From the NCBI RefSeq assembly GCF_000191065.1, contig NZ_GL872283.1, positions 62,001-126,000 of the forward strand: 64,000 bases of DNA, written 5' to 3'. Position 1 is the stretch's first letter. The number at the start of each line of letters is the position of its first letter. The notes below the pieces were generated by a model. That model was not told where the DNA came from, ran no database searches, and worked only from the letters and a program-made list of their open reading frames with translations. Both the position numbers and the translations under genes were made by a program. The stretch comes from Prevotella multiformis DSM 16608. Lineage in GTDB: Bacteria; Bacteroidota; Bacteroidia; Bacteroidales; Bacteroidaceae. Below are positions 1-64,000 of the stretch, in pieces.

Positions 1-1
1 C

Positions 2-775
2 TATAAGGTGAACAAGCATTTTGGACTGACAGGTGATTTCACCTATATCGTTCAGCATCCGAAGTTCGAGGCTTTCTCTCCGGCGACACTCCCTAACACT
101 GACAAGATTTCTGTTCCTCTCGGGCGTGTAGGTTTCTATTACAACAATTCATGGATGAGCCTCACCTCTCTCTTCTCTTACATCTCAAAGACCAACAACA
201 ACTCTACGCTTAATCTTCAGCACGGAAGCGAGATTATGGCTGCACCACTTACTTATGACATACAGACCATCGGCTGGACTACCGACGTGGTTGCCCATCC
301 GGTAAAGGGGCTTGACGTTCACTTCCTCTTCACTTATCAGCGTCCTACATACAAGAAGTATGAAACTTCGGTTACCTTCGCTGATGGATATGTCGGCAGT
401 ATCAATGCTACTGGCAACATCGTAGCTGAAATTCCAAGAGTGCTCATCGAGTTTGACCCAAGTTACATGGTTACGAAGGACATCAAGTTGTGGACCAGCT
501 TCCGTTATTTCAGCAAGACCTACGCCAATATCAATGATGCCTACTATTTCAACGGACACTGGGAAACATTCGGAGGTGTGAACTGGCAGGTTAACAAGCG
601 ACTGGCTTTAGGCTGTACGGTAGTTAACTTCCTCAACCAGACAGGTGCCAAGGGTAGTATTGCCGGTGCAGAACTTATCACCAAGGATGAAGCCAAGAAC
701 ATCAAGAACCAGCTGATGACAGGTAGCTATCTCCGTCCTTTCACAGTTGAGTTCACCGCTTCTCTCAAGTTCTAA
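2..775 (+). CDS. TonB-dependent outer-membrane receptor, C-terminal part
   Basis: The reading frame is already open at the left edge, so only the last 258 or so residues are seen; the N-terminal plug lies outside the window. The protein alternates aromatic and polar residues in the way of outer-membrane beta strands (for example FYYNNSWMSLTSLFSYIS and LWTSFRYFSKTY) and ends in LKF, the aromatic C-terminus expected for barrel insertion. TonB-dependent receptors import oligosaccharides across the outer membrane. The next genes are a GH32 fructanase, a sugar permease and a fructokinase, so a fructan oligosaccharide is the likely cargo; this is inferred from context. A GTG at 8 is in frame but is internal, not a start. 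Confidence 0.72.
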   Translation, partial: YKVNKHFGLTGDFTYIVQHPKFEAFSPATLPNTDKISVPLGRVGFYYNNSWMSLTSLFSYISKTNNNSTLNLQHGSEIMAAPLTYDIQTIGWTTDVVAHPVKGLDVHFLFTYQRPTYKKYETSVTFADGYVGSINATGNIVAEIPRVLIEFDPSYMVTKDIKLWTSFRYFSKTYANINDAYYFNGHWETFGGVNWQVNKRLALGCTVVNFLNQTGAKGSIAGAELITKDEAKNIKNQLMTGSYLRPFTVEFTASLKF

Positions 776-813
776 GACGCTTAACTGCCTACGCTTCTGG
801 GTTATTCGGATTG

Positions 814-985
814 TTACCAGGTTTTGGTGACTTTGTTACCAAGCATTGGTAATACGTCTACAAAGCGTTTGTAATGCTTCTACAAAGCGTTTGTAATACG
901 TCTACAAAGCGTTTGTAATGCTTCTACAAAGCGTTTGTAATATGTGTACAAAGCGTTTGTAATATAGTTACCAGATGCTGGGAAT
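814..985. repeat. Array of eight 22-bp dyad repeats (array 1)
   Basis: Eight units start exactly 22 bp apart (814, 836, 858, 880, 902, 924, 946, 968). The five central ones carry TACAAA-GCG-TTTGTA, a perfect 6-bp inverted repeat with a 3-nt centre. The outer ones carry a different arm, for example TTACCAA-GCA-TTGGTAA at 836. Units 854-897 and 898-941 are identical, which indicates duplication of a 44-bp double unit. The array fills the gap between the receptor and the GH32 gene. It might bind a protein, end transcription, or be a slippage-prone repeat; no known family was recognised. Confidence 0.9.
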
Positions 986-1068
986 ATATGAATAATCAGT
1001 TGTTGGCAGGTGGATTGTTGACATCTTGCACTCAAGAATATATCAGAAATAAGAGTAAAATATTATCC

Positions 1069-1108
1069 GGCATGTTCCATAAGTTCCAAATTCTGACTGG
1101 AACATGCC
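1069..1108. promoter_or_regulatory. 11-bp inverted repeat just before the GH32 gene
   Basis: GGCATGTTCCA (1069-1079) is matched perfectly by TGGAACATGCC (1098-1108), with an 18-nt centre. The right arm ends 16 bp before the GH32 start codon. GTTCCA is repeated once more inside the centre (1083-1088). This could be an operator for a fructan-responsive regulator or a hairpin in the mRNA leader that affects translation. The symmetry is directly visible; the function is inferred. Confidence 0.6.
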
Positions 1109-1124
1109 ATAACTAAAAACAGCT

Positions 1125-3020
1125 ATGAACAGAAAGAATACTATCCTATGTGCTGCATTGACAGCCCTTACACTGTCAGCCACTGCACAGACAATGAAGA
1201 TTACACGTGCTGGTGATACCACCATCGTGAAGATTGAGAAGTCGCCACAGTATCTCATCCTTCCTGTTGAGGAGGAGAAGGACGAGGCGCAGGTGCTCCT
1301 CGACAATGGAAAGGTTACCGACACGTGGATGGATGTGCGGCTGGCACAAGGAAAAACCGATTATTACGTGCCTTTCAAGCTCAATAAAGGCAGGACTTCT
1401 GTCGTCAAGATTCTCAACCTGAAGGCGGATGCACTGGCACTTAGGAAGGGACAGATGAAACTTTCAAATGTCTGGGATGTGACCAATACCGATTTTTATC
1501 GCCCTTCTTACCACCACACACCTTCGTATGGATGGATGAATGACCCTAACGGTATGTTCTATAAGGATGGTGTCTATCACCTCTGTTATCAGTATAATCC
1601 CTACGGATCCAAGTGGGGTAACATGCACTGGGGGCATGCCATCAGCCGCGACCTTATCCATTGGAAAGAGGTTGAGCCGACAATTGCACGTGACCCGATG
1701 GGACATATCTTCTCGGGAAGTGCTGTTATCGATAAGGAGGGTACAGCGAAATACGGCAAGGATGCCATTGTTGCCCTTTATACATCAGCCAGTGACAAGA
1801 ACGGTCAGATACAGTGCATGGCATATAGTACCGATGGCGGTTACACCTTCCACAAGTATCCGGGGAATCCAGTCCTTACTCCTTTTGACGGGCTCAAGGA
1901 TTTCCGCGACCCGAAGGTGTTCTGGTATGCACCGCTGAAGAAGTGGTATATGATTGTTTCAGCCGACAAGGAGATGCGTTTCTATTCGTCACCTAACCTG
2001 CGGGATTGGACTTATATCAGTGCTTTCGGTCAGGGTTATGGCGCACAGCCTAACCAGTTTGAGTGCCCGGACTTCTTCCAGCTGCCTGTTGATGGAAACC
2101 CGAACAAGAAGAAATGGGTGATGATAGTCAACATAAATCCGGGCTGTCTCTTCGGCGGAAGTGCTACGGAATACTTCATCGGTGACTTCGATGGGAAGAA
2201 TTTTGTCTGCGATAGCAAGCCTTCTGTTGCCAAATTCCTCGATTATGGCAAGGATCATTACGCCACTGTAACCTTCTCTGGTGTCCAAGACCGTGTACTG
2301 GGTATTGCGTGGATGAGCAACTGGCAGTATGCCAACGTTACTCCTATCCGCCAGTATCGTGGTGCCAACACTCTCCCACGTGAGTTCAAACTCTTTACTG
2401 GCAAGGACGGACAGATTTATATGTCGTCCAATGTCGTACCCGAAGTTGCCGGACTGAGAAAGACTTTCAAACGTCTGCCTGACTTGGTCATCGCGCAGGG
2501 GAAGGATTCAAAAAATCTCTCCTCCAGCAAGGAGAATGCCTTTGAAATGGAGATGGACGTTGCTCCCGGTGATGCTGCCAAGACTGGTTTCATCCTCTAC
2601 AATGAAAAGGGTGAGAAGGTAAACATCTATTTTGATATGAAGGCTGGCAGGCTTGTCATGGACCGAACGGAGAGTGGTAGGACCAAATTCGGTGAGAAGG
2701 CTGAAGCCCATAAGATAGAAAAGGAATTCGACCTGCACGAACACCGTGAGATTAAGGAGCCGTTCCGCAAGTTGAATTCAGTCAATTATAAGAATGACTT
2801 TGCACTCGGCACATGGGCTCCGTTGAGTCTCTGCGACTCAAAGACCTATCATCTGGATGTCTTTGTTGACAAGTGTTCAATTGAAATCTTCGTCAATGGC
2901 GGTCGTATTGCAATGACTAATCTTGTGTTCCCGACGCAGCCATACACATCTGTCAAGTTCTACTCTGATGGCAACAAGGCCGCTTACAGGAATATAAAGG
3001 TGAGTGAGCTGAGGCTGTAA
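1125..3020 (+). CDS. GH32 fructanase (exo-inulinase/levanase type)
   Basis: Secreted glycoside hydrolase of family 32 that splits beta-fructosidic bonds in inulin, levan or sucrose-type substrates. A signal peptide covers about residues 1-21 (ends TLSATAQ). Residues 22 to about 115 form the extra N-terminal domain found in Bacteroidetes GH32 proteins (DUF4980-like). The catalytic five-bladed propeller follows with the three hallmark motifs: WMNDPNG with nucleophile Asp140, FRDP with Asp262, and ECPD with acid/base Glu313. A C-terminal beta sandwich runs from about 460 to 631. No lipobox is seen, so the product is probably periplasmic or exported. The receptor upstream and the permease and fructokinase downstream fit a fructan locus. 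Whether it prefers inulin or levan cannot be read from sequence. Confidence 0.95.
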   Translation: MNRKNTILCAALTALTLSATAQTMKITRAGDTTIVKIEKSPQYLILPVEEEKDEAQVLLDNGKVTDTWMDVRLAQGKTDYYVPFKLNKGRTSVVKILNLKADALALRKGQMKLSNVWDVTNTDFYRPSYHHTPSYGWMNDPNGMFYKDGVYHLCYQYNPYGSKWGNMHWGHAISRDLIHWKEVEPTIARDPMGHIFSGSAVIDKEGTAKYGKDAIVALYTSASDKNGQIQCMAYSTDGGYTFHKYPGNPVLTPFDGLKDFRDPKVFWYAPLKKWYMIVSADKEMRFYSSPNLRDWTYISAFGQGYGAQPNQFECPDFFQLPVDGNPNKKKWVMIVNINPGCLFGGSATEYFIGDFDGKNFVCDSKPSVAKFLDYGKDHYATVTFSGVQDRVLGIAWMSNWQYANVTPIRQYRGANTLPREFKLFTGKDGQIYMSSNVVPEVAGLRKTFKRLPDLVIAQGKDSKNLSSSKENAFEMEMDVAPGDAAKTGFILYNEKGEKVNIYFDMKAGRLVMDRTESGRTKFGEKAEAHKIEKEFDLHEHREIKEPFRKLNSVNYKNDFALGTWAPLSLCDSKTYHLDVFVDKCSIEIFVNGGRIAMTNLVFPTQPYTSVKFYSDGNKAAYRNIKVSELRL

Positions 3021-3274
3021 TTTGCTGATTTTCTGCTGCGTTGAGGCTTTGGTACTGTCGGGAAGATGACTATGGTCAACCTTGTCTTCCTCCCCAGTCC
3101 CTGCAACAAGATTCTTGCAAAGGGCTGTAATGGGAAGACTCGTGCAGTGAAGAGGTGAGTAACGCAGCATAAGGGAATGTAACATCTCGTTCATTTGTCG
3201 CAAGAAAATCCCTTTGGGAAACATTTGTTGCGATAAATGAACGGAAAGTAAAAGTCGATTTCACTGCTAAATCA

Positions 3275-3282
3275 TAACTTTG
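3275..3282 (+). promoter_or_regulatory. Promoter -7 box for the permease-fructokinase pair
   Basis: TAACTTTG matches the Bacteroidetes -7 consensus TAnnTTTG and lies 50 bp before the permease start. No clear TTTG -33 box is seen at the usual spacing. The remainder of the 311-bp gap 3021-3331 shows no gene or obvious terminator. Confidence 0.5.
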
Positions 3283-3331
3283 CAATCGAAATAAAGACAT
3301 TCATTTACGCAAAACTAAAAATTTAAAGATT

Positions 3332-4489
3332 ATGTCGAAAACCAATAAACTCACGCTGCTGCCCGTAATGCTTTGCTTCTTTGCAATGGGTTTTGTCGAT
3401 CTGGTGGGTATTGCTTCCAATTATGTGAAGAGCGACTTGCATCTGTCGGATTCCACAGCCAATGTCTTTCCGTCCCTTGTCTTCTTCTGGTTCCTCATCT
3501 TCTCCGTCCCGACGGGAATGCTGATGAACAAGATCGGACGCAAGAAGACGGTGCTGCTCAGCCTTGTCGTCACACTGCTCTCACTGCTCCTGCCCGTCTT
3601 CGGCGAGTCGTACGGACTGATGCTCGTGTCGTTCTCGCTGCTCGGCATCGGCAATGCACTGATGCAGACGTCGCTGAATCCGCTGGTTTCAACGGTGATG
3701 AAAGGCGGCAACCTCGCATCGACGCTTACCTTCGGACAGTTCGTGAAGGCGATAGCATCCTTCATGGCACCTTATCTTGCCATGTGGGGAGCACAGGCAA
3801 GCATTCCGGCTTTCGGCCTCGGGTGGCGTGTCCTCTTCCCCATCTACCTCGTCATCGGTGTCCTGGCCAGCCTCCTGCTTTTCTCTACCCCTATTGAGGA
3901 AGAACCCATAGAAGGCAAGGCGAGCTCGTTCTCGGAGTGTCTCAGCCTTCTGGGGAAGCCCATCGTCCTGCTGAGTTTTCTCGGTATCATGTGCCACGTG
4001 GGGATTGATGTCGGTACGAACACCACCGCTCCGAAGATTCTCATGGAGCGTCTCGGGATGACGCTGAATGACGCTGCTTTCGCCACTTCGCTCTATTTCA
4101 TCTTCCGTACCCTCGGCTGTCTGACGGGTTCTTTCTTCCTGCGCGTGATGAACAACAAGGTGTTCTTCATCATCTCCGTCACGATGATGGCGCTTTCCAT
4201 GATCGGCATGGCGGTAGGAACGTCGAAAGCAGTCCTCTTCGTGGCTATCGCCCTGGTCGGTTATGGCAACAGCAACGTCTTCTCGATGGTCTTCGCCCGT
4301 GCGTTGCAGAGTGTGCCGGAAAAGCAGAACGAGGTGAGCGGGCTGATGATCATGGGGCTCTTCGGCGGCACAGTCTTCCCGCTCCTCATGGGCTTTGCCA
4401 GCGATGCCATCGGACAGATCGGAGCTGTCATTGTAATGGCGGTCGGCGTATGCTACCTGTTTACGTACATTCCTAAAATGAACAAATAA
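3332..4489 (+). CDS. MFS sugar permease, probably for fructose
   Basis: Inner-membrane transporter of the major facilitator superfamily with about 12 hydrophobic segments over 385 residues. The MFS signature between helices 2 and 3 is visible as MNKIGRKKT (around residue 65), and there is a long central loop near residue 190 (PIEEEPIEGK). The overall pattern resembles the fucose/glucose-galactose proton-symporter group of Bacteroidetes. It lies 7 bp before fructokinase and shares its promoter, so it most likely imports the fructose released by the GH32 enzyme. Substrate assignment rests on this context. Confidence 0.85.
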   Translation: MSKTNKLTLLPVMLCFFAMGFVDLVGIASNYVKSDLHLSDSTANVFPSLVFFWFLIFSVPTGMLMNKIGRKKTVLLSLVVTLLSLLLPVFGESYGLMLVSFSLLGIGNALMQTSLNPLVSTVMKGGNLASTLTFGQFVKAIASFMAPYLAMWGAQASIPAFGLGWRVLFPIYLVIGVLASLLLFSTPIEEEPIEGKASSFSECLSLLGKPIVLLSFLGIMCHVGIDVGTNTTAPKILMERLGMTLNDAAFATSLYFIFRTLGCLTGSFFLRVMNNKVFFIISVTMMALSMIGMAVGTSKAVLFVAIALVGYGNSNVFSMVFARALQSVPEKQNEVSGLMIMGLFGGTVFPLLMGFASDAIGQIGAVIVMAVGVCYLFTYIPKMNK

Positions 4490-4496
4490 AGCCAAT

Positions 4497-5378
4497 ATGA
4501 AACAAGTAATCGTAGGCCTCGGAGAGGCATTGTGGGATTGTCTTCCGGAAGGAAAGAAGCTCGGCGGCGCACCTGCCAACTTCGCTTATCACGCCGGACA
4601 GTTCGGTCATGAGTCGCTTGCCATCAGTGCCGTCGGCAATGACGCACTCGGCAAGGAGACACTCGATGAATTCGACAAGAAAGGGGTACGCTACCTCATG
4701 CCCGAGGTAGATTATCAGACGGGTACCGTGCAGGTGGAACTCGACGGCGAGGGTGTCCCTACCTACGACATCAAAGAGGGCGTGGCCTGGGACAACATCC
4801 CCTTCACGCCCGAGATTGAAGAGGCGGCCCAGAACTGCCGTGCCTTGTGCTTCGGCTCTCTGGCACAGCGCAGCAGCGTGAGCCGGCAGACCATCCAGAA
4901 ATTCCTGGACGCTACGCCGAAGGACTGCCTGAAGATCTTCGACATCAACCTGCGCCAGAACTTCTATACGAAAGAGGTGATTACCCACTCGCTCCACCAG
5001 GCGGACATCCTCAAGATCAACGATGAGGAACTGGTGACAATCGGCCGGCTCTTCGGCTATCCGGGACTCGACATGGAGAACAAGTGCTGGCTGCTGCTGG
5101 GCAAGTACAACCTTGATATGCTCGTACTTACCTGCGGCGTGAACGGATCCTATGTCTTTGCTCCCAACTTGCAGTCTTATCAGGAAACCCCGAAGGTGGA
5201 GGTAGCCGATACCGTCGGGGCCGGCGACTCCTTCACGGGTGCCTTTGCATCCGCCATCCTCGCCGGCATGCCTATCCCTGAAGCTCACAAGCTGGCCGTA
5301 GAGGTGAGTGCCTACGTCTGCACGCAGAACGGCGCCATGCCGAAACTTCCCAGGGAACTGCTCGACAGGGTCAAGTAA
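4497..5378 (+). CDS. Fructokinase, PfkB family
   Basis: Cytosolic ATP-dependent sugar kinase of the ribokinase/PfkB fold, 293 residues, the normal length. It starts with VGLGEALWDCLP and the substrate-binding GGAPANFA motif (about residues 23-30). The C-terminal signature DTVGAGDSFTGAF contains the catalytic base Asp244 and the anion hole. The GGAPANFAYH context is typical of fructokinases rather than ribokinases. It is transcribed with the MFS permease (7-bp gap) and would turn imported fructose into fructose-6-phosphate or fructose-1-phosphate. A strong hairpin 100 bp downstream ends the unit. Confidence 0.93.
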   Translation: MKQVIVGLGEALWDCLPEGKKLGGAPANFAYHAGQFGHESLAISAVGNDALGKETLDEFDKKGVRYLMPEVDYQTGTVQVELDGEGVPTYDIKEGVAWDNIPFTPEIEEAAQNCRALCFGSLAQRSSVSRQTIQKFLDATPKDCLKIFDINLRQNFYTKEVITHSLHQADILKINDEELVTIGRLFGYPGLDMENKCWLLLGKYNLDMLVLTCGVNGSYVFAPNLQSYQETPKVEVADTVGAGDSFTGAFASAILAGMPIPEAHKLAVEVSAYVCTQNGAMPKLPRELLDRVK

Positions 5379-5480
5379 GGAAGCCGGCCGCCGCGTACGG
5401 ATTTTTCCCAAAGGGGTAACAACAACACAGACAATACCGGCAGATATCGGGTAAAAGATGTTTCAGGATAGACATGGACG

Positions 5481-5532
5481 GCCCGGACTGACAGCGGAAG
5501 GGACTCCCTTCCAACGCTCAGCCCGGGCTTTT
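5481..5532 (+). terminator. Terminator after fructokinase
   Basis: A long imperfect hairpin, GCCCGG pairing with CCGGGC outside and GAAGGG with CCCTTC inside, is followed by TTTT. It closes the permease-fructokinase operon. The stretch from here to 5828 holds only small unsupported reading frames; no gene is seen. Confidence 0.8.
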
Positions 5533-5828
5533 CCGTGTACTGTCAGACCTCCGTCCTCCCACAGCCCCACACCTCCCTGATTGAAGAAGAAAGATCCCAT
5601 CACGCCTGTCCTGTGATTCCGAAACAGCAATGTGCAGCGGGAGGCGGGAGTATTTTCCCATCGGTCAGGGAAGATCGGATGCAGAATGGGAAACCGTCAG
5701 AAGCCTTCCTTTGAATTGTAAGGATAAATTACCAGCCGTTACAGGGAAAGGACCGGGACAATGCCGCCATGCCGCCATCCGGCGAGGACGACTGCGGAGC
5801 AAGAGGAAACAGAGTTTAAGGTGATTCA

Positions 5829-5975
5829 CAAATCACTAACAGTCAAGCACATACAACTCTCTTTCCAAAAGGTGCCCGATTACGCCCCAAACAGGCGTTA
5901 GTTGCCATGCAGACAAGCACCCCTTAGAACGCTGACGGGCGTTGATTGGAAGTCAGGCAAGGGTCGGTTAGAAGA
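5829..5975. repeat. Dispersed intergenic repeat, degenerate copy
   Basis: About 147 bp that align with 19985-20150. Shared blocks in the same order are CAAATCACT, AAAAGGTGCC, GGCGTTAGTTG, ACGGGCGTT and CGGTT. In this copy the central palindrome of the other copy has decayed (GGCGTTAGTTG is present, the opposing arm is not). The bases between 5976 and 6138 show nothing else. Confidence 0.7.
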
Positions 5976-6138
5976 TGACCCCACATCCCTTGCCTTTGAA
6001 CGGGTACGGAAACGAGGGGAAACAGACGGTCATCAGTACGTGGATTGTAAAATTATTTCGTTTCAACGGATGATCCGACAGCCGGATTCCCGCATTCAAA
6101 CCGGGGACACAGGAAGCCACCCTTTACCGGGAAAAGAA

Positions 6139-6186
6139 AAGGTGCATCCGACATTCCGGTGACAGGCGGAATGTCGGATGCACCTT
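6139..6186 (-). terminator. Terminator of the lactonase-like gene
   Basis: Two perfect 20-bp arms (6139-6158 and 6167-6186) enclose an 8-nt loop. Read on the minus strand the hairpin runs into TTCTTTTC, a T-rich tail, 40 bp past the stop of the lactonase-like gene. Confidence 0.9.
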
Positions 6187-6225
6187 CAGCGGGCTCCGCC
6201 ACTGCGGCGGCCGTCTCTCTTCCCG

Positions 6226-7323
6226 TCAGCTTGCCGGGCAGAACTGTATGCACACCGGACGGGGCAGCTGTATGTCCTGACGGGTATCGCGCAGCTGTCC
6301 GGTGGACTTATCGCGGCTGAACACCTGTATCTTGTCGGCATCCCGACAGGCTACAAGCAGGTATTTTCCGTTGGGCGTGATCGTGAAGCTGCGGGGGTGG
6401 CTGCCTGTACGGCACTTCCCTATCCTGACGAGCTTCCCGCCCGCTTCTACCCTGAAGAGGGTGATGCCCTCCGCCTTCAGGCGTGTGCTGGCATAGACGA
6501 AACGGCCGTCAGGGCTGACGTGGATGTCCGCCCCGCCCCGTGCATGGGCATCGTCGGCAAGGATGGTCTGCGTAGCTTTCAGTTCGCCCTTGGCATAGTC
6601 GAAGACCGTGATGTAGCCCGAGAGTTCGCTCATGAGGTAAGCATGCCTGCCGTCGGGCGAGAAGACGAGATGGCGCGGCCCTGAGCCTCGTTTCACGTGC
6701 GTGGCAATGCCGTACGGCGAGAGCGTCCCCTTCGCCTTGTCGTATCTGAACGTGAGAATCTGGTCGGCGCTGAAATCCGTTGCCAGCACGAATCCGTCGG
6801 GGGCAAAGCGCACGCAGTGGATGTGCGGAACATTCTGCCGTGTACGGTCAGGGCCGCCTTTATAGCCGGCAAACTGTTTCGTCATCTTTCCCAGGGTCCC
6901 GTTCCGCAGGACGGGGAAGACGGAGAGGCTGCCGCCGGAGTAGTTGGCGGTAAGCGCCACCTTCCCGTCTGTCGCCACATAGCAGGGATCCTTGCCATGG
7001 GTCAGCTGGGAATTCATAAACGACATGTTGCCCGTCACCGGGTCAAAGGCGATGCTGTTGAGCGTCGCCGTCGCATCGTTGTTCTCGCTGACGGCATACA
7101 GATGCCGTCCGTCACGGGCGAAGGCGAGGTAAGACGGATTCTTCACTTCCAGCGTACTGCGCAGTGCGGCGACACCGGTAGTCTGGTTGAAACTGAAGGA
7201 GTAGAGCCCTTCGCTCCCGGTTCCGGTATAAGTCCCGACAACCATGTCCAGGTCGTTCCCGGCCATGCTGAATGTCGGCAGGGCCGTGGCAATCATGCCT
7301 AAAACAAGTGTTTTTGCTTTCAT
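6226..7323 (-). CDS. Secreted lactonase-like beta-propeller (6-phosphogluconolactonase family)
   Basis: A 365-residue seven-bladed propeller of the lactonase family (YbhE/Pgl type, PF10282). The start is followed by a signal peptide (ends PTFSMA, residue 21), so the protein acts in the periplasm or outside, unlike classical cytosolic Pgl. Blade repeats of the type FSPDGRHAYL, VSPDGRFVYAS and ITPNGKYLLVA are clear at about residues 220, 270 and 315. Family conserved residues include GTYT near the start and HPRSF near the end. The family name suggests hydrolysis of a sugar lactone, but exported members have no firmly known substrate. It stands alone between its own promoter and a strong terminator. 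Confidence 0.85.
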   Translation of the reverse strand: MKAKTLVLGMIATALPTFSMAGNDLDMVVGTYTGTGSEGLYSFSFNQTTGVAALRSTLEVKNPSYLAFARDGRHLYAVSENNDATATLNSIAFDPVTGNMSFMNSQLTHGKDPCYVATDGKVALTANYSGGSLSVFPVLRNGTLGKMTKQFAGYKGGPDRTRQNVPHIHCVRFAPDGFVLATDFSADQILTFRYDKAKGTLSPYGIATHVKRGSGPRHLVFSPDGRHAYLMSELSGYITVFDYAKGELKATQTILADDAHARGGADIHVSPDGRFVYASTRLKAEGITLFRVEAGGKLVRIGKCRTGSHPRSFTITPNGKYLLVACRDADKIQVFSRDKSTGQLRDTRQDIQLPRPVCIQFCPAS

Positions 7324-7399
7324 TGGATGGGTTTGATTGATTGTTTTGAATGTTCATTTCCGCTGACCCGAAGACGGATCTTCTCCTGTCACGCTCCTG

Positions 7400-7407
7400 C
7401 AAAAGTA
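7400..7407 (-). promoter_or_regulatory. Promoter -7 box for the lactonase-like gene
   Basis: On the minus strand TACTTTTG fits TAnnTTTG and would give a leader of about 70 nt before the start at 7323. Confidence 0.5.
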
Positions 7408-7574
7408 AAGAAAAAGATGTGAACCTGTTCTGTTTTTTACTTTTCTTTGTCTTCAATGACACTGTTTAAGGCAGATTCGGAAAATCCACCAGCCGGATTC
7501 CCGCCAGAAACATCGACCGCCGCACGGTACCGTCACGCCCATGCGAACCACGGCTCCTTGCGGCCCTGACAATC

Positions 7575-7692
7575 GAAAAAGGCTCCGCATCCCTGCGAAG
7601 CCTTTCGTTTAACATCAGACTTGCTCACGCAAGCCGTGTGTTCTTGTACTAACTCAAATAATTAACTTTAATAACGACTATTTTTCTATTTG
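7575..7692 (-). ncRNA. Candidate small RNA with GUGA hairpin and terminator
   Basis: A complete transcription unit without a gene is visible on the minus strand. A TATCTTTG box (7699-7706) is followed by an A/T-rich stretch, then a 7-bp stem GGCTTGC/GCAAGTC closed by a GTGA tetraloop (7618-7635). A 12-bp terminator stem AAAGGCT...AGCCTTT with a GGGA loop follows (7577-7606), ending in TTTTTCG. The predicted RNA is about 118 nt. It lies 250 bp upstream of the lactonase-like gene, so it could also be a terminated leader of that gene. The stretch before the trailer of the sigma operon at 20.6 kb has a similar GTGA-capped stem. Confidence 0.55.
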
Positions 7693-7698
7693 ACAGGG

Positions 7699-7706
7699 CA
7701 AAGATA
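7699..7706 (-). promoter_or_regulatory. Promoter -7 box for the candidate small RNA
   Basis: TATCTTTG on the minus strand is a good match to TAnnTTTG. No clear TTTG is found at the -33 position. Confidence 0.5.
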
Positions 7707-7924
7707 CAAAAAAAGTGCAGAATAGAATGTAAAATATCCTATAATTAACGGTGCTTTTAGACTTTATAACAGACGCACGGCATTCATATTCAATTATCGG
7801 CCATTTCTCTACACGGCACGGGGATTGTAAGACCTGTCCGGCGCATGGCCGGCTGGAACCGGGCCGGCAGACACCCTGAAACGGTATAGAAATCAGGGAT
7901 TAAGGCCAATTTTAAACGGTTTTA

Positions 7925-7956
7925 TTTGCTCATCTCAAAATCTTGCCGTACCTTTG
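7925..7956 (+). promoter_or_regulatory. Promoter of the DEAD-box helicase gene
   Basis: TTTG at 7925-7928 and TACCTTTG at 7949-7956, separated by 20 bp, form a complete Bacteroidetes promoter. Transcription should start near 7963, giving a leader of about 137 nt. Confidence 0.8.
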
Positions 7957-7966
7957 CACGCCGATA

Positions 7967-8064
7967 AAGGTAAATATGCCACCTGAGAGTCTGCGTGCTG
8001 ACTGATGGAAGCCAGTCACAGGCGAGTGTCTTTCTGTGGGTTCGTTTGGTGGCGCACTTACCTT
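7967..8064 (+). promoter_or_regulatory. Structured mRNA leader of the DEAD-box helicase
   Basis: A long-range stem closes almost the whole leader: AAGGTAA (7967-7973) pairs with TTACCTT (8058-8064). After a symmetric 4-nt internal loop, GCCACC (7978-7983) pairs with GGTGGC (8048-8053). Inside are a TGACTG/CAGTCA hairpin and a CACAG/CTGTG hairpin that overlap slightly. The element starts within a few bases of the predicted transcript start and ends 35 nt before the TTG start codon. This looks like a cis-regulatory RNA, perhaps temperature- or helicase-responsive; I do not recognise the family. Confidence 0.65.
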
Positions 8065-8099
8065 ATTATATTAGGATAATAAATCATAAACAAACGAAT

Positions 8100-10001
8100 T
8101 TGAAGACATTTGAAGAGTTGGGTGTGAGCGAAGAGATTCGCCGCGCCATCAGTGAGCTTGGATTTGAACATCCAATGCCTGTACAGGAAGAAGTAATCCC
8201 CTATCTGCTCGGTAACCGAAACGACGTCATCGCACTGGCACAGACCGGTACGGGCAAGACGGCCGCATTCGGCCTGCCGCTGCTGCAACGGATCGACACC
8301 GGCAGCAAGGACACTCAGGCGGTAGTGCTGAGTCCGACACGTGAGCTTTGTCTGCAGATTGCAGACGACCTGAAGGATTTCGGCAAGTACATCCCCCATC
8401 TGCACATCGCCGCCGTCTATGGCGGTGCCTCCATCGAGACGCAGATTCATCAGCTGCGCCATGGAGTACAGATCATCGTGGCTACGCCGGGCCGTCTCAT
8501 CGACCTCATGCACCGCGGCAAGGCACGCCTGGACAAGGTGACGAACGTCGTCCTGGACGAGGCCGACGAGATGCTGAACATGGGCTTCCAGGAGAGCATC
8601 ACCGAGATACTGACCGGTGTGCCCGAAGACCGCAACACCCTGCTGTTCTCGGCTACGATGAGCCGTGACGTGGAACGGGTGGCAAAGGGCTATCTGCACG
8701 ACTACAAGGAAATCGTCGTGGGCAGCCGCAACGAGGGTGCGGAGAATGTCAACCACATCTATTACATGGTGAATGCCCGCGACAAGTACCTTGCCCTGAA
8801 GCGGCTGGTGGACTTCTATCCGAAGATCTACGCCATCGTCTTCTGCCGCACGAAGGTGGAGACGCAGGAAATTGCCGACAAGCTGATCAAGGACGGCTAC
8901 AACGCCGAATCGCTGCACGGCGACCTCTCGCAGCAGCAGCGCGACCTCACGATGCAGAAGTTCCGTTCGCACCTCACGCAGATCCTCGTGGCAACGGATG
9001 TGGCTGCACGTGGACTGGACGTGAACGACCTGACGCACGTCATCAATTACGGCCTGCCGGATGATATTGAAAACTATACCCACCGTTCCGGACGTACAGG
9101 CCGTGCGGGCAAGAAGGGCACATCCATCTCGATCATCCACTCCCGGGAGAAGCACAAGGTGCGCAACATCGAACGGGAAATCGGCAAGGAGTTCGTGGAC
9201 GGCACGCTGCCGACACCGGAAGAAATCTGCAAGAAACAGCTGTTCAAGACCATGGACGACATCCTGAAGACGGATGTCGACGAGGAACAGATCGAACCAT
9301 ACATGACGGACATCAACCGCCAGTTCGAGTACATCGACAAGGAAGATATCATCAAGAAGATCGTCACAGCCACTTTCGGACGTTTCCTGAACTACTACAA
9401 GAATGCGCCGGAGATAGAGAAACCGTCGTCACGCAGCTCACGGGAGAGTTCCCGCAGCGGCCGCGGAGAGGGAAAGTCCGGACGCAGCCGCGGCCAGCGC
9501 AAGGCAGAGAGCGGCTACAGACGGCTGTTCATCAACCTCGGCAAGACCGACGGATTCTATCCGGGCGAGGTGATGCAGTTCATCAACAAGAACGTACACG
9601 GCCATCAGGAGGTAGGACACATCGACCTGCTGTCCAAACAGAGCTACATCGAAGTGCCGGAACAGGATGCACAGAAGGTGATGCGGGCACTGGACGGCAC
9701 GACGTACAAGGGACGCAAGGTACGCTGCAATGACGCTGAAGAAGGCGGGCATGGACGGTCGGACAGAGGCCGGGCAGCCAGTGGCCGGGGCGGTTACGGA
9801 AGCCGGGGAGAAGGACGGCAGGACAGCCGGGAGCGCAAGGGACGCGGCCGCCGGGAACCGGAAGAGGACTTCTCCTTCGCACAGCACAAGTTCAAGAAGG
9901 ACGACTGGAAGGAACTCATGAAGGGGGCGTCGGCCAAGCTGAAAGGCGAGGAACCGGACTTCTCGGAGGAAGGCTGGGCACGCCGCCGGCCGAAGAAGTA
10001 G
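8100..10001 (+). CDS. deaD: DEAD-box ATP-dependent RNA helicase (DeaD/CsdA type)
   Basis: Cytosolic RNA helicase that unwinds short duplexes in ribosome assembly and mRNA turnover. From the TTG at 8100 the protein is 633 residues and begins MKTFEELGVS, the usual N-terminus in this group. An earlier ATG at 7995 is in frame but lies inside the paired leader, so I prefer TTG. Motifs in order: Q motif near 29, AQTGTGKT (47-54), DEAD (153-156), SAT (184-186), and HRSGRTGRAG near residue 328. A DbpA-like RNA-binding domain covers about 470-545 (RLFINLGKTDGFYPGE). The tail is rich in Arg, Gly and Ser (SGRGGYGSRGEGR). A structured leader precedes it and a strong terminator follows, so it is a single-gene unit. 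Confidence 0.93.
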   Translation: MKTFEELGVSEEIRRAISELGFEHPMPVQEEVIPYLLGNRNDVIALAQTGTGKTAAFGLPLLQRIDTGSKDTQAVVLSPTRELCLQIADDLKDFGKYIPHLHIAAVYGGASIETQIHQLRHGVQIIVATPGRLIDLMHRGKARLDKVTNVVLDEADEMLNMGFQESITEILTGVPEDRNTLLFSATMSRDVERVAKGYLHDYKEIVVGSRNEGAENVNHIYYMVNARDKYLALKRLVDFYPKIYAIVFCRTKVETQEIADKLIKDGYNAESLHGDLSQQQRDLTMQKFRSHLTQILVATDVAARGLDVNDLTHVINYGLPDDIENYTHRSGRTGRAGKKGTSISIIHSREKHKVRNIEREIGKEFVDGTLPTPEEICKKQLFKTMDDILKTDVDEEQIEPYMTDINRQFEYIDKEDIIKKIVTATFGRFLNYYKNAPEIEKPSSRSSRESSRSGRGEGKSGRSRGQRKAESGYRRLFINLGKTDGFYPGEVMQFINKNVHGHQEVGHIDLLSKQSYIEVPEQDAQKVMRALDGTTYKGRKVRCNDAEEGGHGRSDRGRAASGRGGYGSRGEGRQDSRERKGRGRREPEEDFSFAQHKFKKDDWKELMKGASAKLKGEEPDFSEEGWARRRPKK

Positions 10002-10110
10002 CCGGCTATCATCGTTTCCGGGCTTTGGGAACAGCATGAGGACGTGCCGGAACTCCGAATCGGGAAAGACCTCTGTTCCCTGCTGACCGTATCAAACCCT
10101 CATAAACATC

Positions 10111-10160
10111 AGAACAACCGCTATCATCGAGTTTTCGACTCTCTGGTAGCGGTTGTTCTT
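10111..10160 (+). terminator. Terminator of the helicase gene
   Basis: Perfect 13-bp arms (10111-10123 and 10147-10159, AGAACAACCGCTA type) with an inner GAGT/ACTC pairing are followed by TT, about 110 bp past the helicase stop. The 459-bp gap 10002-10460 between convergent genes holds this and the next hairpin, and no gene. Confidence 0.85.
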
Positions 10161-10339
10161 TGCAGCCGGAAGCTGTCTTCCGTCGGAAGCGGGTCCTGAC
10201 ACGTCCGCTTATCCGTACAAAGTGTCTGCAACATTCCTGCAAGGCATCACGGACGGCTTCCTCCATTGACATTCATGCAGGGAAAAGACCCGTGCTGTAA
10301 AGTCCTACGCTTCCCTCTGCCGATACTTCACGAAACAAG

Positions 10340-10371
10340 GACAGCCCTGTCGGAACCGGGACAGGGCTGTC
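10340..10371 (-). terminator. Hairpin after the S46 peptidase gene
   Basis: Perfect 12-bp arms GACAGCCCTGTC and GACAGGGCTGTC around an 8-nt loop, 90 bp beyond the peptidase stop. On the minus strand it is followed by CTTGTTTCG, a weak T tract. Confidence 0.65.
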
Positions 10372-10460
10372 TGCTTGTTGTACAGTCGTTGTAAGCCGGA
10401 TGTCGGGAAGAGGCTTACCTTTGAGAGGGCACTCGTCTTTGCTGTGCCGCCGCATCTTGC

Positions 10461-12584
10461 TTACTGCGGGTTGATTTCCTTCAGCAGGCGGTCGGCATGT
10501 CCCCATTTGTCCATCATATAGAGGACGAAACGGATGTCAACACCGATACAACGGGCAAGGTTACGGTCGAAGTTGATGTCACTTGAAAGACTGTCCCAGT
10601 TGCCGTCGAAGGCAAGACCGATGAGCCGTCCCTTGCCATCGAACATCGGTGAGCCGGAGTTTCCGCCGGTAATATCGTTGTTGGTAAGGAAGCAGAGCTG
10701 CATCTTTCCGGTTGTCTTGTCAGCGTAACGACCGAAGTCCTTGACGCTCATCAGCTCCTTCATGACTGGTTCTGCCTGATAATCTTCAACCTTTGCGCCA
10801 CGGTTCATCTTCTCGACAATGCTCTCGGCTGTCGTATAATAGTTGCTGTTGAAGCCACCGATCATATAGCCCCCAACCTGTCCGTAAGAGAGACGCATTG
10901 TGAAATTGGCATCGCTGTAATGGGGCATATCCATCTCCATCTGCACCTTTGCCTCACAGAGTTTCTTCTCTTCATTTTCGATGGATTCTTCCTTTTCTGA
11001 CAGGTCTGCCATGATTGCCTGGTAGACCATGATAAGCTGAACACCCAGCTGTATGCCCGGGTCCTTGAGGTTCTTCTCATCGTTATAGAATTTATGCCCC
11101 TTTGTCAGCAGCTTGCTGTTGGCATACACCCAGTCAGTGTACTTCTTATAGTTGTTGCCGAACTTGTCCTTGATAGTCTTGTAGAAATCAGGGAGATACC
11201 TGGCCGGCACATGGCCTGCGTAGTTCTTCAGCATGGCCGCTGTCATTTCCTTGTCGAGTGCCAGATTCCATTCATCGCTGTTGTCCTTGAACTGCATATA
11301 CTGTTTCTTGGGGTCGTCTTTCGGTCCTTGCAGCTCGATGGCTCCGCGCGAAAGGTCGAAGGTTCTTTGGAGAAACTCCGATGTCCTCCAGAACGATTCG
11401 TTCCAATAGGCTTGGGCTAATGCCGGTTCCCTGCTTGTCTCATAGAGTTTACCCAGCTTGGCGAAGTCTACGCTTACAGCCGGGTCTTTCACGGTTTTGG
11501 CATCAAGCCACTTCTGTATCTTCGCTTCGTATTCCGCCTTCTGCCGGATAAGGCCGATGGAATCGATACATTTGTTCATTCCCATCGAGTTCTTCCAGTA
11601 GTTGGCAGAGCCGACATACTTGTTCTCATACTGGATGCGGGTCTTCTCGTTCCGGTCCATGTACTTCTTCATGATGGCGAGCTTGATGTCACGCACCTGT
11701 ACACGGGTCGTGTTGTCGACGTCACGACGCTGCTGTATTCCATACGATGACAGATAGCGGCTGGTCGAACCGGGATATCCGACGGTCATGGCGAAGTCCT
11801 TGTCCTTGTAGCCTTCAAGGCTCACCGGCGCCCAGTGAGCAGGATGGTAAGGTACGTTGTCTTTCGAGTAAGCCGCCGGTCCGTTGGTCTTGGGGTCGGC
11901 ATAGATGCGGAAGACGGAGAAGTCGCAGGTCTGCCGCGGCCACATCCAGTTGTCCGTCTCACCGCCGAACTTTCCCATGCTCTTGGGCACGGTGAACACC
12001 AGCCGGACATCAGGGAAGTCCTGATAGGTCGTTGCGTAATACTTGTTTCCCTCGTAGAACGGGTCAATGGTCACGTGTAAGGTCTTGTCAATCGCCTTTA
12101 CGGAGTCGGTCATGTGGTTCGTCAGAGAGTCGATGGCGGCCTCTGTCTGTTCGGCATCCTTGCCTGCAATGAGTCGATTGACACGGTCCGTGATGTCCTG
12201 CTGGTTCTTCATGAACGACACGAACATATTTTCATTGGGCAGTTCCTCGACGTAGTTTCTGGCATAGAATCCGTCCTTCATGTAGTCGTGTTCAACGGTG
12301 GAATGGGCATTTATCGCACTGAAGCCACAGTGATGGTTGGTGAACACAAGTCCATCCGGCGACACGACGACACCCGAGCAGAATCCTGAAAAGTTGACAA
12401 CGTAATTGCTGATGGCATCGGGCGAGTTGTAAAGCATGTCGCAAGGCAGCTGGAATCCCTCGGCAACCATTTGTTCGTAGACCGCATCAGGGAGGTTGTA
12501 GAGCGTCCACATACCTTCGTCGGCATGCATGGATGTGCTTCCCCATGCGAGAAGTCCGGCGATAAGCAAAGCTGATTTTTTCAT
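10461..12584 (-). CDS. S46 dipeptidyl-peptidase, DPP7-like
   Basis: Periplasmic serine exopeptidase that removes dipeptides from the N-terminus of peptides, a main route of amino-acid supply in asaccharolytic Bacteroidetes. A signal peptide spans about residues 1-21. The chymotrypsin-like halves are marked by the His motif FTNHHCG (His84/His85), the region with GGETDNWMWPRQ, and the nucleophile motif TGGNSGSP (Ser643). The length (707) matches DPP7/DPP11. Eighteen residues after the serine is a Gly in AFDGN, as I recall for DPP7 (hydrophobic P1), where DPP11 has Arg (acidic P1); this subtype call is tentative. The gene stands apart, with 297 bp to the flippase gene upstream and a hairpin downstream. 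The 297-bp gap shows only an imperfect 23/24-bp direct repeat (CCGAAGA...TTC...TGAA). Confidence 0.9.
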   Translation of the reverse strand: MKKSALLIAGLLAWGSTSMHADEGMWTLYNLPDAVYEQMVAEGFQLPCDMLYNSPDAISNYVVNFSGFCSGVVVSPDGLVFTNHHCGFSAINAHSTVEHDYMKDGFYARNYVEELPNENMFVSFMKNQQDITDRVNRLIAGKDAEQTEAAIDSLTNHMTDSVKAIDKTLHVTIDPFYEGNKYYATTYQDFPDVRLVFTVPKSMGKFGGETDNWMWPRQTCDFSVFRIYADPKTNGPAAYSKDNVPYHPAHWAPVSLEGYKDKDFAMTVGYPGSTSRYLSSYGIQQRRDVDNTTRVQVRDIKLAIMKKYMDRNEKTRIQYENKYVGSANYWKNSMGMNKCIDSIGLIRQKAEYEAKIQKWLDAKTVKDPAVSVDFAKLGKLYETSREPALAQAYWNESFWRTSEFLQRTFDLSRGAIELQGPKDDPKKQYMQFKDNSDEWNLALDKEMTAAMLKNYAGHVPARYLPDFYKTIKDKFGNNYKKYTDWVYANSKLLTKGHKFYNDEKNLKDPGIQLGVQLIMVYQAIMADLSEKEESIENEEKKLCEAKVQMEMDMPHYSDANFTMRLSYGQVGGYMIGGFNSNYYTTAESIVEKMNRGAKVEDYQAEPVMKELMSVKDFGRYADKTTGKMQLCFLTNNDITGGNSGSPMFDGKGRLIGLAFDGNWDSLSSDINFDRNLARCIGVDIRFVLYMMDKWGHADRLLKEINPQ

Positions 12585-12881
12585 ATTCGTATTATTTGTT
12601 GAATGATATATTTATACTGCTTTCCTGGGAGTTCAAGAAGCCGGAGGGGGAAGGGGAATATGTTTTGGCAGTCGGAGGTTTTTGACAGACGGTGCCGTCG
12701 GCTGCGTTCTTTTCCTCTCCATTCTCCTTCAGAAGTCGTCTTCGGCATCCTTCAGGAAATTTTCTTCGGTGTCCGTTAAAATCTACTCCTGTGTCGTTTG
12801 GAGCCGCCGTCCCCTGGCTTCCTTTACATCTTCGGCTTTCCTTTATCGGCTTAGAGCTGTTTCTCTGACTGCAGAAAGCCA

Positions 12882-14330
12882 CTATTTTGATATGCGTCGG
12901 CGCAATTGTGCCAAAGGCAGGTCGTGATAGACGATATGTGCAATGAAGAGGATGATGACCAGCGTGTTGACACCCAATGCTGCCGGGACTGAAAGGTTGG
13001 CGTTGCTGTAAGCGATAATGGCGAAAAACAGTCCGCCTATCAGAACATAAGTAAAGATACTCTTCAGCGGATAGTCTATCGGATACTTGCGCTGGCCGAC
13101 GAGATACGACAATACCATTGCCGTTGCATTGCCCAGGAAGCCAGCCCATGCGCAGGCGATGTAGCCGTAGTGCGGTACGAAAACCACGTTGATGCCGATG
13201 ATTACAGCACAGCCGATTCCCGAGAAGTAGGCTCCCCAGATGGTCCTGTCGATGAGCTTGTACCAGAAACTGAGGTTGAAATAAACACCCGTCATGATGC
13301 CGCCCGCCATCACGACAGGAACGACCCGCAGTCCTACCCAGTAGTCCCGGCCGATGATATGGCGCAGAACATCCATGTACCCCATTACCACCAGGAACGC
13401 CAGCAGCGTGAAGATGATGAAGAACTTCATGGCGCGGGCATAGGTCTCCTTGTTGTCTTTGTCGCGTGCCTTGCCAAAGACGAACGGCTCATAGGCATAT
13501 CGGAAAGCCTGTGTGATCATCGACATGATCATGGCGATCTTGCTTGCGGCACCGAAGATACCGAGCTGTGCGTGTGCATCGTTTCCCTTGTAGACGTAGG
13601 GGAAGAGGATGTAGCCTGCCGTCTGGTTCAGTATTCCGGCAATACCCAGGATAAGAATCGGCCAGGAATACGACAGCATTTTCTTCGCCAAAGGCATATC
13701 AAGCAGCTTCCCGCCCGCAAAGAAACCTTCTTTCAGTTCTCTCCAGAAGCAGAAGGTGATGGTTCCCGTGCAGACAAGGTTGATGTAGAAGGCGTAACCC
13801 ACCTCATGTCCGCCGAGAACAAGATAGTAGACAAGGTTCAGGACGATGTTCAGAGCGATGAACAGCAGCTTGAATGCCGCAAACTTTATCGGACGCTTCT
13901 TGTACCGGAGGTAGGCAAAAGGAATGCACTGGAAGGCGTCAATCGCCACTGTAACCGCCATTACCCATACGTAAGAGGGGTGCGCCGAGTAGCCCATGAA
14001 ACCGCAGATGGGTTGCAGGAAGACGAAAACCATTGCAATGAACAGCAGTGACGACAGTCCTACCATCGACAGGACAGTGGAATAAACCTTCTGTGGATTC
14101 TGGTCCGTCTTGTTGGCATAACGGAAGAAAGTGGTCTCCATGCCATAGGTCAGGATGACGAGCAGCAGCGCCGTATAGGCATAGATATTCGTAATGACAC
14201 CGTAACCACCGCTCGCCGCACTGATCTTTGCTGTATAGAGGGGGACGAGAAGATAGTTCAGAAACCTTCCGATGATACTGCTCATACCGTAGATGGCAGT
14301 GTCCTTTGCAAGTGATTTTAAATTTGCCAT
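12882..14330 (-). CDS. Polysaccharide flippase (Wzx/MATE-like)
   Basis: Inner-membrane protein of 482 residues with about 14 hydrophobic segments, of the oligosaccharide flippase superfamily (PF01943/PF13440 type). It would move undecaprenyl-linked oligosaccharide units from the cytoplasmic to the periplasmic face. The N-terminal pattern MANLKSLAKDTAIYGMSSIIGRF is the usual start for Bacteroidetes members, with YGMETTFFRYANK in the loop after helix 2. It lies 70 bp downstream of the SpmA/B-like gene on the same strand and may be co-transcribed with it. No glycosyltransferases are adjacent, so the exported glycan is unknown. Confidence 0.85.
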   Translation of the reverse strand: MANLKSLAKDTAIYGMSSIIGRFLNYLLVPLYTAKISAASGGYGVITNIYAYTALLLVILTYGMETTFFRYANKTDQNPQKVYSTVLSMVGLSSLLFIAMVFVFLQPICGFMGYSAHPSYVWVMAVTVAIDAFQCIPFAYLRYKKRPIKFAAFKLLFIALNIVLNLVYYLVLGGHEVGYAFYINLVCTGTITFCFWRELKEGFFAGGKLLDMPLAKKMLSYSWPILILGIAGILNQTAGYILFPYVYKGNDAHAQLGIFGAASKIAMIMSMITQAFRYAYEPFVFGKARDKDNKETYARAMKFFIIFTLLAFLVVMGYMDVLRHIIGRDYWVGLRVVPVVMAGGIMTGVYFNLSFWYKLIDRTIWGAYFSGIGCAVIIGINVVFVPHYGYIACAWAGFLGNATAMVLSYLVGQRKYPIDYPLKSIFTYVLIGGLFFAIIAYSNANLSVPAALGVNTLVIILFIAHIVYHDLPLAQLRRRISK

Positions 14331-14400
14331 TGTCGCTTTGTTATTGGGCTTATTACCGCTTATATTGCCTGTTATCGTCTGGTCACCGTCCTGTCGTCAT

Positions 14401-15627
14401 CTAAAAGAAAACATAGCAGACGGCTATTGCGGCAATCACGCCGGCCAGGTCCGCCAGCAGTCCGCACGCTACAGCGTGTCTTGTGTACTTCACGCTGATG
14501 CTGCCGAAGTAAACAGCCAGAACGTAGAAAGTCGTGTCCGTCGAGCCCTGGAAGATACAGCTGAGCCTGCCGACAAACGAGTCGGGGCCGTAGCTCTTCA
14601 TGGCTTCCAGCATCAGTCCGCGTGCCCCGCTGCCCGACAGCGGCTTCATGAAGGCAGTCGGCAGCGCACCGACGAAATCGGTATTCAGTCCGCATTGCCC
14701 CACACACCACTGTATTCCCTTTATCAGCAGGTCCATCGCACCCGACGCACGGAACACGCCCACTGCCACGAGGATGGCAACCAGATAGGGAATGATACGC
14801 ACGGCTGTAGAGAACCCTTCTTTGGCTCCCTCTATGAAAGCGTCATAGACGTTTACTCTCCGCAGCAGGCCGGCACCGATGAAAAGGACGATGATCGACA
14901 TGAGGATAAGATTGGAGGCGACGGAGGTCACCGTACCCATCGTCTGCTTGTCCATCTGTCCGAATCCCCAGATCACCAGCCCCACGAAAACCGTCAGCCC
15001 CAAAAGGGCGGCAAGCAGAGCAGGCTGGAAGATATTGATGCGCTGCCAGCCGGCCGTGATGATGATTCCGGCAAGCGTTGCAACGGTCGTCGCAAGCAGG
15101 ATGGGGATGAACACATCCGTCGGCTGGGCAGCTCCGTACGAGCTCCGGAAGGCAAGGATGGTCGTCGGGATGATGGTCAGCCCTGACGTATTCAGCACCA
15201 GGAACATGATCATCGGATTCGTTGCCGTGTCTTTCCTCGGATTCAGTTCCTGCATCTGTGCCATGGCTTTCAGTCCGGTAGGCGTGGCCGCATTGTCAAG
15301 TCCCAGCATGTTCGATGCAATATTCATGAAGATGGACCCCATGACAGGGTGGTTCCTCGGGATGTCAGGGAAAAGTCTGGTGAAAAGAGGACTGAGTATC
15401 CGTGCCAGCACGTTTACGACACCTGCCTTCTCACCGATTTTCATGATGCCCAGCCACAGTGCCAGCACTCCGGTCAGTCCCAATGATGTCTCGAAGGCGG
15501 TCTTGGACGAATCAAAGGTCGCATCCACCATCTTCTGGAAGATCGTCGTGTCACCCGTCAGCAGAGAGATGATTCCGAAGACGAAGGCAATAAGGAAGAA
15601 TGCTATCCAAATGTAGTTCAGTACCAT
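14401..15627 (-). CDS. SpmA/SpmB-like fusion, nucleoside recognition (Gate) domains
   Basis: Membrane protein of 408 residues that joins what are two neighbouring genes, spmA and spmB, in spore formers. Residues 1 to about 195 correspond to SpmA (GSIFMNIASNMLGLDNAATP, then LNTSGLTIIPTT). Residues 220-408 correspond to SpmB (GAKEGFSTAVRIIPYLVAI, then KPLSGSGARG and GSTDTTFYVLAVYFGS). Both halves carry the Gate domain of nucleoside-transporter-like proteins. Bacteroidetes do not sporulate, so the role here is unknown, possibly transport of a small molecule. It is the first gene of a likely two-gene unit with the flippase. Confidence 0.88.
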   Translation of the reverse strand: MVLNYIWIAFFLIAFVFGIISLLTGDTTIFQKMVDATFDSSKTAFETSLGLTGVLALWLGIMKIGEKAGVVNVLARILSPLFTRLFPDIPRNHPVMGSIFMNIASNMLGLDNAATPTGLKAMAQMQELNPRKDTATNPMIMFLVLNTSGLTIIPTTILAFRSSYGAAQPTDVFIPILLATTVATLAGIIITAGWQRINIFQPALLAALLGLTVFVGLVIWGFGQMDKQTMGTVTSVASNLILMSIIVLFIGAGLLRRVNVYDAFIEGAKEGFSTAVRIIPYLVAILVAVGVFRASGAMDLLIKGIQWCVGQCGLNTDFVGALPTAFMKPLSGSGARGLMLEAMKSYGPDSFVGRLSCIFQGSTDTTFYVLAVYFGSISVKYTRHAVACGLLADLAGVIAAIAVCYVFF

Positions 15628-15716
15628 TCAGTTTGTCTGTTACAGCTGTTCATTGTTTGATTGTTTTCAGGGGCGGGGACGGACAGCCCCGCAGAAGGCA
15701 CCATTCTTTCCCATTG

Positions 15717-15724
15717 CAAATTTA
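15717..15724 (-). promoter_or_regulatory. Promoter -7 box for the SpmA/B-like gene
   Basis: TAAATTTG on the minus strand, 90 bp before the start at 15627. A GCGGGG/CCCCGC hairpin lies in the predicted leader (about 15675-15692). The rest of the 497-bp gap up to 16124 shows only the opposite-strand promoter listed next. Confidence 0.5.
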
Positions 15725-16019
15725 GATAAAATTCCCGAACTATAATCCAGTCGGATAAAGAAAATGCTTTTTCTTTAAAGGAAAGACAATCCATTCTGTG
15801 TGTGAACCCGCAGTAAAATAAATGAAAAAGACAGACAGACACTTCCTGTTCCGTACCATCCAACCGTGGGAAAACGCACGAGGCATATCCTATTGAGTTT
15901 TTTTCAAAAGCAGGTGAAACAGGCTGTCATTCCCTGTTTTTGTCGATGACAACCCTGTATCACATATACCATTTAATCTTTTTAACGTACAAAGCAGGCT
16001 GATTGTTCCATGAAGTTTT

Positions 16020-16027
16020 TAACTTTG
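16020..16027 (+). promoter_or_regulatory. Promoter -7 box for the small unknown protein
   Basis: TAACTTTG fits TAnnTTTG and lies 98 bp before the ATG at 16125. No good -33 box is seen. Confidence 0.5.
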
Positions 16028-16124
16028 CAACCAAGAGTTTTCGGAATAGCGCATTGTCTGTATTCCGATTGCGCACATCAGGTTTATTCCATTTGCAAAG
16101 AACAATACAGTAACAGCAGACCAT

Positions 16125-16583
16125 ATGGGTATATTTGACTTCTTCAAGAAAAACAGGCATAAGGAATGCCGGAACAATCAGCACACGACAGAGGTGATGG
16201 CGGAGGAAGAGGAGGAGGCAGACTTGTGGGCCCAGGCTTGTATGGCAAAACCGCATTGCTATACGAAGGAGGGGAAGAAGCCCATCCTGAGTTTTGTCGT
16301 GACGGAGGGGATAAACACCATTCTGCCGATGTTCCCCAACGAGCTGTACAGGAAAGGTAAAAACGGATTCGCCGACATACGCCTCATTTTTGTCAGTACG
16401 TCCCGGAAAGGAGATCCTGTCGATCTTCCTTTCTTCCACTGTGTCCCCGCACTTTCCAACTATGCACTGGACATCAGAGAACCGAACGTATTGATCAGAG
16501 GACTGAACGCGCTGGAAATGGGGGAGATTATATCAGGTGTCAGACATACGCTGGCGTGCTGTCCTGAAAGAGAGAAAGTATAG
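16125..16583 (+). CDS. Hypothetical protein, 152 residues
   Basis: Not recognised. The ATG start gives MGIFDFFKKNRHKE, followed by a short acidic run (EEEEEAD, about residues 27-33) and then a compact region with mixed strand and helix character (ILSFVVTEGINTILPMFPNEL, FADIRLIFVSTSRKGDPVDLPFF). No signal peptide or membrane segment is visible, so it is probably cytosolic. A promoter box upstream and codon choice like that of neighbouring genes support its being real. It ends just before the A/T-rich segment and its repeat. The amphipathic middle part might be a small binding domain, but no function is claimed. Confidence 0.6.
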   Translation: MGIFDFFKKNRHKECRNNQHTTEVMAEEEEEADLWAQACMAKPHCYTKEGKKPILSFVVTEGINTILPMFPNELYRKGKNGFADIRLIFVSTSRKGDPVDLPFFHCVPALSNYALDIREPNVLIRGLNALEMGEIISGVRHTLACCPEREKV

Positions 16584-16777
16584 CCGCCTCCCCGTACATC
16601 CCATACAGAACCACCGGGACACAGCTCCCCCCGCTTTCATCCCCCATTCCGGAAGGAGAGCGATAAAACCTGCCTGAAATGTGAAGACTTGTCCCTTGTG
16701 TGGGCCTTCATGTTCCCACAAAAGCCCTTTCAGGAGACTGACTTTTCTCGCAATATAAGTTTTAGTTTTGGTTGCCG

Positions 16778-16864
16778 TCATTTTAACATTTCTCACCAAT
16801 CCACTGTATATAAGCACTTTAATTATTGAACAAGTGTGACGGTAGTGACAGGAAAAGTCGTTTT
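16778..16864. repeat. Left 87-bp direct repeat flanking the A/T-rich locus
   Basis: Aligns without gaps over 87 bp to 19772-19858, with about 69 identical positions by hand count. Conserved blocks are TCATTTTAA, CTGTATATAA, GTGACGG and AGTGACAGGAAAAGT. The two copies bracket about 2.9 kb containing a gene remnant and an outer-membrane barrel gene. Between 16584 and 17120 there is no convincing gene. Confidence 0.85.
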
Positions 16865-17120
16865 GTGTCCATTGCCTAAAGTGAACGAATCACACATACA
16901 GAAGAACCGATCCCTCCATAAAATGCGTAGATGAGGTTCTTTGATGTTTATGGGATGTCAAGGGATCTGTATCACCCATCAAGCTCTATGCAACATTGAT
17001 TTACAGTTGGTTGAAAAACAAGTACGTGACGTTTTGGAAGGCGGGCACAGACCTTCCCATGGTGTTAGCAATCGTATAAATCTATCCCTTTAACGGAAGA
17101 ACCCTGAATAAGCGACCTAT

Positions 17121-17285
17121 TTAGTCATCTTCAAAATTAAATTCAACTTTACTTTGAAGTATAATCTCTTTAAGAACTTCCGTAACCGCATCTGGTTTGT
17201 CAAACCCCTCAAGATAGTTCTTTAATTGTGGAATGTTGATAAATTCCTCTATACAATCAAGGTGGTCATCAACAGCTTTTTGCAC
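17121..17285 (-). pseudogene. Short A/T-rich reading frame, probably a gene remnant
   Basis: A frame of 54 codons from a GTG at 17285 to the stop at 17121 encodes a protein-like sequence with segments DDHLDCIEEFINIPQLK and DAVTEVLKEIILQSKVEF, acidic at the end. A stop codon lies 8 codons above the GTG. There is no ATG and no clear promoter, so it is more likely the 3' end of a lost gene than an intact one. It shares the A/T-rich composition of the neighbouring barrel gene and lies inside the same pair of direct repeats. No family was recognised. Confidence 0.35.
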
Positions 17286-17366
17286 AATAGATGTTTTAAA
17301 TATTATTTATCGATACGGTTTTGTGAAAAACAACTTGTAAAACGTGGTATTCACCAAAAGAATGTG

Positions 17367-17374
17367 TAAATTTG
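17367..17374 (+). promoter_or_regulatory. Promoter -7 box for the A/T-rich barrel gene
   Basis: TAAATTTG, 27 bp before the ATG at 17401, gives a short leader. Confidence 0.5.
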
Positions 17375-17400
17375 GAGCGTTTATATAATGTAATACAAAT

Positions 17401-19701
17401 ATGGCAAAAAAAACAGTATACATTATGTCGTTTCTGTTCTTTGCAACCCTTCCTTTATTTGGACAAGTTGTAGATGGATATGTATTCGATGAAATAGATT
17501 CTACTGCCATTGCTAATGTGTTGGTAAAAGTCGACAATAATAGCGAGTTGTTTGCTTTAACAGATAGCCATGGCTACTTTAAATTAGATAGTGTTGCATT
17601 GAAAGATAGCCACATTATTTCTATGAGCCATATATCTTTTAATTCTCTCACAACAAAATTAACAAGTAATGGGACAACATATTATCTTAAGCCCAAATAT
17701 GAGATGCTGAATGAGGTTGTGGTTGAAAGTAACTGGATATACAGGAAAGATGGAATGGTCGTTGTCGATTTTGGAAAAATGAAGATGGAACAAAATTTGC
17801 AATTGTCAGATGCATTACGTCATATCCCAGGAATTGTTAAGAACTCTAATGGAAATTATTCTTTGGGTGGGAAAAATGCAGTCATATATGTAAATAATGT
17901 AAAGCAAAATATTTCACCACAATCATTGGAGGCTTTTCTGGAGAGTTTACCTGCAAATATTGTTGCAAATATAGAACTGACTTTTGTCAATTCAGGGAAA
18001 TATAGTGCATCCACCGAGGCTGTTATAAATATTAATACTAAAAGCAATATACCCCTGGGTCAGTCAGTACAACCATATGCTTTTACTTCAATTTTCCCAC
18101 ATGGAATGTATGATACTGGTGGAAATATTTTTTATATGGTAAAGAAAAGTAGATGGCTTTATAATGGCACGCTTTCATTTGCAAACGAAAGAATATACAA
18201 GTCATCTACAGATAGCTTGTCGTATAATGGTCTCAAAATCCTTGATGACCATAATTTCAGCGATGGCAGAAATAATGTGTTTACATATAGAGGAAGTACA
18301 ATTTATGAGTTTACAAACAAATCCAAATTAAGTCTTAATGCGTTTGTATATTACGATAAAGGCAGTGCCGATTTAATTTGGAACAATTATAACATCAATC
18401 AATATACTGCGAACAAACATGCCCATAGTGACCTTTATAATATTTCATTGTCATATACTTTACCTTCTATCAACAAAAGGGCAAATGGCCATTTGACATA
18501 TGCCTTTTCCTACGGTAATGATAACTCTAAATTGGATTACCTGGCAAAAGATGAGGTATACAAGAGTTCAGACTTGAGAATGAGTGGATATATGAATACA
18601 TTTAATATAGATTTAAACTCAGAAGTAAAATCCTTTTTATTCTCTTATGGGCTACAAGTGGACTATAATAAAGTGAAAGATCATGTTATCTATTCACATG
18701 TCAACATGGATAGAAATGATGTTGATGAATCATTTTCTGGTCATGAAGTGCTAACAGGTCTATATGCGCAAGCAAAATATACATTTTCTAAGCGAGTATC
18801 TACACGTCTTGGTTTACGAATGGAGAATACACAATATACATATTCCTCTACTACTAACAACAACAGCAATCATTATGTCAATTTCTTTCCATCCTTGTTG
18901 ACGTATATTAATCTGAATAATTATAATTCGATTATTGGTATTGTCTCAAATATAAACAGGCCGAAATATTCATGGATGGTGTATGGAGAAAGACAAGCTA
19001 ATGATATGGTATCTATGTATGGTAATCGGGATCTGAAACCAAATAAAGCATACGGCTTTGTTATTTATAACACACTATTTAAATATATGAATCTTAATTT
19101 TTCATATATACTAACATATGACTTCATTGGAAATGTTTTTTCCTCAAATGGTAAACATTTGTCTAGTACCTATCAGAATATTGCAGATCAACAGACGTTT
19201 AAGACAAACATAGTCATACCGTATCGTTTTGCAGACAAGAAAATTATGGGACAATTCCAGTTCAACCTCGCTTATGATAAGCTATATAACTTTAAAAACC
19301 AATTCTCATTGCCTGCTGATCGAAAGTGTTCGTATGTTAATTATAACATTCATTCTAATATAAGTTACTCTCCGGCAAGTAGGATTTACTTATCAATAGA
19401 TGGAAATTATTATCCAACATATAAATCCTCTTTAATGAATGCGGCAGCAAATGGCTCTTTAGATTTTGAGCTACAATATATGATGTTAAAAGAAAAGAAT
19501 CTTCAGCTTAGATTGACTCTTAATGATGTATTTGCAAGAGATGCTAAAAGAGTATTCTATTATGTTGATGGTCAATATTCCTCTTATCAACGGCACATTG
19601 GACCAATATTCAGATTGTCGCTTAAATATGTATTCAATAAAGGCCAAAGAGTCGTAGATGAATATCGAGATTACACTCCATCCAACGGCCGATTAAGATA
19701 A
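17401..19701 (+). CDS. Outer-membrane beta-barrel protein, TonB-receptor-like, A/T-rich
   Basis: A 766-residue outer-membrane protein of the OMP_b-brl_3 type (PF14905). A signal peptide (ends LPLFGQ, residue 22) is followed by a carboxypeptidase-like regulatory domain (VVDGYVFDEIDSTAIANVLV, to about residue 95). A plug-like domain follows (LNEVVVES, then LSDALRHIPGIVKNSNGNY and GGKNAVIYVNNVK, to about 215). The rest is a barrel, ending in a strand with LSLKYVF. It belongs to the same family as the protein at 56382-58733. Base composition and codon use (AAT, TAT, AAA, ATA in place of G/C-ending codons) differ sharply from the genes around it, which suggests transfer. It lies alone between direct repeats. 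The ligand is unknown. Confidence 0.85.
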   Translation: MAKKTVYIMSFLFFATLPLFGQVVDGYVFDEIDSTAIANVLVKVDNNSELFALTDSHGYFKLDSVALKDSHIISMSHISFNSLTTKLTSNGTTYYLKPKYEMLNEVVVESNWIYRKDGMVVVDFGKMKMEQNLQLSDALRHIPGIVKNSNGNYSLGGKNAVIYVNNVKQNISPQSLEAFLESLPANIVANIELTFVNSGKYSASTEAVININTKSNIPLGQSVQPYAFTSIFPHGMYDTGGNIFYMVKKSRWLYNGTLSFANERIYKSSTDSLSYNGLKILDDHNFSDGRNNVFTYRGSTIYEFTNKSKLSLNAFVYYDKGSADLIWNNYNINQYTANKHAHSDLYNISLSYTLPSINKRANGHLTYAFSYGNDNSKLDYLAKDEVYKSSDLRMSGYMNTFNIDLNSEVKSFLFSYGLQVDYNKVKDHVIYSHVNMDRNDVDESFSGHEVLTGLYAQAKYTFSKRVSTRLGLRMENTQYTYSSTTNNNSNHYVNFFPSLLTYINLNNYNSIIGIVSNINRPKYSWMVYGERQANDMVSMYGNRDLKPNKAYGFVIYNTLFKYMNLNFSYILTYDFIGNVFSSNGKHLSSTYQNIADQQTFKTNIVIPYRFADKKIMGQFQFNLAYDKLYNFKNQFSLPADRKCSYVNYNIHSNISYSPASRIYLSIDGNYYPTYKSSLMNAAANGSLDFELQYMMLKEKNLQLRLTLNDVFARDAKRVFYYVDGQYSSYQRHIGPIFRLSLKYVFNKGQRVVDEYRDYTPSNGRLR

Positions 19702-19771
19702 TAAGTCTTTCAGTTTCAAATACTGTCAAATTAAAAACGATTTAAACTATAGAGCCGATTTTGTCCTGCTA

Positions 19772-19858
19772 TCATTTTAATATTTTTCATCAGTCCCCTG
19801 TATATAAACATCTCATTAATTAGGGAAGCGTGACGGAAGTGACAGGAAAAGTTGTTTT
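19772..19858. repeat. Right 87-bp direct repeat flanking the A/T-rich locus
   Basis: Same orientation and same length as 16778-16864, about four fifths identical. The gap 19702-20710 holds this repeat, the palindromic repeat at 19985-20150 and the terminator at 20.6 kb. The stretch 20151-20570 shows no supportable gene. Confidence 0.85.
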
Positions 19859-19984
19859 AAAAGCGCATGTTTTGTCCATAAAAATTACTTTTGTTTTATC
19901 AGGAGGATGTGAGGAGGCAATCTGTTCGGAAACGGAAGGGGGAACGAATGAAACCGGAAAAGGAACAGGGCTCAAGAGAGGTAG

Positions 19985-20150
19985 CAAATCACTTATAGAC
20001 AGACACATAGAGATCTTACAGGAAAAGGTGCCTGACAACATTCCAAGAGGGCGTTAGTTGGCTTGCAACTAACGCCCTCTTGGGATGCTAACGGGCGTTA
20101 GTTGGAACATAGGTGACGGCCGGTTGGAGTCCAGGGGCAGGTTATCCCCA
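19985..20150. repeat. Dispersed intergenic repeat with an intact 18-bp palindrome
   Basis: Second copy of the family at 5829-5975. Here the core is intact: an 18-bp arm ending GGGCGTTAGTTG (20043-20060), a 5-nt loop, and its perfect complement (20066-20083). A third copy of the arm core, ACGGGCGTTAGTTGG, follows at 20091-20105. It may act as a transcription terminator, be a non-autonomous element, or both. It sits next to the right flank of the A/T-rich locus. Confidence 0.8.
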
Positions 20151-20574
20151 TTCCCGGCAAGTTTCTTCAGTAAGAGAACAGGGGATTTTCATCTGCAGAA
20201 TGTAAAATACTTTCAGATCTGTAAAGAAGCTGTCCGGTTTCCATTCCTCCTCTGACAGGCACCGGCAGCACACGGCAGCAGGTCGCCACCCCTGCACCGC
20301 CGGCGCTTCCTTGTGATGCAGCATTCCCTCCCCCGCCTTTCCATCCCATTGTACAAGACACTCCATGGCATTCGGACTGCCTTGGGAATCTGAAAAAGCA
20401 GAAAGCCGGAGTCCCTGCATCTGCAGACCGTTGCGATGAAACCGACCGGACTCTTCGTGTTTCTGTGTTTTCATGCGAAAGGGCAGCACACCGCATCCCG
20501 CTCTACAGCCTGCCATTACCACCTGCCAGCCCGTCCGCCGGACCAGAGGGAGAGAACCTCTTGAGAGGGGAAAA

Positions 20575-20611
20575 GAAAAAACCGACACCCACGTGGAGCA
20601 TCGGTTCTTCT
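20575..20611 (-). terminator. Terminator of the sigma/anti-sigma unit
   Basis: Read on the minus strand, AACCGA pairs with TCGGTT as part of an 11-bp stem, followed by TTTTTTC. About 70 nt upstream in the transcript is GAGGCT-GTGA-AGTCTC, a 6-bp stem with a GTGA tetraloop, similar in layout to the candidate small RNA at 7575-7692. A 3'-UTR-derived RNA is possible. Confidence 0.7.
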
Positions 20612-20710
20612 ACATTAGTATGTTATGAAAAATTTGAGAGAATTGAGACTTCACAGCCTCTGCTTGTTTAACTAAAAATGATTATTATAGAGAAAGCATA
20701 GAAATTGTCT

Positions 20711-21190
20711 TTACTTTGTGAGGGTAGACACAGGACTCTGTATCTTGTGCTGCAAGGTGTCTCCCTTCACGGAGTCGGCCTTGGCAACGGACGGCCCTTC
20801 CTGCGGTTTTTCCACCGCCGCTGTGGCCGAGACAGCCTGCCGGCCGTCTCCATCGGAGAAAGCCACCTGCATGGCATTGCCCAATGTGAGGAAGATGGCC
20901 ACGACAGCAGCCGCCTTGAAGAGCGGCATAAACCGCTGGCGCATGGTTATGACGCGCGCCTTGACAGGTTCTTCCTCCTCGATGCGGCCCAGGACTTTGC
21001 GGTCAAAGTCATCTCCCAACACCTCCTCCGTCTTCTCACTCTGTGCATAGGCGAACAGATGACGATAAGGCAGCAAGGCAGCTGGAATGTCCTCCTGGGA
21101 GAAGAACATACGGAGAATCTCCTCCTCCTGGAGGGATGTCTCGCATCGCCAGTAGCGTTCCAGTAATTGCTCGATGTACTTATAATCCAT
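20711..21190 (-). CDS. Putative anti-sigma factor, single membrane segment
   Basis: A 159-residue protein whose start overlaps the end of the sigma gene by 11 bp, the usual layout of a sigma/anti-sigma pair. The N-terminal half is helical and charged (YKYIEQLLERYWRCETSLQEEE), as in the zinc-free anti-sigma domains of Bacteroidetes. One membrane-spanning segment follows at about residues 87-108 (LFKAAAVVAIFLTLGNAMQVAF), and the C-terminal 50 residues are polar and probably periplasmic. No enzyme motif is seen. It resembles in size and plan the protein at 49365-49847. The role is inferred from position and topology. Confidence 0.7.
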   Translation of the reverse strand: MDYKYIEQLLERYWRCETSLQEEEILRMFFSQEDIPAALLPYRHLFAYAQSEKTEEVLGDDFDRKVLGRIEEEEPVKARVITMRQRFMPLFKAAAVVAIFLTLGNAMQVAFSDGDGRQAVSATAAVEKPQEGPSVAKADSVKGDTLQHKIQSPVSTLTK

Positions 21191-21692
21191 AATTGTCTAA
21201 TTTCAAATATTTCTGTTTGACCGTCTGCCGTGCCCGGAAGATATTGACTTTTACCTGCTCTTCGCTGATGTCAAGGACACCGGCTATCTCCTTGTAGGTC
21301 TTCCCTTCGAAGTCTCTCAGCTGCATGCAGCTCCGTTGCTTCTCGGGGAGTCCGTCTACAATCTGCCTGATGAGGCGGACTTTGTCCGTCTGGATCATAC
21401 GGTCCTGCGGATTGGATGAAGCGAGGGGCTCGGCAGCCTTCACATCTTCGAGGGAGTCGTTATCGTTCCCTTTCTTCTTGATGCGGTCGAGCGACAGATT
21501 CCGGCATACCGTCAGGCTGAAAGCCTCGATGGAGTCGATGGCATTCCATTCTTCCCTGCGGTTCCATACCTTTATCAGTGTGTCCTGCACGATGTCCTCG
21601 GCTTCCGCTCTGTTGAGCGTGATACGGAGTGCGAGCCGGAAGAGTTCGTTCTTCAACGGCAACACATCGTTACGGAAACTGACTTTCTTCAT
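21180..21692 (-). CDS. RNA polymerase ECF sigma factor
   Basis: A 170-residue sigma-70 family factor of the extracytoplasmic type. Region 2 is seen at about residues 12-75 (LFRLALRITLNRAEAEDIVQDTLIKVW) and region 4 at about 110-165 (LPEKQRSCMQLRDFEGKTYKEIAGVL, then SEEQVKVNIFRARQTVKQKY) with the helix-turn-helix. It directs core RNA polymerase to a small set of stress or envelope promoters. It is the first gene of a pair with a putative membrane anti-sigma factor. A TTAAC-N4-GTTAA dyad 70 bp upstream may be part of its own promoter control. The target genes cannot be read from this window. Confidence 0.92.
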   Translation of the reverse strand: MKKVSFRNDVLPLKNELFRLALRITLNRAEAEDIVQDTLIKVWNRREEWNAIDSIEAFSLTVCRNLSLDRIKKKGNDNDSLEDVKAAEPLASSNPQDRMIQTDKVRLIRQIVDGLPEKQRSCMQLRDFEGKTYKEIAGVLDISEEQVKVNIFRARQTVKQKYLKLDNYGL

Positions 21693-21761
21693 CTTCTCTC
21701 TGTATATATGACGATTATGGATGGGGATAAGTTACAGGGGGGCGGACGGAAAAGCCGACGT

Positions 21762-21775
21762 TTAACTTTCGTTAA
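21762..21775. promoter_or_regulatory. Dyad upstream of the sigma gene
   Basis: TTAAC-TTTC-GTTAA, 70 bp before the sigma factor start at 21692. It could be an operator or part of a self-activated promoter. The only evidence is symmetry and position. Confidence 0.3.
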
Positions 21776-21966
21776 GTTATCGGCTGCGCTTTGCTCCCCC
21801 TGCTTCCTGCCGCTTTCCGTTCCCTTGCGGCAGGGGCGGCAAGTGTCTTGAAGACCGGGAATGGAAGCATCAGCCAGGGGCGGGACGGACAAACGGCAGC
21901 AACAGACCGGAGCACTCCGGCACGTCTCCCACAGTCTGCCACATCGGGCAGGAAACACTTTCCCGG

Positions 21967-23859
21967 CTACTCCAGATAGGTGTAACCGTATAGTCCGCTG
22001 CGGTAGTTGCTGAGGAACTCCTTGCCTTCCTCCAGCGAAATCTTACCCTGCTTGACGCTCTTCGTCACCCATATCTCAAGCTGCCGGACGAGCTTCTTGG
22101 GATTGTACTGTACGTATTCGAGCACTTCCTCCACCGTCTCACCGTCGAAGATCTGGTCGATGTGATAGCCTCCGTCCTTGACGGAGATGTGTACCGCATT
22201 GGTGTCGCCGAAGAGATTGTGCATATCTCCCAGAATTTCCTGATAGGCTCCGACGAGGAAAACACCGAGATAATAAGGCTCGCCCTTCTTCAGCGGGTGG
22301 ACCGGCAGGACGTGGCTGGTGCGCCCCATGGAAACGAAATTCGACATCTTCCCGTCGCTGTCGCAGGTAATGTCCTGCAAAGTGGCGTTGCGTGCCGGAC
22401 GTTCGTTGAGCCGCTGGATAGGCATGACGGGGAAAAGCTGGTCTATCGCCCAGCTGTCCGGGAGCGACTGGAAAAGCGAGAAGTTGCAGAAGTACTTGTC
22501 TGCCAGCAGCTTGTCCATGTTCCGCAGTTCATCGGGGACATGCTTCATGTTCTTGGCAAGACTGTTGATCTCATGGCACACACTCCAGTACATCGCCTCA
22601 ATCTCGGCACGTGTCTTCAGATCCACCATGCCGTGGGAGAACAGCTCCAGTGCCTCCTCGCGGATCTGTTCGGCATCGTGCCAGTCCTCCAGCATATTGC
22701 GTGAGTCGAGGTTGTCCCAGATGTCGTAAAGGTCCTTTACCAGCTGATGGTCTGTCTCCTTCGCCTCAAACTCTTCGGACATCTCCGGCAGGGAAGCCGT
22801 CTCCAATACGTCGATGACAAGGACGGAGTGGTGCGCCGAAAGACTTCTTCCGCTCTCGGTGATGATGTTCGGATGCGGAATACCGTTCTTGTCGGCTGCA
22901 TCCACGAATGTATAGACGCAGTCGTTGACATATTCCTGAATGCTGTAATTCACGGAACTCTCGCTGTTGGACGAGCGAGTACCGTCGTAGTCGACCCCCA
23001 GACCGCCTCCGCAGTCGACGAAATCGACGCCGTACCCCATCCTGCGCAGGTTCACGTAATACTGTGCTGCCTCGTTGAGGGCGGTCTGGATGCGGCGTAT
23101 CTTGGTAATCTGCGATCCGATGTGGAAGTGAATGAGGTGCAGGCAGTCGTGCAGCCCCTTCCCGTCGAGCGTCTCCAGCGCCTGGAGCAGCTCGGAAGAA
23201 GTGAGTCCGAACTTGGAGGCATCGCCGCCGCTCTCGGCCCATTTCCCCGACCCGCTGGATGCCAGTTTGATGCGGATGCCGAGGTTCGGCTTCACATTCA
23301 GCTTCTTTGCTGCCCGGGCAATGAGGTCTATTTCGTTGAGCTTCTCCACCACGATGAAGATGCGCTTGCCCATCTTCTGCGCCAGCAAAGCCAGTTCGAT
23401 GTAGCTCTGATCCTTGTAACCGTTGCAGACGATGAGCGAGTCGCTCTGGCACTGTACGGCGATGACTGCGTGCAGCTCGGGCTTCGACCCGGCCTCCAGT
23501 CCGAGGTTGAACTTGCGTCCGTGGGAGATGATTTCCTCCACCACCGGCTGCATCTGATTCACCTTGATCGGATAGATGATGAAGTTCTCGGCCTTGAATC
23601 CGTACTCCTTCCTTGCCTTCTCAAAGCAGGAAGAGGTCTTCTCGATACGGTTGTCGAGAATGTCGGGGAAGCGGAGCAGCACCGGCGGCGTGACATCACG
23701 CAGGGCGAGCTCGTCCATGACATCGCGCAGGTCAATCTGCGTGTTGTCCTTACAGGGCGTGACATACACGTCGCCCTTGTCATTTATGCCGAAATAAGAT
23801 GTACCCCACCCCGAGATGTTGTACAGTTCCCGCGAATCTTCAATCGTCCACTTTTTCAT
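21967..23859 (-). CDS. speA: Biosynthetic arginine decarboxylase
   Basis: Cytosolic PLP enzyme that converts arginine to agmatine and CO2, the first step of polyamine synthesis by the agmatine route. The chosen ATG at 23859 gives 630 residues beginning MKKWTIEDSRELYNISGWGT, the family's normal start; an upstream in-frame ATG at 23985 would add 42 residues unlike the family. The PLP lysine is Lys99 in YPIKVNQ. Other family motifs are HFHIGSQ, the glycine-rich CGGGLGVDYDG, and ESGRSLSAHHS. The order topA-aroK-speA on one strand is common in Bacteroidales. Gaps are 147 bp to aroK and about 275 bp to the sigma gene; 21693-21966 shows no gene. Confidence 0.95.
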   Translation of the reverse strand: MKKWTIEDSRELYNISGWGTSYFGINDKGDVYVTPCKDNTQIDLRDVMDELALRDVTPPVLLRFPDILDNRIEKTSSCFEKARKEYGFKAENFIIYPIKVNQMQPVVEEIISHGRKFNLGLEAGSKPELHAVIAVQCQSDSLIVCNGYKDQSYIELALLAQKMGKRIFIVVEKLNEIDLIARAAKKLNVKPNLGIRIKLASSGSGKWAESGGDASKFGLTSSELLQALETLDGKGLHDCLHLIHFHIGSQITKIRRIQTALNEAAQYYVNLRRMGYGVDFVDCGGGLGVDYDGTRSSNSESSVNYSIQEYVNDCVYTFVDAADKNGIPHPNIITESGRSLSAHHSVLVIDVLETASLPEMSEEFEAKETDHQLVKDLYDIWDNLDSRNMLEDWHDAEQIREEALELFSHGMVDLKTRAEIEAMYWSVCHEINSLAKNMKHVPDELRNMDKLLADKYFCNFSLFQSLPDSWAIDQLFPVMPIQRLNERPARNATLQDITCDSDGKMSNFVSMGRTSHVLPVHPLKKGEPYYLGVFLVGAYQEILGDMHNLFGDTNAVHISVKDGGYHIDQIFDGETVEEVLEYVQYNPKKLVRQLEIWVTKSVKQGKISLEEGKEFLSNYRSGLYGYTYLE

Positions 23860-24006
23860 TTCTGTTCTTTCCCTATATAATGTTTCTTTCCCTATAAAAT
23901 ATCTTGTTTTAAATCCCTGCACACACCCGTCCCCCTGCACCTCCGCACGGGGCGAAGGCTGCCGGGCCTCCGGCGGCGCCATCACCCTGCCCTGGCCCGG
24001 ACTGCC

Positions 24007-24567
24007 TCACCAGTCGATCCGCAGCAGGCGGCAGAGCTGGTCTACGGAAATCTGTATCTTCTCGTAATTGTCCATCAGGCTCACGTCGAGGGTATGTCTT
24101 GCCCTGGCATAAAACGGCTCTCGCCATTCGAGCTGCTCACGGATGAACGAACGGATCTCGTCAGGCGTCTTGCCGAGCAACAGCGGACGGACAGACCTGC
24201 CCATCTGCAGATGCCTGAAGAGCACGTCAGGCTCTGCCTTCAGATAGACGGTTTCCGCCTGCCGGTTCATGTAGTCCATGTTGTCGAAGAAACAAGGAGT
24301 CCCTCCGCCACAGGAGATGATGACGTGCTCGAACTCCGCCACCTCATGGAGCATGGCCTGTTCCATCTTGCGGAATCCGTCTTCGCCCCTTTCATCGAAG
24401 ATCTGCTTCACAGTCCTGCGCATCCGGCTCTCTATGTACCAGTCCAGGTCGTAGAAAGGAATGCCCAGCTCCTTTGAGAGAGCCTTGCCGACGGTGGTCT
24501 TCCCGGCTCCCATATAGCCGACGAGGATGATGCGAAGCGGCCGGTAGCCTTCCTTGTTTTCTGTCAT
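24007..24567 (-). CDS. aroK: Shikimate kinase
   Basis: Cytosolic kinase that phosphorylates shikimate at the 3-OH, the fifth step of chorismate synthesis. The P-loop is GYMGAGKTT (about residues 17-25), the DxD-type magnesium and shikimate site is YDLDWYIE, and the second substrate motif is SCGGGTP. The start at 24567 (MTENKEG) is preferred; another ATG lies 12 bp upstream at 24579. The length is 186 residues, slightly longer than usual. It lies between topA and speA on the minus strand and may share the topA transcript. Confidence 0.93.
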   Translation of the reverse strand: MTENKEGYRPLRIILVGYMGAGKTTVGKALSKELGIPFYDLDWYIESRMRRTVKQIFDERGEDGFRKMEQAMLHEVAEFEHVIISCGGGTPCFFDNMDYMNRQAETVYLKAEPDVLFRHLQMGRSVRPLLLGKTPDEIRSFIREQLEWREPFYARARHTLDVSLMDNYEKIQISVDQLCRLLRIDW

Positions 24568-24659
24568 GCCCAAGATCATTTACCATCCCCCCGCAGCAGG
24601 CCGTCGCCACACCATGAGGCGGATGTCATACCCCCTTTGCAGGCAGGCCGGTGTCTTTT

Positions 24660-26996
24660 TTACTTCTTTCGCCGGGGCTCCGGTGCATTCTTCACGATGT
24701 CCATGCACTGCTCGTACGTCAGCTCGGCGGCTTTCTCGTGGAGCGTCTTCGGCATACGGTAGTTCTTGCCGTCATAGGCAATGTAAGGGCCGTAGCGGCC
24801 GTTCATCACCTCCATCCTGCCGTCTTCTTCAAAGGTCTTGAGGTGCCGCTGCGCATCCTGCAGACGCTTCTTCTGAATCAGGTTGATGGCTGCATCAAGG
24901 CTGATGGTAAGCGGGTTTTCGTCCTTGGGCAGCGACGTATACTTCTTGTTGTGGAGCACGTAAGGGCCGAAACGACCTGCCCCGATGACGACATCCGTCC
25001 CTTCGAACTGCCCGACCGTGCGCGGCAGTTTGAACAGCTCCAGCGCTTCGTCAAGGGTAATCGTCTCTATGCTCTTGTCGGCCGGCAGCTGAGAGAAACG
25101 CGGTTTGTCCTCATCATCGGCACTGCCGATCTGGACAACGGGGCCGAAGCGGCCGATCTTCACGAACACCGGCTTGCCGCTCTTGGGGTCTATGCCCAGC
25201 TCGCGTTCGCCGGCCTTATGCTCTGAACGGGCGTTCATCACCTTCTCCACCTCCGGCTCGAAGCCCTGGTAGAAGGTCTTCATCTCCTTGTTCCATGCCA
25301 CCTTGCCCTCGGCGATCTTGTCGAACTCCTGCTCGACCTTTGCCGTAAAGTTGTAGTCCATGATGTCCGGGAAGTTCTCCATGAGAAAATCGTTGACGAC
25401 AATACCGATGTCCGTCGGGATGAGCTTGCCCTTGTCGGCACCGGCCATTTCCTTCTTGGTCTTGGACGTGACCTTCAGCCCGAGCAGCGTGTCCACGACG
25501 TATTTCCGCTCTTCGCCCTTGCGGTCGCCCTTCTGCACGTATTCGCGCTGCTGGATGGTCGAGATGGTCGGGGCGTAAGTGGACGGACGGCCGATGCCGA
25601 GTTCCTCGAGCTTGCGCACGAGACTTGCCTCTGTATAACGGCCGGGACCCTGCGAGTAACGCTCCGTCGAGACAATCTCACGGCGTTCGAGTTCCTCGCC
25701 CTCGTGCATGGGGGGCAGTGCATGGGAGAATTCCTCGCCGCCCTCTTCGTCGTCGGACGACTCGTGGTAAACTTTCAGGAATCCCTCGAAAGCAATCACT
25801 TCACCGTTGGCAACGAACTGCAGATCGGTCTGGTTCTTGCCGTCTTCCGCTTCAAGGGAAATGTTTACGGTCGTTTTTTCTATCTGCGCATCCGCCATCT
25901 GTGAGGCGATGGTACGCTTCCATATCAGGTCGTACAGGCGTTTTTCCTGACTTGTTCCATCGATGGAGACATTGTCCATATAGGTGGGACGGATGGCCTC
26001 GTGAGCCTCCTGCGCACCCTTGCTGTGCGTATGGTACATCCTTACCTTGCCGTATTCAGCCCCGTAGAGTCGCTCTATTTCGGCCTTGCTGGTGTTGATG
26101 GCCAGGGCGGACAGGTTGACACTGTCGGTTCGCATATACGTGATGCGGCCGGCCTCATACAGCCTCTGCGCTACCATCATCGTCTGGCTGACGGTGAATC
26201 CGAGCTTTCTGGCCGCTTCCTGCTGCAGGGTCGAGGTGGTGAAAGGCGGCGCCGGCGTGCGTTTCAGCGGTTTCCTGGCGATGGATGCGACCCTGAACCT
26301 TGCTTTCTTGCACAGTTCCAGAAACGCCAGGGCCTCCTCATGGGTCTTGAACCGCTTGTTCAGTTCCGCCTTCACTTCATTCTTCGAGCCGTCCTCGTTG
26401 GTGACGGCGAAGACGGCATTCAGGCGATAATAAGGTTCTGATGCGAAGTTCTGGATCTCCCGCTCACGTTCGACAATCAGGCGGACGGCGACACTCTGCA
26501 CGCGTCCTGCGCTCAGTGCCGGCTTCACCTTGCGCCACAGGACCGGTGACAGGCGGAAACCTACCAGACGGTCGAGCACACGGCGGGCCTGCTGTGCGTT
26601 CACCAGGTTCATGTCCAGATGGCGCGGAGTTTCGATGGCCTTCAGGATGGCCGGCTTGGTAATCTCATGGAACACGATTCGGCTCGTCTTCTCCTCGTCC
26701 AGTCCCAGCACCTCACAGAGATGCCAGCTGATGGCCTCTCCCTCGCGGTCCTCATCGGAAGCCAGCCAGACCTTCTTGGCAGCCTTGGCATTCTTCTTCA
26801 GTTCGCTGACGACTTTCTTCTTTTCGTCAGGAATTTCGTAGTCGGGGGTCAGGGTGTCAAGGTCAATGCTCAGTTCCTTCTTCTTCAGGTCACGGATATG
26901 GCCGTAAGACGACATTACCTTATAGTCCTTGCCGAGAAACTTCTCGATGGTCTTGGCCTTTGCGGGGCTCTCTACTATTACCAGGTTTTCTTGCAT
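24660..26996 (-). CDS. topA: DNA topoisomerase I
   Basis: Type IA topoisomerase that relaxes negative supercoils. The ATG at 26996 gives 778 residues starting MQENLVIVESPAKAKTIEKF, the invariant family start; an in-frame ATG 24 bp upstream lies close to or before the predicted transcript start. The TOPRIM domain has the acidic triad ASDEDREGE (Asp81-Asp83 region). The active-site tyrosine is Tyr287 in GRITYMRTDSVN. The C-terminal part has three Bacteroidetes-type repeats containing GRFGP, GRFGPYV and GRYGPYI instead of Cys4 zinc fingers. The lysine- and arginine-rich end is PEPRRKK. A promoter box lies 30 bp before the start. Confidence 0.97.
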   Translation of the reverse strand: MQENLVIVESPAKAKTIEKFLGKDYKVMSSYGHIRDLKKKELSIDLDTLTPDYEIPDEKKKVVSELKKNAKAAKKVWLASDEDREGEAISWHLCEVLGLDEEKTSRIVFHEITKPAILKAIETPRHLDMNLVNAQQARRVLDRLVGFRLSPVLWRKVKPALSAGRVQSVAVRLIVEREREIQNFASEPYYRLNAVFAVTNEDGSKNEVKAELNKRFKTHEEALAFLELCKKARFRVASIARKPLKRTPAPPFTTSTLQQEAARKLGFTVSQTMMVAQRLYEAGRITYMRTDSVNLSALAINTSKAEIERLYGAEYGKVRMYHTHSKGAQEAHEAIRPTYMDNVSIDGTSQEKRLYDLIWKRTIASQMADAQIEKTTVNISLEAEDGKNQTDLQFVANGEVIAFEGFLKVYHESSDDEEGGEEFSHALPPMHEGEELERREIVSTERYSQGPGRYTEASLVRKLEELGIGRPSTYAPTISTIQQREYVQKGDRKGEERKYVVDTLLGLKVTSKTKKEMAGADKGKLIPTDIGIVVNDFLMENFPDIMDYNFTAKVEQEFDKIAEGKVAWNKEMKTFYQGFEPEVEKVMNARSEHKAGERELGIDPKSGKPVFVKIGRFGPVVQIGSADDEDKPRFSQLPADKSIETITLDEALELFKLPRTVGQFEGTDVVIGAGRFGPYVLHNKKYTSLPKDENPLTISLDAAINLIQKKRLQDAQRHLKTFEEDGRMEVMNGRYGPYIAYDGKNYRMPKTLHEKAAELTYEQCMDIVKNAPEPRRKK

Positions 26997-27025
26997 AATC
27001 ACTCTTGTACGTTTTTTCAAGGGCG

Positions 27026-27033
27026 CAAAAGTA
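27026..27033 (-). promoter_or_regulatory. Promoter -7 box for topA
   Basis: TACTTTTG on the minus strand, giving a leader of about 20 nt before the start at 26996. This also argues against the upstream ATG at 27020. Confidence 0.6.
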
Positions 27034-27074
27034 CTTAAACTTTTTGCTTACACCTTATATAATAGGCAAAATTT

Positions 27075-27611
27075 CTACTTTTTTAAGTTTTCCTTCTCCC
27101 TCTGGAGGAAGTCATAGAGCGCCTGGCGGATAGAGCGGAGACCGAACTGCTCGGTATGAATTTCGTCCAGCGGCAGCCACCTCACCTCATCCACGTCGTC
27201 AGCTGCCCTGAGAACGGTCTCGTCCTCCACGCTGCAGATGAAGAAGGCATCGAGTGTGGGAATGTCGAATCCACTGTAACGGTACTTGTTCGGAAGCGAA
27301 CAGAAATAACGTTTTTCCTTGATAACGAGGTTGGTCTCCTCCTCTATCTCACGGGCAAGAGCCTCTTCCGTCGTCTCACCGATGTCGCAGAATCCGCCGG
27401 GCAGATCCAGCGTCCCGCGTCCCGGATCAAGTTTCCGGCGCGTCACAAGCAGTTCGCCTTTGCTGTTCAGGATGAACGCCGCCACGGACGAACTGGGGTT
27501 CAGGAAATACTCAAAGCCGCAGCTTTCGCAGCGTTTGCTCTTCTCGTTCTGCTCCACGAAGTGTCTGCTTCCACATGCGGGGCAATACTGAAATTTGTCT
27601 AATACGTGCAT
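27075..27611 (-). CDS. NUDIX hydrolase with N-terminal zinc ribbon
   Basis: A 178-residue cytosolic hydrolase of nucleoside diphosphates linked to another group. A zinc ribbon comes first, with CPAC at 10-13 and CESC at 28-31, as in NADH pyrophosphatase-like proteins. The NUDIX box follows at about residues 70-92: GGFCDIGETTEEALAREIEE with the REIEEE core that binds magnesium. The remainder has the usual DEVRWLPLDEI strand. It resembles NudC-like enzymes but is shorter, and the substrate is not certain. It lies 78 bp upstream of topA on the same strand, and topA has its own promoter box. Confidence 0.88.
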   Translation of the reverse strand: MHVLDKFQYCPACGSRHFVEQNEKSKRCESCGFEYFLNPSSSVAAFILNSKGELLVTRRKLDPGRGTLDLPGGFCDIGETTEEALAREIEEETNLVIKEKRYFCSLPNKYRYSGFDIPTLDAFFICSVEDETVLRAADDVDEVRWLPLDEIHTEQFGLRSIRQALYDFLQREKENLKK

Positions 27612-27793
27612 AATCGGGTGATGTTGATAGGGATGACGGACGTGATAAGCGATGAGGGGGCGGTGAGAGGGATGAGGGGGTGAACATCAGGTGTCAATGA
27701 ACGGCCGGCCGCCGGGACAGCAGGGCAGAGCACGGTTGTTAACATAAACGCCGCAATCTTTAAAATACGTTTACGTTCAATGACTTTTATCAT
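27599..27793 (-). CDS. Possible small exported protein or leader peptide
   Basis: A 64-codon frame starts at an ATG (27793) 10 bp after a TATATTTG box and ends 13 bp inside the NUDIX gene. The first 30 residues look like a signal peptide: MIKVIERKRILK, a hydrophobic stretch AAFMLTTVL, then PAVPAAG. The remainder (HPLIPLTAPSSLITSVIP) is encoded by the low-complexity GATGAGGG-type repeat and is not protein-family-like. It may be a leader peptide coupled to the NUDIX gene, the start of a truncated secreted protein, or chance. No family was recognised. Confidence 0.25.
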   Translation of the reverse strand: MIKVIERKRILKIAAFMLTTVLCPAVPAAGRSLTPDVHPLIPLTAPSSLITSVIPINITRLCTY

Positions 27794-27802
27794 TTCATGC
27801 TG

Positions 27803-27810
27803 CAAATATA
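27803..27810 (-). promoter_or_regulatory. Promoter -7 box towards the NUDIX gene
   Basis: TATATTTG on the minus strand, about 190 bp before the NUDIX start. Confidence 0.45.
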
Positions 27811-27853
27811 CTAAAAACTCTAAATATCTACGGCCGAAACCGTATCTTTTTGT

Positions 27854-27861
27854 TAACTTTG
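27854..27861 (+). promoter_or_regulatory. Promoter -7 box towards the esterase gene
   Basis: TAACTTTG on the plus strand, 156 bp before the esterase start at 28017. It forms a divergent pair with the minus-strand box at 27803. The remainder of the gap 27862-28016 shows no gene. Confidence 0.5.
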
Positions 27862-28016
27862 CGACAATACGCTCAAAATTACATACTTCCTCCTGCTTCT
27901 TGCTGCAACAGTGACGACACCTTACGATTATGGGGACACGGCCGTCATACCGCACGGGCAGATGACGGCTGGAACGAGCGAATGACGGAAAAGGCGACAA
28001 ACAAACAGAATACAGA

Positions 28017-28841
28017 ATGAATTTCAGAAAACTATTCTTCACGATCGGACTGGCTGCTGTCAGCATGGCAATGTCTGCCCAGAGTACATTCGATGTCAAA
28101 CTATACAACGGCCGCCCACCTTACAGCAACGGCGACTCAAGGGACACGGCAAAGGTACGCGTCTTCCTTCCCATAGAGAAAGAGGCGACAGGACGTGCCG
28201 TGGTCATCTGCCCGGGCGGCGCCTACGAGACGCTGTCGATGGAAAAGGAGGGCTACGACTGGGGGGAGTTCTTCCAGAACCAGGGCATTGCAGCCATCGT
28301 GCTGAAATACCGTATGCCGAACGGTAATCCGGAGGTTCCGGTATCGGATGCCGAACAGGCCATGAGACTGGTGCGCATGAATGCCACGAGCTGGAAAATC
28401 AACCGCAATGACATCGGCATCATGGGCTTCTCGGCAGGCGGACATCTGGCGGCAACCATCGCCACGAGAAGTCTGGGAGAGGCGAAGCCGAACTTCCAGA
28501 TCCTGTTCTATCCGGTCATCTCCATGCTGGAAGGCTACGGACACGACCGGAGCCGGACCAACTTCCTGGGGAAACATCCCGGCAAGCGTGACGAGAAGAA
28601 ATACAGCGCCGACATGAACGTGAGCCGTGTCACGCCGCGCGCGTTCATCGCACTCAGCGACGACGACGATGCCGTTCCCCCCGCAAACGGCGTGAACTAT
28701 TACACCGAACTTTACCGCAACGATGTCCGCGCCTCGCTGCATGTCTATCCCGGCGGCGGTCATGGCTGGGGCAGCAAGATCGGCTTCCGCTACCATGAAG
28801 AGATGATGATGGACCTGAAGGCGTGGCTCAAGAGCTTCTAA
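28017..28841 (+). CDS. Secreted alpha/beta-hydrolase, carbohydrate-esterase type
   Basis: A 274-residue serine hydrolase with a signal peptide (ends MAMSAQ, residue 22), so periplasmic or exported. The oxyanion region CPGGAYE, the nucleophile elbow GFSAGGH (Ser about 142), the acid in SDDDDAVPP and the base in GGGHGWG give a full catalytic triad. The pattern matches the BD-FAE/acetyl-xylan-esterase-like group that deacetylates plant glycans or acts on feruloyl esters. No polysaccharide lyase or hydrolase is adjacent, so the substrate is open. It is preceded by its own promoter box. Confidence 0.85.
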   Translation: MNFRKLFFTIGLAAVSMAMSAQSTFDVKLYNGRPPYSNGDSRDTAKVRVFLPIEKEATGRAVVICPGGAYETLSMEKEGYDWGEFFQNQGIAAIVLKYRMPNGNPEVPVSDAEQAMRLVRMNATSWKINRNDIGIMGFSAGGHLAATIATRSLGEAKPNFQILFYPVISMLEGYGHDRSRTNFLGKHPGKRDEKKYSADMNVSRVTPRAFIALSDDDDAVPPANGVNYYTELYRNDVRASLHVYPGGGHGWGSKIGFRYHEEMMMDLKAWLKSF

Positions 28842-28922
28842 GGACAGAAGGATCCGCCTGTCTCCGGACACGGTTGCGCCCCGGACACGGTCTTCCGATA
28901 CCATCGGCTGTAAACGTGCGGA

Positions 28923-28966
28923 CCCTCGACACGACCGGTGTCAGGCCTCGCCACAACTGGTGCCGG
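28923..28966. repeat. Two 22-bp dyad units (array 5)
   Basis: Two adjacent 22-bp units align closely (CCTCG-CAC-AC-GGTG-C-G skeleton). The first contains GACAC-GACCG-GTGTC, a 5-bp inverted repeat with a 5-nt centre. They lie between the esterase and LicD genes. The gap 28842-29183 otherwise shows no gene. Confidence 0.6.
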
Positions 28967-29183
28967 GCAGCCATACGTCGGCAGGAGACGGACAGGACGC
29001 ACTTGAAGAACCAGCGTTGGGGAGGACACATTGAGGACATCGAGGGGGAGGATGTCTTTGCAGAAGCGGAGGAAGATTCGACTTTTTTATGTAATTTCGC
29101 AAAGACAGGCTGCATCCGGCAGGCAGGAAGCCACGTTTTCCCTGCACCCGCCGGTACTGTCTTTCCAACAACAAAGACGAAAG

Positions 29184-30017
29184 ATGATGACCGGCACATT
29201 CAATACGGGAGAGACCCGTGAGAGCCTGCGGAAAGAATACAATCCTGACGGCTCGGTACTCAGGCAGGCACAGCTGCGGCTGCTTGACATGCTCGACTAT
29301 CTGAAAGCAGCGGCGGCGGAAGCCGGAGTGGCATGGCGGCTGGACGGCGGCAACGTGCTGGGCGCATTGCGCCACGGAGGGTTCATTCCCTGGGATGACG
29401 ATGTGGATATCGTGGTGGATCACAAGGATTACAGGCGCTTCTGTACTTACTTGAAACGCCATCCGCATCCGCAGTTCGTCCTTCAGGACAACAGCACCGA
29501 CCCCGGCTACCTGAAGTCGTGGGCCAGCCTGCGCGACACGAAGAGCGAACACCTGAGTACGGAAAACGAAAACTCCAGAGACCGGAAGGCTCTGGAGATC
29601 ATGAAATACCGTGGTCTGCACATCGACATTTTCCCTTATGAAGACAGGATACTGCCCTCGCTGCAACGGCTGGCGGGCAAGCTGGCCTGTGTCGTGAACT
29701 TCCGTCTTTCGCCGGATCACCCGCACTGGGCACAGGCAGGGTATGCGTTCCTCGAACATGGCGTGTTTCCCGTCTTCCGCCTGTTCGGGCAGCTGTTCGG
29801 AAAGAAAGGAGCGTATATGCACACATACGGAACGTGGTTCTATGAACGGTTTCCCGAACGGGTACTGCGCCCCTACAGGGAAATCCGCTTTGAGGGCAGA
29901 ACCTACAACGGCCCCGCAGAACCCGAGGAGTTCTGCGGGATCATCTACGGCAATTACAACGACCTGCCCCCGAAGGACAAACGCAACCGCCATCAGGTGA
30001 CGGTGCGGTTTCTATAA
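29184..30017 (+). CDS. LicD-family phosphotransferase
   Basis: Cytosolic nucleotidyltransferase-fold protein of 277 residues (LicD, PF04991) that transfers a phospho-group such as phosphocholine, or a polyol phosphate, from a CDP-linked donor onto a surface glycan. The diagnostic motif LDGGNVLGALRHGGFIPWDD, with the metal-binding DDDVDI, lies at about residues 53-77. ATGs at 29184 and 29187 fit the family start; further upstream coding would be unlike the family. Its end overlaps the end of the convergent epimerase gene by 6 bp. The CDP-polyol cytidylyltransferase-like gene nearby fits as donor synthesis. Confidence 0.85.
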   Translation: MMTGTFNTGETRESLRKEYNPDGSVLRQAQLRLLDMLDYLKAAAAEAGVAWRLDGGNVLGALRHGGFIPWDDDVDIVVDHKDYRRFCTYLKRHPHPQFVLQDNSTDPGYLKSWASLRDTKSEHLSTENENSRDRKALEIMKYRGLHIDIFPYEDRILPSLQRLAGKLACVVNFRLSPDHPHWAQAGYAFLEHGVFPVFRLFGQLFGKKGAYMHTYGTWFYERFPERVLRPYREIRFEGRTYNGPAEPEEFCGIIYGNYNDLPPKDKRNRHQVTVRFL

Positions 30018-31058
30018 ACAGGAGCCTCCCTGCACCCGCTTCTCTTCCAGCAGGGTCGCTTTGATTTTCTCCTGCATGGACGAGGGAAGCGGCATCCAGC
30101 CGAGCTGCTCCAGCCGGGTCGTGTCGAAGACTGCCCGGGTGACGACGGAGTAGCCCGCTTTCTCTGCTTCCTCCGGCAGTTCCATGACCACCTTACGGTT
30201 TCCGACGGCGGCAATCATTCCCGCCAGCTGCCGTATCGTGATGTTCGACTGTGCGTCGGCAATATTGTAGGCGGTCATGTTCTCTCCCTTCAGGAGCAGG
30301 AAGAGAAGGGCGGCGGCACAGTCGATGACATAGCACCAGGAACGGAACTGCGTCCCTTCGCTCTTCATGACAATATCCTCACCGGCGAGAACATTGCGGA
30401 GGAACTGGGCATAGACCCGATTGTCCGACGGACTGAAATAAGGGCCGTAGACGTGGGAAGGGCGCGCGATGCTTATGTCAAGGCCGTATTGCCGGGCGTA
30501 ACAGACCGCCAGTGTCTCGGCTGCACGTTTGGAAGACGGATAGCAGGAACGGACCGCCGTCGGGTCGACGTAGCCGCTGTAATCCTCTGTAAAGACTCTT
30601 CCGTCGCCTTCCCCGTACACTTCTCCCGATGAGACATAGACGAACCTGCGCAGCCGGTGCCGTCTGCCATAGTCCAGAAGGCGGTCGACACCGCAGATGT
30701 TGGCTTTCATCACGCCTACCGGATCGGCGGCATAGAGGGCGGGGGACGCACTGCTGGCGGCATCGATGATGAAATGGAAATCGACGTCCGCTGGCAGCGG
30801 CTTCGTGACATCGAAGCACAGGAAGTGGAAGTCCGGATCATTGAGATAGGTGGAGAAACGCCTGTCAGCCCTAGCCTTGTTGCGTCCTGCCGCATAGACG
30901 GTGTAGTCGCGGTGCCGCCTGTGCATGAGCATATCGACCAGACAGCCGCCGATCAGCCCTGTCGCACCCGTCACAAGGATATTGCAGCCTGACAGCTTCG
31001 ACCAGGGAAGACCGCTCCGTACGGCTTCTTCCAGCTGCTGTGAATAGGTATTAGTCAT
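30012..31058 (-). CDS. NAD-dependent epimerase/dehydratase
   Basis: An extended short-chain dehydrogenase of 348 residues acting on a nucleotide sugar. The Rossmann motif GATGLIGG is at about residues 32-39, the catalytic YxxxK is in SCYPSSKRAAE, and SSGEVYG precedes it. The ATG at 31058 overlaps the stop of the cytidylyltransferase gene (ATGA), which indicates translational coupling; earlier in-frame codons would extend into that gene. With the cytidylyltransferase and the convergent LicD gene it probably makes and uses a CDP-activated polyol or sugar. The exact substrate is unknown. Confidence 0.85.
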   Translation of the reverse strand: MTNTYSQQLEEAVRSGLPWSKLSGCNILVTGATGLIGGCLVDMLMHRRHRDYTVYAAGRNKARADRRFSTYLNDPDFHFLCFDVTKPLPADVDFHFIIDAASSASPALYAADPVGVMKANICGVDRLLDYGRRHRLRRFVYVSSGEVYGEGDGRVFTEDYSGYVDPTAVRSCYPSSKRAAETLAVCYARQYGLDISIARPSHVYGPYFSPSDNRVYAQFLRNVLAGEDIVMKSEGTQFRSWCYVIDCAAALLFLLLKGENMTAYNIADAQSNITIRQLAGMIAAVGNRKVVMELPEEAEKAGYSVVTRAVFDTTRLEQLGWMPLPSSMQEKIKATLLEEKRVQGGSCL

Positions 31059-31774
31059 TTCAACCATTCCTCTCTTTCCGTATCTTTCAATGCCTTGAAC
31101 AGCTCTACATCCTCTGTCCGGGTCAGTTTCAGACCGTTTCGTTCGGATCCCGCCACGAGGTGCTGGTCGTCTATGCCGAGCGCTCCGAGCAGAGTACAGG
31201 ATGCGACCGTATTCCCGATTCCCCTTTCTTCCGCTTCTGCATGCGCTTTCAGCAGCGTGCCCAGCCGGTAGGTATGCGGTGTCTGTGTCCTGATGAGCCG
31301 CTCGCGGGGAATGGAAATGTTGCGCAGGCAGCTGCCCCGCACCTCCATGATGGCTTCTTTGCATACCAGTCCTGTCACGGCATAGCCGTATTCCCTGCAC
31401 GTTGCGATGTTCTCGGAAATGATCTGTCCGGAGACCAGAGGACGTACTCCGTCGTGTACCAGAACGATGTCGTCGTCAGAACAGTCCATGGACTTCAGTC
31501 CCTGCAGACCGTTCAGGATGGAGTGCTGGTTGCTGTCGCCGCCCTCGAAGATCCACTTCAGCTTCGTTATGTTGAACTGGTTGGCATAAGCCTGCAGCAC
31601 CACTTCCCAGCCTTTAAGACACACGACACCGATGGCATCTACCTCAGGATGCTCCTGAAAAGCCTTCAGGGTGTAGATGATCACGGGAATGTTGTCGATC
31701 GTCATGAACTGTTTGGGGATGTCCTGTCCCATGCGGTTGCCGGTTCCGCCGGCTGTCAACAAAGCGATATTCAT
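31055..31774 (-). CDS. IspD/TarI-family cytidylyltransferase
   Basis: A 239-residue CTP-dependent cytidylyltransferase. The N-terminal motif LTAGGTGNRMGQDIPKQF is the CTP-binding loop shared by IspD (methylerythritol phosphate) and TarI (ribitol-5-phosphate) enzymes, and VHDGVRPLV is the second hallmark. The adjacent epimerase/dehydrogenase (4-bp overlap) and LicD gene point to a TarI-like role in making a CDP-polyol donor rather than isoprenoid synthesis. Which of the two it is cannot be settled from this window, because any second ispD lies elsewhere. Confidence 0.85.
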   Translation of the reverse strand: MNIALLTAGGTGNRMGQDIPKQFMTIDNIPVIIYTLKAFQEHPEVDAIGVVCLKGWEVVLQAYANQFNITKLKWIFEGGDSNQHSILNGLQGLKSMDCSDDDIVLVHDGVRPLVSGQIISENIATCREYGYAVTGLVCKEAIMEVRGSCLRNISIPRERLIRTQTPHTYRLGTLLKAHAEAEERGIGNTVASCTLLGALGIDDQHLVAGSERNGLKLTRTEDVELFKALKDTEREEWLK

Positions 31775-32049
31775 TCTTTTTCCTGTATTTAAAGGTCGTA
31801 TTGATTGTATGTCGCAACAGGCGTGTCGTACATTGCAATCAGTGTATTGTACGCTGCCCTAAGCGAAGATGAACGGACAGAAGAAGCCTCCCTGCCCCCT
31901 CCCATCAGTCTCCTTGAAGGGTCTGCATGGGAATGGAGTCCGGCTGTTCTCTGAGGTACTTCTCCCATTGAAGGTACAGACAACCGCCGAGACCGGCCTG
32001 CCTGTTTCTCCCCTGCTCACCAACACCCTGTAATTGCTGACAAATATAC

Positions 32050-32115
32050 AGAAAATAATTTAAATGTCAACAGAAAATAATTTAAATGTCAAAAGAAAAT
32101 AATTTAAATGTCAAA
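32050..32115. repeat. Three 22-bp A/T-rich repeats (array 7)
   Basis: Three tandem units at 32050, 32072 and 32094 differ by only one base (C or A at the last position). Each contains the palindrome ATTTAAAT followed by GTCAA. A partial fourth unit (AGAAT) follows. The array ends 54 bp before the DUF2339 gene and so lies in its promoter or leader. The gap 31775-32049 otherwise shows only a CGTACA/TGTACG dyad near 31827-31853. Confidence 0.85.
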
Positions 32116-32169
32116 AGAATTAGGAGAATATGAAGAAAAACACTACCTTTACGGTCAAAATGCTTTAAT

Positions 32170-34794
32170 ATGTTTATGGATTACGGATTTATTTGGCTTC
32201 TTCCTCTGGCGTTACTGGTGATTCCGGCAGCTGTCTGTTATGTACTGTTCTCCAAGATCAATGCACTTGGCGATTCCCTCGACATCATCACCGAAGAACT
32301 TTCGGCACTGCAGAAAATGATCAGGGACAGTCGGAAAGAATACCGGAAACCTGCCGGACCTGCAAAGAAAGCCATCGTGGAAGAACGGGAGCAGACAGCA
32401 GAGAATACTCCGGCGGAGATGCGACAGGAGACGGCAAAGACTTCCGGAGAAGAAGCCCCTGTCCCCCATGCTCCTGCTGCTTACTGGTGGGAACAGTCAG
32501 AGCCCATACGTCCATCCGTCGTCGAAATACCTGTGAAAGAGAAAGATGAAAGGAAACAGGAGACGATTGGACAAGAGACGGAATCCGCCGGACAAAAGGA
32601 AGATACAACCGAACAGGCAGCTGACCGGCAGGACCGGAAACCGTTCCCGGCTGCCGACCGTCCCGTCCGCTCCTCCGAGGAAGATGCGGCAAGGGAAAGA
32701 CAGGACAGCGGACTCTCCAGGGTCATGAGCCGCTTTGCAGAGAAAGATACTGCAAGGGAAAGACAGGACGGCGAGCCTCCCAGGGTCATGGACTGCTCTG
32801 CCGGCTCTTCCGAGGAAGATGCGGCAAGTGACAGGGATGAAGCGGTTTTCGCCGGACAGGGAACGAACTATGAGAAGTTCATCGGTGAGAACCTTTTCGG
32901 TAAGATCGGCATCATCGTGTTCATCATCGGCATCGGCTTCTTCGTCAAGTATGCGATTGACCAGAACTGGATCAATGAGACGGCGCGGACTATGCTGGGC
33001 TATGCCGTCGGAGCGGGCATGCTCGTGCTGGCCGAACGGCTGCATCGGCGATACCACACCTTCACCTCCCTGCTGGCCGGCGGTGCCTTCGGCGTGTTCT
33101 ATCTTATCACAGCCATCGCTTTCCATTACTACGGGCTGTTCTCACAGACCATGGCGTTTGTCATCCTCTGCGCCACCACCCTCTTCATGTCGGTCATCTC
33201 CATTCTGTACGACCGGAAGGAGCTGGCCGTCACGGCACTCGTCGGCGGCTTCCTCGCACCCTTCATCGTCAGCACCGACTCGGACAGCGTCATTACCCTG
33301 CAGATCTACATCAGCATCCTGAACATCGGCATGTTCGCTCTGGCGATGTACAGGAAATGGGGAATACTGCCTATTGTCGCTTTCTGTTTTACATACATCA
33401 TTTTGTGGATGACGACCCTGGCAGGCGGCTGGCAGTTCCTGCTCTCACCCACAGGCTATACCGTCCTGCTGGGATTTGCAACCCTGTTCTATTTCATCTT
33501 CCTGCTTCCAGTCATCTTCATCCTGCGCACCCCGTGCAGCAAGTCCATAAGACGTGCGATGCTGTCGGTCGTGACCGGCAACAGCTTCCTGTATCTGCTG
33601 TATGGCGACTACGTGCTGAGACGGTGTGGGATGTCGTTCGACAATGACGGTTTCATCGCTTTCTTCATCGCCGCTGTCAATCTGGCAGCCTATCTCTACC
33701 TGCGTTTCCGCATATCGGGACAGGACACCCTGCGCAGCCTTATGCTGGGTCTGACCATCACCTTCGTCTCCATCGGCATTCCGATGCAGTTCGATACGAC
33801 CAACCTCCTCATGATGTGGGCAACCGAGGCGGTGATCCTCCTATGGCTCTTCACCCGGGAGAAAGACCGGATATTTGAGACCGGGGCTGTCGTGCTGTCT
33901 GTCTTGACGCTGGTGTCCCTGTTGCTCTGCAGACTGCTGTGCGAGAATTTAGCCGACACCGGTCACTCCCTGTTCTTCAATGGCAACTTCCTTGTGATGC
34001 TGTTCCTGAGCATCTCCTCCTTTGTGTTTGCCGTCATCCTGCAACGCCACAGAGCGTTGTTCTCAGAAGACCATCGCCTGATCAGCTACGCTCCCTGCAA
34101 TGCGGTTGCATATTCCGTCGGCTTCCTGCTCCTGTACCTGGGGCTCTGGGATGATTTCCACTTCCATCTCGAGAATGTCGTGGCAGACCTTGCCTCTCTG
34201 CTTGCACTCAACGTGCTGCTGTCGGCGGGTGCCGGCATCCTGCGCAACCGCTTTGAAATAGACCGGTACAGGGTCTTTTACGATATCACCGTCTATTTTG
34301 CAGCGGGACTGTATGCGATGGCAGTATGGAACTACACCGGTACGGACGGGAATCTGCTGAAATGGATCATGACCTGCGTGACAGCAGCCTATCTGATATA
34401 TGTCATGCGCGGACTGCTGCTTGCAATGCCTGACAACAGAAAACAGCACACCGAGTTCGCCATTATCTCAACACTGGTATGGCTCACGGCAACCCGCCTG
34501 CTGATGGTTACCTTCAACGAGTACGGCTTCAGCACCGCTTTCTCCCTTTCCCTGGGATTTGCAGCCTTCACCCTCATGTGTGTCGGCATGCGCTGTCACA
34601 GCAAGCAAGTACGCATCGTCAGTCTGACAGAGTTCGGTATCGTCTTAGGAAAACTTGTCCTCAACGACGTATGGTCGATGCCGGCTCTGGGGAAAATCAT
34701 CGTCTTCATCAGCCTCGGTATTCTCCTCCTGACCCTTTCCTTCCTTTATCAGAAGCTCAAAGATGTACTGTTCAAAGAGGAAGAAGAGAAATGA
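32170..34794 (+). CDS. DUF2339 multi-pass membrane protein
   Basis: An 874-residue inner-membrane protein. One hydrophobic segment is at the very start (IWLLPLALLVIPAAVCYVLF), followed by a coiled-coil-like stretch. A low-complexity cytoplasmic stretch rich in Glu, Arg, Gln and Pro follows (about residues 55-235), and then more than 20 membrane helices to the end. The conserved entry to the membrane part, NYEKFIGENLFGKIGIIVFI, is typical of DUF2339 proteins. The low-complexity part contains an internal duplication (ARERQDSGLSRVM and ARERQDGEPPRVM; SSEEDAA twice), a sign of slippage. The function of the family is unknown. A second ATG two codons in is also possible. Confidence 0.85.
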   Translation: MFMDYGFIWLLPLALLVIPAAVCYVLFSKINALGDSLDIITEELSALQKMIRDSRKEYRKPAGPAKKAIVEEREQTAENTPAEMRQETAKTSGEEAPVPHAPAAYWWEQSEPIRPSVVEIPVKEKDERKQETIGQETESAGQKEDTTEQAADRQDRKPFPAADRPVRSSEEDAARERQDSGLSRVMSRFAEKDTARERQDGEPPRVMDCSAGSSEEDAASDRDEAVFAGQGTNYEKFIGENLFGKIGIIVFIIGIGFFVKYAIDQNWINETARTMLGYAVGAGMLVLAERLHRRYHTFTSLLAGGAFGVFYLITAIAFHYYGLFSQTMAFVILCATTLFMSVISILYDRKELAVTALVGGFLAPFIVSTDSDSVITLQIYISILNIGMFALAMYRKWGILPIVAFCFTYIILWMTTLAGGWQFLLSPTGYTVLLGFATLFYFIFLLPVIFILRTPCSKSIRRAMLSVVTGNSFLYLLYGDYVLRRCGMSFDNDGFIAFFIAAVNLAAYLYLRFRISGQDTLRSLMLGLTITFVSIGIPMQFDTTNLLMMWATEAVILLWLFTREKDRIFETGAVVLSVLTLVSLLLCRLLCENLADTGHSLFFNGNFLVMLFLSISSFVFAVILQRHRALFSEDHRLISYAPCNAVAYSVGFLLLYLGLWDDFHFHLENVVADLASLLALNVLLSAGAGILRNRFEIDRYRVFYDITVYFAAGLYAMAVWNYTGTDGNLLKWIMTCVTAAYLIYVMRGLLLAMPDNRKQHTEFAIISTLVWLTATRLLMVTFNEYGFSTAFSLSLGFAAFTLMCVGMRCHSKQVRIVSLTEFGIVLGKLVLNDVWSMPALGKIIVFISLGILLLTLSFLYQKLKDVLFKEEEEK

Positions 34795-34882
34795 CACCCC
34801 GCCATACCGCATAGGCCGACCGGCCGCCTGCTGTCCGCATCACGGCGACAGGGACTGCAGTCTCACCGCTTCCTGCCGATGT

Positions 34883-34992
34883 GCTGACACCCGACACTAT
34901 CCGCGTTGATACCCGACACCGAACGTGTTGAGGGCTGACACCGGCCGTGTTGAGGGCTGGCACCGGCCGTGTCGAAGACCCGCACGCAGACC
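34883..34992. repeat. Array of five 22-bp dyad repeats (array 2)
   Basis: Units start at 34883, 34905, 34927, 34949 and 34971. The central two differ by a single base and carry GACACCGGCCGTGTT or the variant GGCACCGGCCGTGTC. The outer ones are diverged. The array lies between the DUF2339 gene and the PEtn-transferase-like operon. A related short stretch is at 51978-52021. The remainder of the gap 34795-35333 shows no gene. Confidence 0.88.
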
Positions 34993-35295
34993 ATCCGTTG
35001 CCGGTAAGGGAGCGGATTGCCGTGAAAAAAAGCCGCACTGCCGAGAACTGACGTAACCCACACGGACGAAAGAAGCGCATGTTGCCCTAAAGCAAGGAGC
35101 AAACACGCTGTCTCATAATGCGGATCCGCCGGCAGGGATTCTCCGGCAGATCCGCAAAAGACATCAACGGAGACCTCCATCCACCGGGGAGAATGCCGCA
35201 CAGGCATACCGGTCCTGAATTCCATGAAGAAGGAGAATGGAACGGCCGACAGTGTTAAATTGTACTTTAAAATAGACTTACTCATAAAATAAAGT

Positions 35296-35303
35296 TAACT
35301 TTG
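35296..35303 (+). promoter_or_regulatory. Promoter -7 box for the envelope-modification operon
   Basis: TAACTTTG, 30 bp before the first gene of the six-gene operon at 35334. An 8-bp direct repeat, GCACATAA, occurs right after it (35304 and 35325). Confidence 0.6.
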
Positions 35304-35333
35304 CACATAATTTCTATAATTCTATGCACATAA

Positions 35334-37163
35334 ATGAAATACAGAGAGAAAGCTATCCGCCTGTTGAATAAAGTATGGCAGCCCATCAGGGACAATGCCT
35401 CATTCTTCGTTTTCATGTACCTGATAGGGATATTCGTGTCGTATGCCGAACTGCCGGCCGGCAATCCCGAGGAAAAAGTTTACGGAAACCTCTGGCTGGA
35501 GCTGTTTCTCGACCTGTATGCAATAGCCGTGATCCTCATGCTGATACCCCGGAAGATACGCCGGTGGGTGCGTGCCTGTCTGTATGTCATCGCCTACACG
35601 ACAAATATCACCGACCTGTTCTGCTGGGTGAAGTTCCAGTCGACGCTGAATCCCTCCATGCTTCTTCTCGTCGGCGAGACCAATGGCCGCGAGGCCGGCG
35701 AGTTCTTCAGCAGTTACTTCACTGCCGACCTCCTTGCATCGAGTGTGGGCGTGTTAGGGCTGATTCTGCTTGTCCATATTCTTACCGCTTTCTGCGGGAA
35801 GAGCATGCTGCCGGCGATTTTCAGACGGCGGGCAGCGGCCTGGAGACAGCGGCTTACCTCCCTGCAGCCGGCTCTGGGATTCATCTTTCTCGTGCTGCTT
35901 GTCTGGTCGGTGGTCAGATCCGCACACAACAAAAGGGAAATAGCGCAGATATTCTCGCTGGACACCATCGGCTCCGTAGAACATGAGCTGACGCACCGCA
36001 AGTGCGCCGAGTTCTATCTTCCGGTCTACCGTCTTGTATTCAGCATCTTCTCCAACGAGCTGGCATCGAAGCAGATCGACCGCCTTATCGTGGCAAAGGA
36101 CAAGGTGACAGTAGACAGCTGCTCGTTCCGTTCGCCGGATATCGTTCTTATCATCGGGGAAAGCTATGGCAAGCACCATTCGGAACAGTACGGATACTTC
36201 ATGCCGACCACCCCGCGGCAGATCAGGCGTGAGAAGACAGGGCTGCTGGTGCCGTTCAGCGATGTGGTGTCTCCCTGGAATCTGACCAGCTTCGTCTTCA
36301 AGAACGTCTTTTCCCTCCATGTTGCAGGCGAGAAAGGAGAGTGGTGCGACTACCCGCTCTTCCCCGAACTGTTCCGCAGAGCCGGCTATCACGTGACCTT
36401 CCTCACCAACCAGTTCCTGCCCAAGGCAAAGGAAGCCGTGTACGACTTCAGCGGCGGATTCTTCCTGAACCACCCGGAGCTGTCGAGGGCGATGTTCGAT
36501 GCACGCAACAAGCAGCTGTACCGCTACGACTGCGGACTGCTGGATGACTACGACAAGAACCAGCAGCAGTACAATTCAGACCACAACCTCATCATCTTCC
36601 ATCTCATCGGCCAGCACGTCAACTACCGGCAGCGTTATCCGGCCGACCGCCATCACTTCAGGGGAGAAGACTATGCAGAAAAACGGCCGGATCTCGACCT
36701 GAGCCGACGGAATGTCCTGGCCGATTACGACAATGCCGTCCTGTACAATGACTCCATCGTCGACCAGATCGTCAGACGGTTTGAAGACCGGGAGGCCATC
36801 GTCATCTATATGCCCGACCACGGAGAAGAATGCTACGAGGGCAGCCGCGGCTTCATCTGCCGAAACCACTCTGACACCATTGACTACGACCTGGCGCATT
36901 ATGAGTTCGAGATTCCGTTCTGGATCTTCTGCTCGCATAAGTATGCGGCGAAGCATCCGGACATCTTCCAGCAGATCATCCGTGCCCGCCACCGCCGTTT
37001 CATGACGGATGCCCTGCCGCATCTGCTCCTGTATCTGGCGGGGATCCATACGAAAGACTATCATGCGGAATACAACGTGCTCAGCCCCGACTACGATGAG
37101 AAGCGGCCGAGGCTGCTGAAGAATACGACGGATTACGACCAACTTGCAAAACACGGGAAATGA
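35334..37163 (+). CDS. Phosphoethanolamine transferase-like membrane sulfatase-fold enzyme
   Basis: A 609-residue protein with about five N-terminal membrane helices (residues 20-200) and a periplasmic alkaline-phosphatase/sulfatase-fold domain from about 260. Domain motifs are DIVLIIGESYGKHH (metal site), a likely nucleophile Thr318 in PWNLTSFVF, LIGQHVNY, and YMPDHGEE near the end for the second metal. Family members move phosphoethanolamine from phosphatidylethanolamine to lipid A or glycans. It is the first gene of an operon; its stop overlaps the next start (ATGA). The acceptor is unknown, and the downstream genes suggest a surface lipid or glycan. Confidence 0.85.
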   Translation: MKYREKAIRLLNKVWQPIRDNASFFVFMYLIGIFVSYAELPAGNPEEKVYGNLWLELFLDLYAIAVILMLIPRKIRRWVRACLYVIAYTTNITDLFCWVKFQSTLNPSMLLLVGETNGREAGEFFSSYFTADLLASSVGVLGLILLVHILTAFCGKSMLPAIFRRRAAAWRQRLTSLQPALGFIFLVLLVWSVVRSAHNKREIAQIFSLDTIGSVEHELTHRKCAEFYLPVYRLVFSIFSNELASKQIDRLIVAKDKVTVDSCSFRSPDIVLIIGESYGKHHSEQYGYFMPTTPRQIRREKTGLLVPFSDVVSPWNLTSFVFKNVFSLHVAGEKGEWCDYPLFPELFRRAGYHVTFLTNQFLPKAKEAVYDFSGGFFLNHPELSRAMFDARNKQLYRYDCGLLDDYDKNQQQYNSDHNLIIFHLIGQHVNYRQRYPADRHHFRGEDYAEKRPDLDLSRRNVLADYDNAVLYNDSIVDQIVRRFEDREAIVIYMPDHGEECYEGSRGFICRNHSDTIDYDLAHYEFEIPFWIFCSHKYAAKHPDIFQQIIRARHRRFMTDALPHLLLYLAGIHTKDYHAEYNVLSPDYDEKRPRLLKNTTDYDQLAKHGK

Positions 37164-38260
37164 ACAGAGAACTGTTGACAAGAACAGAATGCAATGCACT
37201 GCGGGGACTTGCCATCATCGGAATCTTCCTGCACAATTACTGCCATTGGCTGGGACCGGTGGTGAAGGAAAACGAGTACCAGTATTTCCAGCACAACGCA
37301 GACGGGTTCTGGCAGGTCCTGCGAGGGCCGTGGGACGACCTGTTTCTTTTCCACGTATTGTCGTTCTTCGGGCACTACGGCGTGCCGGTCTTCCTGTTCC
37401 TCTCCGCATACGGACTGACCATGAAATACGAGCGGGGGCAGGGCGGTTTGTCCGCAGACGGAACAAGGCGGCTCCCCCTGTCAGGATTCATCAGGTATCA
37501 CTGGCTGAAGCTTTTCCGCATGATGATCGTCGGATTCGTCGCCTTCACCCTGCTGGATGCCGTCACGCCCGTCCCTCACCGTTACGCCGTGACGGACATC
37601 CTTGCCCAGCTGGGACTTTTCAACAACGTACTTCCATTCCCCGACAAGATCATCTGGCCGGGGCCTTACTGGTTCTTTGGACTGATGTTCCAGCTTTATG
37701 TCGTCTACCGCCTTCTCCTCTACCGGCGGCACTGGATGTGGACCGCAGCCCTGATCGTGGTCTGCACCGCCGTCCAGCTGGCGTGCCCTCCTGAAAGCGA
37801 GGCGCTGAACCAGTTGAGGTATAACTTCGTAGGTGCCATGCTGCCTTTCGGGGCAGGACTGCTTTATGCGAGGTACATGCGGCCGTGGAGCATGGCGACC
37901 CACGGGGCTGCATTCCTCGTCTCCGCCCTCGCCGTCCTGCTGATGAGTTTCAATGCCCTGTCGTGGTATCTCGTACCGCTGGCCGTCTGCATCGCCTCCG
38001 TCAGCTTCGTGAAACTGCTGGGAGGATTCGAGGCTTTCGCCGGCAGGCGGCGGTCACCGCTGATGCACATCCTCTCCTGGACAGGCAGCATCTCGGCGGC
38101 TCTCTTCGTCTGTCACCCCATAACGAGAAAGGTCTTCATTCCCATCTCACGGGGCGGAGATCACTGGACAGGACTCCTGCTGTATGTCCTCGCCTCCCTC
38201 TGTCTGGCATGGCTGTTCAAGGAACTGATGAAGAAGATCCCGAACCCGGAACTCAAGTGA
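37160..38260 (+). CDS. Acyltransferase 3 family membrane protein (first)
   Basis: A 366-residue integral membrane acyltransferase with about 10 helices. The family's active-site region is LRGLAIIGIFLHNYCHW near residue 14 (the acyltransferase 3 family uses a His or Arg in this first helix), followed by FGHYGVPVFLFLSAYGL. Such proteins add acetyl or other acyl groups to sugars of surface glycans. The start ATG overlaps the previous stop by 4 bp. The next gene encodes a second member of the same family, so two different positions or sugars may be modified. Confidence 0.88.
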   Translation: MNRELLTRTECNALRGLAIIGIFLHNYCHWLGPVVKENEYQYFQHNADGFWQVLRGPWDDLFLFHVLSFFGHYGVPVFLFLSAYGLTMKYERGQGGLSADGTRRLPLSGFIRYHWLKLFRMMIVGFVAFTLLDAVTPVPHRYAVTDILAQLGLFNNVLPFPDKIIWPGPYWFFGLMFQLYVVYRLLLYRRHWMWTAALIVVCTAVQLACPPESEALNQLRYNFVGAMLPFGAGLLYARYMRPWSMATHGAAFLVSALAVLLMSFNALSWYLVPLAVCIASVSFVKLLGGFEAFAGRRRSPLMHILSWTGSISAALFVCHPITRKVFIPISRGGDHWTGLLLYVLASLCLAWLFKELMKKIPNPELK

Positions 38261-38287
38261 AATCATACGATTCCATTGCGGAAAGAT

Positions 38288-39313
38288 ATGAAGATAAAAG
38301 ATATCGAACTGGCCAACATAAGCCGCTACCGCAGCGAACTGATGGGAGCAGCCATGCTCTTCGTCATACTCTTCCATGTAGGACTGCCGCGAGAGGACAT
38401 CTTCTTCGGCCTGCGGAGGATGGGCAACATAGGGGTTGACATTTTCCTGTTTCTAAGCGGCATGGGACTCTGGTTCTCCTGGACGAGGAATCCGTCCCTG
38501 CACCGGTTCTATCTGCGCCGCTTCCTGCGTATCTATCCGGCATGGCTTCTCATGGCATCCCTGTACTACATCCCCGATTATCTGTCTGCCGGCTTTGCGG
38601 GACATAGCGGACACAGCACCAGCCTCATCGACCTCATCGGCGACATCACTGTCAACTGGGACTTCTGGCTGCACGACGAACTGACGTTCTGGTACATTCC
38701 CGCCATCCTGTTCCTCTATGCCGTCAGTCCGTTCTATATGAGCCTCGTCATCCGTCATCCCATCTACCGCTGGCTGCCGGTAGCCATGATCATGTGGTGC
38801 ATCCTCGTACAATACGTCACCCCGGTCCATGAGGCAGTAGGCCACCTGGAAATCTTCTGGAGCCGTGTCCCGATCTTCTTCATCGGCATCAACATGGCGG
38901 CTGCGGTGAAACGGAAGGAGACGATGGACGGAGCTTCCATCTGGATGATCGGCCTGATGTTCGTCATGGCACTCGCCTCCAGCATCTTCCTGGAACAGGT
39001 GAAGCACGGACAGTTTCCCCTCTTTCTGGAGAGGATGCTCTACATTCCCCTTACGGTCACGACCATCCTCCTGCTGAACCGGATCTTCCGCCGGCTGCCC
39101 GACACCGTGAACAAAGTCTTCCGTCTTGTCGGCACATTAAGCCTGGAGGCGTATCTCGTCCACGACCACTTCGTACTGGAGTATGTCGAGCGCAACGGCT
39201 GGTCCTACTGGCCTACATTCCTCGTGACGACCCTTGTCACCATTTTCCTGGCGTGGATGCTGCACGCCTTGCTTGAACGATTCATCACTCCCATAGAGAA
39301 TAGAATGAAATGA
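38288..39313 (+). CDS. Acyltransferase 3 family membrane protein (second)
   Basis: A 341-residue membrane acyltransferase. The ATG at 38288 is preferred over a TTG four codons earlier. The first helix has the family pattern RSELMGAAMLFVILFHVGLP, followed by GNIGVDIFLFLSGMGLWFSW and RRFLRIYPAWLL. About 10 membrane helices follow. It is only distantly similar to its upstream neighbour, so it is not a recent duplicate. Its stop overlaps the next start by 4 bp, which shows tight coupling with the UbiA-like gene. Confidence 0.88.
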   Translation: MKIKDIELANISRYRSELMGAAMLFVILFHVGLPREDIFFGLRRMGNIGVDIFLFLSGMGLWFSWTRNPSLHRFYLRRFLRIYPAWLLMASLYYIPDYLSAGFAGHSGHSTSLIDLIGDITVNWDFWLHDELTFWYIPAILFLYAVSPFYMSLVIRHPIYRWLPVAMIMWCILVQYVTPVHEAVGHLEIFWSRVPIFFIGINMAAAVKRKETMDGASIWMIGLMFVMALASSIFLEQVKHGQFPLFLERMLYIPLTVTTILLLNRIFRRLPDTVNKVFRLVGTLSLEAYLVHDHFVLEYVERNGWSYWPTFLVTTLVTIFLAWMLHALLERFITPIENRMK

Positions 39314-40197
39314 AAAACCTCATCCGTCTGATCCGCCCGCACCAGTGGATAAAGAATCTCGTTGTGCTCCTCCCGGTCTTCTTCGGAGGGGCGCTGCTGC
39401 AGCCCGAGGCAGTCTATGCGGCGCTTGTCACGGTGCTGTCGTTCAGCTTTGCGGCCTCCTCCATCTACTGCCTCAACGATATTGTCGATGTCGAAGACGA
39501 CCGCCGGCATCCTGTCAAGTGTCACCGTCCGATGGCTTCAGGAGCCATCACCGTCGTGCAAGGCTATCTGCTGATGGCGCTGATGTTCGCCCTGTCAATG
39601 GTTTCGACCCTTCTGCTGTCTTCACATCAGACTGAGACCGCCAGCGTGATTCTCTTCTACTGGCTGCTGAACATCGCCTACTGCCTCAGGCTGAAGCGGT
39701 ACGCCATCATAGACGTGTGCATCGTCGCATTCGGATTCGTCCTCAGAATCCTTGCGGGAGGCTATGCCACAGACATCCGTCTGAGCCGATGGATCGTGCT
39801 GATGACCTTCCTCCTGATGCTCTTCCTCTCCTTTGCCAAGCGGCGCGACGATGTCGTTCGGATGAACGAGACGGGGCATGCTCCCCGCCAGAACACGATC
39901 CGCTACAACCTCACTTTCATCAACCAGTCTATCACGATCACGGCAAGTGTCACTCTGGTATGCTACATCATGTACACGGTAAGCCCCGAGACGATTCAGA
40001 ATTTCCATACGGACTATCTCTATCTGACGAGTGTCTTCGTCCTGGTGGGACTGCTCCGTTACATCCAGATTTCCGTCGTCGACAAGAAGAGCGGCGACCC
40101 TACGAAGGTGATGCTCCACGACCGGTTCATGCAGTGTACCGTCCTGGCCTTCGGACTGGCTTTCCTCTTTATCATCTACGTACTCAAGAATATTTAG
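39310..40197 (+). CDS. UbiA-family polyprenyl-phosphate phosphoribosyltransferase-like
   Basis: A 295-residue inner-membrane prenyltransferase with eight or nine helices. The first Asp-rich motif NDIVDVEDDRRHP (Asn56 to Asp64) and the second motif around FAKRRDD match the subgroup of decaprenyl-phosphate 5-phosphoribosyltransferases (start RPHQWIKNLVVLLPVFF) rather than quinone-pathway UbiA. The product would be a polyprenyl-phospho-ribose phosphate, whose phosphate a HAD enzyme could remove. The next gene but one is GtrA, a flippase-like protein for polyprenyl-linked sugars. No epimerase for conversion to arabinose is adjacent. Confidence 0.82.
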   Translation: MKNLIRLIRPHQWIKNLVVLLPVFFGGALLQPEAVYAALVTVLSFSFAASSIYCLNDIVDVEDDRRHPVKCHRPMASGAITVVQGYLLMALMFALSMVSTLLLSSHQTETASVILFYWLLNIAYCLRLKRYAIIDVCIVAFGFVLRILAGGYATDIRLSRWIVLMTFLLMLFLSFAKRRDDVVRMNETGHAPRQNTIRYNLTFINQSITITASVTLVCYIMYTVSPETIQNFHTDYLYLTSVFVLVGLLRYIQISVVDKKSGDPTKVMLHDRFMQCTVLAFGLAFLFIIYVLKNI

Positions 40198-40297
40198 GCA
40201 GGCTTCCGCATACCGGTGTCCCGGCGGGGGATTTCCAGAGCCGTTCCCGGCAAGACACCCCCTGCACGGCACCCCGAGCCGGCCGGCCAGACAAGAA

Positions 40298-40918
40298 ATG
40301 AAAAGAATCTACGCTTTCGACTTCGACGGGACCCTGACCGACAAGGACACCCTGCCAGCCTTCATCCGCTTTGCCAAAGGCGGCATACGGATGGCGGCCG
40401 GTTTCCTGTACTTCTCCCCCCTGATCGTCCTGATGAAGCTGCATCTCTATCCCAACTGGAAGGTGAAACAGCAGGTATTCTCCTGGTTTTTCAAGGGGAT
40501 GGAGGCCGGTGTGTTCGACAGGCTCTGCCTTGCCTTTGCCCGGCAGAATCCACAGCTGCTCCGCCCCGAGGGCGTGGCGACGGTCAAAAGAATATTGGGC
40601 GAACCGGAGACGGCCGTCGTGGTCATCAGTGCGAGCATCGACAACTGGGTACGTCCGTTCTTCGACGGATTCGGCGGAAAGGTGCAGGTCCTGGGGACCC
40701 AGATAGAAGTCGCCGACGGACTTCTCACGGGACGTTTCACCTCCCGCAACTGCTATGGACAGGAGAAAGTCAACCGGCTTACAGCCCTCTATCCGCACCG
40801 CAAGGACTACAGACTGACCGCTTTCGGCGACAGCCGGGGCGACAGAGAGCTGCTCGCATACGCCGACAGAGGATTTTACAAACCTTTCAGAAACGGAGAG
40901 ACAGAATGTGGAAAGTGA
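40298..40918 (+). CDS. HAD-IB phosphatase
   Basis: A 206-residue phosphatase of the haloacid dehalogenase superfamily, subclass IB. Motif I DFDGTLTD (nucleophile Asp8), motif II in VVISAS, and motif IV GDSRGDRELL are clear. A helical insertion lies between motifs I and II (about residues 20-70), partly hydrophobic (AAGFLYFSPLIVLM), so it may sit at the membrane. Placed between a UbiA-like phosphoribosyltransferase and GtrA, it is a good candidate for removing the 5-phosphate from polyprenyl-phospho-ribose-5-phosphate. The 100-bp gap before it shows no gene. Confidence 0.85.
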   Translation: MKRIYAFDFDGTLTDKDTLPAFIRFAKGGIRMAAGFLYFSPLIVLMKLHLYPNWKVKQQVFSWFFKGMEAGVFDRLCLAFARQNPQLLRPEGVATVKRILGEPETAVVVISASIDNWVRPFFDGFGGKVQVLGTQIEVADGLLTGRFTSRNCYGQEKVNRLTALYPHRKDYRLTAFGDSRGDRELLAYADRGFYKPFRNGETECGK

Positions 40919-41295
40919 AGAAAAAGCACCGGAAGGAACTCGATGAAATCGTGCGTTTCATGCTTGTAGGCGCATTGGCGACAGGCATCCAGTACGCTGT
41001 TTACCTGCTGATGCTCCTTTGGCTGCAGCCGCTGGCCGCCAACACGGTCGCTTATCTACTCAGCTTCACCTTCAACTACATTGCTTCCACACGCTATACC
41101 TTCCGGGTGAAGTCTACGGCGAAGAGGGGAGCCGGATTCATCTTCTCACACATCATCAACTACGGCCTGCAGACGGCCTTCCTTCATCTTTTCCTATGGA
41201 CGGGAATCAGCAAACAGCTGGCGATGATTCCCATGTTCGCCATCTGTGTCCCCGTCAACTTCCTGCTGGTGCGTTTCTTCCTGCACAGGAAGTAA
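40906..41295 (+). CDS. GtrA-family membrane protein
   Basis: A 129-residue protein with four membrane helices, the usual GtrA plan (helices around residues 14-35, 40-58, 75-95 and 102-122), with IVRFMLVGALATGIQYAVY as the first. GtrA proteins help to flip or use polyprenyl-phosphate sugars in O-antigen and arabinan synthesis. The ATG at 40906 lies 13 bp inside the HAD gene; the same frame is open further upstream but that part runs through the HAD gene. It is the last gene of the operon, followed by a terminator hairpin at 41555. Confidence 0.88.
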   Translation: MWKVKKKHRKELDEIVRFMLVGALATGIQYAVYLLMLLWLQPLAANTVAYLLSFTFNYIASTRYTFRVKSTAKRGAGFIFSHIINYGLQTAFLHLFLWTGISKQLAMIPMFAICVPVNFLLVRFFLHRK

Positions 41296-41394
41296 GTTGT
41301 TCCGTTTCTTCCATCCACTGCTTTCCTGTCCAGACCGGAAGGCTGTCTTGGCCGGATCTCCATCTTTCAGGCAGATTCAGATACTGCGATCCTC

Positions 41395-41535
41395 TTGAAG
41401 GGAGCATGGCATCTGACGCGACAGAAAGCGAAACCGGAACATCCGCCTGAAGACGAAAAGACACAAAACGCCGGCAACATTCCCGGCAGCGACAGGCCGC
41501 CGTGCGACTTCCAGAACAGGCCTGAAGAGAATGAG
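41395..41535. repeat. Dispersed intergenic repeat, family X, copy 1
   Basis: Aligns over about 140 bp with 63405-63575. Shared blocks are GCGAAA-CGGAA, CCGGC, GCGACAG and AGAACAGGCCT in the same order. No intact gene is visible in either copy. Confidence 0.5.
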
Positions 41536-41554
41536 AAGGACGGCTTCCCTACGG

Positions 41555-41606
41555 AACAGACAATCCCCACGAAGACGGGCACTCGTCCTCGTGGGGATTG
41601 TCTGTT
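41555..41606. terminator. Hairpin between convergent gtrA and wbqC-like genes
   Basis: Perfect 18-bp arms (41555-41572 and 41589-41606), with four more inner pairs after one mismatch and a 6-nt loop. The plus-strand side continues into TTTG. It probably terminates from both sides. Confidence 0.85.
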
Positions 41607-41678
41607 TGTGACAGCGGGGAAACACGTCCGTGGGCGACGGGCACAAAACCGCCGGAAGACAAAGCCACGCACGGCATC

Positions 41679-42335
41679 CTACAGGTACAGCACACTCCCG
41701 TTGCCCTCGTTGAACAGCAGGTCGAGGATGCTGAGGTTGGAGAGAAAGCCGAATTTCTGCTGGTAGACCTGATAATAACGGGCCGGTGCGAAGTCCGGAT
41801 CGGCACCCGGATGTTTTGGACGAATCACCTCCCTGAAATCATCTGTCCCGTCAGGAACGGCCGTCACATAGCCATCTGTGCGCCGCATACAGGGCATTAT
41901 GTCGATGAGTTCGCACACCTTGAGCGTTATCTCCCAGTTGAAATCATAGAGGAAAGTCCACTTCCGCTCAAAGAAGGGACGTATGTCGTCCTCGTAATAC
42001 GCAAAGAACGGACTCTCACCGTAAGCCGACTGCAACGCATTCCAGTGCTGGTGCCGCCAGTTGGCATGGTCGCTGATACGCACATCCTTCATCGGACACT
42101 TCAGTTCCTCGAACCTCTCCACAGGAACCGTGAGCGGCTGCGGTCCGTTGGCGGCCGCAATCACGCAGCGGTTGCGGTAGGTCTGCTTGACGAAGTGGTC
42201 GTGCTGCTCGATCAGGCAGGTGTCATAGCGGTTCAGCTTCTGATACCACTGGATAGGAGCGAAATAGGCGGAAGACAGCAGGGCCTCCCCGCACTTTTCC
42301 GAAGGGGGGAGGCAGGATTGCCGTTGTGGCGGTTG
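41679..42335 (-). CDS. WbqC-like family protein, 5' end unresolved
   Basis: The frame encodes a WbqC-like protein (PF08889) with LLSSAYFAPIQWYQKLNRYD at its N-terminal end and WEITLKVCELIDIMPC and YYQVYQQKFGFLSNLSILDLL later. Family members are small proteins linked to surface polysaccharide or lipid pathways. No ATG, GTG or TTG lies in frame above the conserved start; the only ATG nearby (42349) is in another frame. A run of six C on the coding strand (42304-42309) lies between them, and one more base there would join the ATG to the gene. So this is either a frameshifted gene, a phase-variable tract, a sequencing slip, or a gene with a rare start codon. GTG at 42164 is internal. Confidence 0.65.
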   Translation of the reverse strand, partial: QPPQRQSCLPPSEKCGEALLSSAYFAPIQWYQKLNRYDTCLIEQHDHFVKQTYRNRCVIAAANGPQPLTVPVERFEELKCPMKDVRISDHANWRHQHWNALQSAYGESPFFAYYEDDIRPFFERKWTFLYDFNWEITLKVCELIDIMPCMRRTDGYVTAVPDGTDDFREVIRPKHPGADPDFAPARYYQVYQQKFGFLSNLSILDLLFNEGNGSVLYL

Positions 42336-42416
42336 TCAGAATCTATCATGGGGAGACTTTGCCAAATCAAGGAGACAGGGTTTCCCTGTCTTATTTCAGA
42401 GGATAATGAAACAAAA

Positions 42417-42473
42417 GGAGGGGATGCGCAAGGGCTTCACCAGACCATGGTAATCCGCACATCCCCTCCCTTC
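42417..42473 (-). terminator. Hairpin after lepB
   Basis: GGAGGGGATG-CG and CG-CA-CATCCCCTCC arms with a small bulge enclose a loop of about 26 nt, just past the lepB stop. There is no T tract, so it may stabilise mRNA rather than terminate. Stretch 42336-42499 holds no gene. Confidence 0.45.
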
Positions 42474-42499
42474 AGAGGGATCCGGGGGAGGAGGCTACT

Positions 42500-44032
42500 C
42501 TATCTGATGTTGTCCACCCAGTTGAACAGCCTGTGCCAGCGGATACCGCCGAAGCCCTTGCGGTCAGGATCGCTCGACCACCAGATGAACAGCGGCTTGC
42601 CCACGATATGGTCCTCCGGGACAAAGCCCCAGTAACGGCTGTCGGCAGAGTTGTGGCGGTTGTCGCCCATCATCCAGTAGTAGTCCATCTTGAAAGTATA
42701 GCTGCCGGCGGGCTTGCCGTTGATGTAGATCCGGCCGTTCCTGACCTGCAGGTCGTTCTTTTCATACACCTTGATGCAACGCTCGTAGACAGGGAGGTTC
42801 TGCAAAGTAAGCGCGATGGACTTGCCCTTGGCAGGAATCCATATCGGTCCGTAGTTGTCGCGCGTCCAGCCCGTGAAGGCGTTGAGCGGATAGTAAGGCC
42901 CTGCATAGAGGTCCCTGTCCGTCACCGGGCGCATCGACTTCACCAGCCCCTCTCGCTTCAGTTCGGCGGCCGCACGTTTCGTCAACGGCATGTAACCGTC
43001 ATATTGGAGGAGCACGGCATTGTTGAGCACATAGCCCCGGTCGACATCATAGCCGTGCAGGCGGCTGAGGCTCTGCACGTCCTCCGCACTGATTTCGAAG
43101 TCCTTCCGCAGGTCGTCGAAACGTTCGCCGAGGAGGTCGGCCGCCGTGATGTTGTTGAACTTGATAAAGTATGTGTACTGCACCTTCTCCGGCTCTTTGT
43201 CGGCCTTTCCGTCGAGATAGACTATCCTGTTCCGGATCTGCAGGGTCTGCCCGGGCAGGCCGACACAACGCTTCACATAATTTTCGCGTCGGTCCGTCGG
43301 CCGCCAATCCAACGGTCCGTAAGTCCCGGCGTTCTTGACGATATAGGCCCTGCCGGTGGCATACGCCTTTTCGTAGAAGGCCCGCTGCTGGAGGGTGGTC
43401 ATGGCCGACAGGTTGATGCCGGGGTTCTGCTGGGCAAGGAAGTCCTCTCCCATGGTGTAGGCATCGTGATAGAAGTCGTTGCCCTGATAGGCCGGTTCGC
43501 TCATGATCGTATCACCGGCAGGGAAGTTGAAAACGACAATATCGTTCAGCTGCACCTTCCCCAGCCCCTTCACCCGGCGGTAGTCCCAGTGCGGCCAGGA
43601 GATGTAGCTCTTCGTATTGATGAGCGGGAGCGTGTGCTGGGTCAAGGGCATGGTCAGCGGTGTCTCAGGGATACGCGGCCCGTAGCTGACCTTCGACACA
43701 AAGAGGTAGTCGCCTGTGAGGAGCGACTTCTCGAGGGATGAAGACGGGATGACGTAGTTCTGGAAGAAGAAGAGGTTGATGAAGTAGACCGCCACCAGTG
43801 CGAACACCAGCGCATCCACCCATCCCATCATGAAACGGACGGGTCCTTCAGCATCCTTCCACCACTGCCAGCGGATCTTCTTCGTGATGTACACATCGAA
43901 GATGAAAGGGACGACTAACAGTCCCCACCAGCTCTTGACCCAGAAGAGGAAGAGAAGGTAGAGGACGAGAACACTAACAAACTTGGCCCACTGTTTCTTG
44001 GGATTGAGGGCTGCTTTTTCTTTATCGATCAT
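42500..44032 (-). CDS. lepB: Signal peptidase I
   Basis: Inner-membrane serine protease that removes signal peptides from exported proteins. It has 510 residues with N-terminal helices at about 17-45 and 72-92. The nucleophile is in the motif NYVIPSSSLEKSLL (probably Ser99), and the general-base lysine in NYVKRCVGLPGQ. The C-terminal box MGDNRHNSADSRYWG is the family signature. It is larger than the E. coli enzyme (about 324 residues) because of insertions in the periplasmic part, as is usual in Bacteroidales. It lies 113 bp downstream of dapB on the same strand. Confidence 0.96.
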   Translation of the reverse strand: MIDKEKAALNPKKQWAKFVSVLVLYLLFLFWVKSWWGLLVVPFIFDVYITKKIRWQWWKDAEGPVRFMMGWVDALVFALVAVYFINLFFFQNYVIPSSSLEKSLLTGDYLFVSKVSYGPRIPETPLTMPLTQHTLPLINTKSYISWPHWDYRRVKGLGKVQLNDIVVFNFPAGDTIMSEPAYQGNDFYHDAYTMGEDFLAQQNPGINLSAMTTLQQRAFYEKAYATGRAYIVKNAGTYGPLDWRPTDRRENYVKRCVGLPGQTLQIRNRIVYLDGKADKEPEKVQYTYFIKFNNITAADLLGERFDDLRKDFEISAEDVQSLSRLHGYDVDRGYVLNNAVLLQYDGYMPLTKRAAAELKREGLVKSMRPVTDRDLYAGPYYPLNAFTGWTRDNYGPIWIPAKGKSIALTLQNLPVYERCIKVYEKNDLQVRNGRIYINGKPAGSYTFKMDYYWMMGDNRHNSADSRYWGFVPEDHIVGKPLFIWWSSDPDRKGFGGIRWHRLFNWVDNIR

Positions 44033-44145
44033 GTTGGAAATGGCTTTAGCCGATGATAAGCGGATATAAATGAGGAGGAGGAAATGCGGGGGGCAGGCGA
44101 CGGGCAGCGACGACAGGGGCTGACGGCGGAACCGGCGACAGGACT

Positions 44146-44901
44146 TCAGAACCGGAACAGGTCGCTCGTTGTGAGCAGACCGGAGTGGTCCTTGGTGTAT
44201 TCAGCTGCCAGGACCGCACCGAGCGCAAAGCCCTTCCGGCTGTGGGCATCGTGGGTAATGGTGATCTTGTCGGCCTCGGAATCGTAGCTGACGCTGTGGA
44301 TGCCCGGCACTTCTCCGCGACGGATGGAAGCGATGGGCAGCTCGTCCGGAGCGGCTTCGTTGCTGCCGGTTTCCGTACCGTCAGCAGCATGCTGGAAGCC
44401 TTTTACCCACTTGTCCTTGCGGTCAAGACGGGCGATGATGTCCTCTGCGAGGGTGATGGCAGTGCCCGACGGCGCATCGAGTTTATGGACATGATGCACC
44501 TCTTCCATCTTGACGTCATACTGCGGAAAACCGTTCATGATCTTCGCCAGATAGCGGTTGACAGCCGAAAAGATCGCCACGCCGATGGAGAAGTTGCTCG
44601 CCCAGAACAGCGTCTGTCCGCCTTCCGTACACATCTTCTCGACATCCGCCTTGTGATCCTGCATCCAGCCCGTCGAACCGCTGACGACCTTCACGTTATG
44701 TGCGAAGGCACGCTTGTAATTGCCGAAAGCGGCCGTGGGATTGGTAAACTCGATGGCGACATCCGCCGAAGCGAACGCCGGAGAATCAAAGTCTTCTATA
44801 TTGTCAATATCAATGATACTCACGATTTCGTGGCCACGCTCACGGGCGATCTGCTCGATCATGTGCCCCATCTTGCCGTAGCCTATCAATGCTATTTTCA
44901 T
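44146..44901 (-). CDS. dapB: 4-hydroxy-tetrahydrodipicolinate reductase
   Basis: Cytosolic NAD(P)H-dependent reductase of lysine and diaminopimelate synthesis. The ATG at 44901 gives 251 residues beginning MKIALIGYGKMGHMIE with the GxGxMG nucleotide-binding loop. The family motifs VVSGSTGW, WASNFSIGV, EEVHHVHKLDAPSGTA (catalytic His/Lys region and substrate site) and the last strand IRRGEVPGIHSV are present. A complete promoter lies 24 bp upstream. The adjacent lepB gene on the same strand is a common Bacteroidales arrangement. Confidence 0.96.
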   Translation of the reverse strand: MKIALIGYGKMGHMIEQIARERGHEIVSIIDIDNIEDFDSPAFASADVAIEFTNPTAAFGNYKRAFAHNVKVVSGSTGWMQDHKADVEKMCTEGGQTLFWASNFSIGVAIFSAVNRYLAKIMNGFPQYDVKMEEVHHVHKLDAPSGTAITLAEDIIARLDRKDKWVKGFQHAADGTETGSNEAAPDELPIASIRRGEVPGIHSVSYDSEADKITITHDAHSRKGFALGAVLAAEYTKDHSGLLTTSDLFRF

Positions 44902-44924
44902 AATCAATCTGGATTAAAACGTTG

Positions 44925-44955
44925 CAAAGGTAGCTGATTTGCGGCATAATACAAA
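44925..44955 (-). promoter_or_regulatory. Promoter of dapB-lepB
   Basis: On the minus strand TTTG (44955-44952), a 19-bp spacer and TACCTTTG (44932-44925): a complete Bacteroidetes promoter. Confidence 0.85.
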
Positions 44956-45037
44956 ATATGTTCACGTATTTTATATAAGGTGTACGCAAGTTTACGGTTC
45001 TGCTTTTCCATCTTTGCAGGTACCGCAGAAGGCCCGT

Positions 45038-45126
45038 ATTCCCAACCGGCCGGGAATCCTGTTCCCGACGGCCGGTACTCCGATTCCCGACGGCTGGTAC
45101 TCCGATTCCCAACCGGTCGGGAAGAA
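45038..45126. repeat. Array of four 22-bp dyad repeats (array 3)
   Basis: Units start at 45038, 45061, 45083 and 45105 (first spacing 23, then 22). The inner two carry TTCCCGACGG followed by CCGGTACTCCG or CTGGTACTCCG. The outer ones carry ATTCCCAACCGG ending in GGGAA. It is the reverse complement of the family at 58837-58946. It lies upstream of dapB and downstream of the YitT-like gene. Confidence 0.9.
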
Positions 45127-45146
45127 ACCGGCCGGCCGCGCCATCA

Positions 45147-45189
45147 GACAGAACCGGCTGACACGAAAGAGGTGCCAGCCGGTTCTGTC
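45147..45189 (-). terminator. Hairpin at the end of the YitT-like gene
   Basis: Perfect 14-bp arms GACAGAACCGGCTG and CAGCCGGTTCTGTC with a 15-nt loop, starting 2 bp past the stop. There is no T run on the minus strand, so it may protect the transcript end instead. Confidence 0.6.
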
Positions 45190-45191
45190 CG

Positions 45192-46133
45192 TTACCTGTG
45201 TTCGTCACAGGGCAGTTCCTCGCCCTGCGGGGATTTATGTGCCGATTTCTTTTTCACTTTGAACTTGTCAAATCCTTTTCCGAACACGCCCATGACCTGG
45301 CTCTGTGTGACGAAGGCGTCGGGGTCGATGTCGTCGATCATCCGGTAGACGTAGGATGCCTCCCGCTGCCGGGTCACGACAATGACGAGTTTTATCTCAT
45401 GTCCTGTATAATAGCCCTTCGCATCGACGATCGTACTGGTGCGGTGGGGCTGGTCCCGTGAGATCATGTCGCAGATTTCCCTGTACCGCTCGGAGATGAT
45501 CAGGAACTGTACCGACCGGCGGCTGGAGTTGATGACCTGATCCAGCACGAAGGACGTGATGATAAGGTTCACGTAACCGTAGATGACCTGCTCCCAGCTG
45601 TGGAGGACAAGGTAGCTGCCTGTCACAATGGTCATGTCCACCAGGAGAATGACCCGACCGAGCGAGATGTCACGGTACTTGTTGACGATGGCCGCCACAA
45701 TATCCGATCCGCCGGAGCTTCCGTTGTACGACAGACCGAACGCCAGTCCTACACCGCAGAACGACGCACCGATGATGGCTGCCATGAAAGGCTGCCCATG
45801 GAGGAGCATGGGATGCGGGAAGGCCGACCCGAGAATCCTCGTCAGGACCGTCAGCACCACCACGCCGTAGATGGTACGGATGCAGAACTTCAGCCCCAGC
45901 ACCTTGAGCGCAACGGCCAGCAGGATGGCGTTCAGAATGAAATATGTGGTGCTGACAGGGATGTTCTGCCCCCATTTCAGGATGGAGGCCAGTCCCGCTA
46001 CGCCGCCGTTGCCGATGTGGTTGGGAAGAAGGAAAATCATCCAGCCGATGGCATAGGAGAACATGCCAACGGCAATCATCACATAGTCTAAGATCTCCCG
46101 ATAAAGAGCTTTCTTGTTCAGTTTGTTAGTCAT
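45192..46133 (-). CDS. YitT-family membrane protein
   Basis: A 313-residue protein with five or six membrane helices in the first 210 residues (YitT/DUF161: GNGGVAGLASIL, LSYNGSSGGSDIVAAI) and a cytosolic DUF2179 domain at about residues 225-290 (TIVDAKGYYTGHEIKLVIVV). The molecular role of the family is not known. The tail is basic and polar. The gene has its own promoter box and is divergent from ruvB. Confidence 0.88.
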   Translation of the reverse strand: MTNKLNKKALYREILDYVMIAVGMFSYAIGWMIFLLPNHIGNGGVAGLASILKWGQNIPVSTTYFILNAILLAVALKVLGLKFCIRTIYGVVVLTVLTRILGSAFPHPMLLHGQPFMAAIIGASFCGVGLAFGLSYNGSSGGSDIVAAIVNKYRDISLGRVILLVDMTIVTGSYLVLHSWEQVIYGYVNLIITSFVLDQVINSSRRSVQFLIISERYREICDMISRDQPHRTSTIVDAKGYYTGHEIKLVIVVTRQREASYVYRMIDDIDPDAFVTQSQVMGVFGKGFDKFKVKKKSAHKSPQGEELPCDEHR

Positions 46134-46162
46134 ACATTTAAGGAATAAGTGAAATCACGCTG

Positions 46163-46170
46163 CAAATTTA
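46163..46170 (-). promoter_or_regulatory. Promoter -7 box for the YitT-like gene
   Basis: TAAATTTG on the minus strand, 30 bp before the start at 46133. Confidence 0.55.
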
Positions 46171-46213
46171 GATAAATTTTCCGAAACAAAGCACTTGCAC
46201 AGGAAAAATAGAG

Positions 46214-46221
46214 TACCTTTG
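46214..46221 (+). promoter_or_regulatory. Promoter -7 box for ruvB
   Basis: TACCTTTG on the plus strand, 197 bp before the ruvB ATG, giving a long leader. It forms a divergent pair with the box at 46163. Confidence 0.55.
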
Positions 46222-46417
46222 CAGAAAATAAGATATATTCGGCAAACAGGAAGCGGGGGCTGTCTTTGCCCCGGCTGCATCACTTCCGCAAGCGGACACC
46301 GTTTGCGCGCGGCGATCCTGCCGGACGGGCGCCCTCACCCCTGCGCGGCGGAGGGACAGGCCGCGGCTCTGACACGGTTTCGTGGTCCTGTGCCGTCCTT
46401 GCAAAACAATCAGAAAG

Positions 46418-47452
46418 ATGCCAGAAGATTTTGACATACATGAAGAGAAACTGACCTCGGCCGAGAAGGATTTCGAGAACGCCCTCCGTCCGCTGCGCTT
46501 CCGTGACTTCAGCGGACAGCAGAAGGTCGTCGAGAACCTCAGCGTGTTCGTCGAAGCCGCCAAGTACCGCGGCGAACCGCTCGACCACACACTCCTGCAC
46601 GGGCCTCCGGGACTGGGCAAGACCACCTTGAGCAACATCATCGCCAACGAACTGGGCGTGGGGTTCAAGATCACTTCCGGCCCGGTGCTCGACAAGCCGG
46701 GCGACCTGGCGGGCATCCTCACGTCCCTTGAGCCGAACGACGTGATCTTCATCGACGAGATCCACCGGCTTTCCCCTGTCGTGGAGGAGTACCTCTACTC
46801 TGCCATGGAGGACTACCGCATCGACATCATGATAGACAAGGGGCCGTCGGCACGGTCGATCCAGATCGACCTCAATCCGTTCACCCTTGTCGGGGCGACC
46901 ACCCGGAGCGGACTGCTCACGGCTCCGCTGCGCGCCCGTTTCGGCATCAACCTCCACCTGGAATACTACGACCCGGAGACCCTGCAACGCATCATCAAGC
47001 GGTCGGCGCAGCTGCTGAAAGTCCCCATCGTGGACGAGGCCGCCGCCGAGATCGCACGCCGTTCGCGCGGCACGCCGCGTATCTGCAACTCCCTGCTCCG
47101 CCGTGTGCGCGACTTCGCCCAGGTAAAGGGCAACGGGACCATCACTCCCGAGATAGCCGGTCTCTCCCTGCAGTCGCTGAACATCGACAAGTTCGGACTG
47201 GACGAGATTGACAACAAGATTCTCCTCACCATCATCGACAAGTTCCGGGGCGGGCCGGTGGGCGTGTCGACCATCGCGACCGCCATCGGAGAAGATTCCG
47301 GTACGGTAGAGGAGGTCTATGAGCCTTTCCTGATCATGGAGGGATTCATCAAACGCACGCCCCGAGGGCGCGTGGCAACCCGGCTTGCCTACACCCACCT
47401 CGGGAGAAACTACGCCCAGGCCGACTCCCTCCAGCCCGGCCTGTTCGATTAG
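46418..47452 (+). CDS. ruvB: Holliday junction branch migration helicase
   Basis: Hexameric AAA+ motor that drives branch migration with RuvA. The ATG at 46418 gives 344 residues, the normal length, starting [13 protein letters not shown]; an in-frame GTG upstream would add 12 unrelated residues. Walker A is GPPGLGKT (62-69), Walker B is IDEIHRL (about 112-118), the sensor region has GATTRSGLL, and the arginine-finger region is LRARFGI. The C-terminal winged helix carries [12 protein letters not shown]. It stands alone; no other recombination gene is adjacent. Confidence 0.97.
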
Positions 47453-47630
47453 GCGGAGCCGTCTCCGGCTGCACCTGCCGCCGGCTCCATCGGTCTCCGC
47501 TCCCTCTTCCCGGAGGAAGCGGAAAAGTTTTTCTGAAAAAACACACGGTCCGCTGCCACAAAGTTCTCCTTTCTTCCGTCTCTATAGATGTAAGCGGAAC
47601 AAAGTATGAACCCTTTTCAATATCAGAGAC

Positions 47631-48143
47631 ATGAAAAAGAAAATCTTCACCTTGGCTTTCGCAGCCGCCACCTTACTTTGCGGCTGTAACGTACAGGCCC
47701 GCCCGTCGGCATCTGTCAGCGCATCGCAGGATGACGGCGTGGAGGCTCTCTTCAAACAGTTCAGGAACTCGGAGAACGTCACCTACCTCAATCTGCCCAA
47801 AAGTCTCATCAAGATGGGACTGAAGTCGGCTGACGACAAGACGGCCGAAGCACTCGCCGCCCGGATTGACGGAATACAGATCCTGACGCTGGAGGAGGCC
47901 GGCCAGAAGACGAAGGATGCTCTCTTCCGGCAGTTCAGCAATCTGGAGAAAAAGGGATACGAACCTGTGGTCAAATCGAATGACGACGGAGAAAAAGTCC
48001 GGATACTGATAAAAGGCAACGAGAAGGAGGTTCAGAACCTCATCATCTTCTCCATGGACAAGGACAACTGCTCGCTTGTCAGCATCAACGGACACATCAA
48101 TCCTGCCGACATCGACGAAATCGTAGAGCTGGAGACCCATTAA
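47631..48143 (+). CDS. DUF4252 protein, probable lipoprotein
   Basis: A 170-residue envelope protein starting with a signal sequence; LLCGC around residues 16-19 is a plausible lipobox, so it may be lipid-anchored. DUF4252 spans about residues 38-165 (VEALFKQFRNSENVTYLNLPK, then EKVRILIKGNEKEVQNLIIF). The function of DUF4252 is unknown. It is the first of three DUF4252 genes around a sigma/anti-sigma pair (47.6-50.3 kb), an arrangement that suggests one regulatory unit. The gap before it (47453-47630) shows no clear promoter box of the housekeeping type, compatible with a sigma-specific promoter. Confidence 0.8.
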   Translation: MKKKIFTLAFAAATLLCGCNVQARPSASVSASQDDGVEALFKQFRNSENVTYLNLPKSLIKMGLKSADDKTAEALAARIDGIQILTLEEAGQKTKDALFRQFSNLEKKGYEPVVKSNDDGEKVRILIKGNEKEVQNLIIFSMDKDNCSLVSINGHINPADIDEIVELETH

Positions 48144-48286
48144 GGGCTGTCCCGTAATACCCGTGCCGGTCTGCCGGCAGCAGACACTGTCGGCTCTTCG
48201 GAACTTTTGCCATCCGGCTGCCCTGCTCGCCTGAAAGGCAAAGGACCGTCGGAAATGATTTTAGAACCTTACTGAAACGAGTGAAC

Positions 48287-48787
48287 ATGATGAAGCGAAT
48301 CCTCTTCCTACTGGCCCTGTCCATCAGTGTACTGGGCACCTCTGCACAGAACGTGGAGGGACTGATCAAGCAATACCGGCACGAGAAGCATGCCGACTAC
48401 GTACATATTCCCCGCCTTGTAATGTCCCTGGCACGGCTGTTCGTCAGGGAGAGTCCGGAGGATGTCGAGACCGTCAAGGCCGTTTCCTCCATCCGGGTCC
48501 TCAGCCTGGAAGACTGCATGCCGGCTGTAAAGGAGCGTTTCCGGAATACCGTCCAGACTTTCCTGCCGGCGGGCTACATCCCCGTCATCTATACCAAGGA
48601 GGGCGGTGAGACCTGCCGTATCTATGTCAAGGAGCGAAAAGGCTGCATCCGGGAGGTTCTCCTCCTCTCTACCGACAAAGACGACGGCTGCATTGTCCAG
48701 ATCAAAGGAAAGATCAAGCCAGGCGACGTAGGCAATGTGATAGAACAGAACACAAAGAAGGGAATCCGGAAAAGGTGCAATCTGTAA
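48287..48787 (+). CDS. DUF4252 protein, exported
   Basis: A 166-residue protein with a signal peptide (MKRILFLLALSISVLGTSAQ). DUF4252 follows (VEGLIKQYRHEKHADYVHIPR, then CRIYVKERKGCIREVLLLSTD). It starts at ATG 48287 or the next ATG; a GTG at 48281 is also in frame. No lipobox cysteine is seen, so it is probably soluble in the periplasm. It is clearly related to its neighbours at 47631 and 49851 but diverged. The sigma gene starts 81 bp further on. Confidence 0.8.
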   Translation: MMKRILFLLALSISVLGTSAQNVEGLIKQYRHEKHADYVHIPRLVMSLARLFVRESPEDVETVKAVSSIRVLSLEDCMPAVKERFRNTVQTFLPAGYIPVIYTKEGGETCRIYVKERKGCIREVLLLSTDKDDGCIVQIKGKIKPGDVGNVIEQNTKKGIRKRCNL

Positions 48788-48868
48788 CACCTTTTCCGTT
48801 CCCACTTTCTCCCTTCGGCATTCTCCCTGCCGCTTCCCCAACGTCTGTCCTTCCTATCTCCGCCGGTC

Positions 48869-49378
48869 ATGCAAGCAACCGAATTCAAATGTCTCTTCCT
48901 TCCCTGCCACCGTAAACTCTTTTCCGTGGCATACAGGCTCACAGGCAATGTGCAGCGTGCAGAGGATCTGGTACAGGAGACCTTCCTGCGGCTCTGGACA
49001 CAGCGTGACAGGATAGGGAGACCCGACAGTCCCGAGGGATACAGCGTGAGCGTACTGCGCCGGCTGTTCTATGACAGGCTGAGGGCCGCCCGCCTCCCGG
49101 AGGTGGACAAAGACGTGGGACATCTCCAGGTGGTGTCCGCACAGGACGTCGGCAGGCAGGTGGAAGACGCTGACGAATGCAACCTGATCAGGCAGCTGAT
49201 CGTCTCTCTGCCCGGTCCGCAGGGCAGAATCATGCTGATGCGCGACGTGGAAGGACGCTCCTTCGGAGAAATCAGCAGGGAAACAGGGCTTACGGAGGTG
49301 AATATAAGGAGCATCCTCAGCCGTGCCCGCAGGAAAATCAGAGAACAGATAAAGACCATACGACATGACAAAGACTGA
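48869..49378 (+). CDS. RNA polymerase ECF sigma factor
   Basis: A 169-residue sigma-70 family factor of the extracytoplasmic type. Region 2 is FSVAYRLTGNVQRAEDLVQETFLRLW (about residues 18-43), and region 4 runs from LPGPQGRIMLMRDVEGRSFGEI to SILSRARRKIREQ. Its end overlaps the next gene, a putative anti-sigma factor, by 14 bp. Around them are three DUF4252 genes, which may be both its targets and part of its signal chain. It is a second, separate sigma/anti-sigma pair, not a close copy of the one at 21 kb. Confidence 0.92.
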   Translation: MQATEFKCLFLPCHRKLFSVAYRLTGNVQRAEDLVQETFLRLWTQRDRIGRPDSPEGYSVSVLRRLFYDRLRAARLPEVDKDVGHLQVVSAQDVGRQVEDADECNLIRQLIVSLPGPQGRIMLMRDVEGRSFGEISRETGLTEVNIRSILSRARRKIREQIKTIRHDKD

Positions 49379-49847
49379 AGACATCAGGCGTCTGCTCGAC
49401 CGCTATTACGACGGGCAGGCCACGGAGGAAGAAGAGAGCACGCTGTTCTCCTGCTTCCGGGGTGACGACACAGATGCCGTCCTGGAGGAGGAACGTGCGT
49501 TCTTCACGGCTCTTCAGCCGGAGGAGTGCCCTGTTCCGGAGGGGCTGGAGGGGCGGATCAGCCGGCAGGTCAGCCAGTGGAATACGATAGAGACGGGCAC
49601 GCTCCGCACGGCAAGGCACAGCAACCTGCGCTGGATAGTGGGCATTGCCGCCTCCTTCCTGCTCCTCTTCGCCGCCTCCGCCATTGTCTATCAGCGTGAG
49701 CATGCCCCCGTGCAGAGCGGACAGGACACGTATGCGAATACAAAGGATGCGTATGCCGAGACCTCACGGGCTCTGATGAAATTCTCGAAGACCCTCAACA
49801 GGGGGATAAAAGCAACGGAGGACATCACTAAAAAGACAAGCGATTAG
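49365..49847 (+). CDS. Putative anti-sigma factor
   Basis: A 160-residue protein whose start overlaps the sigma gene by 14 bp. The N-terminal part is charged and helical (DIRRLLDRYYDGQATEEEES), one membrane helix lies at about residues 88-107 (WIVGIAASFLLLFAASAIVY), and a polar, probably periplasmic, tail follows. The plan matches the protein at 20711-21190 (RYYDGQAT versus RYWRCETS at the same place). The role as a membrane-bound sigma inhibitor is inferred from position and topology. It is followed 3 bp later by the third DUF4252 gene. Confidence 0.72.
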   Translation: MTKTEDIRRLLDRYYDGQATEEEESTLFSCFRGDDTDAVLEEERAFFTALQPEECPVPEGLEGRISRQVSQWNTIETGTLRTARHSNLRWIVGIAASFLLLFAASAIVYQREHAPVQSGQDTYANTKDAYAETSRALMKFSKTLNRGIKATEDITKKTSD

Positions 49848-49850
49848 ATT

Positions 49851-50309
49851 ATGAAGAGAATCATTTTGACGGTCTGCATGGCGGTGATCGCCTGCACGGC
49901 GGCGTTCGCCCAAAAGGAGCTGTTCGACAGATACGGCGATGCGGAAGGGGTGACCACGGTCTACATCTCACGCAACATGATGCGGATGATGGGACAGGTG
50001 AAAGCCGGGAACAGGGACATCAGCAGGATCGCACGGCGGCTCGACCGGCTGCAGATCCTGTCCTGCGAACGTCCGTCGATGGTCGCATCCATCCAGAATG
50101 CCGCCGTCGCCATCTTCAGGAAGCAGAAGTTCTCGGTCGTCATGCAGGTCAACGACGGCAGAGAGCACACCACCATCTACGAACGGCACTACCCCAACGG
50201 CAAGAACGAGTTTGCCCTGCTGTCCGTGGAACGGGACGAAATCAGCATCATCAATATTCTCGGCAACGTATCGTTGCAGGACATACAGGGGATAGCCGGT
50301 GGGAAATAA
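49851..50309 (+). CDS. DUF4252 protein, exported
   Basis: A 152-residue protein with a signal peptide (ends CTAAFAQ, residue 21) and a DUF4252 domain (FDRYGDAEGVTTVYISR, then LQILSCERP and FALLSVERDEISIINILGNV). It is the last gene of the sigma operon, 3 bp after the anti-sigma gene. The terminator stem begins inside its last codons, so the stop codon sits in the hairpin loop. The function is unknown; a periplasmic partner of the anti-sigma factor is one possibility. Confidence 0.8.
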   Translation: MKRIILTVCMAVIACTAAFAQKELFDRYGDAEGVTTVYISRNMMRMMGQVKAGNRDISRIARRLDRLQILSCERPSMVASIQNAAVAIFRKQKFSVVMQVNDGREHTTIYERHYPNGKNEFALLSVERDEISIINILGNVSLQDIQGIAGGK

Positions 50310-50319
50310 TCCACCGGCT
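50294..50319 (+). terminator. Terminator enclosing the DUF4252 stop codon
   Basis: AGCCGGTGG (50294-50302) pairs with CCACCGGCT (50311-50319), followed by TTCTT. The TAA stop is in the 8-nt loop, so ribosomes reaching the stop would cover the 5' arm. Confidence 0.75.
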
Positions 50320-50345
50320 TTCTTGGCTATGTTCTGGAAATGGAG

Positions 50346-50353
50346 TATATTTG
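50346..50353 (+). promoter_or_regulatory. Promoter -7 box for coaD
   Basis: TATATTTG, giving a leader of about 180 nt before the coaD start at 50539. No gene is seen in that leader. Confidence 0.5.
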
Positions 50354-50538
50354 CAGCGGAAAGAAGGGGCACAGGGCAGGTGCTGTCAGGATGCCGCAGG
50401 CAGACGGTCTGCATCCGGAAAAGCCGTCCGCAGCACCAGGCCGGAACCGGTCCGGCCAGCCCCGGAAGACAAGAAGACCCAGCGTCTGGTTTCAGCCGGA
50501 CCGTCGACGCCGGAGAAACAAACAGCATTCAGCCGCTT

Positions 50539-50985
50539 ATGAGAACAGGAATTTTCGTCGGAAGTTTCGATCCGTTCACCATCGGACACGATGCCATCGT
50601 ACGCCGTTCACTGCCGCTCTTCGACAGGATTGTCATCGGGGTAGGCATCAACGGCCGCAAGCAGTACATGCTCAATACAGAAGAACGGACGGAGCGCATC
50701 GCACGCCTCTATGCCGGCAATCCGAAGGTAGAGGTGAAGGCGTACAGCGACCTGACCGTCGACTTCGCCCGCCGCGAAAGAGCCGGATATATCATCAAGG
50801 GCGTACGCAGCATGAAAGACTTCGAATACGAGCGTGAACAGGCTGACATAAACCGCCGGCTGGGCGGCATCGAGACCATTCTCCTCTATGCCGATCCGCA
50901 GCTGGAAAGCATCAGCTCCAGCATGGTCAGAGAACTGAGGCACTTCGGACAGGATATAACCGGGTTTCTGCCAGAGGGATATTGA
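50539..50985 (+). CDS. coaD: Phosphopantetheine adenylyltransferase
   Basis: Cytosolic nucleotidyltransferase of the penultimate step in coenzyme A synthesis: phosphopantetheine plus ATP to dephospho-CoA. The ATG at 50539 gives 148 residues starting MRTGIFVGSFDPFTIGHD, with the TxGH-type ATP site. The second motif ISSSMVREL near residue 130 is present (the family's ISSTxVR). The frame is open further upstream but that part has no family similarity. YbeY follows 63 bp downstream. Confidence 0.95.
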   Translation: MRTGIFVGSFDPFTIGHDAIVRRSLPLFDRIVIGVGINGRKQYMLNTEERTERIARLYAGNPKVEVKAYSDLTVDFARRERAGYIIKGVRSMKDFEYEREQADINRRLGGIETILLYADPQLESISSSMVRELRHFGQDITGFLPEGY

Positions 50986-51048
50986 CCGGCAAGACTCAAA
51001 GCTACAGGAGGCTCTCACAGGGCCGCCCCGCAAAAACAACAAAGACAG

Positions 51049-51468
51049 ATGATAACATACAATGCAGAAGGCGTGAAGATGCCGAAAATCAGGAAACGTG
51101 ATACTTCCCGGTGGATCAAGGCGGTTGCCGCCACCTACGGCCGGGAGATCGGGGAAATCGGCTATATGTTCGTCGGCGACGAGAAGATCCTCGAGATAAA
51201 CAACGAGTACCTGGGACACGACTATTACACAGACATCATCACCTTCGACTATGACGAGGGGAATGTGCTCAACGGCGACCTCGTCATCTCGCTCGACACG
51301 GTGCGAAGCAATGCCGAACTCTTCCACAAGTCCTATGAAGACGAACTGAACCGGGTCATCATCCACGGCATTCTCCATCTCTGCGGCATCAACGACAAAG
51401 GACCCGGTGAACGTGAAATCATGGAGGAGAATGAGAACAAGGCGCTTGCTCTGCTGAAGGAGATGTGA
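51049..51468 (+). CDS. ybeY: Endoribonuclease YbeY
   Basis: A 139-residue metal-dependent RNase acting in 16S rRNA maturation and ribosome quality control. The zinc motif is HGILHLCGINDKGPGE; the first two His ligands are present, while the third position is Asp/Lys rather than His, as often in Bacteroidetes. The strand DIITFDYDEGNVLNGDLVIS precedes it. It lies 63 bp after coaD on the same strand and is probably co-transcribed. A terminator-like hairpin lies about 215 bp downstream. Confidence 0.92.
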   Translation: MITYNAEGVKMPKIRKRDTSRWIKAVAATYGREIGEIGYMFVGDEKILEINNEYLGHDYYTDIITFDYDEGNVLNGDLVISLDTVRSNAELFHKSYEDELNRVIIHGILHLCGINDKGPGEREIMEENENKALALLKEM

Positions 51469-51682
51469 TGGTGCAGGCGGGCGAAGGCCGTACATACTGC
51501 CGCACGTGTGCCGGTATGATGCGGAATTGCCGGCAGCCAGCCTCTGTTCCTCCTATTTTAGATACCCCTCCGGGCGAGGCGGACTTGTCCGGGCAATGTG
51601 TCCCGGGGCTTTCCGGACACGTCCCTGCCGCCTCTTCCTCCCTTTCCGCAGTCCGGTCCGTGCGGACATGGACATGAAAAAA

Positions 51683-51718
51683 GCTCCGTTTTCTCTTGCC
51701 TTGATGAGAAAACGAAGC
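51683..51718. terminator. Hairpin after ybeY
   Basis: GCTCCGTTTTCTC pairs with GAGAAAACGAAGC (one mismatch), followed by CCCTTTTCG. The gap 51469-52205 holds this hairpin and the short 22-bp array listed next; the rest shows no gene. Confidence 0.65.
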
Positions 51719-51977
51719 CCTTTTCGTTTGCATTCCATGTGACGTCTGTCACCGCATCACCGTGGAGACAGATTCCTGCCATTATGGTAATCCGTTTTTA
51801 ATCCCAAGATGACGAGCGTCCGTTACCAGCTGGCACATCGCCTGTCTGGTCTTGCCGCCGTTAAGCAGTTCTCGTCCGCATAAGCCGCTCGTCAGCCTTT
51901 TGCGGCAGGCTGGACAGTGGCAGGATGCACCCGACTTCCCACCTTCTGCCGGTGTACCGGTGCCCGTCACCGATGGT

Positions 51978-52021
51978 ATTGTCGGCTAACACCGGCCGTG
52001 TCGGGCATTCGCACGCCTGCA
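51978..52021. repeat. Two 22-bp dyad units (array 6)
   Basis: AACACCGGCCGTGTCGG and the following 22 bp (GCATTCGCACGC) closely match the last two units of the array at 34949-34992. A weaker third unit may precede it (CACCGATGGT). Confidence 0.6.
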
Positions 52022-52205
52022 ACCGGATGCCGGAAAGAAAGCAACCGGGAGTGAAGGAAACGCTGTTCCGCCAAAAGCCAGCGGGACTTATCGGATGGAA
52101 GCAGGACTTGCCGCCCCCGACAACAACAGGAAACCGCCTGTGCCCAGGGACACCACACATGGCAATACAGGCTGCTTAGGCTTTGCCGGACAGCAATGGC
52201 CGGCC

Positions 52206-52505
52206 TTAACTTGCGTGCATCATGAACCAGTCGAACCAGCGTGCAGGCAGGAGGGTGTGCAGGAAGACGAGGGGCTTGGCACCGAAACCGATGAGGTAAC
52301 GGGCTTTCGGTCGGCGGGTGTTGGCTGCACGGCTGATGGCTCTGGCAACGATTTTCGGATCGCTCATCATGCTGCCGCTATATTGTTTGCGCATACCTTC
52401 AGCGGTCTTCTTCGCCTGTGCTTCGTAGGCATCTCCCTTAGCACTTTCTGCCAGGTGGTCGGCTGCGATCTTGCCGTTCTGAATGCCGATACGGTCCGGA
52501 ATCTG
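52206..52505 (-). pseudogene. Short-chain dehydrogenase, C-terminal fragment
   Basis: The last 80 or so residues of an SDR-family oxidoreductase are recognisable: GKIAADHLAESAKGDAYEAQ, then SDPKIVARAISRAA, TRRPKARYLIGFGAKPLVFL and a normal stop after MMHAS. Upstream of about 52505 the similarity ends; the Rossmann GxxxGxG and YxxxK parts are missing. The frame continues further but into sequence that belongs to the opposite-strand AraC remnant. This is the right size and position for a deletion that also removed the N-terminus of that regulator. Confidence 0.65.
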
Positions 52506-52538
52506 CTGGGCTGCCATACTGATGAAAGGAACAGGGCG

Positions 52539-53099
52539 GTCTATGTGAACAAAAGCAATCATATCAGGACAGACGAGGAGAGCCGGAGGCAGTCCGAGGG
52601 ATATACGGGTCTGTTGGCATTCAAACTTGCCCAGACTGGCCGCCGCTACAACCGGGAGGTTGTCCGGAGTATTCTCCGCAGTATTCTCTTCGACTATCTT
52701 GAACTGATGACGGTAGTTGTTCCGACAGGCGAAACATCCGTAGAAGGGCAGCGCAAGGTGCTGTTCCAGCAGTTTCTCGAGCTGCTCTCCATGCGTCACG
52801 TCAAACACCAGCCTGTCGATACTTATGCCCAGGAACTTTGTGTTTCGCCAGGCTATCTCACAAAAGTCAGTAAGGATCTGTCGGGTAAGACGGCCATGAA
52901 ATGGATCAGGGAGTACACAGAACAGGATGTACGCTACTGTCTGACGAACTCTGACCGGAGTGTGAAGGAAATCTGCAAAGACCTTGGTTTCCCGGAACTC
53001 AGCTTCTTCTCGAAGTTCTGCCGGCGTGCTCTCGGCTGTTCGCCCACGGCGTACAGGAAGAAGGCGAAGGCCTCTCGTGGCCAGATTCCGAATGTGTGA
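52539..53099 (+). pseudogene. AraC-family regulator, C-terminal fragment
   Basis: About 185 residues ending in a complete AraC-type DNA-binding domain: YAQELCVSPGYLTKVSKDLSG and KWIREYTEQDVRYCL, then SVKEICKDLGFPELSFFSKF. The linker helix region before it (GYTGLLAFKLAQTGRRYNRE) is intact. The N-terminal sensor half is lost: the frame is open upstream to 52095 but that part is antisense to the SDR remnant and unlike any regulator. A shortened product with DNA-binding ability could still be made from an internal start. Confidence 0.6.
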
Positions 53100-53115
53100 G
53101 CAAGGGTCTGCAAGG

Positions 53116-54234
53116 CTATGCCAGCAGGTGATAACATCCGCCTGCCATCGCCCTGATGACCCCTTTCATCTCCAGGGTGAAGAGGACGCCCGTGAGCCGT
53201 GAGATGGGAATGTCTGTCCGGACGGACAGGAGATTGATCTGCAGGTCGTTGTTCTGCCGGAGCACATGGACGACAGCATTTTCTTCTGGCGACAGATGCG
53301 GGAACAGAGTACGTTCAATGCCCTTCTGCTGTGCCTGCGCCAGCTTCCTGTCCTCTTCCCATCCCATCGCTTTCACCAGGTCGGTGGCAGAGGTGACGAG
53401 TGCCGCCCCGTTGTCCCGGATAAGGTTGTTGCATCCCTCGCTGTAGTCTGAATGTACGGAACCGGGGAAGGCGAATACCTCCCGTCCGTAGCTGCGTGCA
53501 ATGCTGCAAGTGATGAGTCCGCCGCCCTTGGAAGCCGACTCTACGAGAAGGGTGGCATCCGAACATCCGGCGACGATGCGGTTCCGCTGCACGAAGTTGC
53601 GGGCTACGGGCTGTGTGTGCGTCATGTATTCCGTCAGCAGTCCGCCTTGCTTCATCATCTGTGCAGCCGTCTGACGGTGTGTGCGGGGATAGAGGTCGTC
53701 AAGCCCGTGCGCCAGTACACCGATGGTGTCAAAGCCGTTCTGCAGAGCCGCCCGGTGTGCATGGATGTCTACGCCGTATGCCAGTCCGCTGAAGATGAGA
53801 ACATCTGGGCAGAGCGTCTTCAGTTCCCTGACGAACGAACGGATGATATCCTGTCCGTAGGTGGTGCAGTGGCGAGTGCCTACAATACTGATGACGTGAC
53901 GGCTGTTGAGGTCGGCGTTGCCGAGATAATAGAGCAGGACAGGGGCATCGGGACACTCCCTGAGCCGTTGCGGATAGTGTTCGTCGTTCATGCAGATGGG
54001 CTGGATGCCATGCTGCCGGTCGTATTCCAGCTCCTGTTCAGCCCGGTCTCTGAGACTGTCGATGTCTTTCAGCGCCTCAACGAGGTGTGCGGAGGCATCA
54101 GGGAGGATGTCCCTGATGTCCCGTCTGTGTTCTATGACGGCAGTAGCCGAACCTGCCCGCCTGTATAGTTCTGCCAGTTCGGCGAGGTGGAAGCGGGTCA
54201 GTCGGGTCAGCAGGATGGCGTTAAGGGATTCCAT
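53116..54234 (-). CDS. dprA: DNA processing protein DprA
   Basis: Cytosolic protein that loads RecA on incoming single-stranded DNA during natural transformation. It has 372 residues; an N-terminal helix-hairpin-like part is followed by the Rossmann-type core with ISIVGTRHCTTYG and FSGLAYGVDIHAHRAAL (about residues 115-165). RNRIVAGCSDATLLVESASKGG and the winged helix-like C-terminus (SRLTGVLFTLEMKGVI) complete the family features. It is convergent with the AraC remnant (16-bp gap) and is followed upstream by a thioesterase and a DUF2851 gene, an order common in Bacteroidales. Confidence 0.95.
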   Translation of the reverse strand: MESLNAILLTRLTRFHLAELAELYRRAGSATAVIEHRRDIRDILPDASAHLVEALKDIDSLRDRAEQELEYDRQHGIQPICMNDEHYPQRLRECPDAPVLLYYLGNADLNSRHVISIVGTRHCTTYGQDIIRSFVRELKTLCPDVLIFSGLAYGVDIHAHRAALQNGFDTIGVLAHGLDDLYPRTHRQTAAQMMKQGGLLTEYMTHTQPVARNFVQRNRIVAGCSDATLLVESASKGGGLITCSIARSYGREVFAFPGSVHSDYSEGCNNLIRDNGAALVTSATDLVKAMGWEEDRKLAQAQQKGIERTLFPHLSPEENAVVHVLRQNNDLQINLLSVRTDIPISRLTGVLFTLEMKGVIRAMAGGCYHLLA

Positions 54235-54240
54235 GGCGGA

Positions 54241-54296
54241 GAGTGTCGGGGGTAGGCGATGATGGGTGGTGATGGGCGGGGATAAGCGGGGATAGG
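54241..54296. repeat. Low-complexity GATAAGCGG-type intergenic repeat
   Basis: Repeated GGCGATGATGGG, GGTGATGGG and GGGATAAGCGG words between dprA and the thioesterase. Similar words occur at about 27640-27680, 44050-44060 and 60565-60665, all between genes. Confidence 0.5.
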
Positions 54297-54314
54297 GATG
54301 AGTTTTTCACCTTC

Positions 54315-54722
54315 CTACAGCACTGCGGCGAATGCTTCGTCATATTCCTTGCTGTTGCCCAGCTTGCCGTTGATAAGCGTCACAAGGTCTACATCGGCAT
54401 GGAAGCAGAGCTGTTCGTCGCTGGCACGGAAGAGGTCGTGGTTGAACACCCAGCGAAGTCCCTGCTTCTTCAAACCCATGCGTGAGATGATCTCGTCGTC
54501 ACAGGTCAGCGGCATCTTATAGGTAAGCTGCATCCGTGCGACGACGGCATCGACACCTTTCTCGTGCAAATCGGCGAAGCTGACACCTAATGAACGCAGG
54601 AACCGATGGCGGGTGTGCTCGGTGTAGTGCAGATAATTGGCATTGTTTACTATACCTTGGATGTCGCACTCATAGTCGCGGACTTCCATTCTTGTCTCGA
54701 AGATGTATTTCTTTTGTTCCAT
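54315..54722 (-). CDS. Acyl-CoA thioesterase, YbgC/4HBT hotdog family
   Basis: A 135-residue hotdog-fold thioesterase. The catalytic region is MEVRDYECDIQGIVNNANYLHY, with the family Asp (DIQG) and the helix following it. The remaining strands (DAVVARMQLTYKMPLTCDDE) match the YbgC group. It hydrolyses acyl-CoA thioesters; the natural substrate is unclear. It lies between dprA and the DUF2851 gene on the minus strand. Confidence 0.88.
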   Translation of the reverse strand: MEQKKYIFETRMEVRDYECDIQGIVNNANYLHYTEHTRHRFLRSLGVSFADLHEKGVDAVVARMQLTYKMPLTCDDEIISRMGLKKQGLRWVFNHDLFRASDEQLCFHADVDLVTLINGKLGNSKEYDEAFAAVL

Positions 54723-54823
54723 AATTTATTAATTAAAAGAAGTTTGTCAGACCTGTCTGTCTCATCAGTTTAATCCGTCTTGTCAGCAGAACGCCCCCCG
54801 CCACCGGATGACGGGACTTCCTT

Positions 54824-56137
54824 TCAGCTACGCCGGGCAGCGCAGCTGCCTTTCAGATATTCGTATCCGATCCGGCAGCGCAGGCATTCCTTCCGGTCGC
54901 AGTACTCCTTTTTCAGCTGTATGAGCGCCTGTGAGTCACCTGCCGTCTCAACTGTCAAGCCTACTTTCCTCCACATCCTCACGATGTGATTGTCCTCCGC
55001 TTTCAACGCTTCAAGGAAGTCGAAGGCACGTCCGCACAGCCTTCCGGAATCCTTGTGCCTGCCGTAGGCGAAGAGGACGGGGACGACCGTGTTGATGGTC
55101 AGCAGGTTCAGCGATGCCGACGACAGCCGTTTCTCGCTCCTTGCACTCTCTTCACCAAAGACATAGTGTGTCTCCCAGTAGGTCGTCACCTGCGTAGCCA
55201 GCAGTTCCTGCACCTGTCTTACCGTCTCACACTCCAGCAGCTGTGACAGTCCCGCCCGCTGTTCACAGTAAAGCCGGGCGAGCTGCGCGATGCGGATATG
55301 CGGGAAGTTCTGCGGCCGGAGACGGAGAAACCGCCACAGCCCGGCATCCATGTGCCTCAGTCCGAACTTATGCGCCAGATACCGGTACTCGCTTTCCAGC
55401 TGCGTGAAGTAGCCGTCCTGCCGTGCTTTCTGCTGATAGCGTTCCGGCAGGGCAGCCTCCTCCAGCAGTCCTGCCTGCCCCAGGAAGAAGGCTTCAATCT
55501 GCAGCAGGTTGTCCCGATGATGGGCTATGTTCTGCAATGGAATCAGCTTTGCCCATGTTTCAAAAGCATCGCCGTTGATGCCGAAGCCGTAGTTGCGGGC
55601 AAGGGTGACGAAGTAAGCGGCTTCCCAAGATCCGTCGCAGTCTTTCACCCGCTGGGCGATCGCCTCCGTTTTCTGTTCCAGCCGTTCCGTCTGCAAGGCA
55701 CTCATCCACGAGTGAACCATCAGGCGTGAGAGGTCAGGAATGATGCGGTAGCAGGGCGGATAGGCCTCCGTCGTAAGCAGTTCTTTGTAATGTTCCCTGA
55801 CGGATGCAGGAACCTGCAGCCGCATCTGTGGCGGATAATCGCCTTGTTTTGTCTTGACATCCACGTCAACGGACTCTGCCACGTGCAGGATGATGTTGTT
55901 ATAGTGCGGATCGCGGTCGTGCCGGTGCAGAAACCAGTCGGACGCACGGTCGTGTATCTCTACATTGCCCACCCACAACGTTCCGCCGATCTTCACTTTC
56001 GCATTGAAGAAATCGGGACCTGCATTGCGGTTATGCAGTCCGGGATCAATGACTTCCACCTCCTGTCCGTCAGTGGTCTTGAGCCCCGTCAGCGGAAACA
56101 TTTTGTGTTTCCATACGTAGTGGAGGAGTTGTTCCAT
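54824..56137 (-). CDS. DUF2851 family protein
   Basis: A 437-residue protein of the Bacteroidetes family DUF2851. The conserved N-terminus MEQLLHYVWKHKMFPLTGLKT, the block NRNAGPDFFNAKVKI with GNVEIHDRASDWFLH, and DPHYNNIILHVA are all present, a pattern reminiscent of a nuclease-like core (conserved Asp, Glu and Lys residues), though no activity is known. The C-terminal CDRKECLRCRIGYEYLK holds a Cys-x4-Cys-x2-Cys-like cluster. No signal peptide is seen, so it is cytosolic. Position next to dprA is typical. Confidence 0.85.
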   Translation of the reverse strand: MEQLLHYVWKHKMFPLTGLKTTDGQEVEVIDPGLHNRNAGPDFFNAKVKIGGTLWVGNVEIHDRASDWFLHRHDRDPHYNNIILHVAESVDVDVKTKQGDYPPQMRLQVPASVREHYKELLTTEAYPPCYRIIPDLSRLMVHSWMSALQTERLEQKTEAIAQRVKDCDGSWEAAYFVTLARNYGFGINGDAFETWAKLIPLQNIAHHRDNLLQIEAFFLGQAGLLEEAALPERYQQKARQDGYFTQLESEYRYLAHKFGLRHMDAGLWRFLRLRPQNFPHIRIAQLARLYCEQRAGLSQLLECETVRQVQELLATQVTTYWETHYVFGEESARSEKRLSSASLNLLTINTVVPVLFAYGRHKDSGRLCGRAFDFLEALKAEDNHIVRMWRKVGLTVETAGDSQALIQLKKEYCDRKECLRCRIGYEYLKGSCAARRS

Positions 56138-56162
56138 AACAGATTCTTGGTTTTACAGAACG

Positions 56163-56170
56163 CAAATATA
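56163..56170 (-). promoter_or_regulatory. Promoter -7 box for the DUF2851 gene
   Basis: TATATTTG on the minus strand, 26 bp before the start at 56137. Confidence 0.55.
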
Positions 56171-56265
56171 CGAAAAAAACGGGACAATCGATCCGCCTGT
56201 CAGTGTGTTTTAAGCATAACAACATCTTTTTTTATGGAAAGATGATGCTTTTTCCTTTTTTTTCA

Positions 56266-56273
56266 TAAATTTG
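56266..56273 (+). promoter_or_regulatory. Promoter -7 box for the second outer-membrane barrel
   Basis: TAAATTTG on the plus strand, 109 bp before the ATG at 56382; divergent with the box at 56163. Confidence 0.55.
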
Positions 56274-56381
56274 TCGGCCGTCAGGGGTTCTGTCATAAAA
56301 GCGTCGGACCGCCTCACATAATGAATACCCAAGATACATGTCGTGTCTGTCCAAGGGAAAATGAGTTATAATCCATCCGCA

Positions 56382-58733
56382 ATGAAAAGAAGAATGCCGT
56401 CAGACAACCGCCGTCTGGCAAAAGGACTGCTGCTTGCAGTGCTGCAATGTCTTTCCGCTCTGTCGCTTTCCGCCCAGACTCCTTATATTCGAGGGACCGT
56501 GAAAGACGGAGCGGGCACACCGGTTGAGTTCGCAACCGTAACCCTGCTGTCAGGAAAGGATTCCACAGTCCTTACCGGGACGGTCACTGAAGAGAACGGA
56601 AGTTTCTCTTTTGATGTAACGGACGCAGACCAGCCGACGGTACTTCGCATTTCCTTTATCGGATATAAAGACTGTATGATCCGTAATCCTGCCGGAGACC
56701 TTGGCGTTGTCGTCCTGAATCCGGTAGACCAGCAGTTAGACGAGGTGGTCGTGAAAGGAAACCGACGGATGGTGAAGCTCAGGAATGACGGTATACAGGT
56801 GGATGTCTCTGGCACCTATCTGTCGCATACCGGTTCAGCGCTCGAACTGCTCGGAAAAATGCCGTTTGTTTCCAGGTCAGGTTCAGACATAGAAGTGCTC
56901 GGCAAAGGCGCACCCCTCATCTACATCAACAACCGCCAGGTGCGCGACCAGTCGGAGCTTGTCCGGCTCTCTTCTTCAGAGATCAGGAACATAGAGGTCG
57001 TGACTTCCCCCGGTGCAAGGTATGCCTCGACAGCGAATGCCGTCATTCGTATTACAACAGCAGCTCCCATGGGGGAAGGCTTCTCTTTCAACGACAGGAC
57101 GACGACCGGGGTCAAACATTATGCCTATCTTTTCGAGCAGACCGACTTCAATTACCGCCGAAAGGGTTTCGACCTTGCCGGTATGCTGAACTATGAGAAC
57201 TACCGCGAGCGTCCCCGCATAGAGAACACGACCCTGCAATATCTGTCCACGACGACCATTGAACAGCGGGGCACGGGCAAGGACTTCTCGAAGTTTCCGG
57301 TCTATTCGGGGAAGGTCGGCCTGAATTACAACCATAAGTCCCACTATTTCGGATTGTTCTATGATTTCAGATTCAAGCCTTCGGAATCGTCCGGCCCTAC
57401 GGAAACCTCACGCTACATTGACGGGCGTTTCTCCGAACAGCTTGAAAACAGCTCTGCCTCCAGCCGTCATGCCCGCCAGCATCTGCTGAGTGCCTACTAC
57501 ACGGGAACTGCGGGTAAATGGCAGTTGTCTGTCAACCTGGATGCTCTGTGGCAGCTGAATGACCGCCATACCAACGAGCACGAACGGTCCACCGTGAATC
57601 CAAGACGTGATTTTACAACTGCAAACGAAGTCTGCAACCGCCTCCTTGCCGGCAATGCCTCGGCTTCTCGTCCTGTGTGGAAAGGCGAGGTGAGAATAGG
57701 GACAGAGAGCACTCATATTCATCGTACCGATCGTTATGCAGGGAATGCAGTCTATATTGCCGGCAATGACAACCGCATAGAAGAGACCACCACTGCCCTT
57801 TTCGCCGAAACCAGTCAGACATTCGGAGCCGTATCTGCCAATATCGGTCTGCGGTGGGAATACACTGACTCCAGATACTATCATTTCGGCACTTACTCGC
57901 CCGGGCAGAGCCGCACCTGTCACAACCTCGCTCCCACGGCATCGCTCGCCTTCCCCATAGGAAAGGTGAAGACACGTCTCGCATATACACGCAAGACTTC
58001 CCGTCCCGCCTTCGACCAGCTCGGTTCTGCCGTGAAATACATCGACCGCTACACCTATGAATCAGGCAATCCCGACCTCCGTCCCATCTACCGCGACTAT
58101 CTGTCGCTGTCGACGGCGTGGAAGGACCTGTCCGTAGAAATAGCGTACACTTCCACCAAGAATTATTTCATGTGGCAGACCGTACCGTACCCTGGCAACA
58201 CGGAAGCCACTTTGCTGCAGATGCAGAATATGCCGCGTTTCCGTTCCTACAGCGCTTTCGCAAACTATTCTCCCACGTTTTTCGGCTGCTGGCATCCTGT
58301 CTGGATGGCAGGTTTTGCCGCACAGGATTTCAAGCTGACCCATCATGGAGAACTGTTGAGGCTCAACCGTCCGCTGGGCATCTTCCGTTTCAACAACGCT
58401 GTCCATCTTCCCTGGGATATGTGGCTGAACATAGACTTCTCAGCCCGGACTTCCGGCAATGGCGACAATGCCCGCATCCGCAGTTACTGGACAAATGACC
58501 TCGGCCTCTACAAATCGTTCGGCAGAGATACGTGGAGCATCAAACTGCAGCTCAATGACGTGTTCGGTACATGGCGCCAGCAGTTCACCACATTTGATGC
58601 CCTTACACGTACAGACGTGAACAAGGTCTACGACACGCGCGACTTCTCTCTCACCCTTCGCTACAACTTCAACGCTGCCCGGTCAAGATACAAGGGGCAT
58701 GGAGCCGGAAATGCAGAGAAAGACAGGCTCTGA
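56382..58733 (+). CDS. Outer-membrane beta-barrel protein, TonB-receptor-like
   Basis: A 783-residue outer-membrane protein of the OMP_b-brl_3 type. The ATG at 56382 gives a basic start and signal peptide (LLLAVLQCLSALSLSAQ); an in-frame ATG 39 bp upstream is less fitting. A carboxypeptidase-like regulatory domain (IRGTVKDGAGTPVEFATVTL) covers about residues 33-115, followed by a plug-like part (LDEVVVKGNRR, then GSALELLGKMPFVSRSGS and GKGAPLIYINNRQV). The barrel makes up the rest, with a final strand FSLTLRYNF. The family member at 17401 shares this plan. No SusD or transporter partner is adjacent; the ligand is unknown. Confidence 0.87.
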   Translation: MKRRMPSDNRRLAKGLLLAVLQCLSALSLSAQTPYIRGTVKDGAGTPVEFATVTLLSGKDSTVLTGTVTEENGSFSFDVTDADQPTVLRISFIGYKDCMIRNPAGDLGVVVLNPVDQQLDEVVVKGNRRMVKLRNDGIQVDVSGTYLSHTGSALELLGKMPFVSRSGSDIEVLGKGAPLIYINNRQVRDQSELVRLSSSEIRNIEVVTSPGARYASTANAVIRITTAAPMGEGFSFNDRTTTGVKHYAYLFEQTDFNYRRKGFDLAGMLNYENYRERPRIENTTLQYLSTTTIEQRGTGKDFSKFPVYSGKVGLNYNHKSHYFGLFYDFRFKPSESSGPTETSRYIDGRFSEQLENSSASSRHARQHLLSAYYTGTAGKWQLSVNLDALWQLNDRHTNEHERSTVNPRRDFTTANEVCNRLLAGNASASRPVWKGEVRIGTESTHIHRTDRYAGNAVYIAGNDNRIEETTTALFAETSQTFGAVSANIGLRWEYTDSRYYHFGTYSPGQSRTCHNLAPTASLAFPIGKVKTRLAYTRKTSRPAFDQLGSAVKYIDRYTYESGNPDLRPIYRDYLSLSTAWKDLSVEIAYTSTKNYFMWQTVPYPGNTEATLLQMQNMPRFRSYSAFANYSPTFFGCWHPVWMAGFAAQDFKLTHHGELLRLNRPLGIFRFNNAVHLPWDMWLNIDFSARTSGNGDNARIRSYWTNDLGLYKSFGRDTWSIKLQLNDVFGTWRQQFTTFDALTRTDVNKVYDTRDFSLTLRYNFNAARSRYKGHGAGNAEKDRL

Positions 58734-58836
58734 CAAGCCTCCCGGAATCCCATAGGAAAGTGTTGTGTGCCGGCAGACTGCACAAGGTGCGAATCAGATG
58801 ACTCCATCAGGAAGCTTCTTCGTACAGGTGGAGCAA

Positions 58837-58946
58837 TGCTCCCGGACGAATGGGTATCGGAGTACCGGATGCTGGGAACAGGAGTACCGGCCGTCGGGAA
58901 CAGGAGTACCGCCCGCTGGGAACAGGATTCCCAACCGGTCGGGAAT
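58837..58946. repeat. Array of five 22-bp dyad repeats (array 4)
   Basis: Units at 58837, 58859, 58881, 58903 and 58925. The central three read GGAGTACCG followed by GATGCTGGGAACA or close variants. The last unit carries ATTCCCAACCGGTCGGGAAT, a long dyad. It is the inverse orientation of the array at 45038-45126. It lies between convergent genes for the outer-membrane barrel and the sirtuin. Stretch 58734-58836 holds nothing else. Confidence 0.9.
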
Positions 58947-58965
58947 CATCCGATGCCCGATGACT

Positions 58966-59676
58966 TCAGGGCCGTCCGTCCGTCCGCAGTATCTTCACCA
59001 GATCCTTCATACCCTCGCTTGCCCCTTTCCTGATGTGCGTCACACGTTGCAGGCTGCCGGACGGCACATCGTCGGGATCGATGAGGTAGACAGGTATGTC
59101 CGGGCGGGTGTACTGCACCAGTCCCGCTGCCGGATAGACGTTCAGCGACGTACCGATGATGACGAAGAAGTCGGCCTGCGCCGCTATTCCCGCTGCCGGC
59201 TCAATCATGGGCACCGCTTCGCCGAAGAAGACGATGAAAGGACGGAGCAGACTGCCGTCGCCGGCACGTGCGCCGGGATCGACCTCGCAGGCCTCGGGCG
59301 GCAGCTCCCGTATGTAACGGCTGTCGTAAGGAGCATTGCTCGAGCAGACCTTCGTCAGTTCTCCATGCAGATGGATGACCTTTGAGGAACCGGCTTTCTC
59401 GTGGAGATTGTCCACATTCTGCGTGATGACGCTCACGTCATAATCCTTTTCAAGGTCTTTGATGAGACGGTGTCCCTCGTTGGGCTCCGCCGCATAGAGT
59501 TTTTTCCGGAGGTTGTTGTAAAAGTTGTTGACGAGCGTCGGGTTGGCTTCCCATCCCTCGTGAGAGGCCACCTGTTCGACAGGATAGTTCTCCCACAGTC
59601 CGTCATTGCCTCGGAAGGTCTTGAATCCACTCTCCACAGACATTCCTGCACCTGTCAAGAATACGATTTTCTTCAT
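58966..59676 (-). CDS. cobB: NAD-dependent protein deacylase, sirtuin (Sir2/CobB)
   Basis: A 236-residue cytosolic sirtuin that removes acyl groups from protein lysines using NAD. The NAD motif GAGMSVESGFKTFRG, TQNVDNLH, the catalytic His in HLHGEL and GTSLNVYPAAGL are present. The zinc module is reduced: after LTKVCSSNAPYDSR only one Cys is seen where four are usual, so zinc is probably not bound, as in some short bacterial sirtuins. The ATG start gives MKKIVFLTGAG, the usual beginning. Confidence 0.92.
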   Translation of the reverse strand: MKKIVFLTGAGMSVESGFKTFRGNDGLWENYPVEQVASHEGWEANPTLVNNFYNNLRKKLYAAEPNEGHRLIKDLEKDYDVSVITQNVDNLHEKAGSSKVIHLHGELTKVCSSNAPYDSRYIRELPPEACEVDPGARAGDGSLLRPFIVFFGEAVPMIEPAAGIAAQADFFVIIGTSLNVYPAAGLVQYTRPDIPVYLIDPDDVPSGSLQRVTHIRKGASEGMKDLVKILRTDGRP

Positions 59677-59911
59677 GTTGCTTGGTTTTTAGAGTTTCGA
59701 GGAGCTGAAGGGCCTGGAAAGAGACGGATGAGGCAGAGGAGACGGAAAGAAAGCCGACACCGTACATTCCAAAGGGATGGCAGGGGACAGCCCTGTCCGC
59801 TCTGTACTGTTCATCCGCCTCTCCCAGCTGCTTCAAACCCTAAAGCGCCTTTCACTTCGACAAATTTAGTTATTTTAATTCGATTGATGCCATACTATAC
59901 CTTAAAAATCG

Positions 59912-59919
59912 TATCTTTG
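59912..59919 (+). promoter_or_regulatory. Promoter -7 box for the FKBP genes
   Basis: TATCTTTG, 39 bp before the ATG at 59951. The 274-bp gap before that ATG shows no gene. Confidence 0.6.
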
Positions 59920-59950
59920 CACATCAATTGTAATCATATCAAGGACAGTA

Positions 59951-60556
59951 ATGGATAAATTAAGCTATGCACTGGGCATCGGTATCGGTTCACAGCTCGC
60001 CGGAATGGGGGCGCAAGAACTGAATATTGACGACTTCGCACAGGCTATCAAGGATGTCATCTCGGGTTCGGAACTGAAGGTTGACAACGCAGAAGCACAG
60101 ACACTCGTACAGAACTTCTTCCGTGAACAGGAGACGAAGCAGCAGGCGGCAGCGGCTGCAGCAGGCAAGGCCGCAAAGGCGGCAGGCGAGGCCTTCCTTG
60201 CAGAGAATGCCAAGAAGGAAGGAGTCGTCACACTGCCGTCGGGTCTGCAATACCAGGTTCTGAAGGAAGGGAACGGCAAGAGACCGTCGGCAACCGATCA
60301 GGTGGTATGCCACTATGAGGGTACGCTGATTGACGGGACGGTCTTCGACAGTTCTTACAAGCGCAAGGAACCGGCTACATTCGGCCTGAATCAGGTCATC
60401 GCCGGCTGGACAGAAGGTGTACAGCTGATGCAGGAGGGAGCCAAGTACCGCTTCTTCATCCCTTACGGCCTTGCCTATGGAGAGCGGGGTGCCGGAGCGC
60501 AGATTCCTCCTTTCGCCGCCCTTGTATTCGATGTTGAGCTGATTCAGGTGAAGTGA
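59951..60556 (+). CDS. FKBP-type peptidyl-prolyl isomerase, cytosolic
   Basis: A 201-residue prolyl isomerase. The N-terminal dimerisation part (MDKLSYALGIGIGSQLAG, about residues 1-75) is of the FkpA/FklB type and has no signal peptide, so the protein stays in the cytosol. The FKBP domain starts near residue 90: SGLQYQVLKEG, VVCHYEGTLIDGTVFDSS, then VIAGWTEGVQLMQEG and IPYGLAYGERGAG. An Ala-rich linker (QQAAAAAAGKAAKAAGEAF) joins the parts. It is the first of three FKBP genes in a row. A GATAAGCGG-type repeat with an inverted repeat follows it. Confidence 0.93.
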   Translation: MDKLSYALGIGIGSQLAGMGAQELNIDDFAQAIKDVISGSELKVDNAEAQTLVQNFFREQETKQQAAAAAAGKAAKAAGEAFLAENAKKEGVVTLPSGLQYQVLKEGNGKRPSATDQVVCHYEGTLIDGTVFDSSYKRKEPATFGLNQVIAGWTEGVQLMQEGAKYRFFIPYGLAYGERGAGAQIPPFAALVFDVELIQVK

Positions 60557-60564
60557 AGATAACG

Positions 60565-60665
60565 GGCAGGGATAAGCGGCGATAAACGATGGCAGGCGGT
60601 GGCAGGCGATAATAAGCCTCATCACCGCCCATTCCCGCCTATCACCGCCTATTATCGCCTATCCG
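60565..60665. repeat. GATAAGCGG-type repeat with an inverted repeat
   Basis: AGGCGATAATA (60604-60614) is matched by TATTATCGCCT (60650-60660). The flanks are made of GGATAAGCGG and ACCGCCTA words. It separates the first two FKBP genes and may form a processing or attenuation hairpin. Confidence 0.55.
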
Positions 60666-60707
60666 CCCCCCCAACTACCCCTCAGAAAAACTAACAACAA
60701 AAAATAA

Positions 60708-61613
60708 ATGAAGAAAACTTATCTATTAGCCGCCATGGCTATCGTAGCAGCAGGATTCGCATCCTGCGGTAATTCCACTCCCAAGGAGGATCTGAAGTCC
60801 GACGTCGACTCTCTGAGCTACGCCTTCGGTATCGACCAGGGACAGAGCGCAAAACAGTATCTCCAGCAGATGCAGATCGACACCGCCTACATCGACGAGT
60901 TCATCAAGGGTATGAACGACGGTGCACAGAATGCTGACGACAAGAAGCGTGCCGCCTACAATGCCGGCATCGGTGTCGGCATGCAGATGAACATGATCAT
61001 CAAGCAGCAGATCAACCGCCAGATCTTCGGTGAAGACTCTACAAGAACCATCTCGATGAACAACTTCCTCTCCGGCTTCGCTGCCAGTGCAAAGGGCAAG
61101 GGCCAGAAGATGACGGTCGAGCAGGCCCGCAACATCGAGCAGAATACATCAAAGTCCATCCAGCAGAAGGCTGCCGAGAAGACATTTGGCGCCAACAAGA
61201 AGAAGAGCGACGCCTACATGGCTGCCAACGCAAAGAAGGCCGGCGTGAAGACCATCGGACAGGGCGTTCAGGTCAAGGAACTGAAAGCCGGTTCCGGTGC
61301 AGCGCCGAAGGCTACGGACGTGGTAAAGATCAATTATGTCGGCAAGACGATTGAAGGAAAGGTATTCGACCACCGTAACAATGCGACCATGCCTGTCAGC
61401 GGTGTCATCCCTGGTTTCACCGAGGCTCTGACCAAGATGCCGGTGGGTGCGAAGTGGGAAATCACCATTCCTTACAGCGCAGGTTACGGTTCGCAGCAGC
61501 CCAGTCCGGCCATCAAGCCATTCTCCACGCTTGTGTTCACGGTAGAACTGCTCGGCATCGAGAAGGCTTCCCAGGAACAGCCGGCAGTGCCGGGTGCGAA
61601 ACCGGGTATGTAA
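60708..61613 (+). CDS. FKBP-type peptidyl-prolyl isomerase, lipoprotein
   Basis: A 301-residue prolyl isomerase with a lipoprotein signal: the lipobox is FASC with Cys20 followed by GNS, so it is probably anchored in the inner or outer membrane and faces the periplasm. The dimerisation part is DVDSLSYAFGIDQGQSAK, with a long helical arm. The FKBP domain starts near 190 (VQVKELKAGSGAAPKATDVV, then VIPGFTEALTKMPVG and TIPYSAGYGSQQPSP). Aromatic positions in the active site are partly changed. A hairpin with GAGGGTC/GACCCTC arms follows at 61647. Confidence 0.92.
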   Translation: MKKTYLLAAMAIVAAGFASCGNSTPKEDLKSDVDSLSYAFGIDQGQSAKQYLQQMQIDTAYIDEFIKGMNDGAQNADDKKRAAYNAGIGVGMQMNMIIKQQINRQIFGEDSTRTISMNNFLSGFAASAKGKGQKMTVEQARNIEQNTSKSIQQKAAEKTFGANKKKSDAYMAANAKKAGVKTIGQGVQVKELKAGSGAAPKATDVVKINYVGKTIEGKVFDHRNNATMPVSGVIPGFTEALTKMPVGAKWEITIPYSAGYGSQQPSPAIKPFSTLVFTVELLGIEKASQEQPAVPGAKPGM

Positions 61614-61646
61614 AACGGTCGCCAACGAAGGCATAAAACAGAAAAA

Positions 61647-61673
61647 GAGGGTCGGGTGCAAAGCCTGACCCTC
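61647..61673 (+). terminator. Hairpin between the second and third FKBP genes
   Basis: GAGGGTC (61647-61653) pairs with GACCCTC (61667-61673), followed by CTTTG. It may be an attenuator, as the third gene starts 34 bp later with no clear promoter. Confidence 0.55.
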
Positions 61674-61706
61674 CTTTGAATCATCCTATCTTTAAAACAC
61701 CTCATC

Positions 61707-62717
61707 ATGAAGAAAGCAATCATAATGGCACTGCTCTTCGCGGCAGGCTCTGCCCTCAGCCCGGCAAGTGCCCAGAACAGGAAGAAAGACAAGAAAGAGA
61801 AACAGCAGACAGAGTGCATGCAGCCGTGCAGAACCGCTCCGGTGGAACTGAAGACCGCTTCCGACTCCTTAAGCTATGCGGCAGGTATGGCAATGACCCG
61901 GGGGCTGAACAAGTACCTGGCCAACCAGTTCGGCGTGAAGGAATCCCAGATGCCCGATTTCCTGTGCGGTCTGCGCAAGGGAATAGAGAGCCGCAAGGAC
62001 TCTGCTTTTGCAGCTTACGTCGCCGGGCTGGTCATCTGCTCACAGGTGGAGAAGACGATGCTGCCGAACATGAGCAGCCAGTTCGAGGGGACATCGGCGC
62101 CCATCAACCCCGACCTGCTCTATCAGGGATTTGTCGCCGCCCTGTCGAAAGACACGGTTCTCTTCGGACAGGAAGCTGCGGAAAAATTCTTTGAAAAGAA
62201 ACAGGTGGAGCTGAAAGCACAGAAAGAAGCCGAGACCAAGGCGAAGAACGAGGCTTATCTGACGGAGAACGGAAAGAAAGAGGGTGTTGTCACGCTGCCC
62301 GACGGTCTCCAGTACCGCATCATCAGGAAAGGCGACGGAGCCGTTCCGAAGGAAACGGACCGTGTACAGGTGGCCTACGAAGGAAAGACCATCGACGGAA
62401 AAGTGTTCGATGCGACGGCCCGCCACGGAGTGGAGTCTGACACCTTCGCCGTCAACGGCCTCATCAAAGGCTGGACGGAAGCGCTGCAGATGATGCCTGT
62501 CGGTTCCAAGTGGGAGATCGTCATCCCCCAGCAGCTGGCCTACGGGGCACGGGGAGCCGGGAAGGACATCGCTCCCTACTCGACGCTGATCTTCACACTT
62601 GAACTGAAAGGCATCGAGCCGGCAGCAGACAAGGAGGTCAGGCAAGCAGAGCCTGCAAAGCCGGTTCCGGCGAAGAAACTCTCGGCAAAGACCGTCAGAA
62701 AAAATGTGAAAAAGTAA
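61707..62717 (+). CDS. FKBP-type peptidyl-prolyl isomerase, periplasmic
   Basis: A 336-residue prolyl isomerase with a cleavable signal peptide (ends SPASAQ, residue 23) and no lipobox at the cleavage site, so it is soluble in the periplasm. A short basic stretch ([11 protein letters not shown]) and two Cys (ECMQPCR) follow, then the dimerisation part ([20 protein letters not shown]). The FKBP domain starts near residue 195 ([20 protein letters not shown], then [15 protein letters not shown] and [13 protein letters not shown]). The C-terminal tail is rich in Lys, Pro and Ala ([15 protein letters not shown]). The gene is closed by a strong terminator. Confidence 0.92.
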
Positions 62718-62761
62718 GACCGTGGACGGTGAGACACCCCGTCCGTCTTCCTATAGAAACG

Positions 62762-62788
62762 AAATGCGCCCCTGCGGCGCATTTTTTA
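62762..62788 (+). terminator. Terminator after the FKBP genes
   Basis: AAATGCGCC and GGCGCATTT arms with a 5-nt loop, followed by TTTTAT. Confidence 0.9.
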
Positions 62789-62821
62789 TGTCATTTTGTT
62801 GTCTGTTCCATATTTATTCCC

Positions 62822-62829
62822 TACTTTTG
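62822..62829 (+). promoter_or_regulatory. Promoter -7 box for the Lrp/AsnC gene
   Basis: TACTTTTG, 59 bp before the ATG at 62888. Confidence 0.6.
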
Positions 62830-62887
62830 CTTGCACGCAAAACAAGCTTCGAACTACATCACAAATTAAATATTTCAACTTCAGAAT

Positions 62888-63355
62888 ATGGAAAAAGTCG
62901 ATCGATTGGATAAGAAGATCCTGGGCATCCTCTCACAGAACGCCCGAATGCCTTTCAAGGATGTGGCTGCCCAGTGCGGCGTCTCGCGTGCAGCCATCCA
63001 CCAGCGGGTGCAGCACCTCATGGAGAACGGGGTCATTACCGGCAGCGGATTCGATGTCAACCCCAAGAGCCTGGGGTACACCACCTGCACGTATGTAGGC
63101 CTCAATCTGGAACGCGGCTCCATGTACAAAAAAGTGGTCGAACGCATCAGTGCCATCAGAGAGGTTGTTGAATGTCACTTCACGACCGGCCCTTACACCA
63201 TGCTCGTAAAGCTGTATGCCAAGGACAACGAACAGCTGATGGATCTGCTCAACAACCAGCTGCAAGGCATCTCGGGAGTCGTCTCGACCGAGACGCTCAT
63301 CTCGCTTGAGCAGAGCATCAAGCGTGAAGTACCTATCGACGAGGACCAGCTGTAA
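62888..63355 (+). CDS. Lrp/AsnC-family transcriptional regulator
   Basis: A 155-residue DNA-binding protein. The N-terminal winged helix (residues 4-63) contains LDKKILGILSQNARMPFKDVAAQCGVSRAAIHQRV-type sequence, and the C-terminal RAM (amino-acid-sensing) domain covers about 70-150 (TTCTYVGLNLERGSMYKKV, then VECHFTTGPYTMLVKLYA). It probably forms octamers and responds to an amino acid. It has its own promoter box and is separated from the FKBP genes by a terminator. Target genes are unknown. Confidence 0.93.
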   Translation: MEKVDRLDKKILGILSQNARMPFKDVAAQCGVSRAAIHQRVQHLMENGVITGSGFDVNPKSLGYTTCTYVGLNLERGSMYKKVVERISAIREVVECHFTTGPYTMLVKLYAKDNEQLMDLLNNQLQGISGVVSTETLISLEQSIKREVPIDEDQL

Positions 63356-63404
63356 CCCTCATCCGCCTCTCTTCTGGCAGATTCCAAGAAACACCTCTGA
63401 TGCG

Positions 63405-63575
63405 TCTTCGCCCTTTCAGCAGGCAGACGCAGCCTCCTTCCTGAAAGGACACAGCGGACCGTGCGGCTGAATGCGAAAGCGGAAGACACCGCATAAAGCA
63501 AAATGAAACAAAGAGTTGACAACACCCCTGCCGGCGACAGACCAACGTTGAATTTCAAGAACAGGCCTTCAATGA
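63405..63575. repeat. Dispersed intergenic repeat, family X, copy 2
   Basis: Aligns with 41395-41535: GAAAG-GCG, CGGAAGAC, GCCGGCGACAGACC and CAAGAACAGGCCT are shared in the same order. It precedes the amidotransferase-like gene and shows no coding signal of its own. Confidence 0.5.
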
Positions 63576-63602
63576 CAGTGCGGCCTTTCAAAACCAACCA
63601 GC

Positions 63603-64000
63603 ATGAAATATGATCTCCAGTCGCATCTCGACAAGGTGTATGCGACATTCCCCGAAGCAAAACACCAGCCTGTAATCGGCATCACGACGAACTTCTCGGA
63701 CATCGACGCCACGCTGAGGGACGCCTACTACAAGCAAGTGGCGGCGGCGGGCGGAACGCCGGTCCTCATCCCGCCGGTAGCCGACAAGGATGTGCTCGTG
63801 AACACGCTGGCACATCTTGACGGTCTGCTCCTCACGGGCGGGGGAGACATCAATCCGCTCTGGGCAGGTGAGGAGCCGTCTACCCGACTGCACAACATCA
63901 ACGCCGAGCGCGACCTCCCCGAACTCATGCTGACCCGCCTGGCCTTCAACCGCCAGATACCTATCCTCGGCATCTGCCGGGGTATCCAGACCCTGGCGGT
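63603..64000 (+). CDS. Gamma-glutamyl hydrolase-like class-I amidotransferase domain, partial
   Basis: The first 132 codons of a protein of the peptidase C26 / PuuD family that cleaves gamma-glutamyl bonds; it runs off the window. MKYDLQSHLDKVYATFPEAK is followed by PVIGITTNFSDI, LLTGGGDINPLW and ILGICRGIQTLAV. The nucleophile Cys lies in GICRGIQ at about residue 126. Substrates in the family include gamma-glutamyl-GABA and polyglutamates; which one applies here cannot be told. The gap before it, 63356-63602, holds the repeat listed above. Confidence 0.85.
   Translation, partial: MKYDLQSHLDKVYATFPEAKHQPVIGITTNFSDIDATLRDAYYKQVAAAGGTPVLIPPVADKDVLVNTLAHLDGLLLTGGGDINPLWAGEEPSTRLHNINAERDLPELMLTRLAFNRQIPILGICRGIQTLA

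What the first reader, a model, noticed from the sequence alone, without database searches (positions are those of the whole stretch)
814..985. Phased array of 22-bp dyads between receptor and fructanase
Eight dyads at an exact 22-bp spacing, about two DNA turns, so all would face the same side of the helix. The core TACAAA-GCG-TTTGTA is kept in five units. Outer units keep the spacing and the symmetry but use another arm sequence (TTACCAA/TTGGTAA). Conservation of symmetry and period rather than of sequence is unusual for a simple slippage repeat and would fit cooperative binding of a protein or a structure-forming element.
Basis: seen in the sequence. Interest (0 to 1): 0.68.

Follow-up and report, generated by a model that had tools for sequence, protein, structure and literature searches.

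The report
Phased 22-bp half-site repeat arrays
A run of eight mirror-symmetric 22-letter DNA repeats before a fructan-digesting gene turns out to be one of many such runs between genes of Prevotella and Bacteroides relatives, mostly with the same two-turn spacing but with different spellings in different species.

Summary
In detail: eight units at exactly 22 bp (814-984), far above chance. Corrections: the outer dyads are imperfect or single, and the five identical core units carry a 44-bp superperiod, so they are recent duplicates, not five observations. It is no one-off. All five strong tandem arrays of the window have period 22, as do 27 of 45 in 666 kb of this genome and 40 of 98 in relatives. 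The period marks the Prevotella/Bacteroides clade: 0 in 503 kb of other families of the order, 0 in 400 kb of other orders and classes of the phylum. Spellings differ between species and arrays, but in the families measured half-sites of alternating polarity recur once per helical turn (12+10 or 11+11 bp). This genome's main family (at least 72 places) keeps half-sites and spacing while outer spacers drift; its variant half-site is never compensated across the loop (0 of 19), and G-U and A-C exceptions are about equal. That argues for DNA read by a protein rather than an RNA hairpin. The window array has this geometry, with family-like half-sites at its edges only. Nearest known: P. gingivalis BrickBuilt and REP/BIME; no REP transposase found here. 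Binding protein and function are inferred.

The parts
814..984 (.). The array: eight 22-bp units, half-sites at 814/826, 836/848, 858/870 ... 968/980, i.e. alternating 12 and 10 bp apart
   Evidence: covariance model of family A hits 814-896 (E 1.4e-6) and 902-984 (E 2.1e-6)
814..857 (.). Left edge units (815, 837), half-sites TTACC/GGTGA and TTACC/GGTAA, family-A-like
   Evidence: sequence-only model R2: 812-856, E 0.007 for 64 kb; spelling
858..967 (.). Five identical-core units TACAAAGCGTTTGTA with 44-bp superperiod of spacers (ACGTC/GCTTC): recently amplified core
   Evidence: TRF period 44, 93%; a DNA search with 800-1060 finds only this place in the own genome
968..986 (.). Right edge unit, half-sites TTACC/GGGAA (uncompensated dyad)
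   Evidence: R2 match 937-986, E 0.03
2..775 (+).
1069..1108 (+). Separate hairpin (11-bp inverted repeat GGCATGTTCCA/TGGAACATGCC) just before the fructanase start; not part of the array
   Evidence: fold -18.8 kcal/mol, z -4.5
1125..3020 (+). GH32 fructanase (Glyco_hydro_32N, 32C, DUF4980); MFS transporter and PfkB kinase follow
45039..45123 (.). Family A array: cap TTCCCAACCGGCCGGGAA, two 17-bp dyads, second cap; period 22/23
58862..58945 (.). Family A array with the cap at its right end; its dyads are not significant by the permutation test (p 0.23)
32022..32144 (.). Another period-22 array, A+T-rich unit AGAAAATAATTTAAATGTCAAA, ending near a gene start; not among the dyad-significant arrays
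34877..34997 (.). Another period-22 array (unit GACACCGGCCGTGTTGAGGGCT), inside an ORF of the crude caller; not among the dyad-significant arrays

Best explanation
The array is one member of a class of mostly intergenic arrays typical of the Prevotella/Bacteroides clade. In the families measured, short half-sites of alternating polarity recur once per helical turn (two per 22-bp unit), so that all lie on one face of the DNA. The class is shown. Inferred: a homodimeric, cooperatively binding protein reads the half-sites and covers the array on one face, acting at DNA level near gene ends (local chromosome folding or insulation of neighbouring transcription units). The window copy derives from, or has converged on, the family that dominates this genome; its core then acquired a new half-site (CTACA/TGTAA) and was amplified by duplication in 44-bp steps.
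For: Class: all five lag-scan arrays of the window have period 22; own genome 27 of 45 arrays, relatives 40 of 98. Clade limit: Prevotella group 24 in 549 kb, Bacteroides/Phocaeicola 10 in 465 kb, other Bacteroidales titles 1 in 418 kb; other families of the order 0 in 503 kb; ten genomes of other orders (4) and classes (6) of the phylum 0 in 400 kb. Rigid spacing without a 22-bp filter: GGGAA to TTCCC at 10 bp 39 times, median 1 over other distances (stretches not chosen for arrays); GGGAA-N5-TTCCC 94 times, against 0, 0, 1, 0, 0, 0 at N3, N4, N6, N7, N8, N12 in 763 kb (20 stretches of it chosen for holding arrays). Similar geometry with other half-site words: GTTTTG/CAAAAC 11+11 in G017, CTTTT/AAAAG 12+10 in L037, L044, L049; TTCCC and GTTTTG show no peak in the control set, CTTTT was not tested there. 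In columns outside the seed the half-site columns reach 0.93 (range 0.41-0.93, two registers mixed), outer spacers 0.34-0.44; loops are intermediate. Variant half-site GTACC uncompensated across the loop in 19 of 19 cases. No G-U excess. At least 72 places in this genome by my merging of the listed rows (113 of 1088 candidates scored). In the flanks of 34 arrays no 8-mer is shared by more than 5. Window array hit by a model built without it and, weakly, by a sequence-only model.
Against: No binding protein is identified. Several unrelated unit families share period 22 in one genome, which one sequence-specific protein does not explain. In G017 the main family has a conserved leader and tail like a mobile element. 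The window core (CTACA/TGTAA) departs from the family half-site, and window unit 837 is itself a compensated dyad (it forms no chain long enough for the count). With only 19 variants, independence alone predicts about one compensated pair, so one search shows no compensation but is not strong by itself. The array is not conserved at the orthologous site. Dyads are significant in only 33 of 67 period-22 arrays, and 18-bp arrays of relatives have dyads too (7 of 11). Density varies: G016 1 in 100 kb, G012 0 in 60 kb.
Confidence: 0.5

Rival explanations
1. The arrays are non-autonomous mobile elements (MITE-like, as P. gingivalis BrickBuilt): a transposase spreads them and the phased dyads matter to the element, not the host.
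For: In G017 18 places match one 200-bp query in 140 kb; most of them share leader, 22-bp palindromic units and tail, and by eye the ends look like imperfect inverted repeats (GTAAATATTTTTC and GAATTATCTTTAC). High copy number, species-specific sequence, intergenic position. BrickBuilt has leader, 23-nt repeats and tail with inverted ends, and segments with promoter activity (PMC4596501: abstract and sections 5 and 8 read, passages of others).
Against: Family A of this genome has no shared flanks and its copies have diverged most in the outer spacers, least in half-sites and spacing. No target-site duplication or empty site was established. Y1 transposase PF01797 has no match in G000, G003, G012 or G017; other transposase families were not searched.
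Confidence: 0.25
2. The arrays act in RNA as tandem hairpins at gene ends (terminators or mRNA stabilisers, REP-like).
For: 19 of 24 family A arrays between co-directional genes lie nearer the upstream gene's 3' end (my count from the rows); for all period-22/23 arrays the bias is weaker: 11 of 17 own, 9 of 11 G017, 3 of 5 G003, 25 of 40 for periods 21-23. The array folds better than shuffles as RNA (z -5.1); one terminator-like hit at 813-831, shuffles 0.2.
Against: G-U 18 and A-C 18, 17 and 21; half-site variants uncompensated; covariation in family A no higher than shuffles; arrays also occur in divergent regions (5 of 34; background 38 of 198); any palindrome array folds well.
Confidence: 0.1
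3. Neutral minisatellite: replication slippage makes the arrays and quasi-palindrome correction makes the dyads; the common period is chance or shared descent.
For: The window core was clearly amplified in 44-bp steps; turnover between species is fast.
Against: Slippage should give varied periods, but 22 dominates in one clade and was not seen in samples of its neighbours; spacing is rigid while outer spacers diverge; palindrome correction would leave compensated variants, and none of 19 is.
Confidence: 0.15

Closest known systems
BrickBuilt (P. gingivalis minisatellite/MITE, PMC4596501)
   Same: Intergenic tandem repeats of about two helical turns (23 nt), 19 copies in one strain, species-specific sequence, same order (recalled); its authors mention stem-loops and dyad symmetry
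   Different: Unit 23 not 22; 11 of 19 BrickBuilt have both leader and tail, absent from this genome's family A; it was described as one element of one species, here the arrays form a clade-wide class with similar geometry and changing half-sites
REP / BIME with RAYT (PMC2817692 and PMC3733652, passages read)
   Same: Extragenic palindromes in high copy, alternating orientation, regular spacing, proposed protein-binding sites; CGTC-tagged repeats are reported in some Bacteroidetes
   Different: No general GTAG/CGTC tag, no RAYT found in this genome, units packed at exactly 22 bp, no G-U bias whereas G-T pairs are reported as frequent in GTAG stems
Plasmid iterons of about 22 bp (recalled, no call)
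   Same: Direct repeats about two helical turns apart, bound on one face
   Different: Dozens of sites on the two largest contigs, palindromic half-sites; no replication gene among the four neighbouring genes examined

Membership tests
BrickBuilt MITE | 23-nt tandem unit | tested here: not met
   22 bp exactly
BrickBuilt MITE | leader and tail with terminal inverted repeats around the repeats | tested here: not met
   family A: no 8-mer in the flanks shared by more than 5 of 34 arrays; something alike only in congener G017
BrickBuilt MITE | intergenic | tested here: met
   776-1124; family A 32 of 34 outside called genes
REP/BIME | GTAG or CGTC tag at one foot of the stem | tested here: not met
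   by reading: CGTC precedes only 2 of 8 window units (859, 903); none in the family A consensus; single other arrays (L003, L023) do carry CGTC before the stem
REP/BIME | associated RAYT (Y1) transposase | tested here: not met
   PF01797: 0 matches in G000; 27 of the 39 other genomes searched have one
REP/BIME | high-copy extragenic palindrome | tested here: met
   family A, at least 72 places; the window's own core sequence is single-copy
RNA hairpin / terminator array | pairing kept by compensation and G-U pairs on the transcribed strand | tested here: not met
Family A of this genome | half-sites KTMCC/GGKAM at 12 (13) and 10 bp | tested here: inconclusive
   geometry met throughout; spelling met at 5 of 6 edge half-sites, not in the core
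Known RNA families | Rfam match | tested here: not met
   0 matches at gathering threshold in 64 kb
Protein-bound phased array | a protein that binds it | not testable with these tools
   needs footprinting or pull-down

The most novel reading that the evidence does not exclude
Bacteroidaceae chromosomes carry a general addressing system: arrays with one half-site of alternating polarity per helical turn, whose geometry is fixed across the clade while the half-site word is rewritten in each species together with a fast-evolving DNA-binding protein family, comparable in logic to satellite or centromere turnover in eukaryotes.
Probability: 0.25. Interest if true: 0.82.

Novelty: new variant of a known kind. 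Interest (0 to 1): 0.6.

Why it matters
It turns a single odd repeat into a testable clade-wide class in common gut and oral bacteria: a DNA geometry (one half-site per turn, alternating polarity) conserved while the letters change. If protein-bound, it points to an unknown chromosome-organising or insulating protein. If mobile, it generalises BrickBuilt from one species to a clade and gives a system in which the transposase can be sought.

Tried and rejected
REP/RAYT: PF01797 absent from G000. RNA structure: wobble, covariation and compensation tests negative. Rfam: none. MITE with leader and tail for family A: no shared flanks. Conservation at the orthologous site: not found in 14 of 15 loci. 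The other 65 loci were not examined for gene order; in at least six of them (L034, L035, L037, L049, L068, L091) an array of period 21-23 lies within 600 bp upstream of the matched gene. L121 was first read as an upstream array; its gene lies on the other strand, so that 23-bp array is on the fructanase's 3' side (orientation).

Limits. The detector is crude (lag match 40 of 60). Rows dropped: N-run hits; arrays shorter than two periods after trimming; for the wobble counts, arrays inside ORFs, at contig ends, not between co-directional genes, with dyad p above 0.1 or paired fraction below 0.6. Gene context used simple ORF callers that disagree on some 'inside ORF' cases. Groups were assigned by me from record titles. 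The arrays of alignment A1 were chosen by me for having the cap.

Literature: nine searches of the open-access library brought up BrickBuilt and REP papers, and no listed title or abstract start names 22-bp arrays in Prevotella or Bacteroides; one search listed 20 of 58 papers, and subscription papers are not covered. PMC5771137: passages only.

Full report
What is there. Between an upstream gene (ends 775) and a GH32 fructanase (1125-3020; Pfam Glyco_hydro_32N/32C, DUF4980) lies an array of eight 22-bp units, 814-984. Lag-22 self-match reaches 56 of 60; the best of 300 dinucleotide shuffles at any period 8-60 is 35. Five core units are identical (TACAAAGCGTTTGTA). Their spacers alternate with a 44-bp period (TRF 93% against 87%), so the core grew by duplication of a two-unit block. 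Edge units keep the phase; one is a perfect dyad, two are imperfect.

Not a one-off. A lag scan of the whole window over periods 8-60 finds five arrays, all of period 22 (the first also at 44). Stretches of the same genome raise the sample to 666 kb: 27 of 45 arrays of period 12-60 have period 22, 11 of the 27 with dyads at p<=0.05 against column-permuted units (100 permutations, uncorrected). In 1.76 Mb of relatives it is 40 of 98, 22 of the 40 with dyads. For comparison, period 23: 3 of 5 with dyads; period 21: 4 of 13; all other periods: 14 of 58, half of these being 18-bp arrays of relatives (7 of 11). By group, period-22 arrays number 24 in 549 kb (Prevotella and relatives), 10 in 465 kb (Bacteroides, Phocaeicola) and 1 in 418 kb (other Bacteroidales titles). 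In 503 kb from other families of the order 0 of 12 arrays have period 22. In 400 kb from ten further genomes of the phylum (four of other orders of the class, six of other classes) there is no array of any period 10-60. Congener G017 has 17 in 140 kb, G003 11 in 180 kb, G016 1 in 100 kb, G012 none of 22 in 60 kb (one of 44). No other phylum was sampled.

Anatomy of the class. In this genome the main family (A) has units TTCCC-N7-GGGAA with 5-bp spacers and often an 18-bp palindromic cap (TTCCCAACCGGTTGGGAA type). The 14 sequences of alignment A1 were chosen for the cap; in the chains, which accept a 12- or 13-bp step without asking for the cap, 31 of 34 contain at least one 13-bp (cap) spacing. 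A covariance model from A1 finds 121 matches in the own genome, 72 distinct places by my merging of the listed rows (lower bound: 113 of 1088 candidates scored, list cut), and weak matches in 7 of 39 relatives. In 59 other genomes over the phylum it finds none (stricter filters). Word distances need no 22-bp assumption: TTCCC to GGGAA 12 or 13 bp (23 and 19 times, median 1), GGGAA to TTCCC 10 bp (39, median 1), TTCCC to TTCCC 22 or 23 (29 and 15, median 2). GGGAA-N5-TTCCC occurs 94 times in 763 kb, six other spacings once in all (20 of the stretches were fetched because they hold arrays). In columns outside that seed half-site columns lie between 0.41 and 0.93 (the CC/GG core mostly 0.8-0.93; two registers are mixed), the loops beside the seed 0.34-0.76, outer spacers 0.34-0.44. 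Spacers take 53 spellings in 145 cases (43 are CAGGA or its complement), loops 37 in 81. In other lineages the half-site is another word and the sum stays 22: GTTTTG/CAAAAC at 11+11 in G017, CTTTT/AAAAG at 12+10 in L037, L044 and L049. In the control set GTTTTG and TTCCC show no peak; CTTTT was not tested there. So in these three cases a half-site of alternating polarity stands about every helical turn.

DNA or RNA. Arrays between co-directional genes were oriented by transcription. Exceptions to Watson-Crick pairing were G-U 18, A-C 18 and other 53 in 26 arrays, and 17, 21 and 35 in 22 arrays of three genomes; the two sets overlap. An RNA hairpin would favour G-U. In family A the variant half-site GTACC faces a normal one in 19 of 121 units and a complementary variant in none (independence predicts about one). 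Covariation does not exceed shuffles. Window unit 837 is a compensated dyad, outside that count. The array does fold well as RNA (z -5.1), but any palindrome array would. Arrays occur in divergent regions too (5 of 34 family A; 38 of 198 in background). Family A arrays lie nearer the 3' end of the upstream gene in 19 of 24 tandem cases (my count); for all period-22/23 arrays the figures are 11 of 17, 9 of 11 and 3 of 5 in three genomes, for the first survey 25 of 40. This fits function near gene ends or mere avoidance of promoters.

The window array in this frame. Its half-sites stand at exactly 12 and 10 bp. Edge half-sites are TTACC/GGTGA, TTACC/GGTAA, TTACC/GGGAA, five of six within the family consensus KTMCC/GGKAM; the core has CTACA or GTACA with TGTAA. 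The family A covariance model hits it at E 1.4e-6 and 2.1e-6, partly because the model rewards dyads. The sequence-only model gives weak hits there (0.007, 0.022, 0.03, 0.43). It is not among the listed whole-genome matches, where candidates and list were cut. A DNA search with the array finds only this copy. Kinship with family A is therefore likely at the edges and unproven for the core.

Orthologous site. Of 15 related loci examined, 14 have a gene of about 765-790 aa next to the fructanase, and none of these has a 22-bp array between. L023 has a 9/18-bp repeat there (by reading). L020 has another upstream gene and a 22-bp dyad array about 400 bp before the fructanase. In G017, whose fructanase is 73% identical, a 23-bp dyad array stands on the 3' side of the gene. 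Position turns over quickly; geometry less so.

Mobile or bound. In G017 18 places match a 200-bp query in 140 kb; most share leader, units with exchanged or inverted loops, and tail, and look like a mobile element. Family A shows no shared flanks. Y1 transposase has no match in G000, G003, G012 and G017, so REP/RAYT mobility is unlikely to be the cause there. I hold protein binding as most likely (0.5), because half-sites and spacing are kept while the rest diverges, and mobility as the main rival (0.25); both may be true of different families.

Known or new. BrickBuilt of P. gingivalis (PMC4596501; abstract and sections 5 and 8 read, passages of others) is the nearest known thing: 23-nt intergenic tandem repeats, 19 places, 11 with both leader and tail. 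REP/BIME (PMC2817692, PMC3733652; passages only) share palindromes and alternation but not, as a rule, the tag, nor the transposase or the 22-bp packing. Nine literature searches (named in Tried and rejected) listed no description of the 22-bp class. I rate it a new variant of a known kind.

Noticed in passing
1069-1108: Strong 11-bp inverted repeat (GGCATGTTCCA/TGGAACATGCC, z -4.5 as RNA) just before the fructanase start; by eye relatives L024 and L043 also show a hairpin-like stretch in this intergenic region.
   Followed up: partly
L199-L205 (G017): A dispersed element of about 180 bp with leader, palindromic 22-bp units and tail: 18 places in 140 kb match; imperfect inverted ends and partly conserved longer flanks.
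   Followed up: partly
L091 19070-19146; L049; L199-L205: Loops between the arms occur in both orientations at the same phase (AAGCGGTGCTT and AAGCACCGCTT; GGCCGTC and GACGGCC), as if the centre of a dyad could be inverted or exchanged.
   Followed up: partly
L011 5341-5469 and 9558-9682 (contig C3): Two period-22 arrays with nearly the same unit in opposite orientation on the small 41-kb contig.
   Followed up: no
L003 14073-14192; L023 1309-1420: Period-22 arrays whose units carry CGTC before the stem; possibly tandem CGTC-tagged repeats, which PMC3733652 reports in some Bacteroidetes.
   Followed up: no
L272 15447-17573 (G031): Large 52-bp tandem repeats in a relative of the order in whose sampled stretches no 22-bp array was seen.
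   Followed up: no
L206 and L208 (G012): Two 41-bp arrays and no 22-bp one in this congener's sampled 60 kb; the two units look different by eye.
   Followed up: no
32022-32144: A+T-rich period-22 array ending about 35 bp before an ORF of about 874 aa; may shape its 5' leader.
   Followed up: no
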